A stretch of 64,000 nt of DNA from Synechococcus sp. 8F6 (GTDB taxonomy: Bacteria; Cyanobacteriota; Cyanobacteriia; PCC-6307; Cyanobiaceae): assembly GCF_002252665.1 (NCBI RefSeq), contig NZ_NQKZ01000003.1:1-64000 (forward strand), read 5' to 3'. Position numbers and translations under genes: made by a program. Shown here one piece after another: positions 1 through 64,000 of the stretch (within the stretch, counting starts at the first letter, position 1; the number at the start of each line of letters is the position of its first letter). The notes under the pieces were generated by a model, which saw only the letters and a list, made by a program, of their open reading frames with translations, did not search any database and had not been told where the DNA came from.

Positions 1-28
1 CCCCGGTTGTCGCCAGCGACAACCGGGG
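1..28. repeat. Perfect 12-bp inverted repeat (hairpin)
   Basis: Bases 1-12 and 17-28 are exact reverse complements (ccccggttgtcg and its complement) around a 4-base loop, ccag. It lies just beyond the stop codon of the BrxL fragment. No T-run follows on either strand, so a rho-independent terminator is possible but not proven. A REP-like palindrome or the foot of a mobile element is an alternative. The window begins here, so the structure may extend outside. Confidence 0.7.
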
Positions 29-42
29 GGCGATCAGTTCCC

Positions 43-864
43 CTAACCGGCCAACTTGATTGACGCCAATCGGCCAAGGGGCTTGACGCGGGACAGCCCC
101 GTCTGCACCATCACGTCGATCGGCTGCTGGGTGTTGCCGAACATGGCGATACTGGCGTCGCCGGCAAAGCTCTCAGCACCACGCTGGAATTGCCCCGACT
201 CGCAGTAGGTCTTCATGGTGGTGATGACCTCCTTGGGCATCTTCTGGAGGTCGGCCACTTCGTCGAAGCCGACCACGTCCCAGATCGAGACCATCCCTTT
301 GACCTTGCCGTTCATGTGGCCAAACAGTTTGGCCACCGTGGCGGGCCCAGTGAGCAGGGCCGCGTAGGGGGAGAGCTCCTGCACCGCAAAGCTCTTGCCG
401 GTGCCGCGAGGACCGAGCTCCACCAGGTTGTAATTGCGCTCGCAGAGCGGGATCAGGCGCAGCAGGAAGAGGTATTTGAGCCGCTGGCTGAACTGAGACG
501 GCTCGTAGCCCATCGAGCGGATCAGCAGATCAATCCACTCCTCGGTGCTGAATTGGGTGCGCAGCTTGCGGTATTCATCGAGGTTGAAGCTGGCCAGCTG
601 AATCGGTGTGAGCTGGCTGATTGAGAAGGGTGCTCGGCTATCACTTTCATCCCACTCCACCTCCACCTGGGCCCACACCCCGCCGGTGAGCAGCCGCTCA
701 AAGGCATGCACATCGTCATCGGAGATGCGCAGGCTGTTGCTGCCGAAGTTGACGCACTCGGCCACATAGGTATTGCCGATTGCCCCGCAGAAGCCAGCAG
801 CGCGCAAGGGTCGCGCAGCGACTTGCGTTAGCCCTTGCGCGCTGCTGCTGCCGGGGCAGACCAA
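43..864 (-). pseudogene. brxL: BrxL-like (BREX Lon-related AAA+ protein) fragment, truncated at both ends
   Basis: The open frame is 273 codons, whereas BrxL is normally about 650-700 residues. Residues from about 31 to 256 read like the middle of BrxL: an NFGSNSLRI segment, ERLLTGGVWAQV, FSTEEWIDLLIRSMGYEP, a Walker A GPRGTGKS, a Walker B-like VVGFDEVADL and a sensor-like MFGN. The first 30 residues are encoded in and around a long inverted repeat at 781-858. The last 17 residues diverge just where BrxL would continue into the rest of the AAA+ and Lon-like regions. In BREX phage-defence loci BrxL is a DNA-binding AAA+ motor that works with PglX, PglZ and BrxC. None of these partners is in the window. 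I read it as a relic of a lost BREX island. A short functional derivative cannot be excluded, because the frame is open. Confidence 0.8.
781..858. repeat. Long imperfect inverted repeat at the BrxL fragment boundary
   Basis: Bases 795-810 (cagcagcgcgcaaggg) are the exact reverse complement of 832-847. Outer arms 781-787 and 852-858 also pair (tgccccg with cggggca), with unpaired bases between. The BrxL-like homology begins at about 774, immediately next to this palindrome, so it probably marks the deletion or insertion junction. It could also act as a transcription stop for a gene lost from the left. Confidence 0.65.
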
Positions 865-1025
865 GGGGAGTGCTCGCCAGCCCCATGACCCACCACCTCT
901 TTCAACTGCGCCAGCCGCGCTACTTGCCAGCAGCGAGCCCCTTGTAACGTCTCACCAAAGTGTTCCTGGCGATACAGATGGCGGCACCCTGCGCTGGCCA
1001 TGGTGATTAGCCAAGCAGGAGAGAT

Positions 1026-1295
1026 ATGCAGGCATCTGGATCCACTGCTCGGCGCAGCACAGCAAGTCAGTCGCTTGAGCGCAGCTACCGCCTAATCGAC
1101 GGCAGCTGCGAGCCGCACCTACAGCTCGACGGTCAGTACAGCTCCCTTGATGACGCCATCGCTGATGCCATCGAATGGATTGGTCTCTTTAGTGAGCCCG
1201 ACCATCCCAGCAGCTGGATTGGGGTGGAGGTAAGCAGCACCAATGGCGACTGGCGCACCTGCCGCCTGCCGGGACCCTTGCTTTGTCCGCTGTGA
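1026..1295 (+). CDS. Small conserved-looking hypothetical protein (89 aa), possibly cut short by a stop
   Basis: The start ATG follows a good ribosome binding site (aggagag at 1017-1023). The product is acidic and soluble, with a central segment of the type LDDAIADAIEWIG followed by IGVEVSSTNGDWRTCRLPGP. It has no signal peptide or membrane segment. The style resembles small picocyanobacterial proteins of unknown function, but I cannot name a family. The frame ends at TGA 1293-1295, yet the same frame continues open to 1460 with coding-like composition. The gene may therefore be a nonsense mutant of a protein of about 144 residues. Function is unknown. It stands alone in the degraded region left of clpB. 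Confidence 0.55.
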   Translation: MQASGSTARRSTASQSLERSYRLIDGSCEPHLQLDGQYSSLDDAIADAIEWIGLFSEPDHPSSWIGVEVSSTNGDWRTCRLPGPLLCPL

Positions 1296-1460
1296 GGTGA
1301 TCGCCAGCAACAGGTCAGCTACCGAACTAGCTGGCTTCCTCCACCGCTGGAGCAGCACGAGCACTGGCAGCTGGAGGGCCGCCGCATGTTCTCCGCCGAG
1401 AGCATGGCGACCATCCCGGAGCTCGGCGACATCCCCATCCTGCAGACCCTCAGCGCCTGA
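1296..1460 (+). other. In-frame continuation of the 1026 gene after its TGA
   Basis: The codons after TGA 1293-1295 stay in the same frame to TGA 1458-1460. They encode about 54 residues including PPPLEQHEHWQLEGRRMFSA and TIPELGDIPIL, which look like real protein (proline-rich turn, amphipathic end) rather than random translation. There is no ATG until the RRMFSA segment and no clear ribosome binding site. This is either the detached second half of the upstream gene or a separately translated small ORF. Confidence 0.4.
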
Positions 1461-1597
1461 AAGAAGCAGGACGCAGGCCCCAGGGGATCGAGGCTGCAGC
1501 GCCCCACAGGACGCAGCGGCCTTGATCGCCGCCCGGGGGCCGGGGCAACAACTTGTGGCTGGTGCCAGCTACTCCAGATTACAACACATCCGCGATC

Positions 1598-1626
1598 GGG
1601 CGAAAGACTTGACAAGTCAATCGCCC
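1598..1626. repeat. 29-bp interrupted palindrome
   Basis: gggcga (1598-1603) pairs with tcgccc (1621-1626), and gacttg (1606-1611) pairs with caagtc (1613-1618) around a single A. The AA bases at 1604-1605 and 1619-1620 form an internal mismatch. It may be a protein-binding dyad or a hairpin. No T-run follows, so terminator function is doubtful. Confidence 0.55.
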
Positions 1627-1664
1627 TGATTCAACGTGGAAGAGCGAGGTGCATCTGCGCCTCC

Positions 1665-1685
1665 GGAATGACAGCTCGTCATTCC
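1665..1685. repeat. Perfect 8-bp hairpin (ggaatgac / gtcattcc)
   Basis: ggaatgac at 1665-1672 is the exact reverse complement of gtcattcc at 1678-1685, with loop agctc. It lies about 65 bp beyond the recognisable end of the decayed epimerase on the minus strand. It could be that gene's former terminator or a REP-type unit. Confidence 0.5.
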
Positions 1686-1749
1686 ACCCTGTTCACCCTC
1701 TGATCAGGGTATTCGGGCCTCGGGTTTTACACCACGCAAAAGGACGCGG

Positions 1750-1911
1750 CCTGAGTTCGATACGTGGATCACCCATCCAATGCGCCACATTGCTGCGTGA
1801 CCCTGTCTGGAAGTTATCAACTCAGATCACGTTGTTATCCGGATCTGCCATTAACCGATCGATTAGGTGAGAGCCGATAAATCCGGCTCCACCAGTCACG
1901 AGGTGACGCAT
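1750..1911 (-). pseudogene. N-terminal stub of an NAD-dependent sugar epimerase / UDP-glucuronate decarboxylase
   Basis: Reading the minus strand from ATG 1911 gives MRHLVTGGAGFIGSHLIDRL. This is the Rossmann start (TGGAGFIGSH, NAD-binding GxxGxxG) of extended short-chain dehydrogenases that act on nucleotide sugars. Codon 30 (1824-1822) is TGA, sitting where these proteins read V-I-C-L-D-N. After it the frame continues with VDNFQTGSRSN and DPRIELR, which fits the UDP-glucuronic acid decarboxylase family. Homology then stops at about 1750. The rest of the roughly 310-residue enzyme, including the YxxxK active site, is absent. The surroundings are AT-richer than the core genes to the right, as in surface-polysaccharide islands. 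Clearly a dead gene. Confidence 0.8.
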
Positions 1912-2088
1912 TGATTCAGTTTTGTGGTGCTCGGCAACCCTATGAAATTTCCCCGATATCTCTTCGTTTTCAACACGAATGCTGGATTATCGCTCCCACT
2001 TGCATCAACTCGCTCCGGTGTGCTGCAAGCCTATGTTTGAGGATGCCGATCTTTTTTGTGCTGGTGGCGTGCAATGCCCATGAGAGCC

Positions 2089-4731
<2,643 letters not shown>

Positions 4732-5012
4732 TTGGAACCTCAGTGATGGAGCCGTTGAATCAACGCTATGAGCAGCTTCCGCAGCTGGCATCCCAGGAGG
4801 CCGAAGCAGCCTGTGGTGAGAACCGGCCATGGCCGTGCAGCCACTTCTATGGGGCCATCCGAACCCCCACTCTGTGACGGAATTTTGTGCTTAGGGTTTG
4901 CTGTGCAGCACGTTTGCTACCAGTAAGGGGCCTTCAAAGGGGACATTGAGTTGATTGCCACCTGCCCAGCTCTTGACCCCTTGTTTGTATTGCCAAGACT
5001 GTTCAACGCACT
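4732..5012. other. clpB upstream / Gly-rich protein leader region
   Basis: Divergent promoter region of about 280 bp. I saw no CIRCE element, riboswitch or tRNA. Short AT-rich stretches (gaattttgtgctta near 4880) could hold promoters for either gene. The upstream part of the 5013 gene's frame (from 4989) lies here. Confidence 0.35.
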
Positions 5013-5735
5013 GTGACCGCGGCCCTCAGTGCCGCCATCCTGCTCAGCTCTGCCGTGAGTCCGATTGCTGCTGAGGCCCGCGGTGGCGGGGGTGGTTTTC
5101 GTGGCAGTGGCGGGTTTGGCGACGGCGGCTATCACTGGTCGGGTGGCGGTGATCGCAACGTCAACGTCGACCGGAACGTCGATCGCAATGTGTCCGGTGG
5201 CGGCGACTGGCGCTCTGGCTACCAGGGCTACCACCCGATGTATGGGGCCGGAAGCCGTACCTCGATCGGCAACAACGACTTCAACCGGAATCTCACCGTC
5301 AACAACAATTTCTACAACCGCGATTACAACGGTTGGAATGACGGGTGGCGCAATGGTGGCTACTGGGGCAGTCGCCCCTGGAACACCGGCTGGTATGGCG
5401 GCTGGGGAGGCTGGGGTTGGTGGGGCGCCAATGCTGCTGCCTGGGGCGTGGCAAGCCTGGCAACAGGCGCGGTGATTGGTGGGCTTGTTAATGCGGCTTC
5501 GGCGCAGCAGTCACCGGTGTTTCTGGTGCCCAACACCAGCTACCAGCTCAACTACGGCTCGGTGGAAGCCGTGGGTAGCTCCGGAGTGAGTTTCTTTTAC
5601 GGGGTTAACGGCACCCAATTGCTAGGAGCCGCCAATTGTCAGCAGGGTCTGCTGAACGGCCAGATTCCAGCTGACGCCGACCAGGCCCAGCTGCTCAATG
5701 CCGTGTGCCAGGTGGCTTACGGCTCCGGCAGCTGA
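5013..5735 (+). CDS. Secreted Gly/Asn/Trp-rich hypothetical protein
   Basis: The GTG start at 5013 gives 240 residues. An exported protein is indicated by a hydrophobic stretch ending in an Ala-X-Ala-like site (AVSPIAAEA). The same frame is open upstream to ATT 4989, adding a basic segment (AKTVQRT) that would make a better signal peptide, so the true start may lie there on a rare codon. A glycine-rich region, an Asn/Asp/Arg repeat segment (RNVNVDRNVDRNV) and an aromatic GWGGWGWWG block come next. Then come a hydrophobic helix and a more ordered C-terminal 70 residues with two cysteines. It looks like a cell-surface or envelope protein, but no family could be named. The 3' end overlaps the convergent gene by 19 bp. 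Confidence 0.75.
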   Translation: MTAALSAAILLSSAVSPIAAEARGGGGGFRGSGGFGDGGYHWSGGGDRNVNVDRNVDRNVSGGGDWRSGYQGYHPMYGAGSRTSIGNNDFNRNLTVNNNFYNRDYNGWNDGWRNGGYWGSRPWNTGWYGGWGGWGWWGANAAAWGVASLATGAVIGGLVNAASAQQSPVFLVPNTSYQLNYGSVEAVGSSGVSFFYGVNGTQLLGAANCQQGLLNGQIPADADQAQLLNAVCQVAYGSGS

Positions 5736-6043
5736 ATCACGCCGGCATCGGGGCCGCACAGCCGGAGCGGACAGCCGTCCGCTCCGTACACCGCATCCGC
5801 GGGCGAGAGGCAGCCCATCGCGTTCTTGGCCTTCACCTGATCGGGCTGGATGCGCCGGGGCTGAAGCAACGTCTGGCTTGCCTGCACCACCAGTGGACAG
5901 GAGGGCTTTGGCAAGGCCTGGGCTTGCGCCGAGCCCTGGGAGGCCCCCAGCAGCCCAGTTCCGGCGAGGGCGACAACGAGCAGCAGGACGGGATCCAACC
6001 CAAGCATTAGCTGGGTTGTGGGCGAGGGGCGACGGGCAGCCAT
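5717..6043 (-). CDS. Small secreted cysteine-containing hypothetical protein
   Basis: ATG 6043 gives 108 residues. The N-terminus (MAARRPSP) is followed by a hydrophobic core LLLVVALAGTGLLGA and an Ala-rich cleavage region, consistent with export. The mature part has four cysteines in short motifs such as SCPLVV, GCLSPADAVYG and GCPLRLCG, suggesting disulfides. It resembles a conserved picocyanobacterial exported protein, but I cannot assign a function. An upstream in-frame start at 6085 exists but would put 14 residues before the basic N-region. It is convergent with the Gly-rich gene and divergent from the gene at 6085. Confidence 0.7.
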   Translation of the reverse strand: MAARRPSPTTQLMLGLDPVLLLVVALAGTGLLGASQGSAQAQALPKPSCPLVVQASQTLLQPRRIQPDQVKAKNAMGCLSPADAVYGADGCPLRLCGPDAGVIQLPEP

Positions 6044-6084
6044 GCCGATCCACTGGTTCAGACTGAGCCCACTCTGGACTCCCA

Positions 6085-6375
6085 ATGGGGGCTCCCACGC
6101 TGCCGTTGTCTGCCGTCATGGATGAGCCCGGATCCGATCCTGTGTTGAACGAGCCGTTGAACAGCCCTTCGCACGACGCGTTCAACGACGCATTGATTGC
6201 GCGCCTTGCTGCTCAATCGCGGGAGTTTGATGCCACGGGCCGGGATCCGGAGCGCAACTGCTGGCTGGCGGTGCATCGGCACGTGCACGGCGTGCTCCCT
6301 AGTGAGTACGACATCCGCGAGGTGCCCGAGGAGCTCTACCTGGCCGTGCTGGCTGCCCGTCGAGAGCAGGGCTGA
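6085..6375 (+). CDS. Conserved hypothetical protein (96 aa)
   Basis: Soluble acidic protein without signal peptide or membrane segment. The core HDAFNDALIARLAAQSREFD, then WLAVHRHVHGVLPSEYDIREVPEELYLAVLAARRE, looks alpha-helical and conserved. ATG 6118 (MDEPG) is an alternative start giving 85 residues. Residues about 20-27 are encoded by a doubled 12-base unit beginning gttgaac at 6144 and 6156. A strong hairpin terminator follows at 6387. Function is unknown. Confidence 0.7.
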   Translation: MGAPTLPLSAVMDEPGSDPVLNEPLNSPSHDAFNDALIARLAAQSREFDATGRDPERNCWLAVHRHVHGVLPSEYDIREVPEELYLAVLAARREQG

Positions 6376-6386
6376 TGAGGCCCAAC

Positions 6387-6413
6387 AAAAAACCCCGGCC
6401 GAAGCCGGGGTTT
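6387..6413. terminator. Bidirectional rho-independent terminator
   Basis: A-run, then ccccggc (6393-6399), loop cgaa, gccgggg (6404-6410), then TTT. The A-tract on the left becomes a T-run when read on the minus strand. It can therefore end both the plus-strand gene finishing at 6375 and petJ coming from the right. Confidence 0.85.
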
Positions 6414-6459
6414 GCTGAAACGGTTTGACCTGGGCATCCAAGCGTGAGCTCAGCTGTGA

Positions 6460-6801
6460 TCAGGCCCAGCCTTTGGAGGACATGTCCTCGACGTAGGCGG
6501 CGACATCAGCGATGTCGCCGTCGCTCAGCTTGCCGCCGAAGGCGGGCATGGCGTTTTTGCCGTTGGTCACCTGGTAGGCGATGGCAGCTTCATGGCCGCT
6601 GCTGTAGTTGGCCAGATAGGCCTCAAGGGCATCCTGCTTGAGGGTGCGCTCGGCATTCACCACGTTGCCGCCACCCATGTGGCAGGCCGCGCAGTTGGCG
6701 GAGAAGATTTGACCACCGTGGGCCACATCGGCGGCGAAGCTCGGAGCAGCGCCCAGCACGAGCGCCAGGCAGAGAGCGATCAGGGAGAAGAGACGGCGCA
6801 T
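6460..6801 (-). CDS. petJ: Cytochrome c6 (cytochrome c553)
   Basis: Soluble thylakoid-lumen c-type cytochrome that carries electrons from cytochrome b6f to photosystem I or cytochrome oxidase, replacing plastocyanin when copper is scarce. The 113-residue precursor has a basic N-terminus and hydrophobic signal ending SFAA. The haem motif CAACH is at 37-41, and the probable axial methionine is M85 in NAMPAFGG. Size and motifs fit the family. It lies 106 bp downstream of petE on the same strand, so both alternative photosystem I donors are neighbours. The copper-dependent switch expected for the pair cannot be read from the promoter with confidence. Confidence 0.95.
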
Positions 6802-6907
6802 GGAAGGCGCTTTGAAAGCACGGGCTACCCGCCAAAATTAAACTGGGAGCGGCGCTGCTGTGACCCTTGCCAGCCAGGTTCGCAACATTTGCCACACACT
6901 CTCGGGG

Positions 6908-7333
6908 TCATTCGGTTGCGTTTTCAGCGGCCACCACGTTGATTTCGCCGGTCATGCCCGCAGCCCGGTGCGGCTCGCACCAGATGGCGTAGCGGCCCGG
7001 GGTGTCGAATTGCTGGTCCCAGCTCTCGCCAACAACAAAGCTCAGCGGCTCATGGCTCCATTCGGGGTGGCTGTCCACAATCAGGTTGTGGGGGCCAAGC
7101 CCGCCAACTTCAAACCGCACCCGCTCACCCGCTGCAATCGTCAGGCGCTCGGGTTGGAACACCAGAAATCCCTCCTCGCTGCCCAGCCGCATCACGGCCG
7201 TGGCTGCCTGGTCTATGGTCGCTTGATCTGTGGTCGCCTGAGCCTGCTGGCCTGACCACAGCAGCACGAGCCCCAACACCACGAGCCCAAGCAGCAGGGC
7301 GGCGAGCAGCCGGCGCAGGCCGGACGGGTTCAT
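6908..7333 (-). CDS. petE: Plastocyanin
   Basis: Blue-copper electron carrier of the thylakoid lumen, shuttling electrons from cytochrome b6f to photosystem I. From ATG 7333 the precursor is 141 residues, with an N-terminal membrane-crossing signal (LLAALLLGLVVLGLVLLW). The type-1 copper ligands are visible as H82 (GPHNLIVD), C119 and H122 (WCEPH) and M127 (AAGM). The core LGSEEGFLVFQP is typical of the mature protein. Its start overlaps the stop of the SDR gene as ATGA, so it is translationally coupled to the hemE-SDR unit. That pairing places copper-protein and tetrapyrrole supply in one transcript. Confidence 0.95.
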   Translation of the reverse strand: MNPSGLRRLLAALLLGLVVLGLVLLWSGQQAQATTDQATIDQAATAVMRLGSEEGFLVFQPERLTIAAGERVRFEVGGLGPHNLIVDSHPEWSHEPLSFVVGESWDQQFDTPGRYAIWCEPHRAAGMTGEINVVAAENATE

Positions 7334-8370
7334 GGCTTGGGCAGGCCGCGGTGGGGCAGGCCCGATACGTCGAAGACGGCCTGCAGGGTGGGGGCATGGC
7401 TCACTAGGCCAAACCGCTCCGGCGGGCTCACCGGTTCGTGCACGAAGTGACGCTGGCGGATCGAAAAGCGATCCCAGGCGTTCACCTCGATGCGCAGCAG
7501 CTTGATCAGGGCCTCGATCAGCCAGCCCTGCAGGTCGAGGCCCAGCGGTGGCCGCCAGCTGCGGCGCCAGCGGCACAGCTGGGCCACGGTGTCGTTGACC
7601 GTGATCGCGGCCTGCCCCAGCACCAAGCGGCGCACGGCCCCCTGGCCCGGCTCCGGGTTGCTCTGGTGAGGCTGGGTGGCCAGGTGGACGCACACCTGGG
7701 CGATGTCAGCGGCGTGGATGAAGTGGAAGCTGGCATCGGCCCGCAGCCACTTCGCCAGCCAAAGCCAGCGGCAGGCTTCGCTGAGCCCGGCCGTGAGGTA
7801 GCTGGTGGGGAAGGGGCCCTGCCCATCCACACGGCCGCCGAACACCAGGGTGGGGAAGACGGCCACCACCTTGGCGGCCAGCGGGTGGACCTCCAATTGC
7901 TGGAGGCAAAGGGCTTTGGTCTGGATGTATTCGGTGCCGTAGGCCTCGGCCTCGGGCAGCAGTTGCAGCTGGCGATCGAGGATCGAGGCCGTGGAGAAAT
8001 AGATCACCTGCTCCAGCCATTCGGGGCTGGTGAAGGACAGCAGTTGCTTGACCGCCTCCACGTTGACCTGCTGGGCCCGCACGGGATCGCCCCAGGCGGT
8101 CGCGGTGTGAATCACCCGGGTGGCCGTCGCAATGGCGCCGGCATGGGGGGTGAGCTCCCGCAGGTCGCCCACCAGCAGGGTGATGCGGGGATCGTGCGCC
8201 GGCACCGCCGTGAGCTTGGCGGGATCTCGAAGCAGCAGCAGCAGGTCGGCGTCGCTCTCGCGGTAAAGCTGGGCTGCGATGTGCTGACCCACGCAGCCCG
8301 AGGCACCGGTGATCAGGATCCGCTGGGGCCTGCGACAGGGTTGGGAGGTCGCCGCCGACGGGTCGCTCAA
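7330..8370 (-). CDS. NAD(P)-dependent epimerase/dehydratase (extended SDR) family protein
   Basis: 346 residues with an N-terminal Rossmann motif [13 protein letters not shown] and the downstream [11 protein letters not shown] segment. In that segment the active-site pair appears as Y-x-x-x-x-K or is shifted, so catalysis by the standard YxxxK pair is uncertain. This subfamily of extended SDRs is common next to hemE and petE in picocyanobacteria. Its substrate is not known to me. Candidates are a sugar nucleotide, an isoprenoid/tetrapyrrole ketone, or a structural role. It overlaps hemE (upstream) and petE (downstream) by 4 bases each, giving a coupled three-gene operon. Confidence 0.85.
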
Positions 8371-9437
8371 GTCAGCGCTCCCCGCTGCTCGCCGAGGCGA
8401 TCCATCACGCTCTTGCCGGCCTCAAAGAAGAACTGGCCGTTCTCCTCCGGGGTGCCGGGCAGGATCCCGTGTCCCAGGTTGAGGATGTGCTTGCGGCCGC
8501 GGGCCTTGCGCACGGTGTCGTCGATGCGGGCCTGGATGGCCTCGGGGGTGCCGAACAGCAGGCCGGGGTCCACGTTGCCTTGCACGCCCACGTGCTCAGG
8601 CAGGCGGGCTAGGCCCTCGGCCATGTCCACGGTCCAGTCGAGAGACACGATGTCCACACCCGTGCGGGCCATCCGCTCAATCACGCCGGCACTGCCGGAG
8701 ATGTAGAGGATGAAGGGGGTGTCGGGGTGGGTCTGCTTGACCAGATCCACCACCTTCTTCTGGTAGGGCGCGGCGAAGGTGTCGTAGTCCATGGGGCTGA
8801 GCTGGCCGGCCCAGGAATCGAACATCTGCACCACCTGGGCGCCGGAGTCGATCTGGTAGCGCAGATAGGCCGCAATCGATTCAGCGAAGTGGTTGAGCAG
8901 CTTGTGCAGCAGGGCCGGCTCCTGGAAGGCCATGGCCTTGATCACCGCGTAGTTCTTGGAGCTCTTGCCCTCCACCACGTAGGCGGCCAGGGTCCAGGGA
9001 GCACCAACAAACCCGAGCACGGCGGCCTCATTTCCCACCGACTGGCGCAGGCGGGTGAGCACCTCGCCCACAAATGGCATGCTCTCGCCCGGCTGCAGGG
9101 GGCGAAGCGCTTCGACCTGGGCCATGGTGCGGATCGGGTCCTGAATCAGGGGACCTTTGCTCTCCACGATGTCGAAGTCGATCCCCATGCCCGGCAGGGG
9201 CGTGAGGATGTCAGAGAACAGAATCACCCCATCGGGCTTGAACGCCTCGAAGGGCTGCATCGAGATCTCGTAGGAGAGATCGGGGTTCTCCGAGCGCTCC
9301 CGGAAGCCGGGATGGCGGTCGCGCAGGTCGCGGTACACCTTCATGTAGCGGCCTGCCTGGCGCATCATCCACACCGGCGGCCGCTCCACCTGCTCACCTC
9401 GGGCGGCGCGCAGCAGCAGGGGAGCGGTTTCGGTCAT
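8367..9437 (-). CDS. hemE: Uroporphyrinogen decarboxylase
   Basis: Cytosolic enzyme that removes four acetate carboxyls from uroporphyrinogen III to give coproporphyrinogen III, on the shared path to haem, chlorophyll and bilins. The 356-residue length is standard. The N-terminal signature [11 protein letters not shown] contributes substrate-binding arginines, and [13 protein letters not shown] carries the catalytic aspartate region. [11 protein letters not shown] and [11 protein letters not shown] are further conserved blocks. It is the first gene of the hemE-SDR-petE operon, 26 bp downstream of the end of glgB on the same strand. Confidence 0.97.
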
Positions 9438-9463
9438 GGGTGCAAGCTAGGCGAAGCGAGAAC

Positions 9464-11788
9464 CTACCCGAGCGGGGCCCCGGTTTCGGCGGCTTCGTCA
9501 CAGGTGTCCTCAACCCGTTCCTGGCTGCGCTTTTCGTCACGGCGGAGCACCAGCACCGACAGGGGCGGCAGGCAGAGATCGAGCGATTGCTCGTAGCCGT
9601 GGATGCCCCACTCGTCGGTGAACTTGCCGCCCAGATTGCCCAGGTTGCTGCCGCCATAACGCTCGGCATCGGTGTTGAACGCCTCCTCGTAGAAGCCCTC
9701 CAGCGGCACCCCCACCCGGTAATGGGAATGGCTCTGGGGGGTGAAGTTGGCCACCACCACGACCCAGCGGCCGGTGGCGCTTTCGCGGCGCATAAAACTG
9801 ATGATCGAGTGCCGGTTGTCGTTGCAATCGATCCACTGGAATCCAAACTCGCTGAAGTCATCGCCCCAGAGTGCACGTTCTGATTTGTAGAAAACGTTGA
9901 GGTCGTCGACGAGGCGCTGCAGGCCCTGGTGGGCATCGTGTTGCAGCAGGTCCCACTGCAGATCACCCCACACGTTCCATTCGGCCCGTTGGCCGAACTC
10001 CATCCCCATGAAGATCGTCTTCTTGCCGGGGTGAGTCCACATGTAAGCCAGCAGGGCACGCACGTTGGCGAACTTCTGCCAGTCATCACCAGGCATTTTG
10101 TGCAGCAGGTTGCTCTTGCCATGCACCACCTCATCGTGGCTGAGGGCGAGCATGAAGTTCTCGGTGAAGGCGTACCAGATCGAGAACGTCACATTGTTCT
10201 GGTGGTACTGGCGGAACCAGGGATCCAGCTCGAAGTAATCGAGCATGTCGTGCATCCAGCCCATGTTCCACTTGAGGTTGAACCCGAGGCCGCCGATGTT
10301 GGTGGGCTGGGTGACCATCGGCCAGGTGGTGGATTCCTCGGCGATCGAGAGGGCTCCTGGGAAGTGCTCGAACAGCACGTGGTTGGCCTGCTGCAGAAAC
10401 TGCACCGCCTCGGTGTTCTCGCGGCCGCCGTGTTCGTTGGGCAGCCATTCGCCGTCGGGACGGAGGTAGTCGCGGTAGAGCATCGAGGCCACCGCATCAA
10501 CGCGGATGCCATCGATGTGGAATTCCTCAAACCAGTAAACAAGGTTCGCCACCAGGAAGTTGCGAACTTCGTTGCGGCTGTAGTTGAAGATCAGCGTGCC
10601 CCATTCCTTGTGCTCGCCGATGCGGGGATCGGCGTGCTCATAGAGGTGGGCGCCATCGAAGAAGGCCAGGCCGTGGGCATCTTTCGGGAAGTGGCCCGGC
10701 ACCCAGTCGAGGATCACGCCGAGGCCCTCGGCATGGCAGCGGTCCACGAAGGTGCGGAACTCATCCGGGGTGCCGAAACGGCTGGTGGGGGCGTACCAGC
10801 CCGTCACCTGGTAGCCCCAGGAGCCATCGAAGGGATGCTCCGAAATGGGCATCAGTTCGATGTGGGTGAAGCCGCGGGCCTTCACATAGGGGATCACCCG
10901 ATCGGCTAGCTCCGGGTAAGTGAGCAGGCGAGCGCCGGGCTTGAGGTCCGCGGCGGGCACGGGTGCGCGCGGAGTGCCGTCGGCTTCGATGTAGGGCGCA
11001 TCAGCGGCGGCATGCATCCAGCTGCCGAGGTGCATCTCGTACACCGACACCGGTTGATCCAGGGGGTTGCGGCTGTCCCGCTCCGCCATCCAGGCGCTGT
11101 CGCTCCACTGGTGACCTGAGGGGGCTTCGATGATCGAGCCGTTGTTGGGCCGCACTTCGTGGCGGAAGCCGTAGGGATCGGCCTTCTGGTAGCAATGGCC
11201 GTTCTGGGCCCGCACTTCGTATTTGTAGATCTCGCCGGGATGGAGCCCTGGGATGAACAACTCCCAGGAGCCCCCAACCCGCGCCTGCATCGGGTGATGG
11301 CGGCCATCCCAGCTGTTGAAATTCCCCAGTACCGCAACGCTGCGGGCATTGGGTGCCCACAGGCAGAACTGCACGCCGCTGACGCCGTTGTGCTCGGTGA
11401 GATGGGCGCCCATCCGGCGCCAGATGTGGTGGTGGTTGCCCTCGGCAAACAGCAGCCGATCGAGCTCGCCCATCCATTCATGGCGGAACGACCAGGGGTC
11501 GTGCTGCACGTGCTCGATGCCACCGCGCAACACCCGCAGCTGATAGCCCGTGCCGGGATCGCGTTCGAGTTGGGCCTCGAAGATCCAGGGATGGTTGGGG
11601 CTGGCCATCGCCAGGGTCTGGCCGTCGAGCAGCAGCTCAACGCGCTCAGCTTCCGGCATCCAGATGCGTACCACCCAGGCGCCGCTGTCGAGCGGCTGGG
11701 GGCCCAGCACGGCGAAGGGATGGTCGTGGCGGCATTCGGCCAGCCGTTCGGCGTCCTGCAACATCCAGTCAAGGCTGAGCAAGGACAT
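9464..11788 (-). CDS. glgB: 1,4-alpha-glucan branching enzyme
   Basis: Makes alpha-1,6 branches in glycogen. The 774-residue size is usual for cyanobacterial enzymes with two N-terminal beta-sandwich modules before the GH13 barrel. Visible GH13 features are the nucleophile in [12 protein letters not shown], the acid/base glutamate in [10 protein letters not shown] and the transition-state stabiliser in [15 protein letters not shown] starch-synthase partner, glgA, lies in this window at 44.2 kb on the opposite strand, so the pathway is split across loci. Confidence 0.97.
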
Positions 11789-11830
11789 GTACCAACGACG
11801 TTCTGGCCGCGAGCTTAGGCGGCTTTTTCT

Positions 11831-12634
11831 TTAGCGAACCGGCTTTGGGGCGATTGGGTCGTTGGGGAAATCGACGTTGATGATCTCGTTGTTGCTGTTG
11901 AGGATCACAAACAGGGAATCGCTCAGCCGGTTGAATTTGGTGTGGACCAACACCAACCGTTGGTCGCTGCTGCTGTCGGCTTCCACGGCCTTGAGGATGC
12001 GCACGAAGGACCCGGTCTGCCGCTCCAGTTCCTGCCAGCGCAGCTGCAGCCGCTCAGCTGGGATTTCCGCCTGCATCGGCAGGCTCAGGAAGCTGCGGGC
12101 GGTGATGAAGTGCCCCTGGCTGAGGGCGGTAACGAAGTCTCGCGCCACGAGGCTGGCGGCCTCGTCGGTGAGGTCGATGTGATAGCCGGTGAGCTGGCCC
12201 GCATCGTTGAGCACCATGAAGAGATCCTGTTGGCCCTTGCTGGTGATCAGGCTGGCCTCCACCGTGGTGCTGCGCAGGCCGCTGCGCACGCTGAGCAGCG
12301 TCCAGCGCCGCAATTTGGGTTGGGTGCGCATGGTGGCGGCCACCATCGACGGGCTGCTCACCGCCTTGAGCTCGTCGGAGAACTGGCTGTAGCGCAGGTT
12401 GGCGTCGCCGCTCCTCACCGCTTCAAGGATGCGGTTGGCGGCAGCTCGGGCCTGCTCGACGCTGAGGGCTGGCAGGGTTGCGCTGCTGCTCTGGGGTTGA
12501 GCCTGCGCCTGAGCCCGCGCTGCTGATCCCGGGGTTCCGGGCATCGCGGACAAGCCGATGCTGAGGCCGGTGGCGAGGGCCAGCAGCCCTAGGGCAACGG
12601 GTTGGGGGGCGGAGCGCAGGCGGCGCATCAGCAT
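11831..12634 (-). CDS. Exported DUF3887-type protein
   Basis: 267 residues. A basic start (MLMRRLRS) and hydrophobic segment LGLLALATGLSIGL are followed by an Ala/Gln-rich linker, so the protein is probably secreted or anchored in the periplasm. Two related alpha/beta segments follow. The first begins near ARAAANRILEAVRSGDANLRYSQFSDELKA and the second near ARDFVTALSQGHFITARSFLSLPMQ. This is the tandem DUF3887 pattern of small sensory or ligand-binding folds. ATG 12628 is an equally plausible start. It lies between glgB and a CocE-type hydrolase on the same strand. Function is unknown. Confidence 0.75.
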   Translation of the reverse strand: MLMRRLRSAPQPVALGLLALATGLSIGLSAMPGTPGSAARAQAQAQPQSSSATLPALSVEQARAAANRILEAVRSGDANLRYSQFSDELKAVSSPSMVAATMRTQPKLRRWTLLSVRSGLRSTTVEASLITSKGQQDLFMVLNDAGQLTGYHIDLTDEAASLVARDFVTALSQGHFITARSFLSLPMQAEIPAERLQLRWQELERQTGSFVRILKAVEADSSSDQRLVLVHTKFNRLSDSLFVILNSNNEIINVDFPNDPIAPKPVR

Positions 12635-12655
12635 TGGAGCGGCTAGAGGGTTGGC

Positions 12656-14233
12656 TCAGTTTGCCCCAACTTCTGCGTCCAGTAGAGGCAGCAGCCGCAA
12701 TTGGGCTCCTGCCAGATCCAGCCCCAGGCTGATCACCCGATGCCGGGGGCCACTTGGCCCTTGCGGCAGGCTGCTATCGCCCGGATTCACGGCGATCTGG
12801 GGCCAGGCTGAGCCCGCCAGCGACAGTCGTAACCGATGCCCCTTCTCGAGGTGGGCAACGAGCGGCTGCAGCTCCAGTTGAAGCGCGGCGCTGCTGCCCT
12901 GTTGCTGTTGAAACCGGCCCACACCGGTGCAGAGCTGGTGCACGCCGCTGCCGTCGCGGTCCAGCACCGACAGGGCGGCGCAGAGATCAAAGCTGGGTTG
13001 GTCGGCTTCCACGCGGAGCCGCAGCTGGGGCCGTCCTTCCAGGTTGAGCGGCTCGGCTAGCGGGGCGCTGGTGAAGCAGACCACATCGCCGCGGCGGTCA
13101 AGGTCGCTGCGCTCACAGGGCCCGGCGTCGAGCCCAAGGTGGCCGCCGCGACCGGGAACGGGCCGCCAGGGGTCGTGCACCACGGTGACACTGCCGCTGC
13201 CGGATTGCCCCAGCATCAGCTCGCCCTCTGTGGCATCAATGGCGGCCAACCCGCCGCTGCGCAGGCCCCAGCTGGGCTGCTCCGCTAGGGCGGCGGGCGC
13301 CTGCCACTGGCGGCTGCGGATGTCCTGCAGCAGCACCGGCGCCCCGAGCTCCGCTGCGGCGTTCTGATGTTGCAGGTGGTGCTGAAAAAACGCCAGCTGC
13401 AGCCGGTCCATCCCTCCATCCCAATCCAGGTGGGTCCAGGCGCCAATCCGCAGCCAGGGCGTGGCCCCGGCTGCCTTGCAGCGGCGCCAGAGCTCCAGAA
13501 TTCCGCGCAGGTGGGGGTCATGCCAGCCGCCGATCAGCAGCATGGGGCGGGCGAGCAGGGCGTCGGGCGGTTGATGCAGCACGGCTTGGCCTTCGGGGGC
13601 GGCGGGCTGTTGCAGCCAGCGGTAGGCCATTCCCTCGGGATCGTGGCGGGCGAGCAGCTCCAGCCCGTCGTGCAGAAAGGACCCGCTGGTGAGGCTGGCG
13701 CGGATGGCCTGCCATCCGGCCCCATCGCCCTGCCTCTGGCAGCGCTGTGCCGCCAGTTGCAAGCCCCAGCCCAGCCCGAGGGCCCACCAGTGGGCGCCCC
13801 CTTCGCTGGCCCAGTCGCGCTGCTCATCCAGGCCGGCCATGGCCGGAGCCAGGCAGTCGGGGATGGCCGTGGGATCGTCGCTGAGCAGCTGGGTCAGCCC
13901 CTGATAGGAGAAGCCGTAACAGCCCAGCCGACCGTTGCTGCCCTCGAGTTGGCGGGCCCAGCGGACGGTGTCGGTGCCATCGGCGGCCTCCTGCGCAAAA
14001 CCCAGGAACTCCCCTTCGGATGCGCCCCGGCCCCGCACGTCCTGCACCACCACCAGGAAGCCGTGGGCGGCGTACCAGCTGGGATGGGCGTAGGTGACGG
14101 TGGAGGCGATCGCCCGGCCGTAGGGCTGGCGCATCAACAGCACCGGCCAGGGGCCGTCTGCTTCCGGATACCAGAGGCGGCTGACGAGCCGGATGCCGTC
14201 CCGGCAGGCCATGTCCGCGTCCCGCCAGCGCAC
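12656..14233 (-). CDS. CocE/NonD family alpha/beta hydrolase
   Basis: 525-residue serine hydrolase of the cocaine-esterase / X-Pro dipeptidyl-peptidase-like class (Peptidase S15 plus a C-terminal jelly-roll). The nucleophile is S109 in GCYGFSYQG. D239 (GGWHDPHL) and H268 (GAWTHLDW) complete a plausible triad. The first half is the hydrolase domain, and residues from about 330 form the beta-rich C-terminal domain. Such enzymes cleave esters or amides, but the physiological substrate here is unknown. The start is GTG 14233, directly abutting the stop of the preceding gene, with ATG 14212 as an alternative. It has no signal peptide. Confidence 0.88.
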   Translation of the reverse strand: MRWRDADMACRDGIRLVSRLWYPEADGPWPVLLMRQPYGRAIASTVTYAHPSWYAAHGFLVVVQDVRGRGASEGEFLGFAQEAADGTDTVRWARQLEGSNGRLGCYGFSYQGLTQLLSDDPTAIPDCLAPAMAGLDEQRDWASEGGAHWWALGLGWGLQLAAQRCQRQGDGAGWQAIRASLTSGSFLHDGLELLARHDPEGMAYRWLQQPAAPEGQAVLHQPPDALLARPMLLIGGWHDPHLRGILELWRRCKAAGATPWLRIGAWTHLDWDGGMDRLQLAFFQHHLQHQNAAAELGAPVLLQDIRSRQWQAPAALAEQPSWGLRSGGLAAIDATEGELMLGQSGSGSVTVVHDPWRPVPGRGGHLGLDAGPCERSDLDRRGDVVCFTSAPLAEPLNLEGRPQLRLRVEADQPSFDLCAALSVLDRDGSGVHQLCTGVGRFQQQQGSSAALQLELQPLVAHLEKGHRLRLSLAGSAWPQIAVNPGDSSLPQGPSGPRHRVISLGLDLAGAQLRLLPLLDAEVGAN

Positions 14234-14560
14234 TCAGTGCACGTCTGGGCAGTAGAGCCCGATCACGTAGGTGGTGAGCACCTCGGCATCCATGGGGCTG
14301 AGATTTTCCTGGCGGGCGATCTGGGCAACCGCGGCGGGCGAGGTGGCGGCCAGACCCTGGGCATTGAAGCTGCGCAGTTGGCCGCACAGCGCCTTGGCAC
14401 GGGCAGGATTTTGCTTGACCGATTCCAGCAGGGCCGATTGGGCTTGCACGGCGCTTGGCACCGCAACGAGACCCGAAAGCAGGCCCAGCAGCACAGACGC
14501 CAGGCTCGGTGAAAGCCTTTGGCGGAGCCTGAACAGAAGGAAATCGCGGGTGGTCACCAT
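14234..14560 (-). CDS. Small exported hypothetical protein
   Basis: ATG 14560 gives 108 residues, and upstream frame to 14602 is open but less likely. The N-terminus has basic residues (TTRDFLLFRLRQR), a hydrophobic stretch (ASVLLGLLSGLVAV) and a VQAQ cleavage-like end. The mature part is short and helical (KQNPARAKALCGQLRSFNAQ) and ends CPDVH. Its two cysteines could form a disulfide. The stop codon abuts the GTG of the CocE-type hydrolase with no gap, implying co-translation. No family could be named. Confidence 0.7.
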   Translation of the reverse strand: MVTTRDFLLFRLRQRLSPSLASVLLGLLSGLVAVPSAVQAQSALLESVKQNPARAKALCGQLRSFNAQGLAATSPAAVAQIARQENLSPMDAEVLTTYVIGLYCPDVH

Positions 14561-14622
14561 GGCAGAGACCCCTAGTACATCTATTTCAGCGACTTGGCGC
14601 ACCGGGTGGCGGGCCGCCTGGA

Positions 14623-15006
14623 TCAGTTTGTTGGGCGGCGTCGGGCCCGCTGGATCCAGCTCTGCAGGGTGACCAGATCGACCATTGGGGCTGCCATGCC
14701 GGTCAAGCTGCGTTGCAGCCGCCCCATCTGCACCAGCAGCCTGTGTGGATCTGCCTCCGCCAGCCCGGCCCGGTTGGCGATGCCGGCGTAAAGCAGCAAG
14801 GCGGCCTCGGGCGGCTCCACCCCCACCTCCACCACCAGCCGGGCCTGGCCCCGCAGCTTGGTCAGGCGAGCTTCACTGGCTCCGCCGCTACGGCCCAGGC
14901 GGCGCAGGTCGGCATCCAGCAGGCCCGCCAGCTGCTCCCAGCTCACGATCCCAGCGGCCTCCAGCTGGCGCTGCTCCCTCTGGAAATGGGCTGGAAGTTG
15001 CCACAT
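14623..15006 (-). CDS. DUF4332 / helix-hairpin-helix domain protein
   Basis: 127 residues, soluble. The helical segments around GIVSWEQLAGLLDADLRRLG and SEARLTKLRGQARLV fit DUF4332, which resembles tandem helix-hairpin-helix units. In other proteins that fold binds DNA or mediates protein contacts. The gene starts 2 bp after the ycf51 stop on the same strand, so the two are probably co-transcribed. A specific role is not known. Confidence 0.75.
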   Translation of the reverse strand: MWQLPAHFQREQRQLEAAGIVSWEQLAGLLDADLRRLGRSGGASEARLTKLRGQARLVVEVGVEPPEAALLLYAGIANRAGLAEADPHRLLVQMGRLQRSLTGMAAPMVDLVTLQSWIQRARRRPTN

Positions 15007-15008
15007 CG

Positions 15009-15476
15009 TCAGGGGAGCAGCTCAACCGTGCCGTCAGTCAAGTTGCGGGTGGCTTCGGCCAGCACCGCCGGTTTGCTGAGTCCTGGCGCAACCGTCTCAA
15101 TCCGCCGCAGGCGCACGTGCACGAGCCCATCGGCGCTGCTGCGGCCACTGCCGCGCAGGTTCTGAGCCACTTGTTGCACGGTGGGCGCTTCCGCTTCCGA
15201 GGGAAGGTCGGCCGGGGCCGCTGCAATCACCAGATCGCTGCCGTTGTCAAACACCACCGGCACGCTCACCGCTCCCTCCAGCTGCACCCGCGGCGTGTAG
15301 CTGATCGCGAAGGCCAGGCAGGACACCGCCAGCAGGGCTGTGAAGCTGGTGACTCCCACCAGGCGGAAGCGAATCCCCCAACGGCTCAGGTAGCCCACCA
15401 CCGTGGCCAGAGCCAGCACGCCGCTGGCGGCCCCCAGCCATTGGCCCGCTGTGAACAGGATCGGATCCGCGGCCAT
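15009..15476 (-). CDS. ycf51: Ycf51 family membrane protein
   Basis: ATG 15476 (MAADPILFTAGQWLG) gives 155 residues, the usual size for this cyanobacterial/plastid family. The N-terminal half has two membrane helices (WLGAASGVLALATVVGYL and SFTALLAVSCLAFAISY) flanking the conserved WGIRFRLVGV. The C-terminal half is a soluble alpha/beta region. Function is not established. It is divergent from tamB with about 65 bp between the starts. The longer frame to 15590 would overlap tamB head-on and is not favoured. Confidence 0.88.
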   Translation of the reverse strand: MAADPILFTAGQWLGAASGVLALATVVGYLSRWGIRFRLVGVTSFTALLAVSCLAFAISYTPRVQLEGAVSVPVVFDNGSDLVIAAAPADLPSEAEAPTVQQVAQNLRGSGRSSADGLVHVRLRRIETVAPGLSKPAVLAEATRNLTDGTVELLP

Positions 15477-15541
15477 GGGGCTGGAAGGTTGGTTCTGGGC
15501 CTTTATATTGCGCCCGACGCTGGCAGTGGCAGCCCACGGGG

Positions 15542-18500
15542 ATGGCGGTGTTGCCAGAGCAGGAGCCCGGTCCGAGCACTCCACCTCCAATCCGGTCGCC
15601 CCGCTCTGATCGGGCCCGGGTGTGGGTGGCTCTGGCGGTGCTGGGTGGAGGTTGCGGGTTGGTGGTGTGGGGCGGCGACCTCGCTCTGCGACGCCTTTAC
15701 GGGCACTGGAAGCCCCGGCTGGAGCGGCCGTTGACCGAGCTTCTGGGCCATCCGGTCGCCCTCGGGCCCTATCAGGGCCTGGGCTGGGGTGGCCTGCGCT
15801 TGGGTCCCAGCCGGGTCGGGCCAGGGCCGAGCGACGCCTCCAGCCTTGCCGTTGGCTCGATGGCGGTCAGCGTGGATCCGCTCGCCAGCCTGCGCCAGCG
15901 CCTGCCTGTGCTGCAGGTGACGTTGGCTGGGGTGCGGGCAGATTTGCGCCGCAACGCCAAAGGGCAGTTCTGGGTGCCGGGCCGCCTCGCTGCTGGAGCC
16001 CAGCCGCCCCGGTTGGACCTGCGGCTGCGGCTGTCTGATCCGGCCCTGGTCAGCTTGACCCCTCCGGGCCAGACCTTCCTCCTGTCCGGGCGCCTCGCGC
16101 TGCTCACCCACCGCCACCAGCTCCATGTCAACGCTCGGCTCCGGCCTGGGCAGGGGGCCGGCCTGGTGACCTTGGACGGGCAGGGCGATTGGAAGGCGGG
16201 TCAATGGCAGGGGCAGCTGCGCAGCGAGGCCTTTCCGCTGCATCCGCTGCAGTCGCTTTTACCCCTGCCAGGCCAGCTCGCTGGACAGCTCGATGGCACG
16301 GTTGCGTTGGCTTGGGATGGGCGCCTGCCGGCCTGCCGCGGTGGGCTGACGCTGGGTCAGGTGCAGTGGCGCCCCGCCCAGGGGGGTGGCCGCCTGGAGT
16401 TGCCCTCCTTGCCGCTGCGCTGCCGGGGCCAGGTGCTGGAGCTGGCCAGCTCACGCTGGCGCTGGGCCCAACCGGGCACCCGTGGACTGGACGGCACGGT
16501 GCAATGGGCGGCCCTGTGGGATGGCGCCCAGCTGCAGCTGCGCCAACTGGAGCTGCGCCGTGGTGGGTCCTGGCTGCGGGCCCGTGGCCGCCTGGGCCAG
16601 CGCCTCGATCTGACCGGGCAATGGCGTTTGCGTCCACGGGACCTCCCCGTGCAACCCGGCAGCCCCCCCTGGCTGCTCGACCAAGTGGTGAGCGGCACCC
16701 TCACGGCCCGGGGGCCTTGGCGATTGCCCCAGCTCCAAGCGGTGCTGGGCCAGGCCAGCAACCCCCTGTTGGGGCGTTGGGAGGCCGCCCTCGATTGGCG
16801 CGACCAGCGGCTGGTGCTGCAACGTTTCACCAGCCCCCAACTCACGGCCCGCGGCGCCCTGCCCCTGGCGCTGCGGGCCGGCCAGGGCCTCGTGCCAGGG
16901 CTGCTGGACCTCAGCCTGGAGTTGCAGCGCTACCCCTTGTCGCGTCTCAATCTGTTGGTGGGCACCCAGCTGCAGGGGGTGCTGCAGGCCTCCGGCCGAG
17001 TGCGGGGTCCGCTGTCGGCCCTTACCCCCGATCTCGACCTCCGCATCGACCAACCCGGGGCCGGGCCGATCAGTTTGCGGGAAAGCTGGCAGGGCCAGTG
17101 GTTTGGTGATTCCGCAGGTGGTGGGCGCCTGCGGATGGAGGCCCTGGCACCGGCTCCGGTGGGGCTGTTGGAGGCCCGCTTCGATCCCAGCTGGGTGCCT
17201 GATCAAGTGCGCCTAGAGCGCGACTCCGGAGCTCTGGCCTTGACCGGTCGGCCCCGGGGCTATCGCTGGCAGGCGACCCGGCTCCCCCTTGATGGCTTGC
17301 AATTGGCCCTTGGCCCGCAGGCGCGCCGCCAACCGCTGCAGGGTCGACTCAGTGGCCAGGGGCTGCTCGAGCTCCAACCGTTGGCCTTCAGCGGCACGGC
17401 CGAGTTGGATCGTCCGGTGTTCCTCGGCATCTGGGGCCAGTCGGCCCAGGCCGATTTTCGCTATGCCGATCGCCGCTACCAGGCCAAGGGCAGCCTGTCC
17501 CCCTTGGGGGGCGGTGCCCTGGCAGTCGATTGGAGTGGTGTGTGGAACGGGGCTTTCCGCTCGCGCCTTGAGGCCCGTCAGCTGCCGGTGCGGTTTCTGC
17601 AGCAACTGATGGGTGCCTGGCCCCAGTGGCGCGGCGCGGCAGAACCGATCGTGGGGCGGGCCAGCGACATCGGTACGTTGCTGATCGACACCTTTGGCGG
17701 CAGTGTTCAGGACCAGCTGATCGCCCTGGACGCGGCCCGGGCCCGGTTGCTGGCAGACCGGACTGAGCAGACCAGCCGCCTATCGCTGCGCGAGCGCCTG
17801 GCGCAGCTCGGTGGCAGCGTTAATGCCGACCTTCGCCTGGCGGGCCCCACCCTGCTTCAGGCCAATGCCGACCTGGAGGCCCGGGCCCAGCTCTGGTTGC
17901 CGGAGCAGGATCAGGACAGGGCCCTCACCCAGGTGCCGGTGCTGGTGCGCTTCCAGGGGCCCCTGCGCAACGGCTCTGGCGACTTCAACCTGGCCGACCT
18001 GCCCCTGGAGCTACTGGCGCTGTTGACCCCCGTGCCAGCTGGACTGCGGGGCACGTTGTCGGCGCGTGGGCGCTACCGCCTCGGGGCTGGCGAGCCGGAA
18101 CTCACCCTCAACCTCGCCTTGAATGAAGCCAAGTTGCAGCAGACCTCCCTGGCCCTCGAGCGGGGACTGATCCAGTTACAGGGCGGAAATCTCCTGCTCG
18201 ACCTCTCCCTGCGGGCCGACGGTGTTTCCAGCAGTGTCGATCTGGCGGGGGTCGTGCCGCTGGACTCCCAGCAGGAGGGGCTGGAGCTGCGCCTGGCCAG
18301 CCGGGACGATGGTCTGCGCTTCCTTAGCAACCTGGCCCAACCAGCCCTGGAGTGGAACAAGGGCAGCGGCGACCTGCAGCTCCTGGTGCGCGGCAGCATC
18401 GCCAATCCGATCGCCAACGGCTTTTTGCGTTTCCGTGGTGGCGAGCTGGAGTTCATTGGCCAGCGGGTGCGCGATGTCGAAGCGACCGTGCTGTTCGACT

Positions 18501-19807
18501 TTGAACAGCTGTTGCTCCAGGAGTTCAACGCCAAGGTGGGCGAGAAGGGATCTGTTACGGGGAAGGGATCTCTCGGCCTGCTGCAGCCCGCCCGCAGCGC
18601 CGATGGCCAGGTCGCCCAACTGGCGGTGGAGATCAAGGCGGTGCCCTTTGCCTTGCCCCGAATCAAGGCCGTCGCCGATGGTCAGCTGCTCATCGGGGGC
18701 AGTATTCCCGCCCTCAATATCGGCGGTGCCTTGGCCATAGCCAGGGGCACGGTGAATGTCCAACCGGGTCGCTTGGCCAGCGAGGAAGGGCCGGTGGTGA
18801 CCGCGGCCACACCGTCGGAAATGCTGGATGCTCGCTGGGATTATCAGCAACCCCTCGTGTTGCTCGGTCCGGAAGTGGAGAGCAACGCCAGTGAGGCGCT
18901 GCGGGCCGCCGTGCCCAATATCCGGGCCGTTGGCTTCGACGATCTGCGTCTCAGCCTGGGCCCCGATCTCAACGTGGGGGTCCCCAACCTCGCCAGCTTC
19001 GGCACCAGTGGCCTGTTGAGGCTCAACGGACGCCTCGATCCGAGCCTGCAGCTCCAGGGGGTGGTGCGGCTCTTGCGGGGTCGCCTCAACCTATTCACAA
19101 CCACCTTCAGCCTCGATTCCGATTCCCCCAACGTGGCGGTGTTCACGCCGTCGATGGGCCTCATCCCATACCTCGACATCTCCCTGCGCACGCGGGTGTC
19201 CGACAGCCTGCCGATCACCAGCGGGCTGGGCCCGGCTGGCAGCCAGTCGCTCCAGGATCTTCAGGCTTCCGGTGCCACCAATTCCCTCGACCAGCTCAAC
19301 CTGGTGCGGGTCTTCCTCAGTGTGAGCGGTCCGGCGGATCGCCTCGCCGATGATCTGGTGCTGCGCAGTTCGCCGCCCCTTTCTCAAGACCGGTTGCTGG
19401 CCCTGATCGGTGGCAACACCTTGGCCGGACTGGCTGGTGCTGGCGGTGCCAGCGTTTTGGCTACGGCCCTGGGCCAGACCCTGCTCTCGCCCCTGCTCGG
19501 CACCCTCAGTGATGCCTTTGGTCAAAGGCTCAGTTTTGCCCTCTATCCCACCTATGTGAATCAGGTGGTGAACAGCTCCACCGAGCTCCGCTCAGGCCGG
19601 GTTCCCCCCCAGCTGGTGCTTGGGGCTGAGATCGGCCTCGACATCTCGGAACGCTTCAATGCTTCTGTGCTGGCCGCCCCCAACCGCTCCGATGTGCCCC
19701 CCCAGCTGAACCTCAATCTCAAGGCCTCCGAGTTGCTCAACCTGCAGGGTTCGATTGACGCCCAGGGTGCCTGGCAGACCCAGTTGCAGGTGTTCTTCCG
19801 CTTCTGA
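15542..19807 (+). CDS. tamB: TamB / DUF490-type inner-membrane-to-outer-membrane bridge protein
   Basis: 1421 residues. One N-terminal membrane anchor (VWVALAVLGGGCGLVVWG) is followed by a very long repetitive beta-rich region (alternating LxLxG and leucine/glutamine-rich strands) and a C-terminal DUF490 domain ending FFRF. AsmA-like/TamB proteins form a hydrophobic groove across the periplasm. They are implicated in phospholipid transport and, with BamA-family proteins, in outer-membrane biogenesis. The terminal aromatic residue is typical of outer-membrane targeting. It is the first gene of a run with ROK kinase, proA and folB. Its TGA shares one base with the next ATG. Confidence 0.9.
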   Translation: MAVLPEQEPGPSTPPPIRSPRSDRARVWVALAVLGGGCGLVVWGGDLALRRLYGHWKPRLERPLTELLGHPVALGPYQGLGWGGLRLGPSRVGPGPSDASSLAVGSMAVSVDPLASLRQRLPVLQVTLAGVRADLRRNAKGQFWVPGRLAAGAQPPRLDLRLRLSDPALVSLTPPGQTFLLSGRLALLTHRHQLHVNARLRPGQGAGLVTLDGQGDWKAGQWQGQLRSEAFPLHPLQSLLPLPGQLAGQLDGTVALAWDGRLPACRGGLTLGQVQWRPAQGGGRLELPSLPLRCRGQVLELASSRWRWAQPGTRGLDGTVQWAALWDGAQLQLRQLELRRGGSWLRARGRLGQRLDLTGQWRLRPRDLPVQPGSPPWLLDQVVSGTLTARGPWRLPQLQAVLGQASNPLLGRWEAALDWRDQRLVLQRFTSPQLTARGALPLALRAGQGLVPGLLDLSLELQRYPLSRLNLLVGTQLQGVLQASGRVRGPLSALTPDLDLRIDQPGAGPISLRESWQGQWFGDSAGGGRLRMEALAPAPVGLLEARFDPSWVPDQVRLERDSGALALTGRPRGYRWQATRLPLDGLQLALGPQARRQPLQGRLSGQGLLELQPLAFSGTAELDRPVFLGIWGQSAQADFRYADRRYQAKGSLSPLGGGALAVDWSGVWNGAFRSRLEARQLPVRFLQQLMGAWPQWRGAAEPIVGRASDIGTLLIDTFGGSVQDQLIALDAARARLLADRTEQTSRLSLRERLAQLGGSVNADLRLAGPTLLQANADLEARAQLWLPEQDQDRALTQVPVLVRFQGPLRNGSGDFNLADLPLELLALLTPVPAGLRGTLSARGRYRLGAGEPELTLNLALNEAKLQQTSLALERGLIQLQGGNLLLDLSLRADGVSSSVDLAGVVPLDSQQEGLELRLASRDDGLRFLSNLAQPALEWNKGSGDLQLLVRGSIANPIANGFLRFRGGELEFIGQRVRDVEATVLFDFEQLLLQEFNAKVGEKGSVTGKGSLGLLQPARSADGQVAQLAVEIKAVPFALPRIKAVADGQLLIGGSIPALNIGGALAIARGTVNVQPGRLASEEGPVVTAATPSEMLDARWDYQQPLVLLGPEVESNASEALRAAVPNIRAVGFDDLRLSLGPDLNVGVPNLASFGTSGLLRLNGRLDPSLQLQGVVRLLRGRLNLFTTTFSLDSDSPNVAVFTPSMGLIPYLDISLRTRVSDSLPITSGLGPAGSQSLQDLQASGATNSLDQLNLVRVFLSVSGPADRLADDLVLRSSPPLSQDRLLALIGGNTLAGLAGAGGASVLATALGQTLLSPLLGTLSDAFGQRLSFALYPTYVNQVVNSSTELRSGRVPPQLVLGAEIGLDISERFNASVLAAPNRSDVPPQLNLNLKASELLNLQGSIDAQGAWQTQLQVFFRF

Positions 19808-20703
19808 TGAACCAGCTGATCGGCGTGGATCTCGGCGGCAGCGCCATTAAGCTCGGCCGCTTCAGCGAAGCCGGGGCGTTGCTGGCCGAGCTGCAGGTGC
19901 CGACCCCCCAGCCGGCCATGCCCGGGGCCGTGACCACGGCGATTGTGGAAGCGGTGCAGCAGCTGGACCCCGAGCGTCTGGCCGACCGGGTGGGCGTGGG
20001 CCATCCCGGACCTAGTGATGCGGACGGCCGGGTGGCGCGCATCGCCATCAACCTGCCGGGCTGGCGGGATGTGCCCTTGGCCGATTGGCTCGAACCCCTG
20101 CTCGAGCGCCGCGTCACCCTGGCCAACGACGCCAACTGTGCCCTGATCGGTGAACACTGGCTGGGGGCGGCTCGCGAGGCGCGCGATGTGCTGTTGCTCA
20201 CCTTGGGCACCGGGGTTGGCGGCGCGGTGCTGCTGGATGGCCAACTGTTCACCGGCCATCGGGGAGCGGCGGCGGAGCCCGGTCTGATCGGCATCGATCC
20301 CGACGGCCCCGCCTGCAACAGCGGCAACCGCGGCTCCCTGGAAGCCTTCTGCAGCCGTCGTGGCTTCGATCGACTCTCCAGCGTGGATCCAGCCGAGCTC
20401 TGTCGCCGGGCCGATGCCGGCGATGCCGATGCGCTTGCTGTGTGGCAGTCCTATGGCCGCCTGTTGGGCATCGGCGTGAGCTCTCTGCTGTATGTGTTCA
20501 CGCCGGAGCTGGTGCTGATTGGTGGCGGCCTGAGTGGCGCCAGTGCCCACGTTTTGCCTGCGGTGTGGAGCGAGGTGGAGCAGCGGGTCCAGGCGGTGAG
20601 CCGGGAGGGGCTGACGATTCGGCGTTGCAGCCTGGGCAATGGCGCTGGCCGGCTCGGTGCCGCACGGCTGGCCCTCGAGCGCTTGGGGCCTGGCTTGGGA
20701 TGA
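19807..20703 (+). CDS. ROK-family sugar kinase lacking the zinc-binding cysteines
   Basis: 298 residues with the ATP-phosphate motif [12 protein letters not shown], the catalytic aspartate D108 in [10 protein letters not shown] and [12 protein letters not shown]. These place it in the ROK (repressor, ORF, kinase) family, probably phosphorylating glucose or an aminosugar. The family motif CxCGxxGCxE is reduced to [10 protein letters not shown] (170-179): only the first cysteine remains. The preceding GxxGH is replaced by EPGLIG, so the structural zinc is likely lost. No helix-turn-helix domain is present. Its ATG overlaps the tamB stop by 1 bp and proA starts 7 bp after its stop. A separate Glk-type glucokinase is at 29.0 kb. 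Confidence 0.88.
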
Positions 20704-20710
20704 TGGCGCG

Positions 20711-22012
20711 ATGATCCCTGACCCCTCCCCAGACCTGCTCGCCCGGGCGTCCCAGGTGCGCCGCTGCGCCATGGCCCTGGGCCAGCTCAGCGACGACCAG
20801 CGGCGGCAAGCCGTGCTGGTGATGGCCGCTGCCCTTGAACGCAACCGCGACGCCATCCTGGCTGCTAACCAGGCCGATCTCAGCGCCGCTGCTGCTGAGG
20901 ATCTGGCCCCGGCCCTGGTGGCCCGGCTCAAGCTCGATGGCGCCAAGCTGGATGGGGCCATCACCGGTGTGCGCCAGGTGGCCGAGCTGGCCGATCCGCT
21001 CGGGCAGCGCCAGCTGCACACCGAGCTGGATGAAGGTCTGGTGCTGGAGCGGGTAACGGTGCCCCTGGGGGTGCTGGGGGTGATCTTTGAAGCCCGGCCC
21101 GATGCGGTGATGCAGATCGCCTCCCTGGCGATCCGCTCTGGCAATGGGGCTCTGCTCAAGGGGGGGCGGGAAGCCAGCCACAGCTGCGCGGCCATCCTCA
21201 CGGCGCTGCGCCAGGGTTTGGCCGAGAGCCAGGTGGCCCCCGATGCCCTGGAGCTGCTCACCAGCCGGGAGGAGAGCCTGGGTCTGCTGAAGCTCGATGG
21301 ACTGGTTGACCTGATCATTCCGCGGGGGTCCAACGCCCTGGTGCGCTTCATTCAGGACAACACCCGCATTCCGGTGCTCGGCCATGCCGACGGCATCTGC
21401 CACCTGTTTGTGGATCGGGCCGCCGACCCGGATCTGGCCCTGAAGGTGGCGCTGGATTCCAAAACCCAATACCCCGCCGCCTGTAACGCGATCGAAACCC
21501 TGCTGGTGGATGCGGCGATCGCCCCGGCGTTTCTGCCCCGGGCAGTGGCGGCCTTTGCCGCCGCCGGCGTGGACTTGCGCGGCGATGCCGCCGCCATGGC
21601 ACTGGGGGTGAGCCATGCCGCCAGCGACGACGACTGGAGCACGGAGTATTCCGATCTGATCCTGAGCGTGAAGGTGGTGTCCGATCTGGATGCTGCCCTG
21701 GATCACATCGCCCGGCACGGCTCGCGCCACACCGATGCCATCTGCACCCGGGATGCCGCCACGGCCGATCGCTTCCTGGCCGCGGTCAACAGCGCCGGGG
21801 TGTACCTCAATTGCTCCACTCGCTTTGCCGATGGTTTCCGCTACGGCTTCGGCGCCGAGGTGGGCATCTCCACCCAGACCCTGCCGCCCCGGGGGCCGGT
21901 GGGTCTGGAGGGTCTGGTCACCTACCGCTACCGCCTGCGCGGCGAGGGCCACATCGCCGCCGACTACGCCAGTGGCGCGCGCCAGTTCAGCCATCGCAGC
22001 CTGCCGTTGTGA
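20711..22012 (+). CDS. proA: Gamma-glutamyl phosphate reductase (glutamate-5-semialdehyde dehydrogenase)
   Basis: NADPH-dependent second step of proline synthesis, reducing glutamyl-5-phosphate to the semialdehyde. From ATG 20711 ([15 protein letters not shown]) the protein is 433 residues. Conserved blocks are [15 protein letters not shown], the catalytic cysteine in [16 protein letters not shown] and [20 protein letters not shown]. An open frame reaches back to 20639 but runs inside the ROK gene. The last codons overlap folB by 4 bases (GTGA). Confidence 0.96.
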
Positions 22013-22401
22013 ACGACGCGGTGGGCGGCGATCGCATCTGGGTGCGCGGCTTGCGCCTCTGGGCCCACGTGGGGGTGCTGGATGTGGAGCGCGCCGAGGG
22101 CCAGTGGTTCGAGCTGGATCTCGAGCTGGCGGTCGATCTGGCCAGGGCCGGCGGCAGCGATGCCCTCGGCGACACCCTCGACTACAGCCAGCTGATCACG
22201 GCCCTGCAGTGCCAGGCCCGAGCGATCTGCTGCCAAACCCTCGAGAATTACAGCGAGCGGATTCTGGATCTGGCTGAGGAGCTCTATGGGCCGGTGCCAA
22301 TCCGCCTGGAGCTGCGCAAATGCCACGCTCCGGTGCCGGGCTTTGGCGGCGTTGTGGCGGTGGAGCGTCGCCGACGCTGGCTCATGGCACCTGAATTGTG
22401 A
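22009..22401 (+). CDS. folB: Dihydroneopterin aldolase
   Basis: Folate pathway enzyme cleaving 7,8-dihydroneopterin to 6-hydroxymethyl-dihydropterin and glycolaldehyde. The GTG start at 22009 overlaps the proA stop and gives 130 residues, the normal size. Motifs are [18 protein letters not shown] near the N-terminus, TLDYSQL in the middle and [21 protein letters not shown] near the end, with the usual K and E positions. The 3' end overlaps the convergent DOMON-like gene by 20 bp. Confidence 0.93.
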
Positions 22402-23074
22402 ATCCACCGCGATGGTGGAAATCGGCCTCGGCGGCTGGATGGTGCAGGGCCCAGTAGCTCAGGGTTCCATCGCTGCCTTGGATGACGGCCGTGATGCCAA
22501 CCTCCAGCCCTGGGCGTTCAACTGAGGTGGCCCCAGTTGCACCAGCTGTTTCAAAAGCTGATTCACCAGTTGTTTCACAACCTGTTTCACAAGCTCTTTC
22601 AACGCCTTGTCTTTGCACATCGGGGGGCAGTGGGCAGCGCAGCGTCAAGGTCAGCTGCTGCGTCGTGAAGCCTGCCCCATGCTGTTCCACCTGGAAGAGC
22701 AGTTGCTGATAGGCCGGTTCGGGCGTCAATCCCTGCCGGTAGCCCTCCAGGCGGTAGACGTTCCAGTGGCCGGCCGGGGACAGGTTGAATTCCCAGTAGC
22801 CGTTGGCTCCCTGGCGGGCCAGGAACAGCTCCAGGCAGGTGGTCTGCCAGAGCAGATCGCGCCGCTCCGGCTGGCTGGCGGGAGCGGGGAGGCTCAGCCG
22901 GGCCAGATCGCCCTGGAGTTGGTAGGCAATCTCGAGGGTGTCGGCCTCGAGGGTGCCTGCGGTGAAGCTGAGGTGGCCGCTGATCGTGAAGCTCTCAGGA
23001 AGGCTGGAGCCACCAGGCTCCTTGTCTGGACTGCCGCCGCTAAAGGGGATCAGCCGGAAGGGAGTGCTGGTCAT
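22382..23074 (-). CDS. DOMON-like domain protein
   Basis: 230 residues from ATG 23074, with GTG 23077 an alternative. No signal peptide. The beta-sandwich pattern and motifs LWQTTCLELFLA and GYWEFNLSPAGHWNVYRLEGY match cyanobacterial DOMON-like proteins, a fold that binds haem or sugars elsewhere. Its role here is unknown. A stretch near residues 155-180 (CETG CETT GESA FETA GATG) has a 4-residue period, created by a 12-bp tandem DNA repeat at 22540-22611 read antisense. The insertion probably forms a flexible loop. The start overlaps the stop of the phosphotransferase gene by 1 bp. Confidence 0.78.
   Translation of the reverse strand: MTSTPFRLIPFSGGSPDKEPGGSSLPESFTISGHLSFTAGTLEADTLEIAYQLQGDLARLSLPAPASQPERRDLLWQTTCLELFLARQGANGYWEFNLSPAGHWNVYRLEGYRQGLTPEPAYQQLLFQVEQHGAGFTTQQLTLTLRCPLPPDVQRQGVERACETGCETTGESAFETAGATGATSVERPGLEVGITAVIQGSDGTLSYWALHHPAAEADFHHRGGFTIQVP
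22540..22611. repeat. 12-bp tandem repeat, about 5-6 degenerate units
   Basis: Successive units caccagctgttt, caaaagctgatt, caccagttgttt, cacaacctgttt, cacaagctcttt, then a partial unit. Consensus cacaagctgttt. It lies inside the DOMON-like gene on its non-coding strand and is visibly AT-richer than its surroundings. Closely related units occur at 46019-46126 in a different gene. Confidence 0.8.
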
Positions 23075-24159
23075 CACAGCGCGTCGACGATGGCGCGGAT
23101 CTCAGCTTCCTGGGCTTCGATGCTTTCGGTGAGCCGAAACTGCACCCGGGCGCGATCGAGGTTGTGGCCGGGCCTGCTGGTGCGGAAGTATGCATCGCCC
23201 GCCAGGTGGTCGCTGAAGAAACGCAGGCCGAGCTCGAAGCTGATCAGGCGGGCTGCATCGAAAATGTGGTCGAGGTCGGCAGCGCTGAGGCAGGCGCGGG
23301 CCGCCCCCAGGTAGCCCTGAAGCACGGCCCGGCAGAGCTCCAGGTCGAAGCACACCCCCTCGCCATCGCCGGCTTCCTCTCCGAGACGATTGCAGGCGGA
23401 GCGCAGGCAGTCACCGATGTCGTAGTGCACGAGCCCGGGCTTCACCGTGTCGAGATCCACCAGGCTCACAGCGATCCCCGTGTTGGCGCAGAGCATCACG
23501 TTGTTCACCTTGGGATCGCCATGAATGGGCCGTAGCTGCAGCCGCCCGGCCGTTGCTGCGTCCTCCAGCAGCGGGGCAAGCTTGCGGCGCTGCTCCACAA
23601 AGGTGCAACACCACTGGCTCCGATCGCAGAGCTGGTGCAACGTGGACTGCAGGGTGGTGTCGTAGGCGGCTAGATAGCCGGGTGTGATGTGGAACCCGGG
23701 CAGGGTGTCGGCCAGCTGCTCGGCGGGCAGATCGCTGATCAGGCTGTGGAACAACCCCAGACCCCGCCCAACCTGCCGAGCCTGCTCCGCGGTGGTGATG
23801 GCATCCACTGTCACCGCGTCGTTGACGAAGGTGAGCAGCCGCCAGAACTGGTCCCCCCTCTCCATCCAGGGCTCTCCCGTGTGGCGGTTGGGGATCACCT
23901 GGGGCACCTCCCAGCGTTGGCCCGCCATCGGCCGCTGTTGGACGTGGTTGCTGAGCACCTGGAGGTTGCCCATCACCAGCTGGGGCTGGGGAAACACGGC
24001 CCTGTTGATCCGCTGCAGCACAAAGCGATCGCCTCCGGCGGTGTCCACCCGGTAGGTGTCGTTGACGTTGCCGTTGCCCAGGGGCGCAATCGCGGTGACG
24101 GGCCCGGGCAGGGCAAAGGCCTCGGCGATGGCCACCAGCTCCGGGGCGGCAGCAGCCAT
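23074..24159 (-). CDS. Aminoglycoside-phosphotransferase-fold kinase (NahK-like)
   Basis: 361 residues with a protein-kinase-like fold. The N-lobe nucleotide loop is PLGNGNVNDTYRV, and FVLQRINRAVFP carries the ATP-binding lysine or its substitute. The catalytic loop is IHGDPKVNNVML, with the D in HGD and N in VNN. LVDLDTVKPGLVHYDIGDCLR holds the metal-binding DxD. The GNxN-TY pattern and the HGDPKxNN loop resemble N-acetylhexosamine 1-kinases, so a sugar or aminosugar is the likely substrate. That is inference. Its start overlaps the M3 peptidase stop by 1 bp and its own stop overlaps the DOMON-like start. Confidence 0.82.
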   Translation of the reverse strand: MAAAAPELVAIAEAFALPGPVTAIAPLGNGNVNDTYRVDTAGGDRFVLQRINRAVFPQPQLVMGNLQVLSNHVQQRPMAGQRWEVPQVIPNRHTGEPWMERGDQFWRLLTFVNDAVTVDAITTAEQARQVGRGLGLFHSLISDLPAEQLADTLPGFHITPGYLAAYDTTLQSTLHQLCDRSQWCCTFVEQRRKLAPLLEDAATAGRLQLRPIHGDPKVNNVMLCANTGIAVSLVDLDTVKPGLVHYDIGDCLRSACNRLGEEAGDGEGVCFDLELCRAVLQGYLGAARACLSAADLDHIFDAARLISFELGLRFFSDHLAGDAYFRTSRPGHNLDRARVQFRLTESIEAQEAEIRAIVDAL

Positions 24160-26267
24160 CAGGCGGCCACCAGCCCGGAGTGGCGGATCAGGGCCTCACT
24201 GCTGGGTTGGCGGCCGCGGAAAGCCTCGAACACCTCCGCTGGAGGGAGGCTGCCGCCCAGGCTGAGCACGGTGTCGCGGAAGCGGCGGCCGGTGGCCACG
24301 ATCTCTTCTTCCTGCTCGAGCCCCACCTCTTCAAAGGCGCTGAAGGCGTCGGCGCTGAGCACCTCGGCCCACTTGTAGGAGTAGTAGCCGGCCGAATAGC
24401 CGCCAGCAAAGATGTGGCTGAAGGCGCAGAGAAAGGCGTCTTCGGGGATGGGTTCGAGCACTGTGGTGGTGCGGGCGAGGTCGCGGCGCAGCTGCTCCGG
24501 GCTCTGGCCGCAAGCCGGCGTCCACTGGCTATGCAGGCGCAGGTCGGTGAGGGCGAAGTGCACCTGCCGCAGGGTGGCGCTGCCACCCATGAAGGTGCGC
24601 GCCGCCAGCAGCTTCTGATAGTCCGATTCCGGCAGGGGTTCACCGGTTTGCCAATGGCGGGCCATGCCCATCAGGGTGGCTCGGTCGTAGCACCAGTTCT
24701 CCATGAACTGGCTCGGCAGCTCCACCGCATCCCATTCCACGTTGTTGATTCCGGCGGCCTGCGGGCGCTCCACGGTGGTGAGCATGTGCTGGAGCCCATG
24801 GCCAAACTCGTGGAAGAGGGTTTCCACCTCGTCGAAGGTCATCAGGCTGGGGGTGTCGCCCACCGGCGGGCTCTGGTTGCAGATCAGGTAGGCCACGGGC
24901 AGCACCGCTTCGCCGGCATGGGTGCGGGAGCGACCGAGGCACTCATCCATCCAGGCACCACCGCGCTTGCTGCCGGGGCGGCTGTAGGGATCGAGGTAAA
25001 AGCCTGCCAGGGCTTGGCCGCTGGCCCCATCGAGCACGCGGAAATAGCGCACATCGCTGTGCCAGATGGGCGCCTCGCCATCGGCGGCAACGATGCGGAT
25101 GTCGAACAGGCGCTGGCAGAGGCCGAACAGCCCCTGCAGCACCTGCTCCAGGGAGAACCAGGGCCGCAGGGCTTCGCTATCGAGGTCGAAGCTCTCTTGC
25201 CGCAACACTTCAGCCCAGTAGCTCACATCCCAGGGTTTGAGTGCCGCGGCCTCGTCGGCGCCATGGCGGGCGGCGCAGGCGGCAAGGGCCTCCAGCTCCT
25301 GCTGGGCGGCGGGATAGGCGGCGGCTCGCAGGTCGTCGAGCAACGCTTCCACCTCCGCCACTGAGCCGGCCATCTTCGAGGCGAGGCTCACCTCGGCCCA
25401 GTTGGCATAGCCCAGGCGCTGGGCCTGCTCCAGCTTCAGCTGCAGGATCTGCTCGATCAGGGGATGGTTGTCGAGCTCGCCCGTGGAGGCCCGGCTCACC
25501 TGGGCGCGGTACACCTGCTCGCGCAGGTCGCGGCGCTGGCTGTATTTGAGGAACGGCACCACCCGGGGCATGTCGAGTCCAAGCCGCCAGCCGCTCTCGC
25601 CAGCATCCCGGGCGGCCTGGGCCAGCAGCTCCCGCAAACTCGCCGGCAAGCCGGCCAGGTCGGTCTCACTGGTGAGGGTGAGACTCCAGCCATTGGTGGC
25701 ATCGAGCACGTGGTTGCTGAAGGTGGTGGCCAGCTCGGCCTGCCGGGCGCTGGCGGCATTGAAGGCCTCCTGCTCCGCTCCCTCCAGCCCGACCCCGCGC
25801 AGGCGCATGTCGCGCAGCTCGGCCTCCAGGATGCGGCGCTGGGTGCCATCGAGGTTGGCGGCGTTTTGCTGCAGGGCTTCGAGGGCGCGGTAGATCGGCC
25901 GCGACTGGCCGGCGCGGTTGCCGAATTGCACCACGGCGCCCTGCTGCTGCTGGTGGGCCGTCCGCAATTCGGGGGTGTTGCAGACGCCATTGAGATGGCT
26001 CACCACCCCCCAGCTCCAGCGCAGGCGCTCGCCGAGATGGTGCAGGGGATCCATCAGCTCGTCCCAGGCGAGCGGAGTGGCCTCGGCCAGCCTCTGCTCC
26101 AGCTTGGTTTCCAGGGCCGTGAGTTCACTGTTGAGGGCATCAAGCAGGGCGGGGATGCCCTGCTGCACCTGCTCCGGTGTGATCGCCTCAAACTGGGGCA
26201 GACCCTGGCCAGCCAGCAGTGGCAGCGAAGCGCTCACGGTCATGGGTGCGATCGGAAGTGCCTCCAT
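24159..26267 (-). CDS. prlC: M3 family oligopeptidase (PrlC / oligopeptidase A type)
   Basis: 702-residue cytosolic zinc metallopeptidase that degrades short peptides, including cleaved signal peptides. The zinc site is HEFGH in LFHEFGHGLQHML, with a downstream glutamate in NNVEWDAVELPSQFMENW. GGYSAGYYSYKWAE near the C-terminus is the conserved substrate-binding loop. Length and layout are standard for the family. ATG 26243 (MTVSASLP) is an alternative start. It follows ndhD by about 30 bp on the same strand and is coupled to the downstream kinase. Confidence 0.94.
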   Translation of the reverse strand: MEALPIAPMTVSASLPLLAGQGLPQFEAITPEQVQQGIPALLDALNSELTALETKLEQRLAEATPLAWDELMDPLHHLGERLRWSWGVVSHLNGVCNTPELRTAHQQQQGAVVQFGNRAGQSRPIYRALEALQQNAANLDGTQRRILEAELRDMRLRGVGLEGAEQEAFNAASARQAELATTFSNHVLDATNGWSLTLTSETDLAGLPASLRELLAQAARDAGESGWRLGLDMPRVVPFLKYSQRRDLREQVYRAQVSRASTGELDNHPLIEQILQLKLEQAQRLGYANWAEVSLASKMAGSVAEVEALLDDLRAAAYPAAQQELEALAACAARHGADEAAALKPWDVSYWAEVLRQESFDLDSEALRPWFSLEQVLQGLFGLCQRLFDIRIVAADGEAPIWHSDVRYFRVLDGASGQALAGFYLDPYSRPGSKRGGAWMDECLGRSRTHAGEAVLPVAYLICNQSPPVGDTPSLMTFDEVETLFHEFGHGLQHMLTTVERPQAAGINNVEWDAVELPSQFMENWCYDRATLMGMARHWQTGEPLPESDYQKLLAARTFMGGSATLRQVHFALTDLRLHSQWTPACGQSPEQLRRDLARTTTVLEPIPEDAFLCAFSHIFAGGYSAGYYSYKWAEVLSADAFSAFEEVGLEQEEEIVATGRRFRDTVLSLGGSLPPAEVFEAFRGRQPSSEALIRHSGLVAA

Positions 26268-26296
26268 TTCACCCGATTGGAGCGGGGTGGCGTGGT

Positions 26297-27886
26297 TCAG
26301 CCCAGGGCGGTCAACCGGCCCACGGCGAGCAGGGCGGTGGAGCTGAGCTGCTCGGCCAGGGCATTGGTGGACGCCTCATAGACATCGATCGCCAGCCGGG
26401 GCCAGAAGCCAATGGCCAGGGTCGGCACCAGCAAGGTCAGACCGATCAGCAGTTCGCGCGGGCGCATGTCGCCCACCATGGCCAGTGCCGGAATCCTGGG
26501 GCCAAAAAACACGCGGCGGCAGAGGCTGAGCAGGTAGATGGGCGTCAGCACAAGGCCGATGGCCGCCAGCACGATCGTGATCACGCGGAAGCCGATGGTG
26601 AAACCGTCGTTCGCCGTCACGCCGAGAAACACCGTGATCTCACTGACAAAGCCGCTCATGCCAGGCAGGGCCAGTGAGGCGAGGGAGCTGGCCAGGAAGA
26701 AGGCGAAGGTGATCGGTAGAGCTTTGGCCAGGCCCCCCATGTTGGGGATCGACAGGGTTTCGGTGCGCTCGTAGAACACACCGGTGACAAAGAACATGGC
26801 GGCGGCGATCAGGCCATGGCTGATCATCTGCAGCATGGCGCCACTGAGGCCGAGGGCATCGATCGCGCCGATTCCCACCAGCACGAAGCCCATGTGGCTC
26901 ACCGAGCTGCAGGCGATACGGCGCTTGACGTTGTCTTGAGCGAAGGCGTTCAGCGCCCCGTAAATGATGTTGACGATGCCCAGCACGATCAGGGCTGGCG
27001 CTAGCTGCAGGTGGATCTCCGGCAGCATCTGCACGTTGAAGCGCAGCAGGGCATAACCGCCCATCTTGAGCAGCACCCCCGCCAGCAGCATCGACACCGG
27101 CGCGTTGGCTTCGCCGTGGGCATCGGGCAGCCAGGTGTGCAGCGGGAACACCGGCAATTTCACGCCGAAGCCCACCAGGAAGCCCAGATAGCAGAGCAGG
27201 CCGAAGGTGCCTCCAGGGGACCGGGTGGAGAGCTCCGAGAGGTTGAAGGTGAAGGTGTCGCCAGAGAGGGCGAGGGCCAGGCCGCTGAGCAAGATCAGCA
27301 GGGAAGCTGTGGCGGTGTAGAGGATGAACTTGGTGGCCGCGTATTGGCGTTGCTTGCCGCCCCAGATGGCGATCAGCAGGTAAACGGGTACCAGCTCCAG
27401 TTCCCAGGCGAGGAAGAAGAGCAGGAAGTCTTGGGAGAGAAACACCAGGCCCTGGGCCGAGGCCTGCACCAGCATCAAACCGAAGTAGAGCCGGGTTTTG
27501 CGCTGGATGTTCCAGCTGGCCGCAACCGAGAGCAGCGTGACCACGCCAGAGAGGAGCACCAGAGGAGCGGAGAGGCCATCGGCTGCCAGGGACCACTCCA
27601 AGCCAAGGGCTGGCACCCAGCTGACCCGCTCCACCAGTTGCAGGCCACTGTCGGAGCCGTCGTAATGCTGGCTGAAGCAAATCAGCATAAGAGCCAAGTC
27701 GACCCCCAGGGCCCCCAGGGCCAGGGTGCGCGGCCATTTCGGATCGCTGCCATCTCCTGGCAGCAGGGGCATCAACAGGGCGACCGCCGCCGGGAGCAGC
27801 ACGATCAGGCTTAACCAAGGAAACGCGCTGTCCTCGGTGGGCAGGGCAAGGCTGGACGCGGCGAGCAGGGGCAGGTTGGCGTCCAT
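26297..27886 (-). CDS. ndhD: NAD(P)H-quinone oxidoreductase chain 4 (NdhD)
   Basis: Proton-pumping antiporter-like subunit of the thylakoid NDH-1 complex, which works in respiration and cyclic electron flow around photosystem I. 529 residues from ATG 27886 with about 14 membrane helices. The pumping-channel residues are recognisable as E in [11 protein letters not shown] and the lysine regions [10 protein letters not shown] and [30 protein letters not shown] is the family signature. Which NdhD isoform (NDH-1L respiratory or CO2-uptake type) cannot be decided from sequence by eye. The absence of neighbouring ndhF/cupA favours the respiratory/cyclic form. Confidence 0.94.
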
Positions 27887-28008
27887 CACGGCCCGGTTGC
27901 AGATCTGGTAATTCCCAGGGCAGGACCGAGATCGGACCCTGTTGGAATCGGCGATGAATCTATCAGTCGCCCCAGGGGAGTTGAGTAAAAATACTTAGAT
28001 CGCTGGAT

Positions 28009-28974
28009 TCAGCTGGGGGCTCCGGCCGGTTGATCGGGCAGCGCTTCCCAGCGGCTCCCCTCCTGCTGGAGTGGCAACACCTCGGAGCGCGATTCCACGC
28101 CGGCCTGGTGCCAGGCCCGCACCATTGCCGTGCTCACCGCTTCGGCCACGGGCTTGGGGCAGAGGGCCAGCAGGCTGGGGCCGGCGCCGCTGATCACGCA
28201 GCCCCAGGCGCCAGCGGCCAGAGCCGCTTCTCGCACGGCCTTGCCGCCATGGATCAGACCCCAGCGGTAAGGCTCATGCAAGCGGTCGTGCATGCCATCG
28301 GTGATCAGGTCGCCGTTGCCGGTGCGCAGCCCCTGCAGCAGCAGCGTCAGCGATCCCAGGTTGATCACCGCATCACCCACCGGAATCGACTTGGGCATGG
28401 CACGGCGGGCTTCGCTGGTGGTGAGCCGGATGGCGGGGATCGCCACCACGGCCTGCACCTCCGGCGACCACTCGCAACGCACCACCCGCCAACGGTGGGA
28501 AGCGGCTTTGGCGGTCATGCACAGCCCGCCCACCAGGGAGGGCACCACGTTGTCGGGATGGCCTTCGATGTCGATGGCCAGTTCCAGCAGCTTCTCGCGG
28601 CTGAGGGGCTCGCCCACCAGGGCGTTGGCGCCGATCAGGCCAGCCACAATCGCCGTGGCGCTGCTGCCCAGGCCACGGGCCGGTGGCACGGCCAAGCGCA
28701 CCCGGGCCTCGAGGGCTACCGGCTCCTCACCGGCTTCCTTCCACACCCGTTGGGCGGAGCGATACACCAGGTTGTCGGGGCCCCCGCGCAGGTGGGCGCC
28801 CTCGCTGCCTTCGATGATCAGATCGAAGCGCTCACTGCCACCCTCGATGCAGCGCATCTGGAAAACGTTGTCGAGATCAAGAGCCGCTCCGAGGCAGTCA
28901 AAGCCAGGGCCCACATTGGCTGTGGTGGCGGGAACGTGAACCACAACCCCTTGGCCGACCCGGGGGCGCACCAT
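28009..28974 (-). CDS. thrB: Homoserine kinase
   Basis: GHMP-family kinase phosphorylating L-homoserine for threonine synthesis. 321 residues. The N-terminal VHVPATTANVGPGFDCLG is the family signature, the ATP loop is PPARGLGSSATAIVAG, and GAWGCVISGAGPSLLALC is the C-terminal GHMP motif. The gene lies in a thrS-glk-thrB unit, so threonine synthesis and threonyl-tRNA charging share a locus. 34 bp separate glk's stop from this ATG. About 120 bp to ndhD contain the AT-rich agtaaaaatact near 27985-27996, which may be part of the ndhD promoter region. Confidence 0.96.
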   Translation of the reverse strand: MVRPRVGQGVVVHVPATTANVGPGFDCLGAALDLDNVFQMRCIEGGSERFDLIIEGSEGAHLRGGPDNLVYRSAQRVWKEAGEEPVALEARVRLAVPPARGLGSSATAIVAGLIGANALVGEPLSREKLLELAIDIEGHPDNVVPSLVGGLCMTAKAASHRWRVVRCEWSPEVQAVVAIPAIRLTTSEARRAMPKSIPVGDAVINLGSLTLLLQGLRTGNGDLITDGMHDRLHEPYRWGLIHGGKAVREAALAAGAWGCVISGAGPSLLALCPKPVAEAVSTAMVRAWHQAGVESRSEVLPLQQEGSRWEALPDQPAGAPS

Positions 28975-29016
28975 GCAACAACGTCTGCTCGACCCAGTGT
29001 CTCAGGCCGCCCAATC

Positions 29017-30012
29017 TCAGGCCACCAGCATGCGCGCTCGGCAGGCGGCGCTGAACTGGCCGATCGCGGCATCGAGTACGGCGGTGATCGGCATGTCGGC
29101 CAGCACGGCAGCGAGGCGTCCCTTGCGCAGAAAGGCCTCCGTGAAACCGGGCGACTGGAGGGCCGCCAGCAGTTTTGCGGCGGTACCGCCGGCCAGCCAC
29201 ACCCCGCCGCGGCTGAGGCCGGCCAGGGCGAGATCGCCGCAGACACTGCCGTAACAGCTGATCCAAAGTGCCAGGGCTTCGCCCGCCAGGGCATCGCCCC
29301 GGGCGGCGGCTGCGGCCACTGCCGCTGGTAAGGCGTCTCCATCCACCAAGGCGCTGAGGGGATGGCCGGCGTCCGGGTGGCGACTGGCCAGCAACCAGCG
29401 CGCCACCTCGCCGAGCCCCGTGCCACTCACCACCCGCTCAATCGACACCCGCTCCAGACCGCGTGCAGCGGCCAGCCATTGCTTGAGCTCCCACTCCGCC
29501 TGGCTGCGGGGGGCAAATTCGCCATGGGCGGCTTCGCTGGCCATCGCTACCAGGCCTGTGGGCGTCGGCACCCCGTAGGCCACCCCCAGGCCCGTTCCCG
29601 CCCCCAACACCAGCAGTGGCGCTTCGGGCCGAGGTCGCCCCGGACGGATCGGGGCCTGCTGGTGCTCGGCGAGGTGGGGCAGCCCGTAAATCAGAACAGC
29701 GAAATCATTGACCAACGCGACCTGGCCGATCCCGGTTGCGCTCGCCAGCAGTGCCTCGTCCAGCTGCCAGCTGAGGTTGGTGAGCTGGGCTTGCCCCCCC
29801 TCCACCGGCCCGGCCACCGCCAGGCAGGCCGCTGCCGGGGGCTGGTGGGATCCGGCAGCCAGGAAGGCACGCACCATGGGCGCTAGATCGTCCCAGTCGG
29901 CCGATGAATAGCGCTCGCTGCCCAGCAGGCTCAGGTTGCCTTGCTCCCCTAGCGCGTAGAGCGCCAAGAGGGTTTTGGTGCCACCGATGTCGCCGGCCAG
30001 CAGGGTGGTCAT
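29017..30012 (-). CDS. glk: Glucokinase
   Basis: Phosphorylates glucose to glucose-6-phosphate using ATP. 331 residues in the bacterial Glk family (non-ROK), with LAGDIGGTKTLLAL (phosphate-1), the catalytic aspartate in ALVNDFAVLIYGL and LVLGAGTGLGVAYG (phosphate-2/adenosine). It starts within the thrS stop (ATGA, 4-bp overlap), so it is coupled to thrS. It probably salvages free glucose from glycogen or compatible-solute turnover. Confidence 0.95.
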   Translation of the reverse strand: MTTLLAGDIGGTKTLLALYALGEQGNLSLLGSERYSSADWDDLAPMVRAFLAAGSHQPPAAACLAVAGPVEGGQAQLTNLSWQLDEALLASATGIGQVALVNDFAVLIYGLPHLAEHQQAPIRPGRPRPEAPLLVLGAGTGLGVAYGVPTPTGLVAMASEAAHGEFAPRSQAEWELKQWLAAARGLERVSIERVVSGTGLGEVARWLLASRHPDAGHPLSALVDGDALPAAVAAAAARGDALAGEALALWISCYGSVCGDLALAGLSRGGVWLAGGTAAKLLAALQSPGFTEAFLRKGRLAAVLADMPITAVLDAAIGQFSAACRARMLVA

Positions 30013-31844
30013 GGCTGTGCGCTGAGCCCCAGCCCTGCGGCGCGGTGGGCATTGGCACCCGTCGCGGCCGCGAGCAGATCGGCCACGGACGCGCTGCCCA
30101 GATCCCCATCGCGGCGGCTGCGCAGGCTCACCTGGCCGCTTTCGGCCTCTTTGGCGCCGATCACAGCCAGCACAGGGATCTTCATCTGCTCGCCGTTGCG
30201 GATCAGCTTGCCGAGGCGATCGCCGGAGTGGTCGATCCTGGCGCGTACGCCCGCGGCGTTGAGCTGGCCGAGGAGCTCCTCGGCGTAGGGCATCACCTCA
30301 TCGGTGACCGGCAGCAGCCTGATCTGCTCGGGGGCCAGCCAGAAAGGGAAATCGCCGGCATAGTTCTCGGTCATGATCCCGAAGAACCGCTCCAGCGAGC
30401 CGAAGATGGCGCGGTGGATCATGATCGGGCGCTGGCGCGTGCCATCGGCGGCCACGTACTCCAATGCGAAGCGCTCCGGCAGGTTGAAGTCGAGCTGGAT
30501 CGTGGAGCACTGCCACATCCGGCCGATGGCGTCTTCGATTTTGAGGTCGATCTTGGGGCCGTAGAAGGCGCCGCCGCCCTCGTCGATCTTGTAGGCCCAG
30601 CCCTTGCGGTTCAGCGCTTCGATCAGGCCCTGGGTGGCCAGTTCCCACACGGCGTCCTCGCCGATCGATTTCTCCGGCCGGGTGGAGAGGTTGATCTCGT
30701 AATTGCGGAAATCGAAGGTGCTGAGGATCTGCTCGGTGAGATCGAGGATGCGCAGGATCTCATCGCTGATCTGCTCCGGAAAGCAGAACACGTGGGCGTC
30801 GTCCTGGGTGAAGCCGCGCACCCGCATCAGCCCGTGCATCACGCCGGGGCGTTCGTAGCGATACACGGTGCCCAGCTCGGCCCAGCGGATCGGCAGCTCC
30901 CGGTAGCTGCGCAGGGTGCTGGCGTAGGTGAGCACGTGGAACGGGCAGTTCATCGGCTTGAGCTGGTATTGGCGCTCATCCACCTGCATCGGGCCAAACA
31001 TGCTCTCGGCGTAGAAGTCGAGGTGGCCGGAGGTCTTCCAGAGGCTGATGTCGGCCACGTGGGGCGTGTACAGAAGCTCGTAGCCCGCTTTGAAGTGCAG
31101 ATCCCGCCAGAGGTCTTCGATCAGCAGGCGCATGCGGGCACCGCGCGGATGCCAGAACACCAGGCCAGCGCCGGCCTCATCCTCGATCGAAAACAGGTCC
31201 AGATCGGTGCCCAGGCGCCGATGGTCGCGGCGTAGGGCTTCCTCCTTGCGGCGCTTGTGTTCGGCCAACTGCTCAGGGGTTTCCCAGGCGGTGCCGTAGA
31301 TGCGTTGCAGCTGGGCCTTGGTTTCATCGCCGCGCCAGTAGGCGCCCGCCACACTTTCGAGCTCAAACGCCTTGGCGTTGAGCTCGCTGGTGTTGGCCAC
31401 GTGGGGGCCGGCGCAGAGGTCCCACCACTCCTCGCCGAGGGTGTAGAGGCTGATGGGCTCCTGGATGCCCGCGAGGATTTCGAGTTTGTAGGGCTCGTTC
31501 TGGGCCTGGATCCGGCTCTCGGCCTCGGCCCGACTCACATCGATCCGCTCGAGCGGCAGCTTCTTGTTGATGATCCGGATCATCTCCTTCTTGATCGCCT
31601 TGAGGTCGGCCTCGGTGAAGGGATCAGGGCTGTCGAAGTCGTAGTAGAAGCCGCTCTCGGTCCAGGGGCCGATGGTCACCTGGGCCTTCGGGAAGAGCTT
31701 CTGCACCGCCATGGCCATCACGTGGCTCATCGAGTGGCGGATGCGAAGCAACCGCTCGCTCTCGCTGGTTTTGGGCAGGGCGATCGGTGCGGGCTCGGCG
31801 CTGCTGGTGGTCACGGGCACGGGCACAGATCGCGCGTCGATCAA
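30009..31844 (-). CDS. thrS: Threonyl-tRNA synthetase (without TGS domain)
   Basis: Class II synthetase charging tRNA-Thr. The longest reading starts at TTG 31844 (611 residues), and GTG 31814 (VTTSSAEP) is an alternative. E. coli ThrRS begins with a TGS domain of about 60 residues, which is missing here. The protein begins directly at the editing domain, with HSMSH (about 37-41) and a WDLCAGPHVAN site that remove mischarged Ser-tRNA. The catalytic core has the zinc ligands of PMNCPFHVL, and the C-terminal anticodon-binding domain follows. Picocyanobacterial ThrRS is typically this length. It is first in the thrS-glk-thrB operon. Confidence 0.95.
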   Translation of the reverse strand: MIDARSVPVPVTTSSAEPAPIALPKTSESERLLRIRHSMSHVMAMAVQKLFPKAQVTIGPWTESGFYYDFDSPDPFTEADLKAIKKEMIRIINKKLPLERIDVSRAEAESRIQAQNEPYKLEILAGIQEPISLYTLGEEWWDLCAGPHVANTSELNAKAFELESVAGAYWRGDETKAQLQRIYGTAWETPEQLAEHKRRKEEALRRDHRRLGTDLDLFSIEDEAGAGLVFWHPRGARMRLLIEDLWRDLHFKAGYELLYTPHVADISLWKTSGHLDFYAESMFGPMQVDERQYQLKPMNCPFHVLTYASTLRSYRELPIRWAELGTVYRYERPGVMHGLMRVRGFTQDDAHVFCFPEQISDEILRILDLTEQILSTFDFRNYEINLSTRPEKSIGEDAVWELATQGLIEALNRKGWAYKIDEGGGAFYGPKIDLKIEDAIGRMWQCSTIQLDFNLPERFALEYVAADGTRQRPIMIHRAIFGSLERFFGIMTENYAGDFPFWLAPEQIRLLPVTDEVMPYAEELLGQLNAAGVRARIDHSGDRLGKLIRNGEQMKIPVLAVIGAKEAESGQVSLRSRRDGDLGSASVADLLAAATGANAHRAAGLGLSAQP

Positions 31845-31885
31845 GGGCGAGGGACGATCCTACGCAGCGCTCCTAGGCTGAATCG

Positions 31886-32296
31886 ATGGGTTCCTCCTCT
31901 CCCCCTCCAGCCCCGGAATCATCTGGGGCACTGCTTGATCAGCTGCTGGGTTCCCTGCTGGGCGACTTCAGCACCTGGTTTGAGCGCGGGCTGGTGCTGC
32001 TCGACCACTGCCCCGAAACGGTGATGCCTGAGGAGCAGCAACATGAGCTGCGGGCCCGGCTGGAGCTGGCCCGTAAAGAGCTCTCAGCTGCCAGCAGCCT
32101 GCGCCAGGCTGCCCCGATCCCGATGGCCCTGGAGATGGAGACCCTGGCGCCTTGGCACAAGCTGGTGCTCACGGTGTGGAACCTGTCGGCCAGTCTGCGG
32201 ATGCAGGGCGTGCCCCTGCCGGAGATGGAGTGGCCCGCCGGATTGCCCCTGCCAGGGGCGCCTGGATCCAGATTCTCTGAGGAGCCGTCGCAGTAG
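31886..32296 (+). CDS. DUF2605 family protein
   Basis: 136-residue soluble protein. The signature LLDQLLGSLLGDFSTWFERG, followed by LLDHCPETVMPEEQQHELRARL, matches cyanobacteria-specific DUF2605. It is mostly helical with an acidic region. It is divergent from thrS (41 bp between starts) and is followed after 2 bp by a TM2 gene. These genes often occur as a small conserved group in cyanobacteria. No function is established. Confidence 0.85.
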   Translation: MGSSSPPPAPESSGALLDQLLGSLLGDFSTWFERGLVLLDHCPETVMPEEQQHELRARLELARKELSAASSLRQAAPIPMALEMETLAPWHKLVLTVWNLSASLRMQGVPLPEMEWPAGLPLPGAPGSRFSEEPSQ

Positions 32297-32298
32297 AG

Positions 32299-32745
32299 AT
32301 GCGGAGCTCGCGACGGCTGCTCAGCGCGGAGCAACGCAACCTGGCCCTGGCCTATGGCCTCTGGGCCCTCGGTTGCCTGGGTGTGTGCGGCGTGCACCGC
32401 TTTTACAACCGCAAGCCCCTCAGCGGTGTCCTCTGGCTGCTCACCTTCGGCTTCTGCTTTGTGGGTCAGCTGGTGGATCTCTGGCTGATGCCGGAGTTGG
32501 TGCAGCAGGCCAATGCGTCCCTGCTGCTGCGGGGCGGTCCGCCATCGGTGGAGCGCCAGCTGGTGCAACTGGCCCGCCGCAGCGGTGAAGCCGGTTTCAC
32601 CCTCAACGACGCCCTCCTGGAGATGGACCTGCCTCTGGGCGTGGAGAGTCGCGAGGTGCGTGAGGAAATTGAACGCTTGCTGCACGCCCAGCTGCTCGAT
32701 GTCGCCAACGACCCGCGGGGGCGGGTGATTTACCGGGAGCCGTGA
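32299..32745 (+). CDS. TM2 domain membrane protein
   Basis: 148 residues. Two close hydrophobic helices around LAYGLWALGCLGVCGVHRFY and SGVLWLLTFGFCFVGQLVDLW, with the intervening GVHRFYNRK, define the TM2 domain. A C-terminal winged-helix-like soluble segment follows (FTLNDALLEMDLPLG, then REVREEIERLLHAQLL). The role of TM2 proteins in bacteria is poorly known. The stop overlaps the next gene's GTG by 4 bases. Confidence 0.85.
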   Translation: MRSSRRLLSAEQRNLALAYGLWALGCLGVCGVHRFYNRKPLSGVLWLLTFGFCFVGQLVDLWLMPELVQQANASLLLRGGPPSVERQLVQLARRSGEAGFTLNDALLEMDLPLGVESREVREEIERLLHAQLLDVANDPRGRVIYREP

Positions 32746-33140
32746 GCATGCGCCGCCCCACGCTGGTGCGCGCCGCCGGGATCGCGGCTGCCACCACGGT
32801 GCTCGCACTGGCGACCAGGGCCGGCGACGGCCGCGCCCTGCCTCTGGGGCTGTGGCGTTGTCCGGTGCGTCAGCTCACTGGAATTCCCTGCCCCACCTGC
32901 TATCTGACGCGGTCGGTGCTCGCCACCCTGCAGGGCGACCTGGCTCAGGCGCTGCATTGGCATGCCTTCGGGCCGCTGCTTGTGGCGCTGACGGTGGGTC
33001 TGGGCGTCTGGGTGGCTTTCGGCGGCCGTTTGTCTCGGCGCCCACTGCTCCAGGGAGCCGTCGTGTTGGCGGCGCTGGCGGTTGGCTACTGGTTGCTGCG
33101 GCTCTGGGGCTGGAGCCATGGCCAGCCTTTGCCGCCTTGA
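32742..33140 (+). CDS. DUF2752 membrane protein
   Basis: 132 residues starting at GTG 32742 (or ATG 32748). The hallmark CPVRQLTGIPCPTCYLTRS, a cysteine-rich loop between membrane helices, identifies DUF2752. The C-terminal helices are LLVALTVGLGVWVAF and LLQGAVVLAALAVGYWLL. Function is unknown. The cysteine spacing may indicate metal binding or disulfide chemistry at the membrane. It is the last gene of the DUF2605-TM2-DUF2752 cluster. Confidence 0.85.
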   Translation: MSMRRPTLVRAAGIAAATTVLALATRAGDGRALPLGLWRCPVRQLTGIPCPTCYLTRSVLATLQGDLAQALHWHAFGPLLVALTVGLGVWVAFGGRLSRRPLLQGAVVLAALAVGYWLLRLWGWSHGQPLPP

Positions 33141-33190
33141 CATGGCTGTCGGTTTTCGGCTCAAACCAGCAGCGAGGGGTAGATAAGTGG

Positions 33191-33218
33191 GACGCAGCGT
33201 GCGACGAGCGCTTGCGTC
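33191..33218. repeat. Hairpin between convergent genes
   Basis: gacgcagcg (33191-33199) pairs with cgc-t-tgcgtc (33209-33218) with one bulged T and a 9-base loop. It sits in the 141-bp gap between the DUF2752 and trpS 3' ends. No T-run follows, so terminator activity is only suggested by position. Confidence 0.4.
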
Positions 33219-33281
33219 ACACTGAGTCTCAGTTGAATGAATGGGGGAGGGGATGCCAGCAAGCCATGGTTCAGGTGCAGC

Positions 33282-34310
33282 TCAGCTGCGCGGCAGGAAA
33301 CCCAGGGCCTGGCGGACCCGCTCCAGGGTTTCGTTGGCCACCGCAGCTGCCTTGGCCTCCCCCTCCCGCAACACGGCTGCCACGGCACCGCTGTCCTGGC
33401 GCCACTGCGTGTAGCGCTCCTGCAACGGGCGCAGCGCTTCAACGGTGGCTTCCGCCAGCAGCGGCTTGAAGCTGCCCCAGCCCATGGCGGCGCACTCCTG
33501 GGTGGCCTGATCGCGGGTCTTGCCAGCCATCAGGGCGTAGAGGCCCAGCAGGTTGTCCGCTTCTGGTCGCTCGGGATTGCCAAACTCCAAACCCATGGTG
33601 GGGTCGGTTTTGGCCCGTTTGATCTTCTTGGTGATCAGCTCGGGAGGATCGAGCAGGCTGATCCGTGATCCCTCGTTGGGATCGCTCTTGCTCATCTTGG
33701 CGCTGCCATCGGTGAGGCTCATCACCCTGGCCCCCTCGCGCAGGATCAGGGGTTCGGGCACTTTGAGCACCGGGATCGGCTCGCCACTGGGGTCCCGCGG
33801 AGCAAAACGGGCGTTGATGCGCTGTTGGGCGATGTCGCGGGCCAGCTCCAGGTGCTGCTTCTGGTCTTCGCCCACCGGCACCAGATCGGCGTCGTACAGC
33901 AGGATGTCGGCGGCCATGAGCACCGGGTAATCCAGCAGCCCCACCGACACCTGATCGCCCTGTTTGATTGCCTTCTCCTTGAACTGGATCATCCGCTCCA
34001 GCCAGTTGAGCGGGGTGACGCAGTTCAGCAGCCAGGCCAGCTCGCAATGGGCGGCGACGTGGCTCTGCACGAACACCGTGGCGCGCTGGGGGTCAATGCC
34101 ACAGGCCAAATACAGGGCTGCGGTCGTGAGGGTGTCCTCCGCCAGCCGTGCCGGGTCGTGGGGCACCGTGATCGCGTGCAGGTCGACCACGCAGAAGTAG
34201 GTGTCGTGGCTGTCCTGCAGGTCCACCCAGTTGCGGATGGCCCCCAGCCAGTTGCCGAGGTGCAAGGCCCCGGTGGGCTGGACCCCGGACAGAACCCTCG
34301 GCCGTGGCAT
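33282..34310 (-). CDS. trpS: Tryptophanyl-tRNA synthetase
   Basis: Class I synthetase for tRNA-Trp, 342 residues, normal for bacteria. The HIGH-type motif is HLGN in TGALHLGNWLGAIRNW, and the KMSKS motif is intact in GSAKMSKSDPNEG. SHVAAHCELAWLLNCVTPL and the Trp-binding region YPVLMAADILLYDADLVPVG are also conserved. It lies 5 bp downstream of the RG-rich protein gene on the same strand, suggesting co-transcription. Confidence 0.97.
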   Translation of the reverse strand: MPRPRVLSGVQPTGALHLGNWLGAIRNWVDLQDSHDTYFCVVDLHAITVPHDPARLAEDTLTTAALYLACGIDPQRATVFVQSHVAAHCELAWLLNCVTPLNWLERMIQFKEKAIKQGDQVSVGLLDYPVLMAADILLYDADLVPVGEDQKQHLELARDIAQQRINARFAPRDPSGEPIPVLKVPEPLILREGARVMSLTDGSAKMSKSDPNEGSRISLLDPPELITKKIKRAKTDPTMGLEFGNPERPEADNLLGLYALMAGKTRDQATQECAAMGWGSFKPLLAEATVEALRPLQERYTQWRQDSGAVAAVLREGEAKAAAVANETLERVRQALGFLPRS

Positions 34311-34315
34311 GGGTC

Positions 34316-34849
34316 TCAGCTCTCGGTGCTGGTGTCGCCAGATGCGCTGACGGGTGCGTCCTCGGCAGCTTCGACGGCCGCATCAACCACGGCTTCGGCG
34401 TCGGTTTCGGCGACAGCTTCAACCACCTCGGGCGCCGGGGCCGGCGGCTTGCTGGGCCGGGCAAAGGGATCGATCCGGGGGGCGCGATCCTGACGGTCGC
34501 CACGCACTTCACCCGATCCGGGTCGGCGGTCGCCGCGGGGACGATCACCACGGGCGCCTTCGCCACGAGGCCCATCGCCACGGTTGCCTGCCTGGGCCCG
34601 TTGTTGGGCCACGAGCTCATCGAGTTGGCCGTCTTCAAGCAGTTGGGCCACGGTGCGGATCGCCAGGCCAAGGGCCGCCACCGTGGAGCGCAGGCCAAAG
34701 CTGTCTTGGATCGCCCTGGCAGCGCGCATTTCGTTGTCGCTCAGCCGGATGCGGAATCCGCCGGGTTCCCGGTTTCCGGGCGGGCGGCCCCCACTGGGAC
34801 GTCCCCCCCGGTCGTCGCGGGGTTGGGAAGAGGTGGTGTCGTCGGCCAT
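34316..34849 (-). CDS. Hypothetical protein with a ribbon-helix-helix-like core and RG-rich disordered tails
   Basis: ATG 34849 gives 177 residues. The first 30 are Gly/Arg/Pro-rich (GGRPSGGRPPGNREPGG). A compact predicted beta-alpha-alpha segment follows (FRIRLSDNEMRAARAIQD, then FGLRSTVAALGLAIRTVAQL), which has the spacing of a ribbon-helix-helix DNA-binding fold. An RGD/RG-repeat region (GDGPRGEGARGDRPRGDRR) and an Ala/Glu-rich acidic tail complete it. The basic RG repeats suggest nucleic-acid binding or condensate formation. The assignment is inference from pattern. It lies between a hypothetical gene and trpS. Confidence 0.7.
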   Translation of the reverse strand: MADDTTSSQPRDDRGGRPSGGRPPGNREPGGFRIRLSDNEMRAARAIQDSFGLRSTVAALGLAIRTVAQLLEDGQLDELVAQQRAQAGNRGDGPRGEGARGDRPRGDRRPGSGEVRGDRQDRAPRIDPFARPSKPPAPAPEVVEAVAETDAEAVVDAAVEAAEDAPVSASGDTSTES

Positions 34850-34866
34850 GGCCGCAGCCTTTGCAG

Positions 34867-35379
34867 TCAGGCGCAAGTGTGCCGCATCGGCTGGCCCAGG
34901 GGGGCTAGCCAGTGCAAGCTGTGGGCCTCCCGTTGACCGCCGCGGGCGAGCACGATCAACGGCAGGGCCCGCGTCACACCGGGCTCGCACTGACGCCGGT
35001 AGGTCTCCAGGAATTGCAGATAGCTCTGCAGAGTCCAACCGTGGTTGCCCCGGTCCTGGTGGTTCCAAAAGCGGCGCAGGGCGTCCTGGCAGGCCGGCTG
35101 GCCGAATTCCTGCCAGCAGCGCACCTGGGCAGACCAGGCCGGTTGGCCGGCGGCGATCCAGGCGCGGTAGCGCACCAGCTCGGGGGCTTCGCCGCTGGCA
35201 TCCGGTGGCAGCACCGTGGCCAGCTGTTCCACAGGCACCCGTTGCAGCCGCAGCCAGCAGCGCTCGAGCAGGGCAACCGGCAAGGATCCGCACCAGCCCT
35301 GGGCAGCCTGGAGCTCAGCGCTCCAGGTTTCCACCAGCACCCGCTGCCGCAAGGTCAGCGCCTCGAGCAGCTCAGCCAT
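34867..35379 (-). CDS. Conserved hypothetical protein (170 aa)
   Basis: ATG 35379 (MAELLEALTLRQRVLVETW) is favoured over the open frame to 35583, which runs inside the CDF gene. The protein is soluble and helical, with many tryptophans (WCGSLPVALLERCWLRLQ, RFWNHQDRGNHGWTLQSYLQFLETYRR) and four cysteines. No family could be named. Its start overlaps the 3' end of the CDF transporter by 8 bp, so it is translationally linked to it. Confidence 0.65.
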   Translation of the reverse strand: MAELLEALTLRQRVLVETWSAELQAAQGWCGSLPVALLERCWLRLQRVPVEQLATVLPPDASGEAPELVRYRAWIAAGQPAWSAQVRCWQEFGQPACQDALRRFWNHQDRGNHGWTLQSYLQFLETYRRQCEPGVTRALPLIVLARGGQREAHSLHWLAPLGQPMRHTCA

Positions 35380-36340
35380 GGGTCCCCTTGAAGGTGATCG
35401 CCGCACTGGCGTATTCACGCGGTTCAAGGTGAATGGTGCAGCGCACCCTGCCGAACTGGTCCTGCAGGTGCTCCTCCACCAGCTCTGTGATCCGGTGGGC
35501 CGTGGCCAGGTCCGTCGCATCCACCACCATGTGCATGTCGATGAACACCTGCTGGCCCAAGACACCCCGGCTGGCGATGTCATGGCAGTTGAGCACCCCG
35601 GGCACGTTCATGGCCACCTGGTGGATGGCTTCAGGGGCGATGGCGATCTGGTCCACCAACTGGGGCAGGTTGGCGCGCAGCACCCTCCAGCACACCCGCA
35701 CCAGCAGCAGGCAGAGGGGGATGGCCAGGGCGACATCCAGCCAGTTGAGCTTCAGCCAGACCGCCCCACTCAGACCCACCAGCACCACAACAGTGGTCCA
35801 GATGTCACTGCTGGTGTGGGTCGCATCGGCTGTCAGCAGGGCGCTGCCAAGCCGCCGGCCTTCCTCGCGCTCATAGCTGGCCAACAGGATGTTGAAACCC
35901 AGCACCAGCAGCAGCACCACCAGCTCCTGGCCCTCCAGCCGCAGGGGCTGAAGACCACCCCGCAGGCGCTCGACGGCGGTTTGGAGAATTTCAAAAGCGG
36001 TGAACAGGATGAAGGCCGCAATCGCCAGCGCTCCGATGGCCTCGTACTTGTGGTGGCCGTAAGGATGGTCGCGGTCGGGTTCGGGATCCGACAGGCTGTT
36101 GGTCAGCAGACCAAGCAGGCTGGAGAAACCGTCGGTGGCGCTGTGCATCGCATCAGCAAGGATCGCCAGCGATCCTGTGAACAGGCCGAGCACAACTTTC
36201 AACAGCGTCATGCTGACGTTGACCACCAAGGCCACCAGCAGCACGCGTTGTACCTGCTGGCGGTGGTCCTGCTGGGCCGCCGGCTGCCGTTGCATCCTGT
36301 CGCGGTTGTCGCTCAACCCTGGAGCCGCCAAGACACTCAC
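35372..36340 (-). CDS. Cation diffusion facilitator family transporter
   Basis: 322 residues, the longest reading starting at GTG 36340, with ATG 36295 (MQRQPAAQQ) an alternative. It has six membrane helices and a C-terminal cytosolic metallochaperone-like domain. The metal site residues are visible as HSATD in helix 2 and DATHTSSD in helix 5, the H-D pair typical of Zn-type CDF proteins. Such proteins export Zn2+ (or Fe/Mn/Co) in exchange for protons. The divergent operon across an 80-bp gap carries a ZIP-type importer (zupT), so metal balance is a likely local theme. Confidence 0.92.
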   Translation of the reverse strand: MSVLAAPGLSDNRDRMQRQPAAQQDHRQQVQRVLLVALVVNVSMTLLKVVLGLFTGSLAILADAMHSATDGFSSLLGLLTNSLSDPEPDRDHPYGHHKYEAIGALAIAAFILFTAFEILQTAVERLRGGLQPLRLEGQELVVLLLVLGFNILLASYEREEGRRLGSALLTADATHTSSDIWTTVVVLVGLSGAVWLKLNWLDVALAIPLCLLLVRVCWRVLRANLPQLVDQIAIAPEAIHQVAMNVPGVLNCHDIASRGVLGQQVFIDMHMVVDATDLATAHRITELVEEHLQDQFGRVRCTIHLEPREYASAAITFKGTHG

Positions 36341-36419
36341 TCAACTTAGTGACTTTTGGCGGAGGCGCCGCGTTCCAAGCTGAGCTAGAGATGCACCAAT
36401 TCCAATTCGTCCAGCGCCG

Positions 36420-37805
36420 TTGCCCCCGCCGGTGATCCTCCCCGAGCTTGCTGGCCTGACTGCGGCCCGCCAGGCCGTTCCCGCTCCCTTGAGGCCCTGG
36501 CTCCCGGCGATTGGCCTGGGGCTGGGTGGCTGGGTGGCTACCGATGTCCTGCTGCGGCTCAGCCATCTGCCCCTTTCGCCTGGATTCACCCTGGCGGGGC
36601 TGGCTCTGGGGGCTTGGTGGCTGCGACGCCCCCGCCCGATTGGACCCCCTGCCACCGATGTTCCAGGCTGGCTGGAACGGCTGGAGCAGCTGCAGCTTCA
36701 GTTTGCCCAGCTGGAGGAAGAGGGGGCTGAGGCGCACCAGCTGCGGGCAACCCAGCTGGCCGCGTTGCGGGAAGAGTTGGCACGGCCGGGCCTGATGTTG
36801 GCCCTGGTGGGCACCCAGCCCCCGGGGGCGGAGCTTCAGCCTGCGCTGGTGGAGGCCCTGCGCGGGCCCGAAACCTTGCTGCTGCATTGGGCCCATCCGC
36901 TGCCCGCCTGGAGTGCGGCCTGGTCGTGGCCGCCGCTGTTTGAGGCCTGTGATGGCTTGATCCATCACCTGCGCACGCCCCTCTCCGCCGCCGATCTGCG
37001 CTGGCTGGAAGCCCTGCCTAGCGGCCAGCCGGCCTGGTTGTTGGTGGATCGCAGCAACCAGACCCAGGAGCCGCTGGCCGCCGAGCTGGAATCTCAGCTG
37101 GGGCCTGAATTGGCCCAGCGCCTGTTGTTCTGGGATGGACAACCCCAGAGCCTGGCGGCGAGCCTCGCTCCCTTGGCGCGGCAGCTGGCCAGCACCGCCC
37201 CGGCCCTGCGTCGGGACCGCCAGCTGCGCAGGTTGCAGCAGCTCCATGGCCGCTGGCAGAGCGATCTGGAGCGGCTGCGCCGCCAGCATTTTCTGCCGCT
37301 GCAGCGCCGCACCCAGTGGCTGGTGGCTGCCGGTGTGGTGGCGGCCCCCCTGCCGAGCCTCGATCTGTTGGTGCTGGCGGTGGCCAACGGGTTGATGCTG
37401 CGGGACATGGCCCGCATCTGGAACTGCCCCTGGACCCTGGAGCAGTTGCAGGCGGCTGCCACCGAACTGGCCAAGGCCTCTCTTGCCCTCGGGGTGGTCG
37501 AGTGGAGCAGCCAGGCCCTGGCCGGGGTGGTCAAGTGGCACGGCGCCACCTGGTTGGTGGGTGGGGCGATGCAGGCCCTCAGTGCCGCCTACCTCACCCG
37601 GGTGGTGGCCCGTGCCATGGCCGACATGCTCGCCCTTTCCGTTGGCGTGCCGGAACCGGATCTGGCCGCCATCCAACGCCAGGCGCCCCTGCTGGTGTCC
37701 CGAGCTGCGGAGGCGGAAAAGCTCGATTGGGCAGCGTTCCTTGAGCAAGCACGCCAGTGGTTGCGCAGCCAGTCGGCCGCGGGTCTGCCCGCCCCTGGGG
37801 TATGA
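36420..37805 (+). CDS. DUF697-type membrane protein without a GTPase P-loop
   Basis: 461 residues from TTG 36420, with GTG 36432 an alternative. N-terminal hydrophobic helices (PWLPAIGLGLGGWVATDVLL and FTLAGLALGAWWL) are followed by a coiled coil (LERLEQLQLQFAQLEEEG). A central domain is laid out like the GTPase of DUF697 proteins but reads LALVGTQPPGAELQPAL where GxxxxGKS is expected, so nucleotide binding is probably lost. A C-terminal DUF697 region with membrane helices follows. Its stop overlaps zupT by ATGA. Possibly a scaffold. Function is unknown. Confidence 0.75.
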   Translation: MPPPVILPELAGLTAARQAVPAPLRPWLPAIGLGLGGWVATDVLLRLSHLPLSPGFTLAGLALGAWWLRRPRPIGPPATDVPGWLERLEQLQLQFAQLEEEGAEAHQLRATQLAALREELARPGLMLALVGTQPPGAELQPALVEALRGPETLLLHWAHPLPAWSAAWSWPPLFEACDGLIHHLRTPLSAADLRWLEALPSGQPAWLLVDRSNQTQEPLAAELESQLGPELAQRLLFWDGQPQSLAASLAPLARQLASTAPALRRDRQLRRLQQLHGRWQSDLERLRRQHFLPLQRRTQWLVAAGVVAAPLPSLDLLVLAVANGLMLRDMARIWNCPWTLEQLQAAATELAKASLALGVVEWSSQALAGVVKWHGATWLVGGAMQALSAAYLTRVVARAMADMLALSVGVPEPDLAAIQRQAPLLVSRAAEAEKLDWAAFLEQARQWLRSQSAAGLPAPGV

Positions 37806-38611
37806 CGCCCTTGCTCGAGATGGATCAGCGGGTGGTGTTTGCCTTCTCGCTCACCCTGGCGGCAGGATTGTGCACGGGGCTCGGCAGCCTGCTGGGGCTG
37901 GTGTCGCGGCGGTTCAGCCCCCGGGTGCTCACCCTGTCGCTGAGCTTCTCTGCCGGTGTTATGATCTACGTCTCCTTCGTGGAGATCTTTCCCAAGGCCC
38001 GGGAGTCGTTGGCGCTGGGACTGGGGCCGGCCGCGGGTTACGCCGCCACCGTGCTGGCTTTTTTCGCCGGCATGTTGCTGATTGCCCTGATCGACAACGC
38101 TCTGCCCTCCCACAATCTGGCTCTCACGGATGGGGATCAGTCCGGCGTGAAGTCGCAAACCCTTTTGCGCACGGGTTTGTTTTCGGCGCTGGCGATTGCC
38201 ATTCACAACTTTCCAGAGGGTCTGGCCACCTTTGTGGGGGCCCTCTCCAGCCCACGCCTGGGGATTGGCATCGCCATTGCCATCGCCATCCACAACATTC
38301 CGGAGGGGCTGGCGATCTCCGCGCCCGTGTATTTCGCCACCGGCAGCCGTCGCAAGGCCTTCTGGGTGTCGTTTGCGTCGGGCCTGGCGGAGCCGATTGG
38401 CGCTGTGGTGGGGTACCTGTTTTTGCGCCCCTACCTCGGCAACACCGTGATGGGTCTGGTGTTCGCCAGTGTGGCCGGGCTGATGGTCTACATCTGCCTC
38501 GATGAGCTGCTGCCGGCCGCCCAGCGCACGGGTGCCCACCATCACCTGATGATTGCGGGAGTGACGGCGGGGATGGTGGTGATGAGCATCTCTCTGGTGT
38601 TGCTGGCCTGA
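37802..38611 (+). CDS. zupT: ZIP family zinc transporter ZupT
   Basis: 269 residues from ATG 37802. Eight membrane helices are expected, with the metal-transport motifs HNFPEG and HNIPEG at the heart of helices 4 and 5 (IAIHNFPEGLATF and IAIHNIPEGLAISA). ZupT imports Zn2+ and other divalent metals. A glutamate in the YVSFVEIFP region adds to the usual second site. It is coupled to the DUF697 gene upstream, and DUF4336 begins 1 bp after its stop. Confidence 0.93.
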   Translation: MTPLLEMDQRVVFAFSLTLAAGLCTGLGSLLGLVSRRFSPRVLTLSLSFSAGVMIYVSFVEIFPKARESLALGLGPAAGYAATVLAFFAGMLLIALIDNALPSHNLALTDGDQSGVKSQTLLRTGLFSALAIAIHNFPEGLATFVGALSSPRLGIGIAIAIAIHNIPEGLAISAPVYFATGSRRKAFWVSFASGLAEPIGAVVGYLFLRPYLGNTVMGLVFASVAGLMVYICLDELLPAAQRTGAHHHLMIAGVTAGMVVMSISLVLLA

Positions 38612-38612
38612 G

Positions 38613-39875
38613 GTGAACGCCCTTCCTGCCGATCGCACCGCCCAGCAGCGCTGGCCCTGGTGGCCCCTGCTGCCGCTCTACCCCTACGGCCTCCGCCGCA
38701 CCGTGGTGCGTGAGCTGATTCCCGAACAGGTCTGGAGTCTGGAGCAGCTGCAGGGGGTGTTGTACGTGGCGGTGCCGATCCGCATGACGGTGGTGCGGTT
38801 GCGCGCTGGGCTGATGCTCTACGCCCCGCTGCCGCCCACCGGTGAGGTGCGCGGGGCCCTGGCCGAGCTGGAAGCTCGCTATGGGCCGGTGCTCACGATC
38901 GTGCTGCCCACCAGCTCGGGCCTGGAGCACAAGTTGCCCCTGCCAGCCCTGGCGCGGGCCTTCCCGGCGGCGCAGGTGTGGGTGACCCCGCGGCAATGGA
39001 GCTTTCCCGTGCAGCTGCCCCTGAGCTGGCTGGGCTTTCCAGCCCAGCGCACTCGGGTGCTGTTTGAGCAGGGGCTGCCCCACACCGATGAACTGCGCTG
39101 GATCCCCCTGGGTCCGCTGGATCTGGGCCTGGGCACCTTCATGGAAGCGGCTTGCCTGCATTGCGCCAGCGGCAGCCTGCTGGTTACCGATGCCCTGGTG
39201 GCGATCAGCGCCGAGCCGCCCGAGCTGTTTGCCGCCGATCCCAGCCCCCTGCTCTTCCACGCCCGGGAGCGGGGTGACGACCCCCTGCTCGATACCCCTG
39301 AGCAACGCCGTCGCGGTTGGCAGCGCCTGGTGCTGTTTGCCTCCTACCTGCGCCCAGAGCCGTTGCAGGTGCCCGGCTGGCGGGAGCTGCTCTCCGGGCT
39401 GCTGGCCCCGGGCGTGCGGGAGAGCCGCGCCTATTTCGGGCTTTACCCCTTCCGCTGGCAGCAACACTGGCAGCAGGAATTCCGGCGGTTGGTGCCGGGC
39501 GAGGGCTCGGCCCTTCTGGTGGCGCCGGTGCTGGAGCGGTTGGTGTTCCCGCGCTGCCAGGCGGCTCTACTGGGCTGGATCCGGGCGTTGGCGGCTCATC
39601 CGGAGCTGCGCTGGCTGGTGCCGGCTCACTACGACGCGCCTGTCCCCTGCAGTCCTGAACGGCTCATGGCCCTGGCCGATGCGCTCGAGGGGCGTCCCTG
39701 GGCCCCGGACAACGGCAGCTGGGCCTATCTCGCTGGTATCGATCGCGCGTTGTTGCAGCTTGGGCTGGTGCCCAACCAACCGCTGCAATCCGAAGTGATG
39801 GAGCCAAGCCCGACGGAGTCGGATCGTTCGGAATCAGATCGTTCGCAATCAGACGAGGAGCGGCTCAGAGCCTGA
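38613..39875 (+). CDS. DUF4336 domain protein
   Basis: 420 residues from GTG 38613. N-terminal YPYGLRRTVVRELIP, the segment LRAGLMLYAPLPPTGEVRGAL and PTSSGLEHKLPLPALARAFP fit DUF4336, a family related to metallo-beta-lactamase-like folds. A soluble cytosolic protein, function unknown. The C-terminus ends in a repetitive acidic tail (ESDRSESDRSQSDEE) encoded by a 15-bp tandem repeat at 39816-39857. The last bases overlap the convergent DUF760 gene by 11 bp. Confidence 0.82.
   Translation: MNALPADRTAQQRWPWWPLLPLYPYGLRRTVVRELIPEQVWSLEQLQGVLYVAVPIRMTVVRLRAGLMLYAPLPPTGEVRGALAELEARYGPVLTIVLPTSSGLEHKLPLPALARAFPAAQVWVTPRQWSFPVQLPLSWLGFPAQRTRVLFEQGLPHTDELRWIPLGPLDLGLGTFMEAACLHCASGSLLVTDALVAISAEPPELFAADPSPLLFHARERGDDPLLDTPEQRRRGWQRLVLFASYLRPEPLQVPGWRELLSGLLAPGVRESRAYFGLYPFRWQQHWQQEFRRLVPGEGSALLVAPVLERLVFPRCQAALLGWIRALAAHPELRWLVPAHYDAPVPCSPERLMALADALEGRPWAPDNGSWAYLAGIDRALLQLGLVPNQPLQSEVMEPSPTESDRSESDRSQSDEERLRA
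39816..39857 (+). repeat. 15-bp tandem repeat in the DUF4336 tail
   Basis: gagtcggatcgttcg, gaatcagatcgttcg, then a partial caatcagacgag, encoding ESDRS ESDRS QSDE. It is in frame and therefore changes only tail length. Confidence 0.8.
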
Positions 39876-40224
39876 GTTCACCAGGATCGGCGTCCAGCTC
39901 CGAATCCAGATCGCCACAGCCCAGCAAGCTGGTGTCAAGCTCCATGCGCTGCTCCATCTGGCGCAGGAAGTAACCGGTCATCATGGCGGAGGCCAGCAGG
40001 CCAGCCAGGTTGTCGCGGTTGGTTTGGATCTTCACTTCAAACTGCTCGCCGGGAAGCATGCCCAGCAGGCCTTGCACGTTGTGGCGAATGATGTCCTGAA
40101 TGTCGCCGCTGGCCGAGCGCGCCACCCGTTGCAGCACATCCGGAGATTGCTCCTGGAGGTACTGGATCAGCGAGTTGCCGCTGATCGCTTCGTTGTCGGT
40201 GGTCAGGAACTCCGGGTTGAACAT
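39865..40224 (-). CDS. DUF760 family protein
   Basis: 119 residues. The block MFNPEFLTTDNEAISGNSLIQYLQE, then DVLQRVARSASGDIQDIIRHNVQGLLGMLP, is characteristic of cyanobacterial/plant DUF760. The middle reads MTGYFLRQMEQRMEL. No signal peptide. It is probably a soluble regulatory or assembly protein. Plant relatives are chloroplast-targeted, but the function here is unknown. Convergent overlap with DUF4336. Confidence 0.85.
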   Translation of the reverse strand: MFNPEFLTTDNEAISGNSLIQYLQEQSPDVLQRVARSASGDIQDIIRHNVQGLLGMLPGEQFEVKIQTNRDNLAGLLASAMMTGYFLRQMEQRMELDTSLLGCGDLDSELDADPGELRL

Positions 40225-40254
40225 CGCCGGTGTGCGCTGCGTCCGGATTGCACC

Positions 40255-40899
40255 CTACCCCAGCTCTCCCGCTGCACCAGGGGGGTGGCCCAGGAGGGAG
40301 AACCGTAACCAGCCGAATCGGTTGAGCGGCCAGTAGCGCAGCACCGCCGTGCCGATCACCGCCGCTCGGGGCAGGGGGCCCCACAGGTGGGAATCCAGGC
40401 TGGCGTTGCGGTTGTCGCCCAGCACCAGCAGGTGATCCGGCGGCACCGTCAAGGGCTCCAGGTGGTAGTTCATCGGTTCGGCCGACCAATCCATCGGGGC
40501 TGGAGCACCGTTGCGCCAGAGCACCCCCTCGCGCACCTCCACCCGGTCGCCGGCTTCGGCCACCACCCGCTTGATCAGGGCGGCGTTGGGGTCGTAGCCC
40601 GCCTCGAGCAGGGCCGGCGGCGGGTGGAAGACCACCACGGAACCAATGGGCACGGGGCGATGCAGGCGGGCCCGCAGCTTCTCCACCAACACCCGGTCCT
40701 GCAGTTGCAGCGTCGGCAGCATCGAGCCGGAGGGGATCCAGCGGGGTTCCAGCACCGCCCAGCGCAGCACCAGAGCCAGCACCACCCAGGCCAGCACAGG
40801 CAAAACCTGACGGCGCAGGGCCTGCAACAGGCCGTTGGTGCTGCTGGAATTGCTGGGGGGCGTTGGGGCCAAGGGCGCAAGGGAGGATGGTTGCCCCAT
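40255..40899 (-). CDS. lepB: Signal peptidase I
   Basis: 214 residues from ATG 40899. One membrane helix (VLPVLAWVVLALVLRWAVLE) anchors the protein. The catalytic serine is S59 in WIPSGSMLPTL and the general-base lysine is K110 in AALIKRVVAEAGDRV. LLVLGDNRNASLDSHLWGPLP is the conserved box E. It cleaves signal peptides from exported proteins. It is divergent from menD with only about 16 bp between the chosen starts. A longer frame to 41175 would run through menD and is rejected. Confidence 0.95.
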   Translation of the reverse strand: MGQPSSLAPLAPTPPSNSSSTNGLLQALRRQVLPVLAWVVLALVLRWAVLEPRWIPSGSMLPTLQLQDRVLVEKLRARLHRPVPIGSVVVFHPPPALLEAGYDPNAALIKRVVAEAGDRVEVREGVLWRNGAPAPMDWSAEPMNYHLEPLTVPPDHLLVLGDNRNASLDSHLWGPLPRAAVIGTAVLRYWPLNRFGWLRFSLLGHPPGAAGELG

Positions 40900-40915
40900 C
40901 CTGTATGGCCCCGGC

Positions 40916-42685
40916 TTGGAGTTGGCCCGTCGCAATCTGGAGGTGGCGCTACTGCTGCTCAGGACCCTGATGGCGCGGGGGCTCAGCCATGCCGTGCTTT
41001 GCCCCGGCAGCCGCTCCGGCGCCCTGGCCATGGCGGCAGGGGTGCTGGAGGGCCGCGGGCTGATCCTCCACACCGCTGTGGATGAGCGCTCCGCAGCCTT
41101 TTTTGCTCTGGGCCTTGGCCGGGCCTCGGGCCGGGCGGCTGCGGTGATCACCACCTCGGGCACGGCCGTCGCCAACCTGCTGCCGGCGGCGGTGGAAGCC
41201 GACTACGGCACCATTCCGCTGCTGCTGATCACGGCGGATCGGCCCGATCGCCTCAAGGGCTGCGGCGCTAACCAGACCGTCAATCAGGAGTGCTTCCTGG
41301 CGGCGAGTGTGCGCTGGCTAGGGCAGGGGGATGGCTCTGGCCTTGCCGCCATGGCCGATGGCGCGATCATCCAGTTGGCGGAAGCTGCCCTGCTGGCGAC
41401 GGCGGCGACGGGCCAGCCGCCTGGGCCCGTGCACCTCAATCTTCCCTTCGAGGAGCCCCTCCACGCCGATGGACTCGCCCTGCTGGAGGCGGCTGATGGC
41501 TTGGAATGGCCCGAGTGCATTGGGCCTGAGTCGCGAGCGCCGGCGCCAGCTCCCCCACGCCCAGCTGGGGGGATGCCGCCCCCCGATCCGGATCGTCCCG
41601 GTGTGGTGGTGGCTGGGCCCTGGCGCGGCCTGCCCCAGCATTGGGATGCCCATGTGGAGGCGCTGCGCCGCTGGCAACGGCGCACGGGTTGGCCGGTGCT
41701 GGCCGATGGTCTGAGCGGTCTGCGCGGCCTGGCGGAGCTCGATCTGGTGGCCGGTTACGACCTGCTGCTGGATGGCTCGGATGTCAGCCTCCAGGCTCCT
41801 CAGGTGTTGCGCCTGGGGCCTCTGCCAGCGAGCCGCCGCTTGCAGCGCTGGCTCGCCGGCCTGGACGCGCAGCACTGGCTGGTGAGTGAGAGCGATCCGC
41901 GCGGACTCGATCCCCTGGGCACCGCCTGCCACCAGAGCGCAGCGGGCTTAGCGGCCTGGGTCGCCGGCTGGCCCCACGCCACCTGGCGGGGGCAGCCCAG
42001 CTCCGTGGCCCTGCAGCTGGCGGCGGCCTGGCGGCAGCGGGAGGACGCCTTGCAGGTGATGTTGAGCACGGTCCTGCCCCCCGGCAGCCCGGGGGAGCCG
42101 GCGCTGGCGCGTGCACTGGGGACTCTGCTGCCGGCGGGTCTGCCGCTCGTGATCGCCAACAGCAGTCCGGTGCGCGACTGGGAAAGTTTTGGCGACCCGG
42201 CGGCCCCAGCCAGGCCGGTTTACGGCTTCCGGGGCGCCTCTGGCATCGACGGCACCTTGTCGATCGCCTGCGGGGTGGCGGAAGCCTTGGGCCAGGCGGT
42301 GCTGCTCACTGGGGATCTGGCCCTGCTGCACGACAGCCATGGCTGGCTGTGGCGCCAGCAGCTTCACGGCCGCCTCACCGTGATCCTGATCAACAACGAT
42401 GGCGGCGGCATCTTCGAGCAGCTGCCGATCCGCACCACGCCAGCCCAGGCCCTCGATTTTGAGCGGCTGTTCGCCATGCCCCAGCCGTTGGATCCCTTGG
42501 AGTTGGCGGCGGTCCATGGGGTGCCGGGGCGCAGGGTCCAGGCCGCTTCTGACTGGGAGCTCCAGCTGGCCTGGGCCCTGCAGCAGCCGTTGGCGCTGTT
42601 GGAGTGGGTTAGTGATCGGCGCGTCGATGCGGGCCGGCGGCAGGCGCTGCGCAGAATGGCCGCCGTTCCCGAGCTGCAGCCGTGA
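40916..42685 (+). CDS. menD: 2-succinyl-5-enolpyruvyl-6-hydroxy-3-cyclohexene-1-carboxylate synthase (MenD)
   Basis: Thiamine-diphosphate enzyme joining isochorismate and 2-oxoglutarate in phylloquinone/menaquinone synthesis. From TTG 40916 ([16 protein letters not shown]) it has 589 residues. The exact start is uncertain, since the frame is open to 40835 but that would overlap lepB head-on. Conserved blocks are [31 protein letters not shown]-type residues, [17 protein letters not shown] and the C-terminal TPP region ([12 protein letters not shown] with [13 protein letters not shown]). Its stop overlaps the menB GTG by 4 bases. Confidence 0.94.
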
Positions 42686-43542
42686 CGGCCTCCTCCATCC
42701 CCTCGGCACCGGTGGCCTGGCAACCCGCAGGCTCCTACGAGGACATCCTGTTTGACCTCTGTGAGGAGGGCATCGCCCGCATCACGATCAACCGGCCCCA
42801 CAAGCGCAACGCCTTCCGGCCGCGCACCGTGCAGGAGCTATGCGATGCCTTTTCGCGGGTTCGCGACAATCCCCGCGTCGGTGTGGTGCTGTTCACCGGG
42901 GCTGGCCCCGCCCCCGACGGCGGTTGGGCGTTCTGTGCCGGCGGCGACCAGAGCGTGCGCGGCGAGGGGGGTTACGTCGATGAGTCGGGTCTGCCCCGGC
43001 TCAACGTGCTCGATCTGCAGCGGCTGATCCGCAGCCTACCCAAGGTGGTGATCGCCCTGGTGGCTGGTTACGCCATCGGCGGCGGGCAGGTGCTGCATCT
43101 GCTCTGCGACCTGAGCCTGGCTGCCGAGAACGCCGTGTTTGGCCAGACCGGGCCCCGCGTGGGCAGCTTCGACGGGGGCTTTGGCGCGGGGTATCTGGCC
43201 CGGGTGGTGGGCCAGCGCAAGGCCCGTGAGATCTGGTTCCTCTGCCGCCAGTACGGCGCCCAGCAGGCCCTGGAGATGGGCCTGGTGAATGCGGTGGTGC
43301 CCCTGGCGGAGCTGGAGGCGGAGGGGGTGCGCTGGGCGTTGGAAGTGCTCCAGCACAGCCCCACGGCGATTCGCTGTCTCAAGGCCGCCTTCAATGCCGA
43401 AACCGATGGCTTGGCCGGTATTCAGGAGCTGGCCGGCCAGGCCACCCACCTCTTCTACCGAACGGCAGAGGGCCAGGAGGGCCGCAATGCCTTCCTGGAG
43501 AAGCGCTCTCCCGATTTTTCTGACGCTCCCTGGTTACCTTGA
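42682..43542 (+). CDS. menB: 1,4-dihydroxy-2-naphthoyl-CoA synthase (MenB)
   Basis: Crotonase-fold enzyme closing the second ring of the naphthoquinone from O-succinylbenzoyl-CoA. 286 residues from GTG 42682. Motifs: [14 protein letters not shown], the oxyanion-hole glycine-rich [19 protein letters not shown], the active-site segment [19 protein letters not shown] and [19 protein letters not shown]. Coupling with menD shows a phylloquinone operon serving photosystem I. Confidence 0.96.
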
Positions 43543-43577
43543 GGACCAGGGGCTCGTCAGGGCGAGGGATAGACGTT

Positions 43578-43629
43578 GGCGATGGAGTGGCGGCGATGGG
43601 GTGGTGGCGATGGGGTGGTGGCGATGCGG
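43578..43629 (+). repeat. 14-bp tandem repeat ahead of the L,D-transpeptidase
   Basis: ggcgatggagtggc (43578-43591), two exact copies of ggcgatggggtggt (43592-43605, 43606-43619) and a partial fourth, ggcgatgcgg (43620-43629). The last contains the likely start ATG at 43624. Because 14 is not a multiple of 3, gaining or losing a copy changes the upstream frame and the leader sequence. Confidence 0.85.
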
Positions 43630-44175
43630 TTGCTAGGCAAGGCCCTTGGGTTTGGGCTCCTGATGGTGACGGCTGGCATGCCTGGCCGGGCTGCCCCCAA
43701 CCTTCCGGCTGCCGTGATCAGCTCCCCGCCTGCCGCTGCTGATCGCTATTTCGTGCTGGATCGACGTCAGCGCCGCTTGACGGTTTTTGAGGGGGGGCAG
43801 GAACGGCGCCGCTTTCCGGTGGGGGTTGGCCGCCCCGGCTGGGAGACTCCCGTTGGCCAGTTTTCGGTGATTGAACTGGCGGTGGATCCCACCTGGGAGC
43901 ACCCCGCCACCGGTCGCCGCATCCCGCCGGGCCCTGCCAATCCTTTGGGCAGCCGCTGGATCGGCTTCCATCGCGATTGCAACGGCCGCGTTGGTTTCAA
44001 CGGCACGGAGCACCTGGTGGTGAAGGGCTGCGTCAGTGCAGGCTTCCATGGCACCCCCCAGCGCGACAGCGTCGGCCGGGCCGTGTCCCACGGCTGCGTG
44101 CGCCTGCTGGATGAACATGTGCGCGAGTTGTTCGAGCTGGTGCAACTCGGCACCCCCGTGACGGTGCTGCCTTAG
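43624..44175 (+). CDS. L,D-transpeptidase (YkuD domain), exported
   Basis: 183 residues from ATG 43624, chosen because it begins a good signal peptide (MRLLGKALGFGLLMVTAG, then GRAA). The frame to TTG 43576 lies within the 14-bp repeat and adds an unnatural Gly/Trp-rich leader. The catalytic motif is H142 in GFHGT and C158 in SHGCVRL. L,D-transpeptidases cross-link peptidoglycan 3-3 or attach proteins to it in the periplasm. The enzyme is a minimal YkuD form without a binding module. It stands between menB and glgA. Confidence 0.93.
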   Translation: MRLLGKALGFGLLMVTAGMPGRAAPNLPAAVISSPPAAADRYFVLDRRQRRLTVFEGGQERRRFPVGVGRPGWETPVGQFSVIELAVDPTWEHPATGRRIPPGPANPLGSRWIGFHRDCNGRVGFNGTEHLVVKGCVSAGFHGTPQRDSVGRAVSHGCVRLLDEHVRELFELVQLGTPVTVLP

Positions 44176-44214
44176 CGGCGCCCGTAGAGTTGCGCCCACC
44201 TCGGTGCACCAGGT

Positions 44215-45687
44215 ATGCGGATCTTGTTTGCGGCGGCCGAATGCGCGCCGATGATCAAGGTTGGCGGCATGGGAGACGTCGTTGGATCGTTGCCGCCGGC
44301 CCTTGCTGCCCTGGGCCACGACGTGCGCATCATCCTGCCGGGATACGGAAAGCTGTGGTCGAAGCTGCAGGTGTCGCCCGAGCCGATCTGGCGCGGCCAC
44401 ACGATGGGCAACGACTTCGCTGTTTTTGAGGCGCGCCACCCCACCAATGGCCTCACCCTGTATCTGGTGGGCCATCCGGTGTTTGATCCGGAGCGCATCT
44501 ACGGCGGAGAAGACGAGGACTGGCGCTTCACATTCTTTGCCAGTGCTACTGCCGAATTCTGCTGGCATCACTGGAAGCCCCAGGTGCTGCATTGCCATGA
44601 CTGGCACACCGGCATGTTGCCGGTCTGGATGCATCAGGATCCGGAGATCAGCACCGTGTTCACCATCCACAACCTGAAATACCAGGGGCCGTGGCGCTGG
44701 AAACTCGATCGCATCACCTGGTGTCCCTGGTACATGCAGGGGGACCACACGATGGCGGCGGCGCTGCTCTACGCCGATCGCGTCAATGCGGTGTCGCCCA
44801 CCTATGCCATGGAGATTCGAACGCCCCAGTACGGCGAGCATCTCGATGGTCTGCTGAATTTCATCAGCGGCAAGCTGCGCGGCATCGTCAACGGCATCGA
44901 CACTGAAGACTGGAATCCGGCCGTTGATGCCACCCTGCCGGCTCGGTTCTCGGCCACCGATCTGGCCCCCCGGCCTGTCAACAAACAGGCCCTGCAGGAG
45001 CGTTTCGGGCTGGCGGTGAATCCCCGTTCCTACCTGCTGGGGATGGTGAGCCGACTGGTGGATCAGAAGGGCGTTGATTTGCTGCTGCAGGTGGCCGATC
45101 GGGTGCTGGCCTACACCGACAGCCAGATCGTGGTGCTGGGCACGGGCGATCGCACCTATGAAAGTGGGCTGTGGCAGATGGCGTCGCGCCATCCCGGTCG
45201 CTTCGCCGTGTTCCTTACCTACGACGATGCCCTCTCCCGGCTGATTTACGCCGGCAGCGACGCCTTCCTGATGCCGAGCCGCTTTGAGCCCTGCGGCATC
45301 AGCCAGATGTTGGCCATGCGTTATGGCTCGATCCCGGTGGTGCGCATGGTGGGCGGTCTGGTCGACACCGTGCCCCCCAACGATCCGCTGGCTGGTAGCG
45401 GCACCGGCTACGGCTTCGACCGTTACGAGCCGATCGATTTCTACACCGCGATCGTGCGCTCCTGGGAGGCCTACCGCAACCAGGCCAGCTGGCAGGACCT
45501 GCAGCGCAGGGCCATGGCCGTGGATTTCAGTTGGGCCCGCTCGGCCCTGGCCTATGACGCCATGTACCGCGATGTCTCTGGGGTCAAGGAACCAACGCCC
45601 GAGGCGTCCGATGTGGAGCGCTTCTCCCAGGGTCAGGATGCCGACCCCAGCCGCCGCGGCCTGGCGTCGCTGCTGAAGCGCCGTTGA
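44215..45687 (+). CDS. glgA: Glycogen synthase
   Basis: GT5 glucosyltransferase extending alpha-1,4-glucan from ADP-glucose. 490 residues. The N-terminal substrate loop is [17 protein letters not shown] (KxGG), with [14 protein letters not shown] in the middle. The C-terminal domain has [14 protein letters not shown] and [17 protein letters not shown], the E-containing donor site. ATG 44215 follows the L,D-transpeptidase by 39 bp. Together with glgB at 9.5 kb it supplies the polymerising steps of glycogen synthesis. Confidence 0.97.
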
Positions 45688-45697
45688 ATCCTCTCCG

Positions 45698-46495
45698 GTG
45701 ACGCCCCCCCGTGACGCCCCCCGTGACGCGCCCCTAGACGCCGCAAGCCCTGCGACGGACTCTGCGCCCTATCCAGCTCCTTACGAGGAGCCATGGGGGC
45801 GCCTGGCGGGCGATCTGGGTGCCGTGGTGGCTAGTTCGGGCTTGAAGCTGCGCGAGCTCTGGCGTCGCAATCGGGAGGGGGATCTCTCGGTGCCGGGGTT
45901 CTGGCCCGTCTCCTTGGCCCCCCTGTTCTGGCCGCTGCTAGTGGCCCTGGGCCTGGCCCTTGTGTTGGCGCTGATCCTGCGTTTTGCGCCCGGTCAGCAC
46001 CACGCTGCGTCAGGCGTTCAACAACCTGTTCAACAACCTGTTCAAGAACAAGGTCAACAACAGGTCCCATCAGCCCTGTCACAACCTGTTTCCAAGTCTG
46101 TTTCACAAGCTGTTCAACAGCCTGGCCAGCAGCGTGCGGCGAATGTGCTCCAGCCCCCATCGCAGTCCCCATCCCCGCCCCAGTCGCCGCCCGAACCGCT
46201 GCTGGAGCTCGATCCCCTGTTGGCCCTGCTCGCCGAAGACGACCCGCAGGCCTGCATCGCCTCGGCCCGTCCGCACCCGCAGGCGAGCCGCCTCGATCTG
46301 GAGATGGCCGCCGCCTATCAGGCTCTGCTTCCGGAGCGCCGTCAACAGCTGGCCGACCACTGGCTGCAGCGCAGCCGGGAGCTGGGCTATGAACGGTTGC
46401 GGTTGCTGGATGGCAGCGGCACGGTGCTGGGCCAGGCGGCCCGGGTGGGTAGCGGCATGGTGCTGCTGGAGCTGTCCCCAGAGCCTCAGGCATGA
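45698..46495 (+). CDS. Single-pass membrane protein with a Gln/Pro/Val repeat linker
   Basis: 265 residues from GTG 45698. The N-terminus is Pro/Asp/Ala-rich and encoded by 12-13-bp repeats (gtgacgcccccc at 45698 and 45711, gtgacgcgcccc at 45723). One membrane helix (LLVALGLALVLALIL) follows, then a low-complexity linker with VQQPVQQPVQ periodicity, encoded by the 12-bp repeat 46019-46126. A folded C-terminal 90 residues complete it (LDPLLALLAEDD, then AAYQALLPERRQQLADHWL). It looks like a membrane-anchored periplasmic domain on a flexible stalk. No family could be named. It lies between glgA and murF. Confidence 0.7.
   Translation: MTPPRDAPRDAPLDAASPATDSAPYPAPYEEPWGRLAGDLGAVVASSGLKLRELWRRNREGDLSVPGFWPVSLAPLFWPLLVALGLALVLALILRFAPGQHHAASGVQQPVQQPVQEQGQQQVPSALSQPVSKSVSQAVQQPGQQRAANVLQPPSQSPSPPQSPPEPLLELDPLLALLAEDDPQACIASARPHPQASRLDLEMAAAYQALLPERRQQLADHWLQRSRELGYERLRLLDGSGTVLGQAARVGSGMVLLELSPEPQA
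46019..46126 (+). repeat. 12-bp tandem repeat, about 9 degenerate units
   Basis: Units such as caacaacctgtt (46019-46030, 46031-46042), tcacaacctgtt (46079-46090), tccaagtctgtt and tcacaagctgtt (46103-46114). They keep a 12-bp phase throughout, with some diverged units in the middle. Same consensus as the repeat at 22540-22611, but here on the coding strand. Confidence 0.8.
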
Positions 46496-46522
46496 TCCTG
46501 GGCGTCGTCTCGCCCCGCACCG

Positions 46523-47950
46523 ATGACCTTGCGCCTGGCCCAGCTGCAGGAGCTCTGGGGGATCCCCACGACTGGCTCCTTATCGGCCGCGCAAGCCGCA
46601 ATCACCCTGGCTCCCCAGGCGATCTGCACCGACAGCCGTCACCTCGCCCCCGGCCAACTGTTTGTGCCACTGGCGGGCGAGCGCTTTGACGGCCACACGT
46701 TTCTTCCCGCTGCCCAGGAGCTGGGTGCCGCTGCTCTGCTGGCCCAGAACGGCCATCTCGATCTCGCTAGCCAGGAGGCGCTGATTGGGGAGGCCACCAA
46801 GGCGGGCGTTCCCCTCTGGCTGGTGCCAGACACCCTGCTGGCCTACCAGCAGCTCGCGGGCCTGTGGCGCCAGCAGCTGCAGGCGCCGGTGGTGGCGGTA
46901 ACCGGTTCGGCCGGCAAAACCACCACGCGGGAGTTGATCCGGGCCGCCCTGGCTCCCCTGGGGGCGGTGAGCGCCTCTAGGGGCAACAACAACAACGACA
47001 TCGGTGTCCCCCTGACGCTGCTCCAGGCCAGCTCCAACGACGCGGCTGTGGTGGTGGAGATGGGCATGCGGGGTCTGGGCGAGATCGAGCGCCTCAGCTG
47101 CAGTGCGCGCCCCGACGTGGCGGTGATCACCAACATCGGCACGGCCCACATCGGCCGGCTCGGCAGCCGCGAGGCGATCGCTACCGCCAAGTGTGAGATC
47201 ACCGCCGGGCTGCGGCCCGATGGAGTGGTGGTGATCCCGGCAGGGGATCCCCTGCTGGATGCGGCCCTGGCGCGGGTGTGGCAGGGCCGGGTGGTGCGGA
47301 TCGCCCTTAAGGGCGAAGGCCATGAGGCCCAGGCCGATTGGCTGGGCCGTCTGGATGCCAGTGGGGAGACGCTCGTGGTGGCAGGGGTTGTGGTGGAGGT
47401 GCCTCTGGAGGGGATCCACCACGCCCGAAACCTCATGTTGGCTCTCGCGGTGGCGCGGGAGCTGGGGCTCGAACCCGACCGCTGGCAGCCCTTGCAGGTG
47501 GATCTGCCCGGAGGTCGCAGCCGGCGTCTGGAGCTGGGTGGGGTGCTGGTGCTCGATGAGACCTACAACGCCTCACCGGAGGCGGTGCTGGCCTCGTTGG
47601 ATCTTCTGGCCCGGCAACCCGGTCGCCGTTTTGCGGTGCTCGGCACGATGCTCGAGCTGGGCGAGCAGAGCCTGCACCTACACCGGCAGGTGGCCGAACG
47701 GGCCCGCCAGCTGGGCCTGGATGGCCTGGTGATCGTGGATGGGGGTGAGGAAGGGGCTGTGATGCTGGAAGCTGCAAGTGGTCTGACCCGGCTGGAGCGG
47801 GTCGCCACGCCAGAAGCTGCGGCGGCTCAGCTCAAGGGCTGGCTGGCTCCTGGAGACGTGCTGCTGCTCAAGGCGAGTCGCGGCGTGGCACTGGAGCGGT
47901 TGATTCCCCTGCTCCAGCAGCAGCGCCAGCACCTGGCTGATCCGTCATGA
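46523..47950 (+). CDS. murF: UDP-N-acetylmuramoyl-tripeptide--D-alanyl-D-alanine ligase
   Basis: Adds D-Ala-D-Ala to the UDP-MurNAc-tripeptide in cytosolic peptidoglycan precursor synthesis. 475 residues. Mur ligase N-domain, the ATP loop VTGSAGKTTTRELIRAAL, SRGNNNNDIGVPLTLL, and the C-terminal region with DETYNASPEAVLASLDLL. ATG 46523 starts 27 bp after the membrane-protein gene. A weak hairpin at 47993-48022 may end transcription. Confidence 0.96.
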   Translation: MTLRLAQLQELWGIPTTGSLSAAQAAITLAPQAICTDSRHLAPGQLFVPLAGERFDGHTFLPAAQELGAAALLAQNGHLDLASQEALIGEATKAGVPLWLVPDTLLAYQQLAGLWRQQLQAPVVAVTGSAGKTTTRELIRAALAPLGAVSASRGNNNNDIGVPLTLLQASSNDAAVVVEMGMRGLGEIERLSCSARPDVAVITNIGTAHIGRLGSREAIATAKCEITAGLRPDGVVVIPAGDPLLDAALARVWQGRVVRIALKGEGHEAQADWLGRLDASGETLVVAGVVVEVPLEGIHHARNLMLALAVARELGLEPDRWQPLQVDLPGGRSRRLELGGVLVLDETYNASPEAVLASLDLLARQPGRRFAVLGTMLELGEQSLHLHRQVAERARQLGLDGLVIVDGGEEGAVMLEAASGLTRLERVATPEAAAAQLKGWLAPGDVLLLKASRGVALERLIPLLQQQRQHLADPS

Positions 47951-47992
47951 TGGCTGTGGAGCAGCATTTCACGATGTTGTGCCTTCGGGCAG

Positions 47993-48022
47993 AGGCCCTG
48001 GGTGGTGGTTCACTCGGGGCCT
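47993..48022. terminator. Weak terminator-like hairpin after murF
   Basis: aggccc (47993-47998) pairs with gggcct (48017-48022) around an 18-base loop, followed by ttcctttg. Stem length and T-run are poor. Its placement between the convergent murF and hli genes is the main support. Confidence 0.35.
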
Positions 48023-48049
48023 TTCCTTTGTTGAGCGATCGGACCTGGC

Positions 48050-48316
48050 TCAGCTGAGATACCAGCGCAGCAGCGCCGTCAGCTGGCCCACCATGCCCTT
48101 GCCCGTGAGCAGTTCGCCGGCGATGGCGGCGGCAAAGCCCAGCATCGCCACGCGTCCGTTGAGCAGCTCCACTCCGGCCAGAGCCCTGGTGTTCCAAGGT
48201 TTGGGGCTGGTCATGCTGGCGCCAAAGCGCTCCACCGGCTCGTACAGAAACTTTGATTGGTCGGAGTTTTCCGGTAGGTCGGAGTTCTCCGGGCGATCTG
48301 CGTTGTTCAGGCTCAT
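48050..48316 (-). CDS. hli: High-light-inducible protein (one-helix chlorophyll-binding)
   Basis: 88 residues, ATG 48316. The single membrane helix carries the chlorophyll a/b-binding motif E50[11 protein letters not shown] followed by [18 protein letters not shown]. Hlip/SCP proteins bind chlorophyll and carotenoid at the thylakoid and protect or assist photosystem II assembly under stress. The N-terminal 20 residues are a repeated PENSD segment encoded by an 18-bp tandem repeat (48261-48296). The ATG overlaps the glmU stop (ATGA), so it is coupled to a cell-wall precursor gene, an uncommon partner. Confidence 0.92.
48261..48296 (-). repeat. 18-bp tandem repeat in hli
   Basis: tcggagttttccggtagg (48261-48278) and tcggagttctccgggcga (48279-48296), with a partial third copy beyond. 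Read on the minus strand they give a PENSD-containing 6-residue repeat. Confidence 0.75.
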
Positions 48317-49665
48317 GGGCGGGGACCTGTCCAGTTTTCCTTGACCAGCTGGCGGGCCCGGCCCAGGGCCAGCGCCCCATCGGGGACATCCTTGGTGATG
48401 GTGGATCCGGCCCCCACCGTCACGTTGCTGCCTAGCCGCAGGGGCGCCACCAGCACCGAGTTGGCACCGGTCTTGCTGCCGGCCCCCACCACCGTGCGGT
48501 GCTTGCGCATTCCGTCGTAGTTGGCCGTAATCGTGCCGGCTCCCACGTTCACCCCCGCGCCCAGGTCGGCGTCGCCGATGTAGCTGAGGTGGTTCACTTT
48601 CACGCCGCTGGCCAGGCTGCTGTTTTTCACCTCCACGAAGTTGCCGATGTGGCACTGCTGGCCGAGTTGGGTGCCCGGGCGGAGTTGGGCAAAGGGCCCG
48701 ATGGCGCAGCCATCGGCTACCTCGGCCTGCCGCAGGACGGAGTGGAGCACGGAGACGTTGGCGCCCAGTTGGCTGTCTTCAATCAGGCAACCGGGGCCGA
48801 TGCGGCAGCCATCGCCGATCGAGCTGGTGCCGCGGAAATGGCACTGGGGTTCGACCACCACATCTCGGCCGAACCGGGTGCCCTCACTGAGGGTGCAGCT
48901 GGCGGGGTCGACGAAGGTCACACCTTCAGCCATCCAGTGGCGCCGCAGGCGATCCTGCAGCAGGGCCTCACACTGGCTGAGCTGGAGCCGGTCGTTGATG
49001 CCGGTGATCTCATCGGCGTCGTCCACCTCCCGGTGCATGGCCGGGTTGAGCATGGCCACTGTGTCGGTGAGATAGAGCTCGCCCTGGTCGTTGTCGGTGG
49101 TGAGCTGCGGCAGCACCGCCGACAGCTGCTGCCAGTTGAAGCAGTAGATGCCCGCATTGGTGAGGGCGTTGCGGCGTTGCTCGTCGTTGCAGTCGCGGTG
49201 CTCCACGATGGCGCTCACCTGTCCATCGGGGCTGGCAAACACTCGGCCATAGCCGCTGGGATCGGCCAGCCGGGCGGTGAGCAGGGTGACGGCGGCGCCG
49301 CTGCTGCGGTGTTGCTCCAGTAAGGCGGCGAGAGTTTCAGAGCGCAGCAGGGGCACGTCGCCATTGAGCACCAGCAGATCGCCGCGGAAATCCCGCAATG
49401 GCTCCAGCAGCTGCTGCACGGCGTCGCCCGTGCCGTTCTGGGGCTGTTGCAGCACAAATTCCAGGCCGCTGTGCCCCTCCAGTTCCTGTTCCACCCGTTC
49501 AGCCTGGTGGCCCACGATCAGCAGGCGGCGGTCGGGCTGGAGGTGCTCACAGCTGGCCAGCACCCGCTCCACCAAGGTGGCGCCGGCCAGGGGCTGCAGC
49601 ACCTTGGGCAGGGCGCTCTTCATGCGCGTGCCCTTCCCGGCAGCCAACACGGCAACGGCAAGCAT
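48313..49665 (-). CDS. glmU: Bifunctional UDP-N-acetylglucosamine pyrophosphorylase / glucosamine-1-phosphate N-acetyltransferase
   Basis: Makes UDP-GlcNAc for peptidoglycan and lipopolysaccharide. ATG 49665 ([23 protein letters not shown]) gives 450 residues. The N-terminal nucleotidyltransferase domain has the LxxGxGTRM loop. The C-terminal left-handed beta-helix hexapeptide repeats acetylate glucosamine-1-phosphate ([17 protein letters not shown] near the end). It lies 42 bp after aroA on the same strand and overlaps hli by 4 bases. Confidence 0.96.
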
Positions 49666-49707
49666 GGACAGGTGCAAACGGCTGGGCCGGAATCTACGCG
49701 GGCTGCT

Positions 49708-51042
49708 TCAGGGGGCAGGCTGGCGCAGGCGGGCCAGATCGTCCCAGAAGCCTGGGTAGGACACGGCCGCCGCCTCAGGGCGGTGCAGCTGGCTAGCGCC
49801 GGCGGCAATGCCCGCGGCCACCGCCAGGCTCATCGCCACCCGGTGGTCGGTTTCGCTGTCGACCGTGGCGCCGCGGAGCTCGGTGATGCCCGTGATCGTC
49901 ATACCGTCTTCGAATTCCTCAATCCGGGCCCCCATCGCCCCCAGTTGGCGGGCCATCACCGCCAGCCGGTCGGTTTCCTTCACCCGCAGTTCCTCGGCAT
50001 CGCGGATGCGGCTGGTGCCTTCAGCGCAGCAGGCCGCCACGGCCAGCACGGGGATTTCATCCACCAATCGCGGAATCAGGTCGCCGCCGATCTCAAAGGC
50101 CCGCAGGGGGCCATGGCTCACCTGCAGATCCCCCACCGGCTCGCCGGCCACATCGCGGGCATTGATCACCGTGATGTTGGCGCCCATCTGCTCAAGCACC
50201 TCGAGGATGCCGGTACGGCTGGGATTGAGGCCCACGTTCTCCACCGTGAGCGCGGCGCCGGGGGTAATCGCACTGGCTACCAGCCAGAAGGCGGCGGAGC
50301 TGATGTCACCGGGCACCACCACGCTCTGGCCGCGCAGGGTCTGGCCTGGCGTCAGGGTCACCACGGTGTTCCCCGCTCCACCCACCGTCAGGTCGGCCCC
50401 GAAGGCCCGCAGCATCCGCTCGCTGTGGTCGCGGCTCTGGGCCGGCTCAATCACGGTGGTGGGCCCCTCTGCGGTGAGGGCGGCCAGCAGGATGGCGCTC
50501 TTCACCTGGGCCGAGGCCACCGGCGTCTCGATCGTGGTGCCCTGCAGCGGCTGGCCCAGCACCGCCAGCGGGGCGAAGTTGCCGTCCTTGCGGCCGTGAA
50601 TCACGGCGCCCATCGCGGCCAGGGGCGCCCCCACCCGCCGCATCGGCCGGCCCCGTAGGGATCCGTCGCCGGTGAGCACGAAGTGGCGCCCCGCCCGGCC
50701 CGCCAGCAGGCCGAGCATCAGCCGCATCGTGGTGCCGGAGTTGCCGCAGTCGAGCACGTTCGCGGGTTCCTGGAGCCCATCGAGGCCTACGCCTTGCACA
50801 GTCACCGGCTCGCCGGCACGGATCTCCGACACCGTTACCCCCATGGCCCGCAGGCAGGCGGCAGTGCTGAGTGGGTCTTCGGCGGGCAGTAAGCCCTCGA
50901 TGCGGGTTGTGCCCTCGGCGATGGCGCCGAAGAGGAGCGCCCGATGGGAGATGGATTTATCGCCCGGCACCTGCACCGAGCCGCGCAGGCTGCCGCCGCC
51001 GCGGAGCTGCAGGGGGCTGGAGGCGGTAGTGGTCTCAGCCAC
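49708..51042 (-). CDS. aroA: 3-phosphoshikimate 1-carboxyvinyltransferase (EPSP synthase)
   Basis: Shikimate-pathway enzyme joining PEP to shikimate-3-phosphate. 444 residues from GTG 51042, with TTG 51048 also possible. Active-site blocks [34 protein letters not shown] and [16 protein letters not shown] are intact. It is first in an aroA-glmU-hli reverse-strand operon. The large-domain GNSGTTMRL sequence is the class with a typical glycine at the PEP site. Confidence 0.96.
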
Positions 51043-51095
51043 GGGCAAGCAGGGCGCTGGTGCGGCGATCCTATGGAGTGTGCTTTCCCCCGCCG

Positions 51096-51485
51096 ATGGC
51101 CTGGCTCCTGTCTCTGCTGCTCACCCTGTTGCTGGCTGTGCCCGCCTGGGCCGCGGCTCCTGACTCCCAGCAGCAGCCTCTGCAGCGCGATGCCTACCTC
51201 TGTGAGGGGGATCCGCTGCAGGCAGAGGTGTTTGCGGGGGCCGTGGATGCGCCTGGGATCGCCAACATCAGCGTGGGCACGCCACCGGGTGCCTTTGTCG
51301 TGCTCCGCTGGCGCGGTGTGAGCCTGCAGCTGCCGCGCACCAACAATGCCGGCGCGCCCAGTTACACCGATGGCCGCTGGTGGTGGAGCGCGGTGGACCC
51401 GGAGCACCCCGAGTTCAGGCAGCGCCGGGGCGGGGTTGAGCGTTACGGGTGCGAGCGGGGGGAGGCAGGGCCCTGGTCTGACTAG
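51096..51485 (+). CDS. Small exported MliC-like (lysozyme-inhibitor-type) beta-barrel protein
   Basis: ATG 51096 gives 129 residues with a clear signal peptide ([17 protein letters not shown]). The mature part has a Y-x-C start ([16 protein letters not shown]), a V-x-L-x-W central strand, [10 protein letters not shown] and a closing YGCE. Its two cysteines (C36 and C119) could close the barrel. This layout matches the membrane-bound lysozyme inhibitor (MliC/PliC) fold: YxCxxG near the start, a Y-x-x-G-x-x-x-W segment and a final Cys. It has no lipobox. It begins about 54 bp after the aroA start, divergent, and ends 5 bp before the deacetylase. Assignment by pattern only. Confidence 0.6.
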
Positions 51486-51490
51486 CGTCG

Positions 51491-52252
51491 ATGAGCTGCT
51501 CCGTTGTGTTGATCTTGGCGCCGCTGGCCCTGGTGGCCTGCCTGCTCCTACTGGTGCTGTGGCCCTCCTGGCTGATCCGCCTGGTGCTGCAGCCGCTGCT
51601 GCCCCAGGTGCTGTTCTGCGCCGGCGGTCGGCGCCGGCAGCTGGCGATCACCATCGACGACGGCCCGAGCTGGGCGGAGCAGCCGGGCGATCCCACCAGC
51701 CTGCAGCTGCTGGACCTGCTCAGGCGCCTGCAGGTGCAGGCCACCTTCTTTGTGATCGGCGAGCACCTGGAGCGGGGGGCGCCGCAGTTTGTGGCGCGGG
51801 CCCTGGCGGAGGGCCACAGCATCGGCAACCACCTGCAGCGCGATCGGATCTCCGCCTGCCTGGACGGGCCAGCGTTCATCGAAGAGCTGCTCAGCACGGA
51901 GCAATCCCTGCAGCGGGCCGCTACGCCCCAGCCGTTGCCGCTGCACTGGCTTCGCCCTGGTGGCGGCTGGGTGCATCCTCCGATGCTGCGCCGGGTGGAG
52001 GCCTATGGCTATCGCACCGTGCTCGGGTCGGTGTTCCCCTGGGACACGTTCCATCCGCCGCTGGCCTTTCAGCGTTGGTTTGTAGGCCGCAATGCCCATC
52101 CCGGCGCCGTTCTGGTGTTGCACGACCGGCCTGACACCATCGCTGCCACCCTCGGCACGCTGGCGGCTGTGGTGCCGGAGCTGCAGCGCCGGGGCTACAA
52201 GTTTGTGGGCCTGGATCAGTTGGTGGCGGATGACTGCGTTGAGGACGCTTAA
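51491..52252 (+). CDS. Membrane-anchored polysaccharide deacetylase (NodB domain)
   Basis: 253 residues. The N-terminal membrane anchor (VLILAPLALVACLLLLVLW) is followed by a NodB deacetylase domain. Motif 1 is TIDDGP (D56-D57), motif 2 is GHSIGNHLQRD, motif 3 LRPGGGW and motif 5 VLVLHDRP. In motif 2 the second zinc-binding histidine of the usual H-x3-H is D118, so metal binding may differ. Substrates of such enzymes include peptidoglycan, chitooligosaccharides and exopolysaccharide. The gap to the MliC-like gene is 5 bp, so the two are probably one transcript. Confidence 0.85.
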   Translation: MSCSVVLILAPLALVACLLLLVLWPSWLIRLVLQPLLPQVLFCAGGRRRQLAITIDDGPSWAEQPGDPTSLQLLDLLRRLQVQATFFVIGEHLERGAPQFVARALAEGHSIGNHLQRDRISACLDGPAFIEELLSTEQSLQRAATPQPLPLHWLRPGGGWVHPPMLRRVEAYGYRTVLGSVFPWDTFHPPLAFQRWFVGRNAHPGAVLVLHDRPDTIAATLGTLAAVVPELQRRGYKFVGLDQLVADDCVEDA

Positions 52253-52340
52253 GGGGGGTCTTCGCGTTCGTTGCTGCAGTCGTTGCCCATGGGTCCACTG
52301 GGGAACGTCCTTCAGCCGTTCAGCGTTCGGGCTCGATGGT

Positions 52341-52799
52341 CTACCCCAGCAGTAGCCCCGCCTCACTGTTGGCGCTGGCTTCGGCGCTGCGCAGATCGAA
52401 GAGCAGGTCTTCGAGGCTCAGGTCTTCCAGCGCCTTGAGCCGGGCCCGCTCCAGTCGCCGCTGCAGGGCCTCGGTGACCTGATCGGCTGGCGAGACCTCC
52501 TGGCCAACAGTCGGGCTCATGCCGATGTCGCCCCATTGCAGCGCAGCCCCTTCTCCCAGCCCGGCCAGCACCGCAGCCAGGCTGATCTCCCGCGCTGGCC
52601 GTGCCAGTTGGTAGCCACCCTGACGGCCCCGGCGCGCCACAAGGAGTCCGTGGCGCCGCAAGCGCAGCAGCAGTTGCTCCAGCATCGGCTCCGGCAGCTG
52701 CTGGGTCTGGGCCAAGGCGTGGGTCGACTGCCACTGCGAGGGGTGGGCTGCCAGCTCCAGCAGGGCCTTGAGGGCATGGCTGGCCTGGCGCGACAGCAT
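52341..52799 (-). CDS. Rrf2-family transcriptional regulator without cysteines
   Basis: 152 residues. An N-terminal winged helix-turn-helix (LSRQASHALKALLELA, QLPEPMLEQLLLRLRRHGLL, then ARRGRQGGYQLARPAREISL) is typical of Rrf2 proteins. IscR- and NsrR-type members bind an Fe-S cluster through three cysteines between about residues 90 and 110. This protein contains no cysteine at all, so it cannot bind a cluster by that route. Its ATG 52799 overlaps the ubiD stop (TGATG). The target genes are unknown, and autoregulation of ubiD is possible. Confidence 0.85.
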   Translation of the reverse strand: MLSRQASHALKALLELAAHPSQWQSTHALAQTQQLPEPMLEQLLLRLRRHGLLVARRGRQGGYQLARPAREISLAAVLAGLGEGAALQWGDIGMSPTVGQEVSPADQVTEALQRRLERARLKALEDLSLEDLLFDLRSAEASANSEAGLLLG

Positions 52800-54376
52800 C
52801 AGGACCGAGCCGCGAGCCGCTCCAGCACGTGCTCCAGGGTGTAGCCAAACAGCGCCGGATCGGGCTCCGTGGTGCCCACATCCGCCAAGCCCAGCTCGGC
52901 CCAGCGGGCATCGATGCGCGCCTCCAGCTCGGCTGGTCGGCCCAGCGGCTCGCCCCAGGGGTGGCGCTTCTCCGGGCCGATCTTGGTGGTGGCATCGATC
53001 GCCAGCCGGCCGCCCAGGCCCAGGCGTTCGCTGGCGAAGTCGAGCGTGTCGAAGGGGGTGTCCTCGAGCACGAACAGATCCCGCTGGGGATCCACCTGGG
53101 CGCTGATCGCCCAGATCACTTGGCGTGGGTCGCGGATGTTGATGCTCTTGTCGACCACCACCACAAATTTGGTGTAGGTGAACTGGGGCAGGGCGCTCCA
53201 GAAGGCCATCGCCGCTCGCTTGGCCTGGCCGGGGTAGGCCTTGTCGATGGCGATCACGGCCAGCTTGTAGCTCAGGCCCTCCATCGGCAGGAAGAAATCG
53301 ACGATCTCCGGGATCTGCTGGCGCAGGATCGGCGTGTAGATGCGATTCAGCGCAATGGCGAGCATCGCGTCTTCCTTGGGGGGCCGGCCGCTGAAGGTGG
53401 TGAAGTAAATCGGGTCGCGCCGTTGGGTGACGCACTGGATGCGCACCAGGGGTGAATCCTCAACGCCGCCGTAGAAGCCCATGTGGTCGCCAAAGGGCCC
53501 ATCGGCCAGCTCCTCGCCCGGCGTGATCGTGCCTTCGAGCACCACCTCGCTGTGGCTGGGCACCTCCAGGTTGACCGTTTTGCACTTGGCCAGCCGCACG
53601 CCTTCACCCGCGTAGAGGCCGGCAAACAGCCACTCGCTCAGCTGCACCGGAATCGGCGTAGCCGCCGCCATCACCAGCAGCGGGTGCACGCCAATGGCGA
53701 TGGCGATCTCCAGCTTCTTGCCCATGGCCGCCGCCTTGCGCAGGTGGCGGGCGCCGCCGCGCACGCTCAGCCAGTGCACTGTGAGTGAGTTGATGCTCTG
53801 CTGCTGCTGCCGGTACACGCCCACGTTGGGCGTGCCGGTTTCGGGGTCCTTGGTGATCACCAGCCCCAGGGTGATGATCCGGCCGCCATCGCCCGGCCAG
53901 GGGCGCAGCAGCGGCAGGGCATCGAGGTTCACCGCTTCCCCCTTGAACACCTGCTGGCGGCAGGGGGGGGTGAGATCGAGATCGGGCCGGGCCTTGAGCA
54001 CATCCAGCAGCACCGAGCCAAACCGCACCGCCTCGCGGGCGCCCTTGGGAGGGCGAGGCTGTTGCAGCAGGGCCAGGCGCTCGCCCAGGGCCTCGAGCTC
54101 CTCGGGTCGCTCCATGCCCAGGCTCCACAGCACCCGTTCCTGGGTGCCGAGCAGGTTCACTGCCACCGGCATCGACGAGCCGATGACGTTTTCAAATAGC
54201 AATCCCGGCCCGCCGGCCGCCAGTACCCGATCGGCGATCGCCGCCAATTCCAGGTCGGGATCCACCGGGGCAGTAATGCGGCGCAGGGCGCCACGGCTCT
54301 CCAGCAGCTCCAAGAAACCGCGCAGGTCCCGGCGGCTGCGCTGGCTGAACACGGGCGCGGCCATGGGGGCAGACAT
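52799..54376 (-). CDS. ubiD: UbiD family decarboxylase
   Basis: Prenylated-FMN decarboxylase, 525 residues. In cyanobacteria UbiD acts on 3-polyprenyl-4-hydroxybenzoate in plastoquinone synthesis. Recognisable blocks are GGRIITLGLVITKDPETG, NVGVYRQQQQ, ADGPFGDHMGFYGG and the C-terminal catalytic region FVVVVDKSINIRDP. The flavin prenyltransferase UbiX is not in this window. It is divergent from comB across 73 bp and is coupled to the Rrf2 gene. A solanesyl-diphosphate synthase for the tail is 4 kb away. Confidence 0.93.
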   Translation of the reverse strand: MSAPMAAPVFSQRSRRDLRGFLELLESRGALRRITAPVDPDLELAAIADRVLAAGGPGLLFENVIGSSMPVAVNLLGTQERVLWSLGMERPEELEALGERLALLQQPRPPKGAREAVRFGSVLLDVLKARPDLDLTPPCRQQVFKGEAVNLDALPLLRPWPGDGGRIITLGLVITKDPETGTPNVGVYRQQQQSINSLTVHWLSVRGGARHLRKAAAMGKKLEIAIAIGVHPLLVMAAATPIPVQLSEWLFAGLYAGEGVRLAKCKTVNLEVPSHSEVVLEGTITPGEELADGPFGDHMGFYGGVEDSPLVRIQCVTQRRDPIYFTTFSGRPPKEDAMLAIALNRIYTPILRQQIPEIVDFFLPMEGLSYKLAVIAIDKAYPGQAKRAAMAFWSALPQFTYTKFVVVVDKSINIRDPRQVIWAISAQVDPQRDLFVLEDTPFDTLDFASERLGLGGRLAIDATTKIGPEKRHPWGEPLGRPAELEARIDARWAELGLADVGTTEPDPALFGYTLEHVLERLAARS

Positions 54377-54449
54377 CAGGTCATTCCAGTCAAACCACTG
54401 TGACGGATGCCCCTGATTACTGTGGCGCTCCTGAGCTGTCGCAGCGCCC

Positions 54450-55223
54450 GTGCTGGTTTCCTACTTCCACACCTCCGAGTGCGTTCCGGCCCTGAATGTT
54501 GCGGCTGCAGGCGGGCCCGATGCAGCCGGTTTGCCTGATGCAGCCGTGGTGATCGATGTGCTGCGGGCCACCACCACCATCGCCTGGTCGCTGCAGAATG
54601 GCGCCGAGGCGGTTGAGGCCTTTGCCAGCCTGGATGAGCTGGAGGCGGCCGCTGCTGCCTGGCCGGCCGAAAAGCGGCTGCGGGCCGGCGAGCGGGGCGG
54701 CCAACGGGTGCAGGGCTACGACCTGGGTAACTCGCCCCTGGCGGTCACTCCCGAGCTGGTGGGGGGCAAGCGGATCTTCATGAGCACCACCAACGGCACT
54801 CGCTCCCTGGCGGTGGTCAAGCCGGTGCCGCTGCTGTTGACGGCCTGCCTGCCGAACCGCACGGCGGTTGCCCGGCGTCTGCTCGAGCACGACTGCAAAC
54901 GGGTGTGGATCGTCGGCAGTGGCTGGGAGGGTGATTACTCCCTGGAAGACAGCCTGGCGGCTGGTGCCGTGGCTTCGGCAGCCATGGAGATGGCCGTGGC
55001 TCCCCACATCGGCGTGAGCTGCGGTAACGATGAAATGTTGGCGGCCCTGGCCCTGTGGCAGCAGTGGCGCCACGATCCAGAAACCGCTCTGCGCTCCGCC
55101 AGCCACGGCCAACGCCTGATCGGCCTGGGCAACCATGACGCCGATTTCGCCTGCTGCGCCGCCATTGACACCCTGAAGATGGTGCCCTTCCAGGCGGAGC
55201 ACGGGGTGCTCAAGGCCAGCTGA
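54450..55223 (+). CDS. comB: 2-phosphosulfolactate phosphatase family protein (ComB)
   Basis: 257 residues from GTG 54450. The family motif [21 protein letters not shown] and [16 protein letters not shown] are clear, with later [16 protein letters not shown]. ComB removes phosphate from 2-phosphosulfolactate in coenzyme M or sulfolactate pathways of methanogens and some bacteria. Cyanobacterial homologues are widespread, but their true substrate is not established. No other comA/comC-type gene is adjacent. It is the first gene of a forward run ending with polyprenyl synthase. Confidence 0.88.
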
Positions 55224-55264
55224 GGGTCCCTGACGCACCTTGGCAGTTCCCTTACAGTTCGCCC

Positions 55265-56101
55265 GTGCGTTTTGGGCAGTCGGTGAGCAGTTTTCTGGCG
55301 GCAGCTGTGCAGCTCACCAGCACCCCGGATCCGGATGCGAATTTCGCCGCTGCCGAAGAGCAGATCGAATTGGCGGCCCGCCGCGGTGCCGAACTGGTGG
55401 GTCTGCCGGAGAATTTCGCCTTCATGGGGGATGACGAGCGTCGCCTCGAGCTGGCGACTTCCCTGGCCGAACGCTGCAGTCGCTTTCTGGTCACCATGGC
55501 GCGCCGCTATCAGGTGACCTTGCTCGGGGGCGGCTTTCCGGTGCCGGCTGGTCCCGGCCAAACCTTCAATCGGGCTGAGCTCGTCAGCACCGAAGGCCAG
55601 CTGCTGGCCCAATACGACAAGATCCACCTGTTCGACGTCGACCTGCCGGACGGCAACACCTACCGAGAATCGGCCACCGTGCAGCCCGGCAACCAACTTC
55701 CGCCGGTGGTGGATGTGCCAGGGCTGGGGCGGGTTGGCCTCTCGATCTGTTACGACGTGCGCTTTCCGGAGCTCTACCGCCATCTCGCCGCAGCGGGAGT
55801 GGATGTGTTGATGGTGCCGGCGGCCTTCACCGCCTTCACTGGCAAAGACCACTGGCAGGTGCTGCTGCAGGCTCGCGCCATCGAGAACACGGCCTATGTG
55901 CTGGCACCCGCCCAGACCGGCCTGCACTACGGCCGGCGCCAGAGCCACGGTCATGCGCTGATGATTGACCCCTGGGGCACAGTGCTCGCCGATGCCGGTG
56001 TCGGTGTCGGTTCGGCGGTGGCCCCGATCGACCCGGGTCATGCCAAGCGGGTGCGGGCCCAGATGCCCAGCCTGGAGCATCGCCGGCCGGCCCTGTTCTG
56101 A
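55265..56101 (+). CDS. Carbon-nitrogen hydrolase (nitrilase superfamily, Nit1-like)
   Basis: 278 residues from GTG 55265, though the catalytic domain begins at SSFLAAAVQ and GTG 55283 is a likely alternative. The Glu-Lys-Cys triad is visible as E in LPENFAF, K in YDKIHLFDVD and C in ICYDVRFPE. The Nit-type motif HGHALMIDPWG near the end suggests a deaminated-glutathione or omega-amidase-like amide hydrolase acting in metabolite repair. It lies 8 bp before the cell-wall amidase gene. Confidence 0.9.
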   Translation: MRFGQSVSSFLAAAVQLTSTPDPDANFAAAEEQIELAARRGAELVGLPENFAFMGDDERRLELATSLAERCSRFLVTMARRYQVTLLGGGFPVPAGPGQTFNRAELVSTEGQLLAQYDKIHLFDVDLPDGNTYRESATVQPGNQLPPVVDVPGLGRVGLSICYDVRFPELYRHLAAAGVDVLMVPAAFTAFTGKDHWQVLLQARAIENTAYVLAPAQTGLHYGRRQSHGHALMIDPWGTVLADAGVGVGSAVAPIDPGHAKRVRAQMPSLEHRRPALF

Positions 56102-56109
56102 CGGTCCTG

Positions 56110-57198
56110 ATGCGTTGGCCTGTCAGCGTCAAGTGGACATCAGCCCTGGCGGCCCTGGCCTTGGTGTTGGCGGATCTGCCGGCCTGGGCGTCGTCGCTGG
56201 CGGCCTGGCGCATCACCCGCGCCGGCCAGCTGGAGCTGCGCACCAGCCTTGATGTGCGTCCCCAGGCGTTCTTTGAAGCGGGATCAGCGTTGCGGGGGCC
56301 GCGGGTTTGGGTGGATCTGCCTGGCGCCCCGTCCCGCACCCGCACCGTTCGGGGGGGTGGCGCTGTGCGGGAGGTGCGCATCGGCCGGCCCGATGGCTTC
56401 ACCACCCGCCTGGTGGTGGAGTTTGCCCCCGGCACCCAACTGGATCCTGGTGGGCTGAGGCTGGTGGGCACCGCCCGGGACCGCTGGCGGATGGAGTTGC
56501 CGGGGCTGGCCAATCAAACGGGCCTTGGTCTGGGAGAGGGCGATCTCGACGCCGTCAGCCGTGCTGGGTGGGACCGGGAGAGCACCTTCCCCACCTCCAG
56601 CACACCCCTATCGGCCGATGGCCTGCCGGTGGTGCCCCGGGGGCGCTTCAAGGTGGTGATCGATCCCGGCCACGGCGGACCCGATCCTGGGGCCGTGGGC
56701 ATCGGCGGCCTGCGGGAAACCGATGTGGTGCTTGATGTCTGTCTGCAGATGGCCCGGTTGCTGCAGGCTCGCGGCGTTCAGGTGCTGATGACCCGCACCT
56801 CTGAGGTGGACGTCGATCTCCCCCCTCGGGTTGCCTTGGCCAACAGCAGTGGCGCCGATCTGTTTGTGAGCGTGCACGCCAATGCCTTGAGCATGGCGCG
56901 CCCCGATGTGAACGGCATCGAGACCTTCTACTTCGAGGGGGCGGGGGCCGCCTCGCGCCGTCTGGCGGGGGCACTGCAGCAGCAGATGCTCGCCATTTCA
57001 CCTGGCACACCGGATCGGGGCGTGCGCACGGGCCGCTTCTTCGTGATTCGCCGCACGGTGATGCCTTCGGCCCTGGTGGAGATGGGTTTTCTCACCGGCG
57101 AGCTCGATTCCCGCCGCCTCGCCGATCCCGATTACCGCCGGCGCATGGCGCTCGCCCTCTCGGCTGGGATTCTCAATGCCCTGCAGGACCGGCCATGA
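56110..57198 (+). CDS. amiC: N-acetylmuramoyl-L-alanine amidase (AMIN + Amidase_3)
   Basis: 362 residues. An N-terminal signal peptide (ALAALALVLADLPAWAS), an AMIN targeting domain (about 30-130), and a C-terminal zinc amidase (Amidase_3). Zinc ligands and catalytic residues lie in VIDPGHGGPDPGA, LFVSVHANAL and ALVEMGFLTG. It splits peptide stems from peptidoglycan glycans for cell separation in the periplasm. The ATG overlaps murI by 4 bases downstream, so the cell-wall hydrolase and precursor genes are coupled. Confidence 0.94.
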   Translation: MRWPVSVKWTSALAALALVLADLPAWASSLAAWRITRAGQLELRTSLDVRPQAFFEAGSALRGPRVWVDLPGAPSRTRTVRGGGAVREVRIGRPDGFTTRLVVEFAPGTQLDPGGLRLVGTARDRWRMELPGLANQTGLGLGEGDLDAVSRAGWDRESTFPTSSTPLSADGLPVVPRGRFKVVIDPGHGGPDPGAVGIGGLRETDVVLDVCLQMARLLQARGVQVLMTRTSEVDVDLPPRVALANSSGADLFVSVHANALSMARPDVNGIETFYFEGAGAASRRLAGALQQQMLAISPGTPDRGVRTGRFFVIRRTVMPSALVEMGFLTGELDSRRLADPDYRRRMALALSAGILNALQDRP

Positions 57199-58010
57199 GT
57201 GCATTGGTAGGACTCTTCGACAGCGGCCTCGGCGGGCTCACGGTGCTGCGCCGTCTGCAGGAGCGCTATCCCCACTCCTCCTGCTTGTACCTCGGCGACA
57301 CGGCCCGGGTTCCCTATGGCCAGCGCAGCGTGGCCGACATCCGCGCCATCGCAGCCGAGGTGGTGATGTGGTTGCGGCACCAGCAGGTGGGCGTGCTGGT
57401 GATGGCCTGCAATACCTCCAATGCCCTGGCTCTGGATGTGGCTGTGGCCGAGGCCGGCGTGCCGGTGGTGGGGTTGATCGACAGCGTGGCGGCCGATCTG
57501 GATAGTGAGCGCGTGGGTGTGCTCGCCACCCCCGCCACCGCCAGCAGCGGCGCCTACCGCCGGGCGATCCATGCCTGCCATCCCCACGCTGAGGTGCTGG
57601 AGGTGGGCTGCCCGGCCTTTGTGCCCCTGATTGAGGCGGGGGATTTGCAGGCTCCGGCCGTGGAGGCCGAGGCGCTGGCCTACCTGGCTCCCCTGCTGGC
57701 GGCCGGCGTCGACACGGTCGTGCTGGGCTGCACCCACTACCCGATGTTGCGCCCGCTGCTCACGGCCCTGCTGCCTCCCCACGTGCGGCTCGTCGACCCA
57801 GCGGCTTCCGCCGTGCGGCGGCTGGGCCCCTTGCTCGCCAGCATGGGAGGGATGCCCGAAGGAGAGTTGTCAGGTGTGGATGTGGTCCCACCAGCCCAGC
57901 GCACCCGGGTCTGCGTGAGCGGTTGCGCGGAAGCCTTCGCTGATGGGGCCAGCCGCTGGCTGGGCTATCGACCGTCGGTGGAGCGGGTCGACCTGCGGTC
58001 GGTCGGCTGA
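57195..58010 (+). CDS. murI: Glutamate racemase
   Basis: Cofactor-independent racemase supplying D-glutamate for peptidoglycan. 271 residues. Two catalytic cysteines are present in MACNTSNAL and LGCTHYPML, with LFDSGLGGLTVLRRL at the start and DTARVPYGQRS. The ATGA overlap with amiC implies co-translation. Confidence 0.96.
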   Translation: MSALVGLFDSGLGGLTVLRRLQERYPHSSCLYLGDTARVPYGQRSVADIRAIAAEVVMWLRHQQVGVLVMACNTSNALALDVAVAEAGVPVVGLIDSVAADLDSERVGVLATPATASSGAYRRAIHACHPHAEVLEVGCPAFVPLIEAGDLQAPAVEAEALAYLAPLLAAGVDTVVLGCTHYPMLRPLLTALLPPHVRLVDPAASAVRRLGPLLASMGGMPEGELSGVDVVPPAQRTRVCVSGCAEAFADGASRWLGYRPSVERVDLRSVG

Positions 58011-58042
58011 GCCTTCTAGGATCGCGCCACGGCGGAGGTGTT

Positions 58043-59014
58043 GTGGCAACGGTTGCAGAGCTGCTCCAGCCCGTTGAGGCTGATCTGGATGCCCTGCTGG
58101 CCGATCTGCGCAGCCTGATCGGAGCCGGTCACCCCATTCTTCAGGCCGCTGCAGAGCATCTGTTTGCCGCTGGGGGCAAACGTTTGCGTCCCGGCATCGT
58201 GCTGCTGCTGTCTCGGGCGGTGGCTGCCGATGGCGAACTGGGCCCGCGGCATCGGCGTTTGGCCGAGATCACCGAGATGATCCACACGGCCTCCCTGGTG
58301 CACGACGATGTCGTCGACGAGGCCGCCACCCGCCGCGGTGTTGACACCGTGCACAGTCGCTTCAACCACCGCGTCGCTGTGCTGGCTGGTGATTTTTTGT
58401 TTGCCCAGGCCAGTTGGCACCTCGCCAACCTCGACGATCTCGAGGTGGTCAAGCTACTCAGTCGGGTGATCATGGATCTGGCCGACGGTGAGGTGAAGCA
58501 GGGCCTGTTCCGCTACGACACCGGCCAGAGCTTCGAGACCTACCTCGAGAAGAGCTACTGCAAAACGGCTTCCCTGATTGCCAACAGCGCCCGGGCGGCC
58601 GGCGTGCTCACGGGCCTGCCTGCGCCCCAGCTCGATGATCTGTATCGCTTTGGGCGCCAGCTGGGTCTGGCCTTCCAGGTGGTCGACGACATCCTCGATT
58701 TCACCGGCAGCGACCAGCAACTGGGCAAGCCGGCCGCTAGCGATCTGGCCTCGGGGTACCTCACTGCACCGGCCCTCTATGCCCTTCAGGAGCGACCGGC
58801 CCTGGCCTGCCTGATCGAGCGGGAATTCAGCGAGGAGGGCGACCTCGAGCAGGCCCTCGAGCTGGTTCGCGGCTGCGAGGCGATTCCCCGCTCGCGGGCA
58901 CTGGCCGAGGGCTTTGCCCAGGAGGCTTCTCAAGCCCTGGACTGGTTGGCACCCTCCGAGCCCCGCAGCGCCCTGCGTGCCCTGCCGGATTTCGTGCTCA
59001 GCCGGCTGTATTGA
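58043..59014 (+). CDS. sds: Solanesyl-type trans-polyprenyl diphosphate synthase
   Basis: 323 residues from GTG 58043, with ggagg at 58034-58038 as ribosome binding site. The first aspartate-rich motif is LVHDDVVDEA and the second FQVVDDILDFTG. Chain-length residues and GGKRLRPG are conserved. Long-chain prenyl diphosphates (C45) are the side chain of plastoquinone, fitting with ubiD nearby. Small-chain synthases cannot be fully excluded without activity data. It abuts the convergent HAD gene with no gap. Confidence 0.9.
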   Translation: MATVAELLQPVEADLDALLADLRSLIGAGHPILQAAAEHLFAAGGKRLRPGIVLLLSRAVAADGELGPRHRRLAEITEMIHTASLVHDDVVDEAATRRGVDTVHSRFNHRVAVLAGDFLFAQASWHLANLDDLEVVKLLSRVIMDLADGEVKQGLFRYDTGQSFETYLEKSYCKTASLIANSARAAGVLTGLPAPQLDDLYRFGRQLGLAFQVVDDILDFTGSDQQLGKPAASDLASGYLTAPALYALQERPALACLIEREFSEEGDLEQALELVRGCEAIPRSRALAEGFAQEASQALDWLAPSEPRSALRALPDFVLSRLY

Positions 59015-59695
59015 TCATTCGCCTCCCACTGCCAGCAGGGGCGTCTGCTGGAGGCTGCTGAGAAACCGCTCGATGCCCGGGTAAACCCGCTGCCGCTCGT
59101 GTTTGCTGATCTGGGCGGGCGGCACCACAAACACCTGGCAGCCAGCGGCGCGGGCCGCCTGGGCCCCGGCCGGGGAATCTTCAAACGCCCAGGTCTGCTC
59201 GGGCGCAACCCCCAGACGCTCGGCGGCCAGCAGGAACACATCCGGTGCCGGCTTGCCAGCCGCCAGCGCTGGATCGTCGCCATGGACCCGGGTGGTGATT
59301 GCCTCCAGCCATGGATGGGGTGCCGTTTTGAGCGCCACGGCTGCGCGCGAGCTGCTGGTGGCGAGCGCCATCGGGATGGCTAGCGCAACGCAGCACTGCA
59401 CCAGCTCCACCGCCCCCGCGGTGGGCTGGGCGTGGATCAGCAGGGCTTCAGCGATGGGCTGGCGCACGTCCAACAGGGCTTCAGGGCTGGGGGCGGAGCC
59501 TTGGGCCGCTTCGATCCAGTCGACCACCTGGTCTGCGCAATCCAGGCGGCGGCGGCCCCGCAGGCCCAGCAGCTGGGCGTCTGTCAGCAGGCAGCCGAAA
59601 TGCTCGGCGGCTTGACGCCAGGCCTGGGCGTGCAAGGGCTCGGTATCGAGCAGCAGGCCATCGAGATCAAACAGGCAGGCAGCAGGCTTCCCCAT
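59015..59695 (-). CDS. HAD-superfamily phosphatase (beta-phosphoglucomutase-like)
   Basis: 226 residues from ATG 59695. HAD motif I LFDLDGLLLDTEP (D10, D12), motif II MALATSSSRAAV, motif III AGKPAPDVF and motif IV WAFEDSPAGAQAA are all present. The cap domain is the helical C1 type. This points to a phosphatase or sugar phosphomutase. The substrate is unknown. It is divergent from acs (97 bp) and convergent with sds. The longer frame to 59794 would overlap the acs start and is rejected. Confidence 0.88.
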   Translation of the reverse strand: MGKPAACLFDLDGLLLDTEPLHAQAWRQAAEHFGCLLTDAQLLGLRGRRRLDCADQVVDWIEAAQGSAPSPEALLDVRQPIAEALLIHAQPTAGAVELVQCCVALAIPMALATSSSRAAVALKTAPHPWLEAITTRVHGDDPALAAGKPAPDVFLLAAERLGVAPEQTWAFEDSPAGAQAARAAGCQVFVVPPAQISKHERQRVYPGIERFLSSLQQTPLLAVGGE

Positions 59696-59792
59696 CCGAC
59701 CATTCTCGGCGACGGCAGTGGCGTCATCGGCTGGCCGAGCCCCGGGGCTGCCCGCTTGAATGGCTTCAGGTTTCTTTGTTGTCGGCATCGCC

Positions 59793-61771
<1,979 letters not shown>

Positions 61772-61775
<4 letters not shown>

Positions 61776-62506
61776 ATCGGCTGGGAGGGCTGGTCCCCCC
61801 AGGCATCGATGCTGGTGGCGATGCGGTCGAGGGCCCGCTGCCGGGCTGGATCATCGGCCCAGCTGCCCAGCAGGTTTTGGCGCAGTCCCGCACTGGCAGG
61901 CGCCAGGTGATCCCCAGGCAGCTCGAGGAGCTCGGTGGCGTCCTCAGCCCGGCTCTGCAGCACGCCCAGCAACCGGCCGCTCTGGTCGATGCCATCGCGC
62001 TTGAAGCGCACCAGCAGGTTGCGCGGTTGGCGGTAGCTGCGGGCCACCTGGTGCAGGGTTTCCTCCGGCGATGGACTGAACTCACTACGGAAGTTGAATT
62101 GCTGGCCCAGTTCCGCCAGCAGCGGCACCGAGCGCTCGGCCGAGAAGTTGTTGAAGCTCAGGGCCACCAGGCCGCTGGCGCTGCGACCGCCATCGGGAGC
62201 CAACAGATGCAATTTGCAGCCCAGGCTGTGGCCAAGCCGCAGCAGGGGGGCCGTGCTGTCATCGCCTTCGCGCAGTTGGCGAAAACGGCGCCAAGCCGTG
62301 TTGGCCTGGTCTTGATGGTCAAATCCCGGCACGTAACTCCAGGCCCGCACCAGCCAGCCCTTGGATGTCAGAGCCTCCAGCAGCCGCCGATAGCTGAGCT
62401 GGGGGGTGGCGGCCAGGTAGCTGCCGCCGATGAATTCGATGCAGCCGCGTGCCCCTCCCGCTGGCTCCAGCTGCCAGATGTCACCTCGCTGGCGCCAGCG
62501 CGTCAT
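61772..62506 (-). CDS. DUF1350 alpha/beta-hydrolase-like protein
   Basis: 244 residues. The serine-elbow motif [12 protein letters not shown] and the N-terminal [20 protein letters not shown] are typical of DUF1350, a cyanobacterial/plant plastid family with an alpha/beta hydrolase fold. No signal peptide. The substrate is unknown. Chloroplast relatives have been linked to lipid or pigment metabolism, but no direct inference is safe. It is transcribed after the peroxiredoxin gene, with only 2 bp between the genes. Confidence 0.85.
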
Positions 62507-62508
62507 GG

Positions 62509-62991
62509 TCAGAGGGCCAGGCGCTGCAGGGCGGCCCGGGCTTCATTGCGGTGGGCGGCCCCGTCCAGCAGGTTGTTGAACACATGCCGGATCACCCCTT
62601 CGCCGTCGATCACGTAAGTTACCCGGCCCGGCAACAACCCGAGCACATTGGGTACACCGAACGCTTGGCGAAGCCGATTGCCCTGGTCTACCAGCAGCGG
62701 GTAAGGGATGTTGTGGCGGCTGGCAAAGCGCTGGTGGCTGGCCAGGTCGTCGCCGCTGACGCCCCACACCTCCGCGCCCAGGGCCTGGAGGTCGGCGTAG
62801 CTGTCGCGGAAGGCACAGGCCTCGGCCGTGCAGCCAGGGGTGTCGTCCTTGGGATAGAAAAACAGCACCAGGGCTTTGCCGGCGAGCTGATCGCTGCGGC
62901 GCTCGCTGCCGTGTTGATCAAGGAGCGCCACCAAGGGGGCTCGGTCTCCGGCGGCAAGGCCCATGCCTGGATCGGGAATCTGTTGCTTCAC
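62509..62991 (-). CDS. bcp: Thiol peroxidase of the BCP/PrxQ family
   Basis: Reduces peroxides using thioredoxin. GTG 62991 gives 160 residues. ATG 62964 (MGLAAGDRAP) gives 151 and fits family N-termini better. The peroxidatic cysteine C54 and the likely resolving C59 are in DDTPGCTAEACAF, the one-turn-helix PrxQ arrangement. The oligomer type cannot be told from sequence. Confidence 0.93.
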   Translation of the reverse strand: MKQQIPDPGMGLAAGDRAPLVALLDQHGSERRSDQLAGKALVLFFYPKDDTPGCTAEACAFRDSYADLQALGAEVWGVSGDDLASHQRFASRHNIPYPLLVDQGNRLRQAFGVPNVLGLLPGRVTYVIDGEGVIRHVFNNLLDGAAHRNEARAALQRLAL

Positions 62992-63059
62992 CCTAGGCAG
63001 CGACCTCTGGTCGCCGGAGGTTCGGGCTGGGACGATGGGGCAGCAGTGCCCTGGACACC

Positions 63060-63911
63060 GTGAGCGGCCCGATCGAGGAACAGCCCAGCCTTTGGCAGCA
63101 GAGCGATCTGCTCAGCCTGGCGCCCCAGGCCCCCGAGCCAGGTCCAGCCCCCAAGCGCGATCGCCAGCCCCAGCTGCCGCCCCTCACGGGCCGCTCGGAT
63201 GCGGCCCGGGTCGCTCCAACCACCCTGTTGATCCTTGACACCGAAACCACCGGCCTGGAGCCCAGCTCTGCCGAATGCATTGAGGTGGGAGCCGTGTTGT
63301 TTCACGTGCCCCAGCGCGCTGTGCTCAGCCAGGTGTCCTTCCTGTTGCCGGCCCAGGTCAATCCAGCCGAGGCCGTCAACGGCATTGCGGCGGCGGTGAC
63401 GCAGCTTCCCCAGCCCTGGCAGGCCGGCCTGCAGCACTTTGAGGCCATGCTGGGGGCGGCCGATGCGGTGCTGGCCCACAACGCGGCCTTCGATGCCCAG
63501 TGGTTTGGTCGGGGGCCCTTGCCACCGATCAACAAGGCCTGGATCTGCTCGATGGACGACATCCGCTGGCCCGCGGAGCGACATCTTCGGCCTGCGCCGT
63601 CGGTGCGCGATCTGGCCCTGGCCTACGGCGTGCCGGTGTGGGCCGCCCACCGGGCTCTCACCGACTGCATCTACCTGGTGCAGGTGTTCGAGCGCTGCAC
63701 CAACCTCGAAGAGTTGCTGGTGGCGGCGCTGGAGCCCAAGCTGCTGTTCCGCGCCAACCTCACCTACGCCGAGCGCCACCGGGCCAAGGAGGCCGGGTTC
63801 CGCTGGAACGATCCGGTGCGGGGTGCCTGGACCCGTCGCCTCAGCGAGCGGGAGGCCCAGGCCTTGCCCTTTCCGGTGCAACCGGTGGATGCCGACCCCG
63901 TGGCGGCCTAG
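63060..63911 (+). CDS. DEDDh 3'-5' exonuclease (DnaQ-like)
   Basis: 283 residues from GTG 63060. A Pro/Gln-rich N-terminal 50 residues precede the exonuclease domain. ExoI is ILDTETTGLEPS (D60, E62), ExoII is LAHNAAFDAQWF and ExoIII is AHRALTDCIYLVQV, giving the DEDDh set. It may proofread or process RNA/DNA ends. No polymerase domain is attached. The C-terminal 60 residues form an extra module after the nuclease (RFRWNDPVRGAWTRRL-type sequence). Confidence 0.9.
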   Translation: MSGPIEEQPSLWQQSDLLSLAPQAPEPGPAPKRDRQPQLPPLTGRSDAARVAPTTLLILDTETTGLEPSSAECIEVGAVLFHVPQRAVLSQVSFLLPAQVNPAEAVNGIAAAVTQLPQPWQAGLQHFEAMLGAADAVLAHNAAFDAQWFGRGPLPPINKAWICSMDDIRWPAERHLRPAPSVRDLALAYGVPVWAAHRALTDCIYLVQVFERCTNLEELLVAALEPKLLFRANLTYAERHRAKEAGFRWNDPVRGAWTRRLSEREAQALPFPVQPVDADPVAA

Positions 63912-64000
63912 CGGCACGGCTCTGTACCGATTGTCTTCCAATCTCTGAAGCAGAGCGGGGTGTTCGCGCCATTGTTGTTCTGCAGGCGCAGGGTGGTGGT
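63908..64000 (-). CDS. Possible 3' end of a minus-strand gene running off the window
   Basis: The minus strand is open for 30 codons ending at TAG 63908-63910. The segment LRLQNNNGANTPLCFRDWKT has a sensible amino-acid composition (Asn-rich, Cys, Trp). It overlaps the exonuclease stop by 4 bases. With no start in view and only 93 bases, it may also be chance. Confidence 0.25.
   Translation of the reverse strand, partial: TTTLRLQNNNGANTPLCFRDWKTIGTEPCR

Follow-up and report, generated by a model that had tools for sequence, protein, structure and literature searches.

How did part of a BREX gene come to lie between two inverted repeats at the tip of a contig? The question arises in Synechococcus sp. 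8F6, in a stretch of 64,000 nucleotides beginning at the first base of contig NZ_NQKZ01000003.1 (the window). Its minus strand holds, in the ORF listing, an ORF of 273 aa with a TTG start at 43–864, and the stop-to-stop open frame around the brxL fragment spans 302 codons. The initial annotation read this ORF as a relic of brxL bounded by palindromes. We conclude that 96–779 is very probably a recent, non-functional pseudogene fragment of brxL, left by insertion of an IS21-family element together with a deletion and a new junction. The features on which the argument draws are as follows.

1–95, plus strand: right end of an IS21-family element, including the palindrome at 1–28 and closing with a CA terminus at 95; the body of the element extends leftward past the contig edge.
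96–779, minus strand: internal fragment of brxL, 684 bases, about residues 103–329 of the 674-residue protein of genome G005.
774–779: 5′ junction of the brxL fragment, where TGCCG (774–778 with the preceding T) is common to both parent sequences set side by side.
781–858: hairpin, not part of brxL, with an unrelated small gene beside it in relatives.
1026–1295: small ORF of 89 aa.
1346–1752: remnant of an IS256-family element, made up of the 3′ part of the transposase gene (its final 37 residues, 86%) and the trailing end of the element.
4830–2089: frame that, on our own reading of the sequence, is presumably clpB.

The profile search proposed in the initial annotation came out positive and bears out its BrxL-like core at ORF residues 31–256, which match positions 105–334 of 680 in the PADLOC BrxL model PDLC02506 (E 4e-91). 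The ORF also matches NCBIfam TIGR02653 (E 4e-89, below the curated full-length cut-off) and positions 1–176 of 313 of Pfam BrxL_ATPase (E 6.6e-67), that is, only the first part of the AAA+ ATPase core. The N-terminal domain is incomplete (Pfam profile positions 92–132 of 132, below the curated cut-off), and the PADLOC, Pfam and NCBIfam profiles detected no C-terminal Lon-like domain in the ORF; a protein search of the strain's own assembly found a counterpart of that domain only in a second, resident brxL. About 28 codons at the start of the ORF and about 17 at its end are not brxL, being read through the hairpin and the IS21 end, respectively. The translation of 97–774 matches chain residues 108–333 of the BrxL of type 1 BREX (PDB 8EMC, 8EMH; TIGR02653) with E 2e-50, but the fragment amounts to only about one-third of that protein. 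By the domain limits given in the accessible text of PMC10164562 (N-terminal ∼1–146, AAA+ ∼170–469, C-terminal ∼498–679), it lacks all of the C-terminal domain, the greater part of the N-terminal one and the remainder of AAA+.

At the DNA level, 96–779 aligns with full-length brxL genes of relatives, with 92.5% identity to G005 and 92.4% to G076, free of gaps over all 684 bases, and 92.8% to Synechococcus sp. HJ21-Hayes. Together with the profiles, this identity sustains the reading of the ORF as a relic of brxL. Alignments begin directly after the IS21 end, at base 96, for 11 of the 13 relative loci compared (L061, L062, L130–L138, L155 and L156, whose records may overlap, so that they perhaps represent fewer than 13 distinct genomes; 11 of them are the cyanobacterial loci closest to the query among the best 80 of 517 relatives). 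They end at base 779 in eight of the 13, one of which (L156) aligns with an internal gap, and slightly or well before 779 in the remainder. The initial annotation, which had homology ending within tens of bases of the palindromes, was right that the borders are close and understated how sharp they are: the exact stretch is 96–779.

A conserved short gene was considered and rejected, near full-length BrxL being encoded in one piece at nine of 11 relative loci (L130–L138, L155 and L156). At L156, brxL begins at a contig edge, and at L133 (MAG K_Offshore_surface_m2_239) it falls into two frames that part at residue 512/513, which may reflect a further brxL in decay or a sequencing error.

In G005, the homologous brxL comes after frames matching PADLOC BrxC, PglX and PglZ, so the source of the fragment, judged by this homologue, is a BREX operon with type 1 gene order. 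No type 1 BREX operon (brxA, brxB, brxC, pglX, pglZ) surrounds the fragment in the window, its neighbors being the IS21 end, the hairpin, the small ORF, the IS256 remnant and clpB. Queried at the DNA level with the remainder of the G005 operon, the strain's own genome yielded only a 38-base match at chance level (E 9e-4). That an entire BREX island was lost here, as the initial annotation proposed, is possible; the assembly contains no other recognized gene of a G005-type operon, and it does not extend left of base 1. Contig C32 matches a G005 flank by tblastx, in a frame outside the BREX operon that, from our reading of the frames rather than a profile result, we take to be sigma-factor-like.

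The strain does carry BREX elsewhere. A locus on contig C58 comprises brxA, brxB, brxC, pglX, pglZ and a 718-residue brxL, so that a complete type 1 BREX set, distinct from the source of the fragment, remains in the genome; its BrxL and the fragment are 44% identical.

The left border is the end of an IS21-family element. Positions 1–95 recur in seven copies in the strain's own genome at 97–100% identity and are matched in 13 of the 149 genomes searched at the DNA level, own included, with matches of at least 90 bases in five (own, G004, G006, G062 and G076). Full copies in G004 carry, in order, an IS21-family transposase gene istA (NF033546, E 9.5e-65) and the gene of the IstB helper (NF038214, E 7e-73), the pair required of the IS21 family. 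The G004 element ends in TGTCC...GGGACA, and the window end shares the TG...CA termini, but the window holds only the last 95 bases, the body of its copy being off the contig. By eye, 6-bp duplications flank the four G004 copies inspected at both ends; direct repeats of 5 bp are described for insertions of IS21 in PMC10122671.

The palindrome at 1–28 has 13-bp perfect arms and a 2-base spacer, and it folds better than all 200 of 200 shuffles (z −5.2). It occurs at six sites in the strain's own genome, and the suspicion that the left palindrome recurs with a mobile element was thus correct. The palindrome lies inside the IS21 end, a repeat at which the assembly broke, and hence the window begins at this point. 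Seven right and four left IS21 ends were found in the genome, mostly at contig tips, so the assembly does not run through these copies. An intact brxL continuing past the contig edge was rejected, as the contig begins in IS21 and not in brxL.

A target-site duplication could not be demonstrated for the window copy, which counts against our reading; one flank of this copy is in the assembly. The sole left end with a 5-base match to it, on C12, shares GCCCC with both the window end and an end on C52, and fits the latter better. Joining the C12 and C52 flanks (L213 end and L014) with the GCCCC overlap gives a continuous frame that, from our own reading of the protein, we take to be antiporter-like; we accordingly assigned the C12 end to the C52 end rather than to the window. 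Another IS21 copy thus seems to interrupt an antiporter-like gene split between these contigs. The C12 end joined to the window is also open, over 397 codons, which we judge to be chance.

With the left flank outside the assembly, the 3′ half of brxL could in principle still lie across the element in unassembled sequence, in which case IS21 would simply have inserted and only the 5′ side would have been deleted. The start of the contig inside IS21 fits this, as does the excess of right ends over left ends in the genome, but none of the four left ends adjoins brxL. A DNA search of the assembly with the remaining brxL sequence gave no match, and a protein search with BrxL residues 330–674 recovered just the resident brxL of C58 (38% identity), which confirms that the search worked. 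The assembly consists of 84 contigs, and its completeness, given as 99.99%, further argues against a hidden 3′ half, with missing sequence still possible. We consider such a simple insertion unlikely and favor loss of the 3′ half after insertion.

At the right border, the inverted repeat at 781–858 has 16-bp perfect arms at 795–810 and 832–847 and folds better than 200 of 200 shuffles (z −6.0 and −6.9 on the two strands); no Rfam family reached the gathering threshold in 1–5000. From 774 onward the window matches contig C105 of G008 at 82% over 526 bases, rising to 94% over window 782–909, and no brxL adjoins the match in the stretch of C105 read. Weaker copies of the hairpin occur in G004, G015, G033 and others. 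Its copies in G008, G004 (two), G015 and G033 (L215, L216, L217, L218 and L221 are the loci with the recurring hairpin) have on their left a sequence similar among them, in which a leftward-reading small ORF begins; in the window, brxL stands in place of this usual neighbor. Two of the small ORFs (L216 and L113) were searched against Pfam and gave no match. In an alignment of six hairpin sequences, which leaves out short matches in G005 and G017, two of 29 predicted pairs are changed on both sides and still paired, a weak hint that the structure may be kept.

Where brxL meets this sequence, the 5-base microhomology TGCCG is common to both parents, which suggests that illegitimate recombination may have joined them, as judged from this one junction. 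The initial annotation had supposed that the palindromes trapped a segment of a defense island or bounded a mini-element that captured a piece of brxL. Both palindromes do lie close to the ends of the fragment, but their sequences are unlike and they come from separate features, one from an IS21 end and the other from a hairpin beside a small gene, and at the other copies inspected neither palindrome has the brxL piece with it. A small mobile or captured element of this kind is scarcely credible, and the locus is best read as a gene relic of the ordinary sort rather than as a novel type of element.

In the remaining strip up to clpB, the small ORF at 1026–1295 has relatives in the strain's own genome, on C26 (81%) and on C58 (77%), as well as in G008 and G013, and it matches no Pfam or NCBIfam family. 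The IS256 remnant at 1346–1752 is 92% identical to multi-copy elements in G004 and 95% to one in G015. Among the relatives listed for clpB, homology begins only at or inside the clpB end, so the strip 1–2088 is, as far as these alignments go, variable among relatives; a blastn comparison of window 1–2100 with five clpB loci (L118–L122) gave no match.

The substitutions bear on the age of the break. The fragment differs from G005 by 43 synonymous and eight non-synonymous changes and from G076 by 48 and four, and among seven sequences the window copy has 11 private synonymous bases and two private changed codons, the other genes being similar (L134 was left out as gapped, and others as more divergent, gapped or in two pieces). 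This synonymous excess, together with the few private changes, indicates a brxL that was long under purifying selection in the past and was broken recently; it says nothing of selection on the fragment now. The still-open frame and the scarcity of private codon changes count against the relic reading, as decay itself is not yet visible.

The same two features, with the presence of a resident BREX set, would also fit a fragment expressed as a truncated AAA+ core that modifies the resident system. Against this, the fragment has neither a start nor a leader of its own (the TTG of the ORF listing lies beyond the hairpin), it is without the domain parts set out above, and the resident BrxL shares only 44% identity with it. 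We hold expression of such a core to be very improbable, and give just as small a chance to its still being produced and either altering the resident BREX or acting on it as a decoy, or to its providing brxL sequence on which recombination could draw. Most likely, the fragment does nothing.

We infer the order of events and the mechanism of deletion as follows. The source would have been brxL of a G005/G076-type BREX operon, differing from the resident set. On the 3′ side, an IS21-family element would have inserted at about codon 330, and the 3′ half of brxL beyond it would then have been lost by an IS21-linked deletion or by recombination between IS21 copies. On the 5′ side, illegitimate recombination at TGCCG would have joined brxL to the leader of the unrelated small gene, at the cost of roughly 102 codons from the start of brxL and of the genes upstream. 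The outcome would be a relic in mobile-element debris next to clpB. Elsewhere, in G006 (L063 and L064), GGCCTG forms the left flank of one IS21 copy and also the right flank of another, a pattern that recombination between IS21 copies would be expected to leave.

A truncated brxL in a cyanobacterium is already known. The accessible portion of PMC9716671 reports truncations of brxL and pglX in an Antarctic Synechococcus-like cyanobacterium, a likeness to the present case in that BREX genes are truncated; there, brxA, brxB and brxC are reported present, whereas the window fragment stands alone beside an IS21 end. The locus raises no new question. It offers a base-resolution view of the decay of a BREX gene in a picocyanobacterium, with an IS21 end on one side and a microhomology junction on the other; the same genome retains another BREX set, which is complete and distinct.
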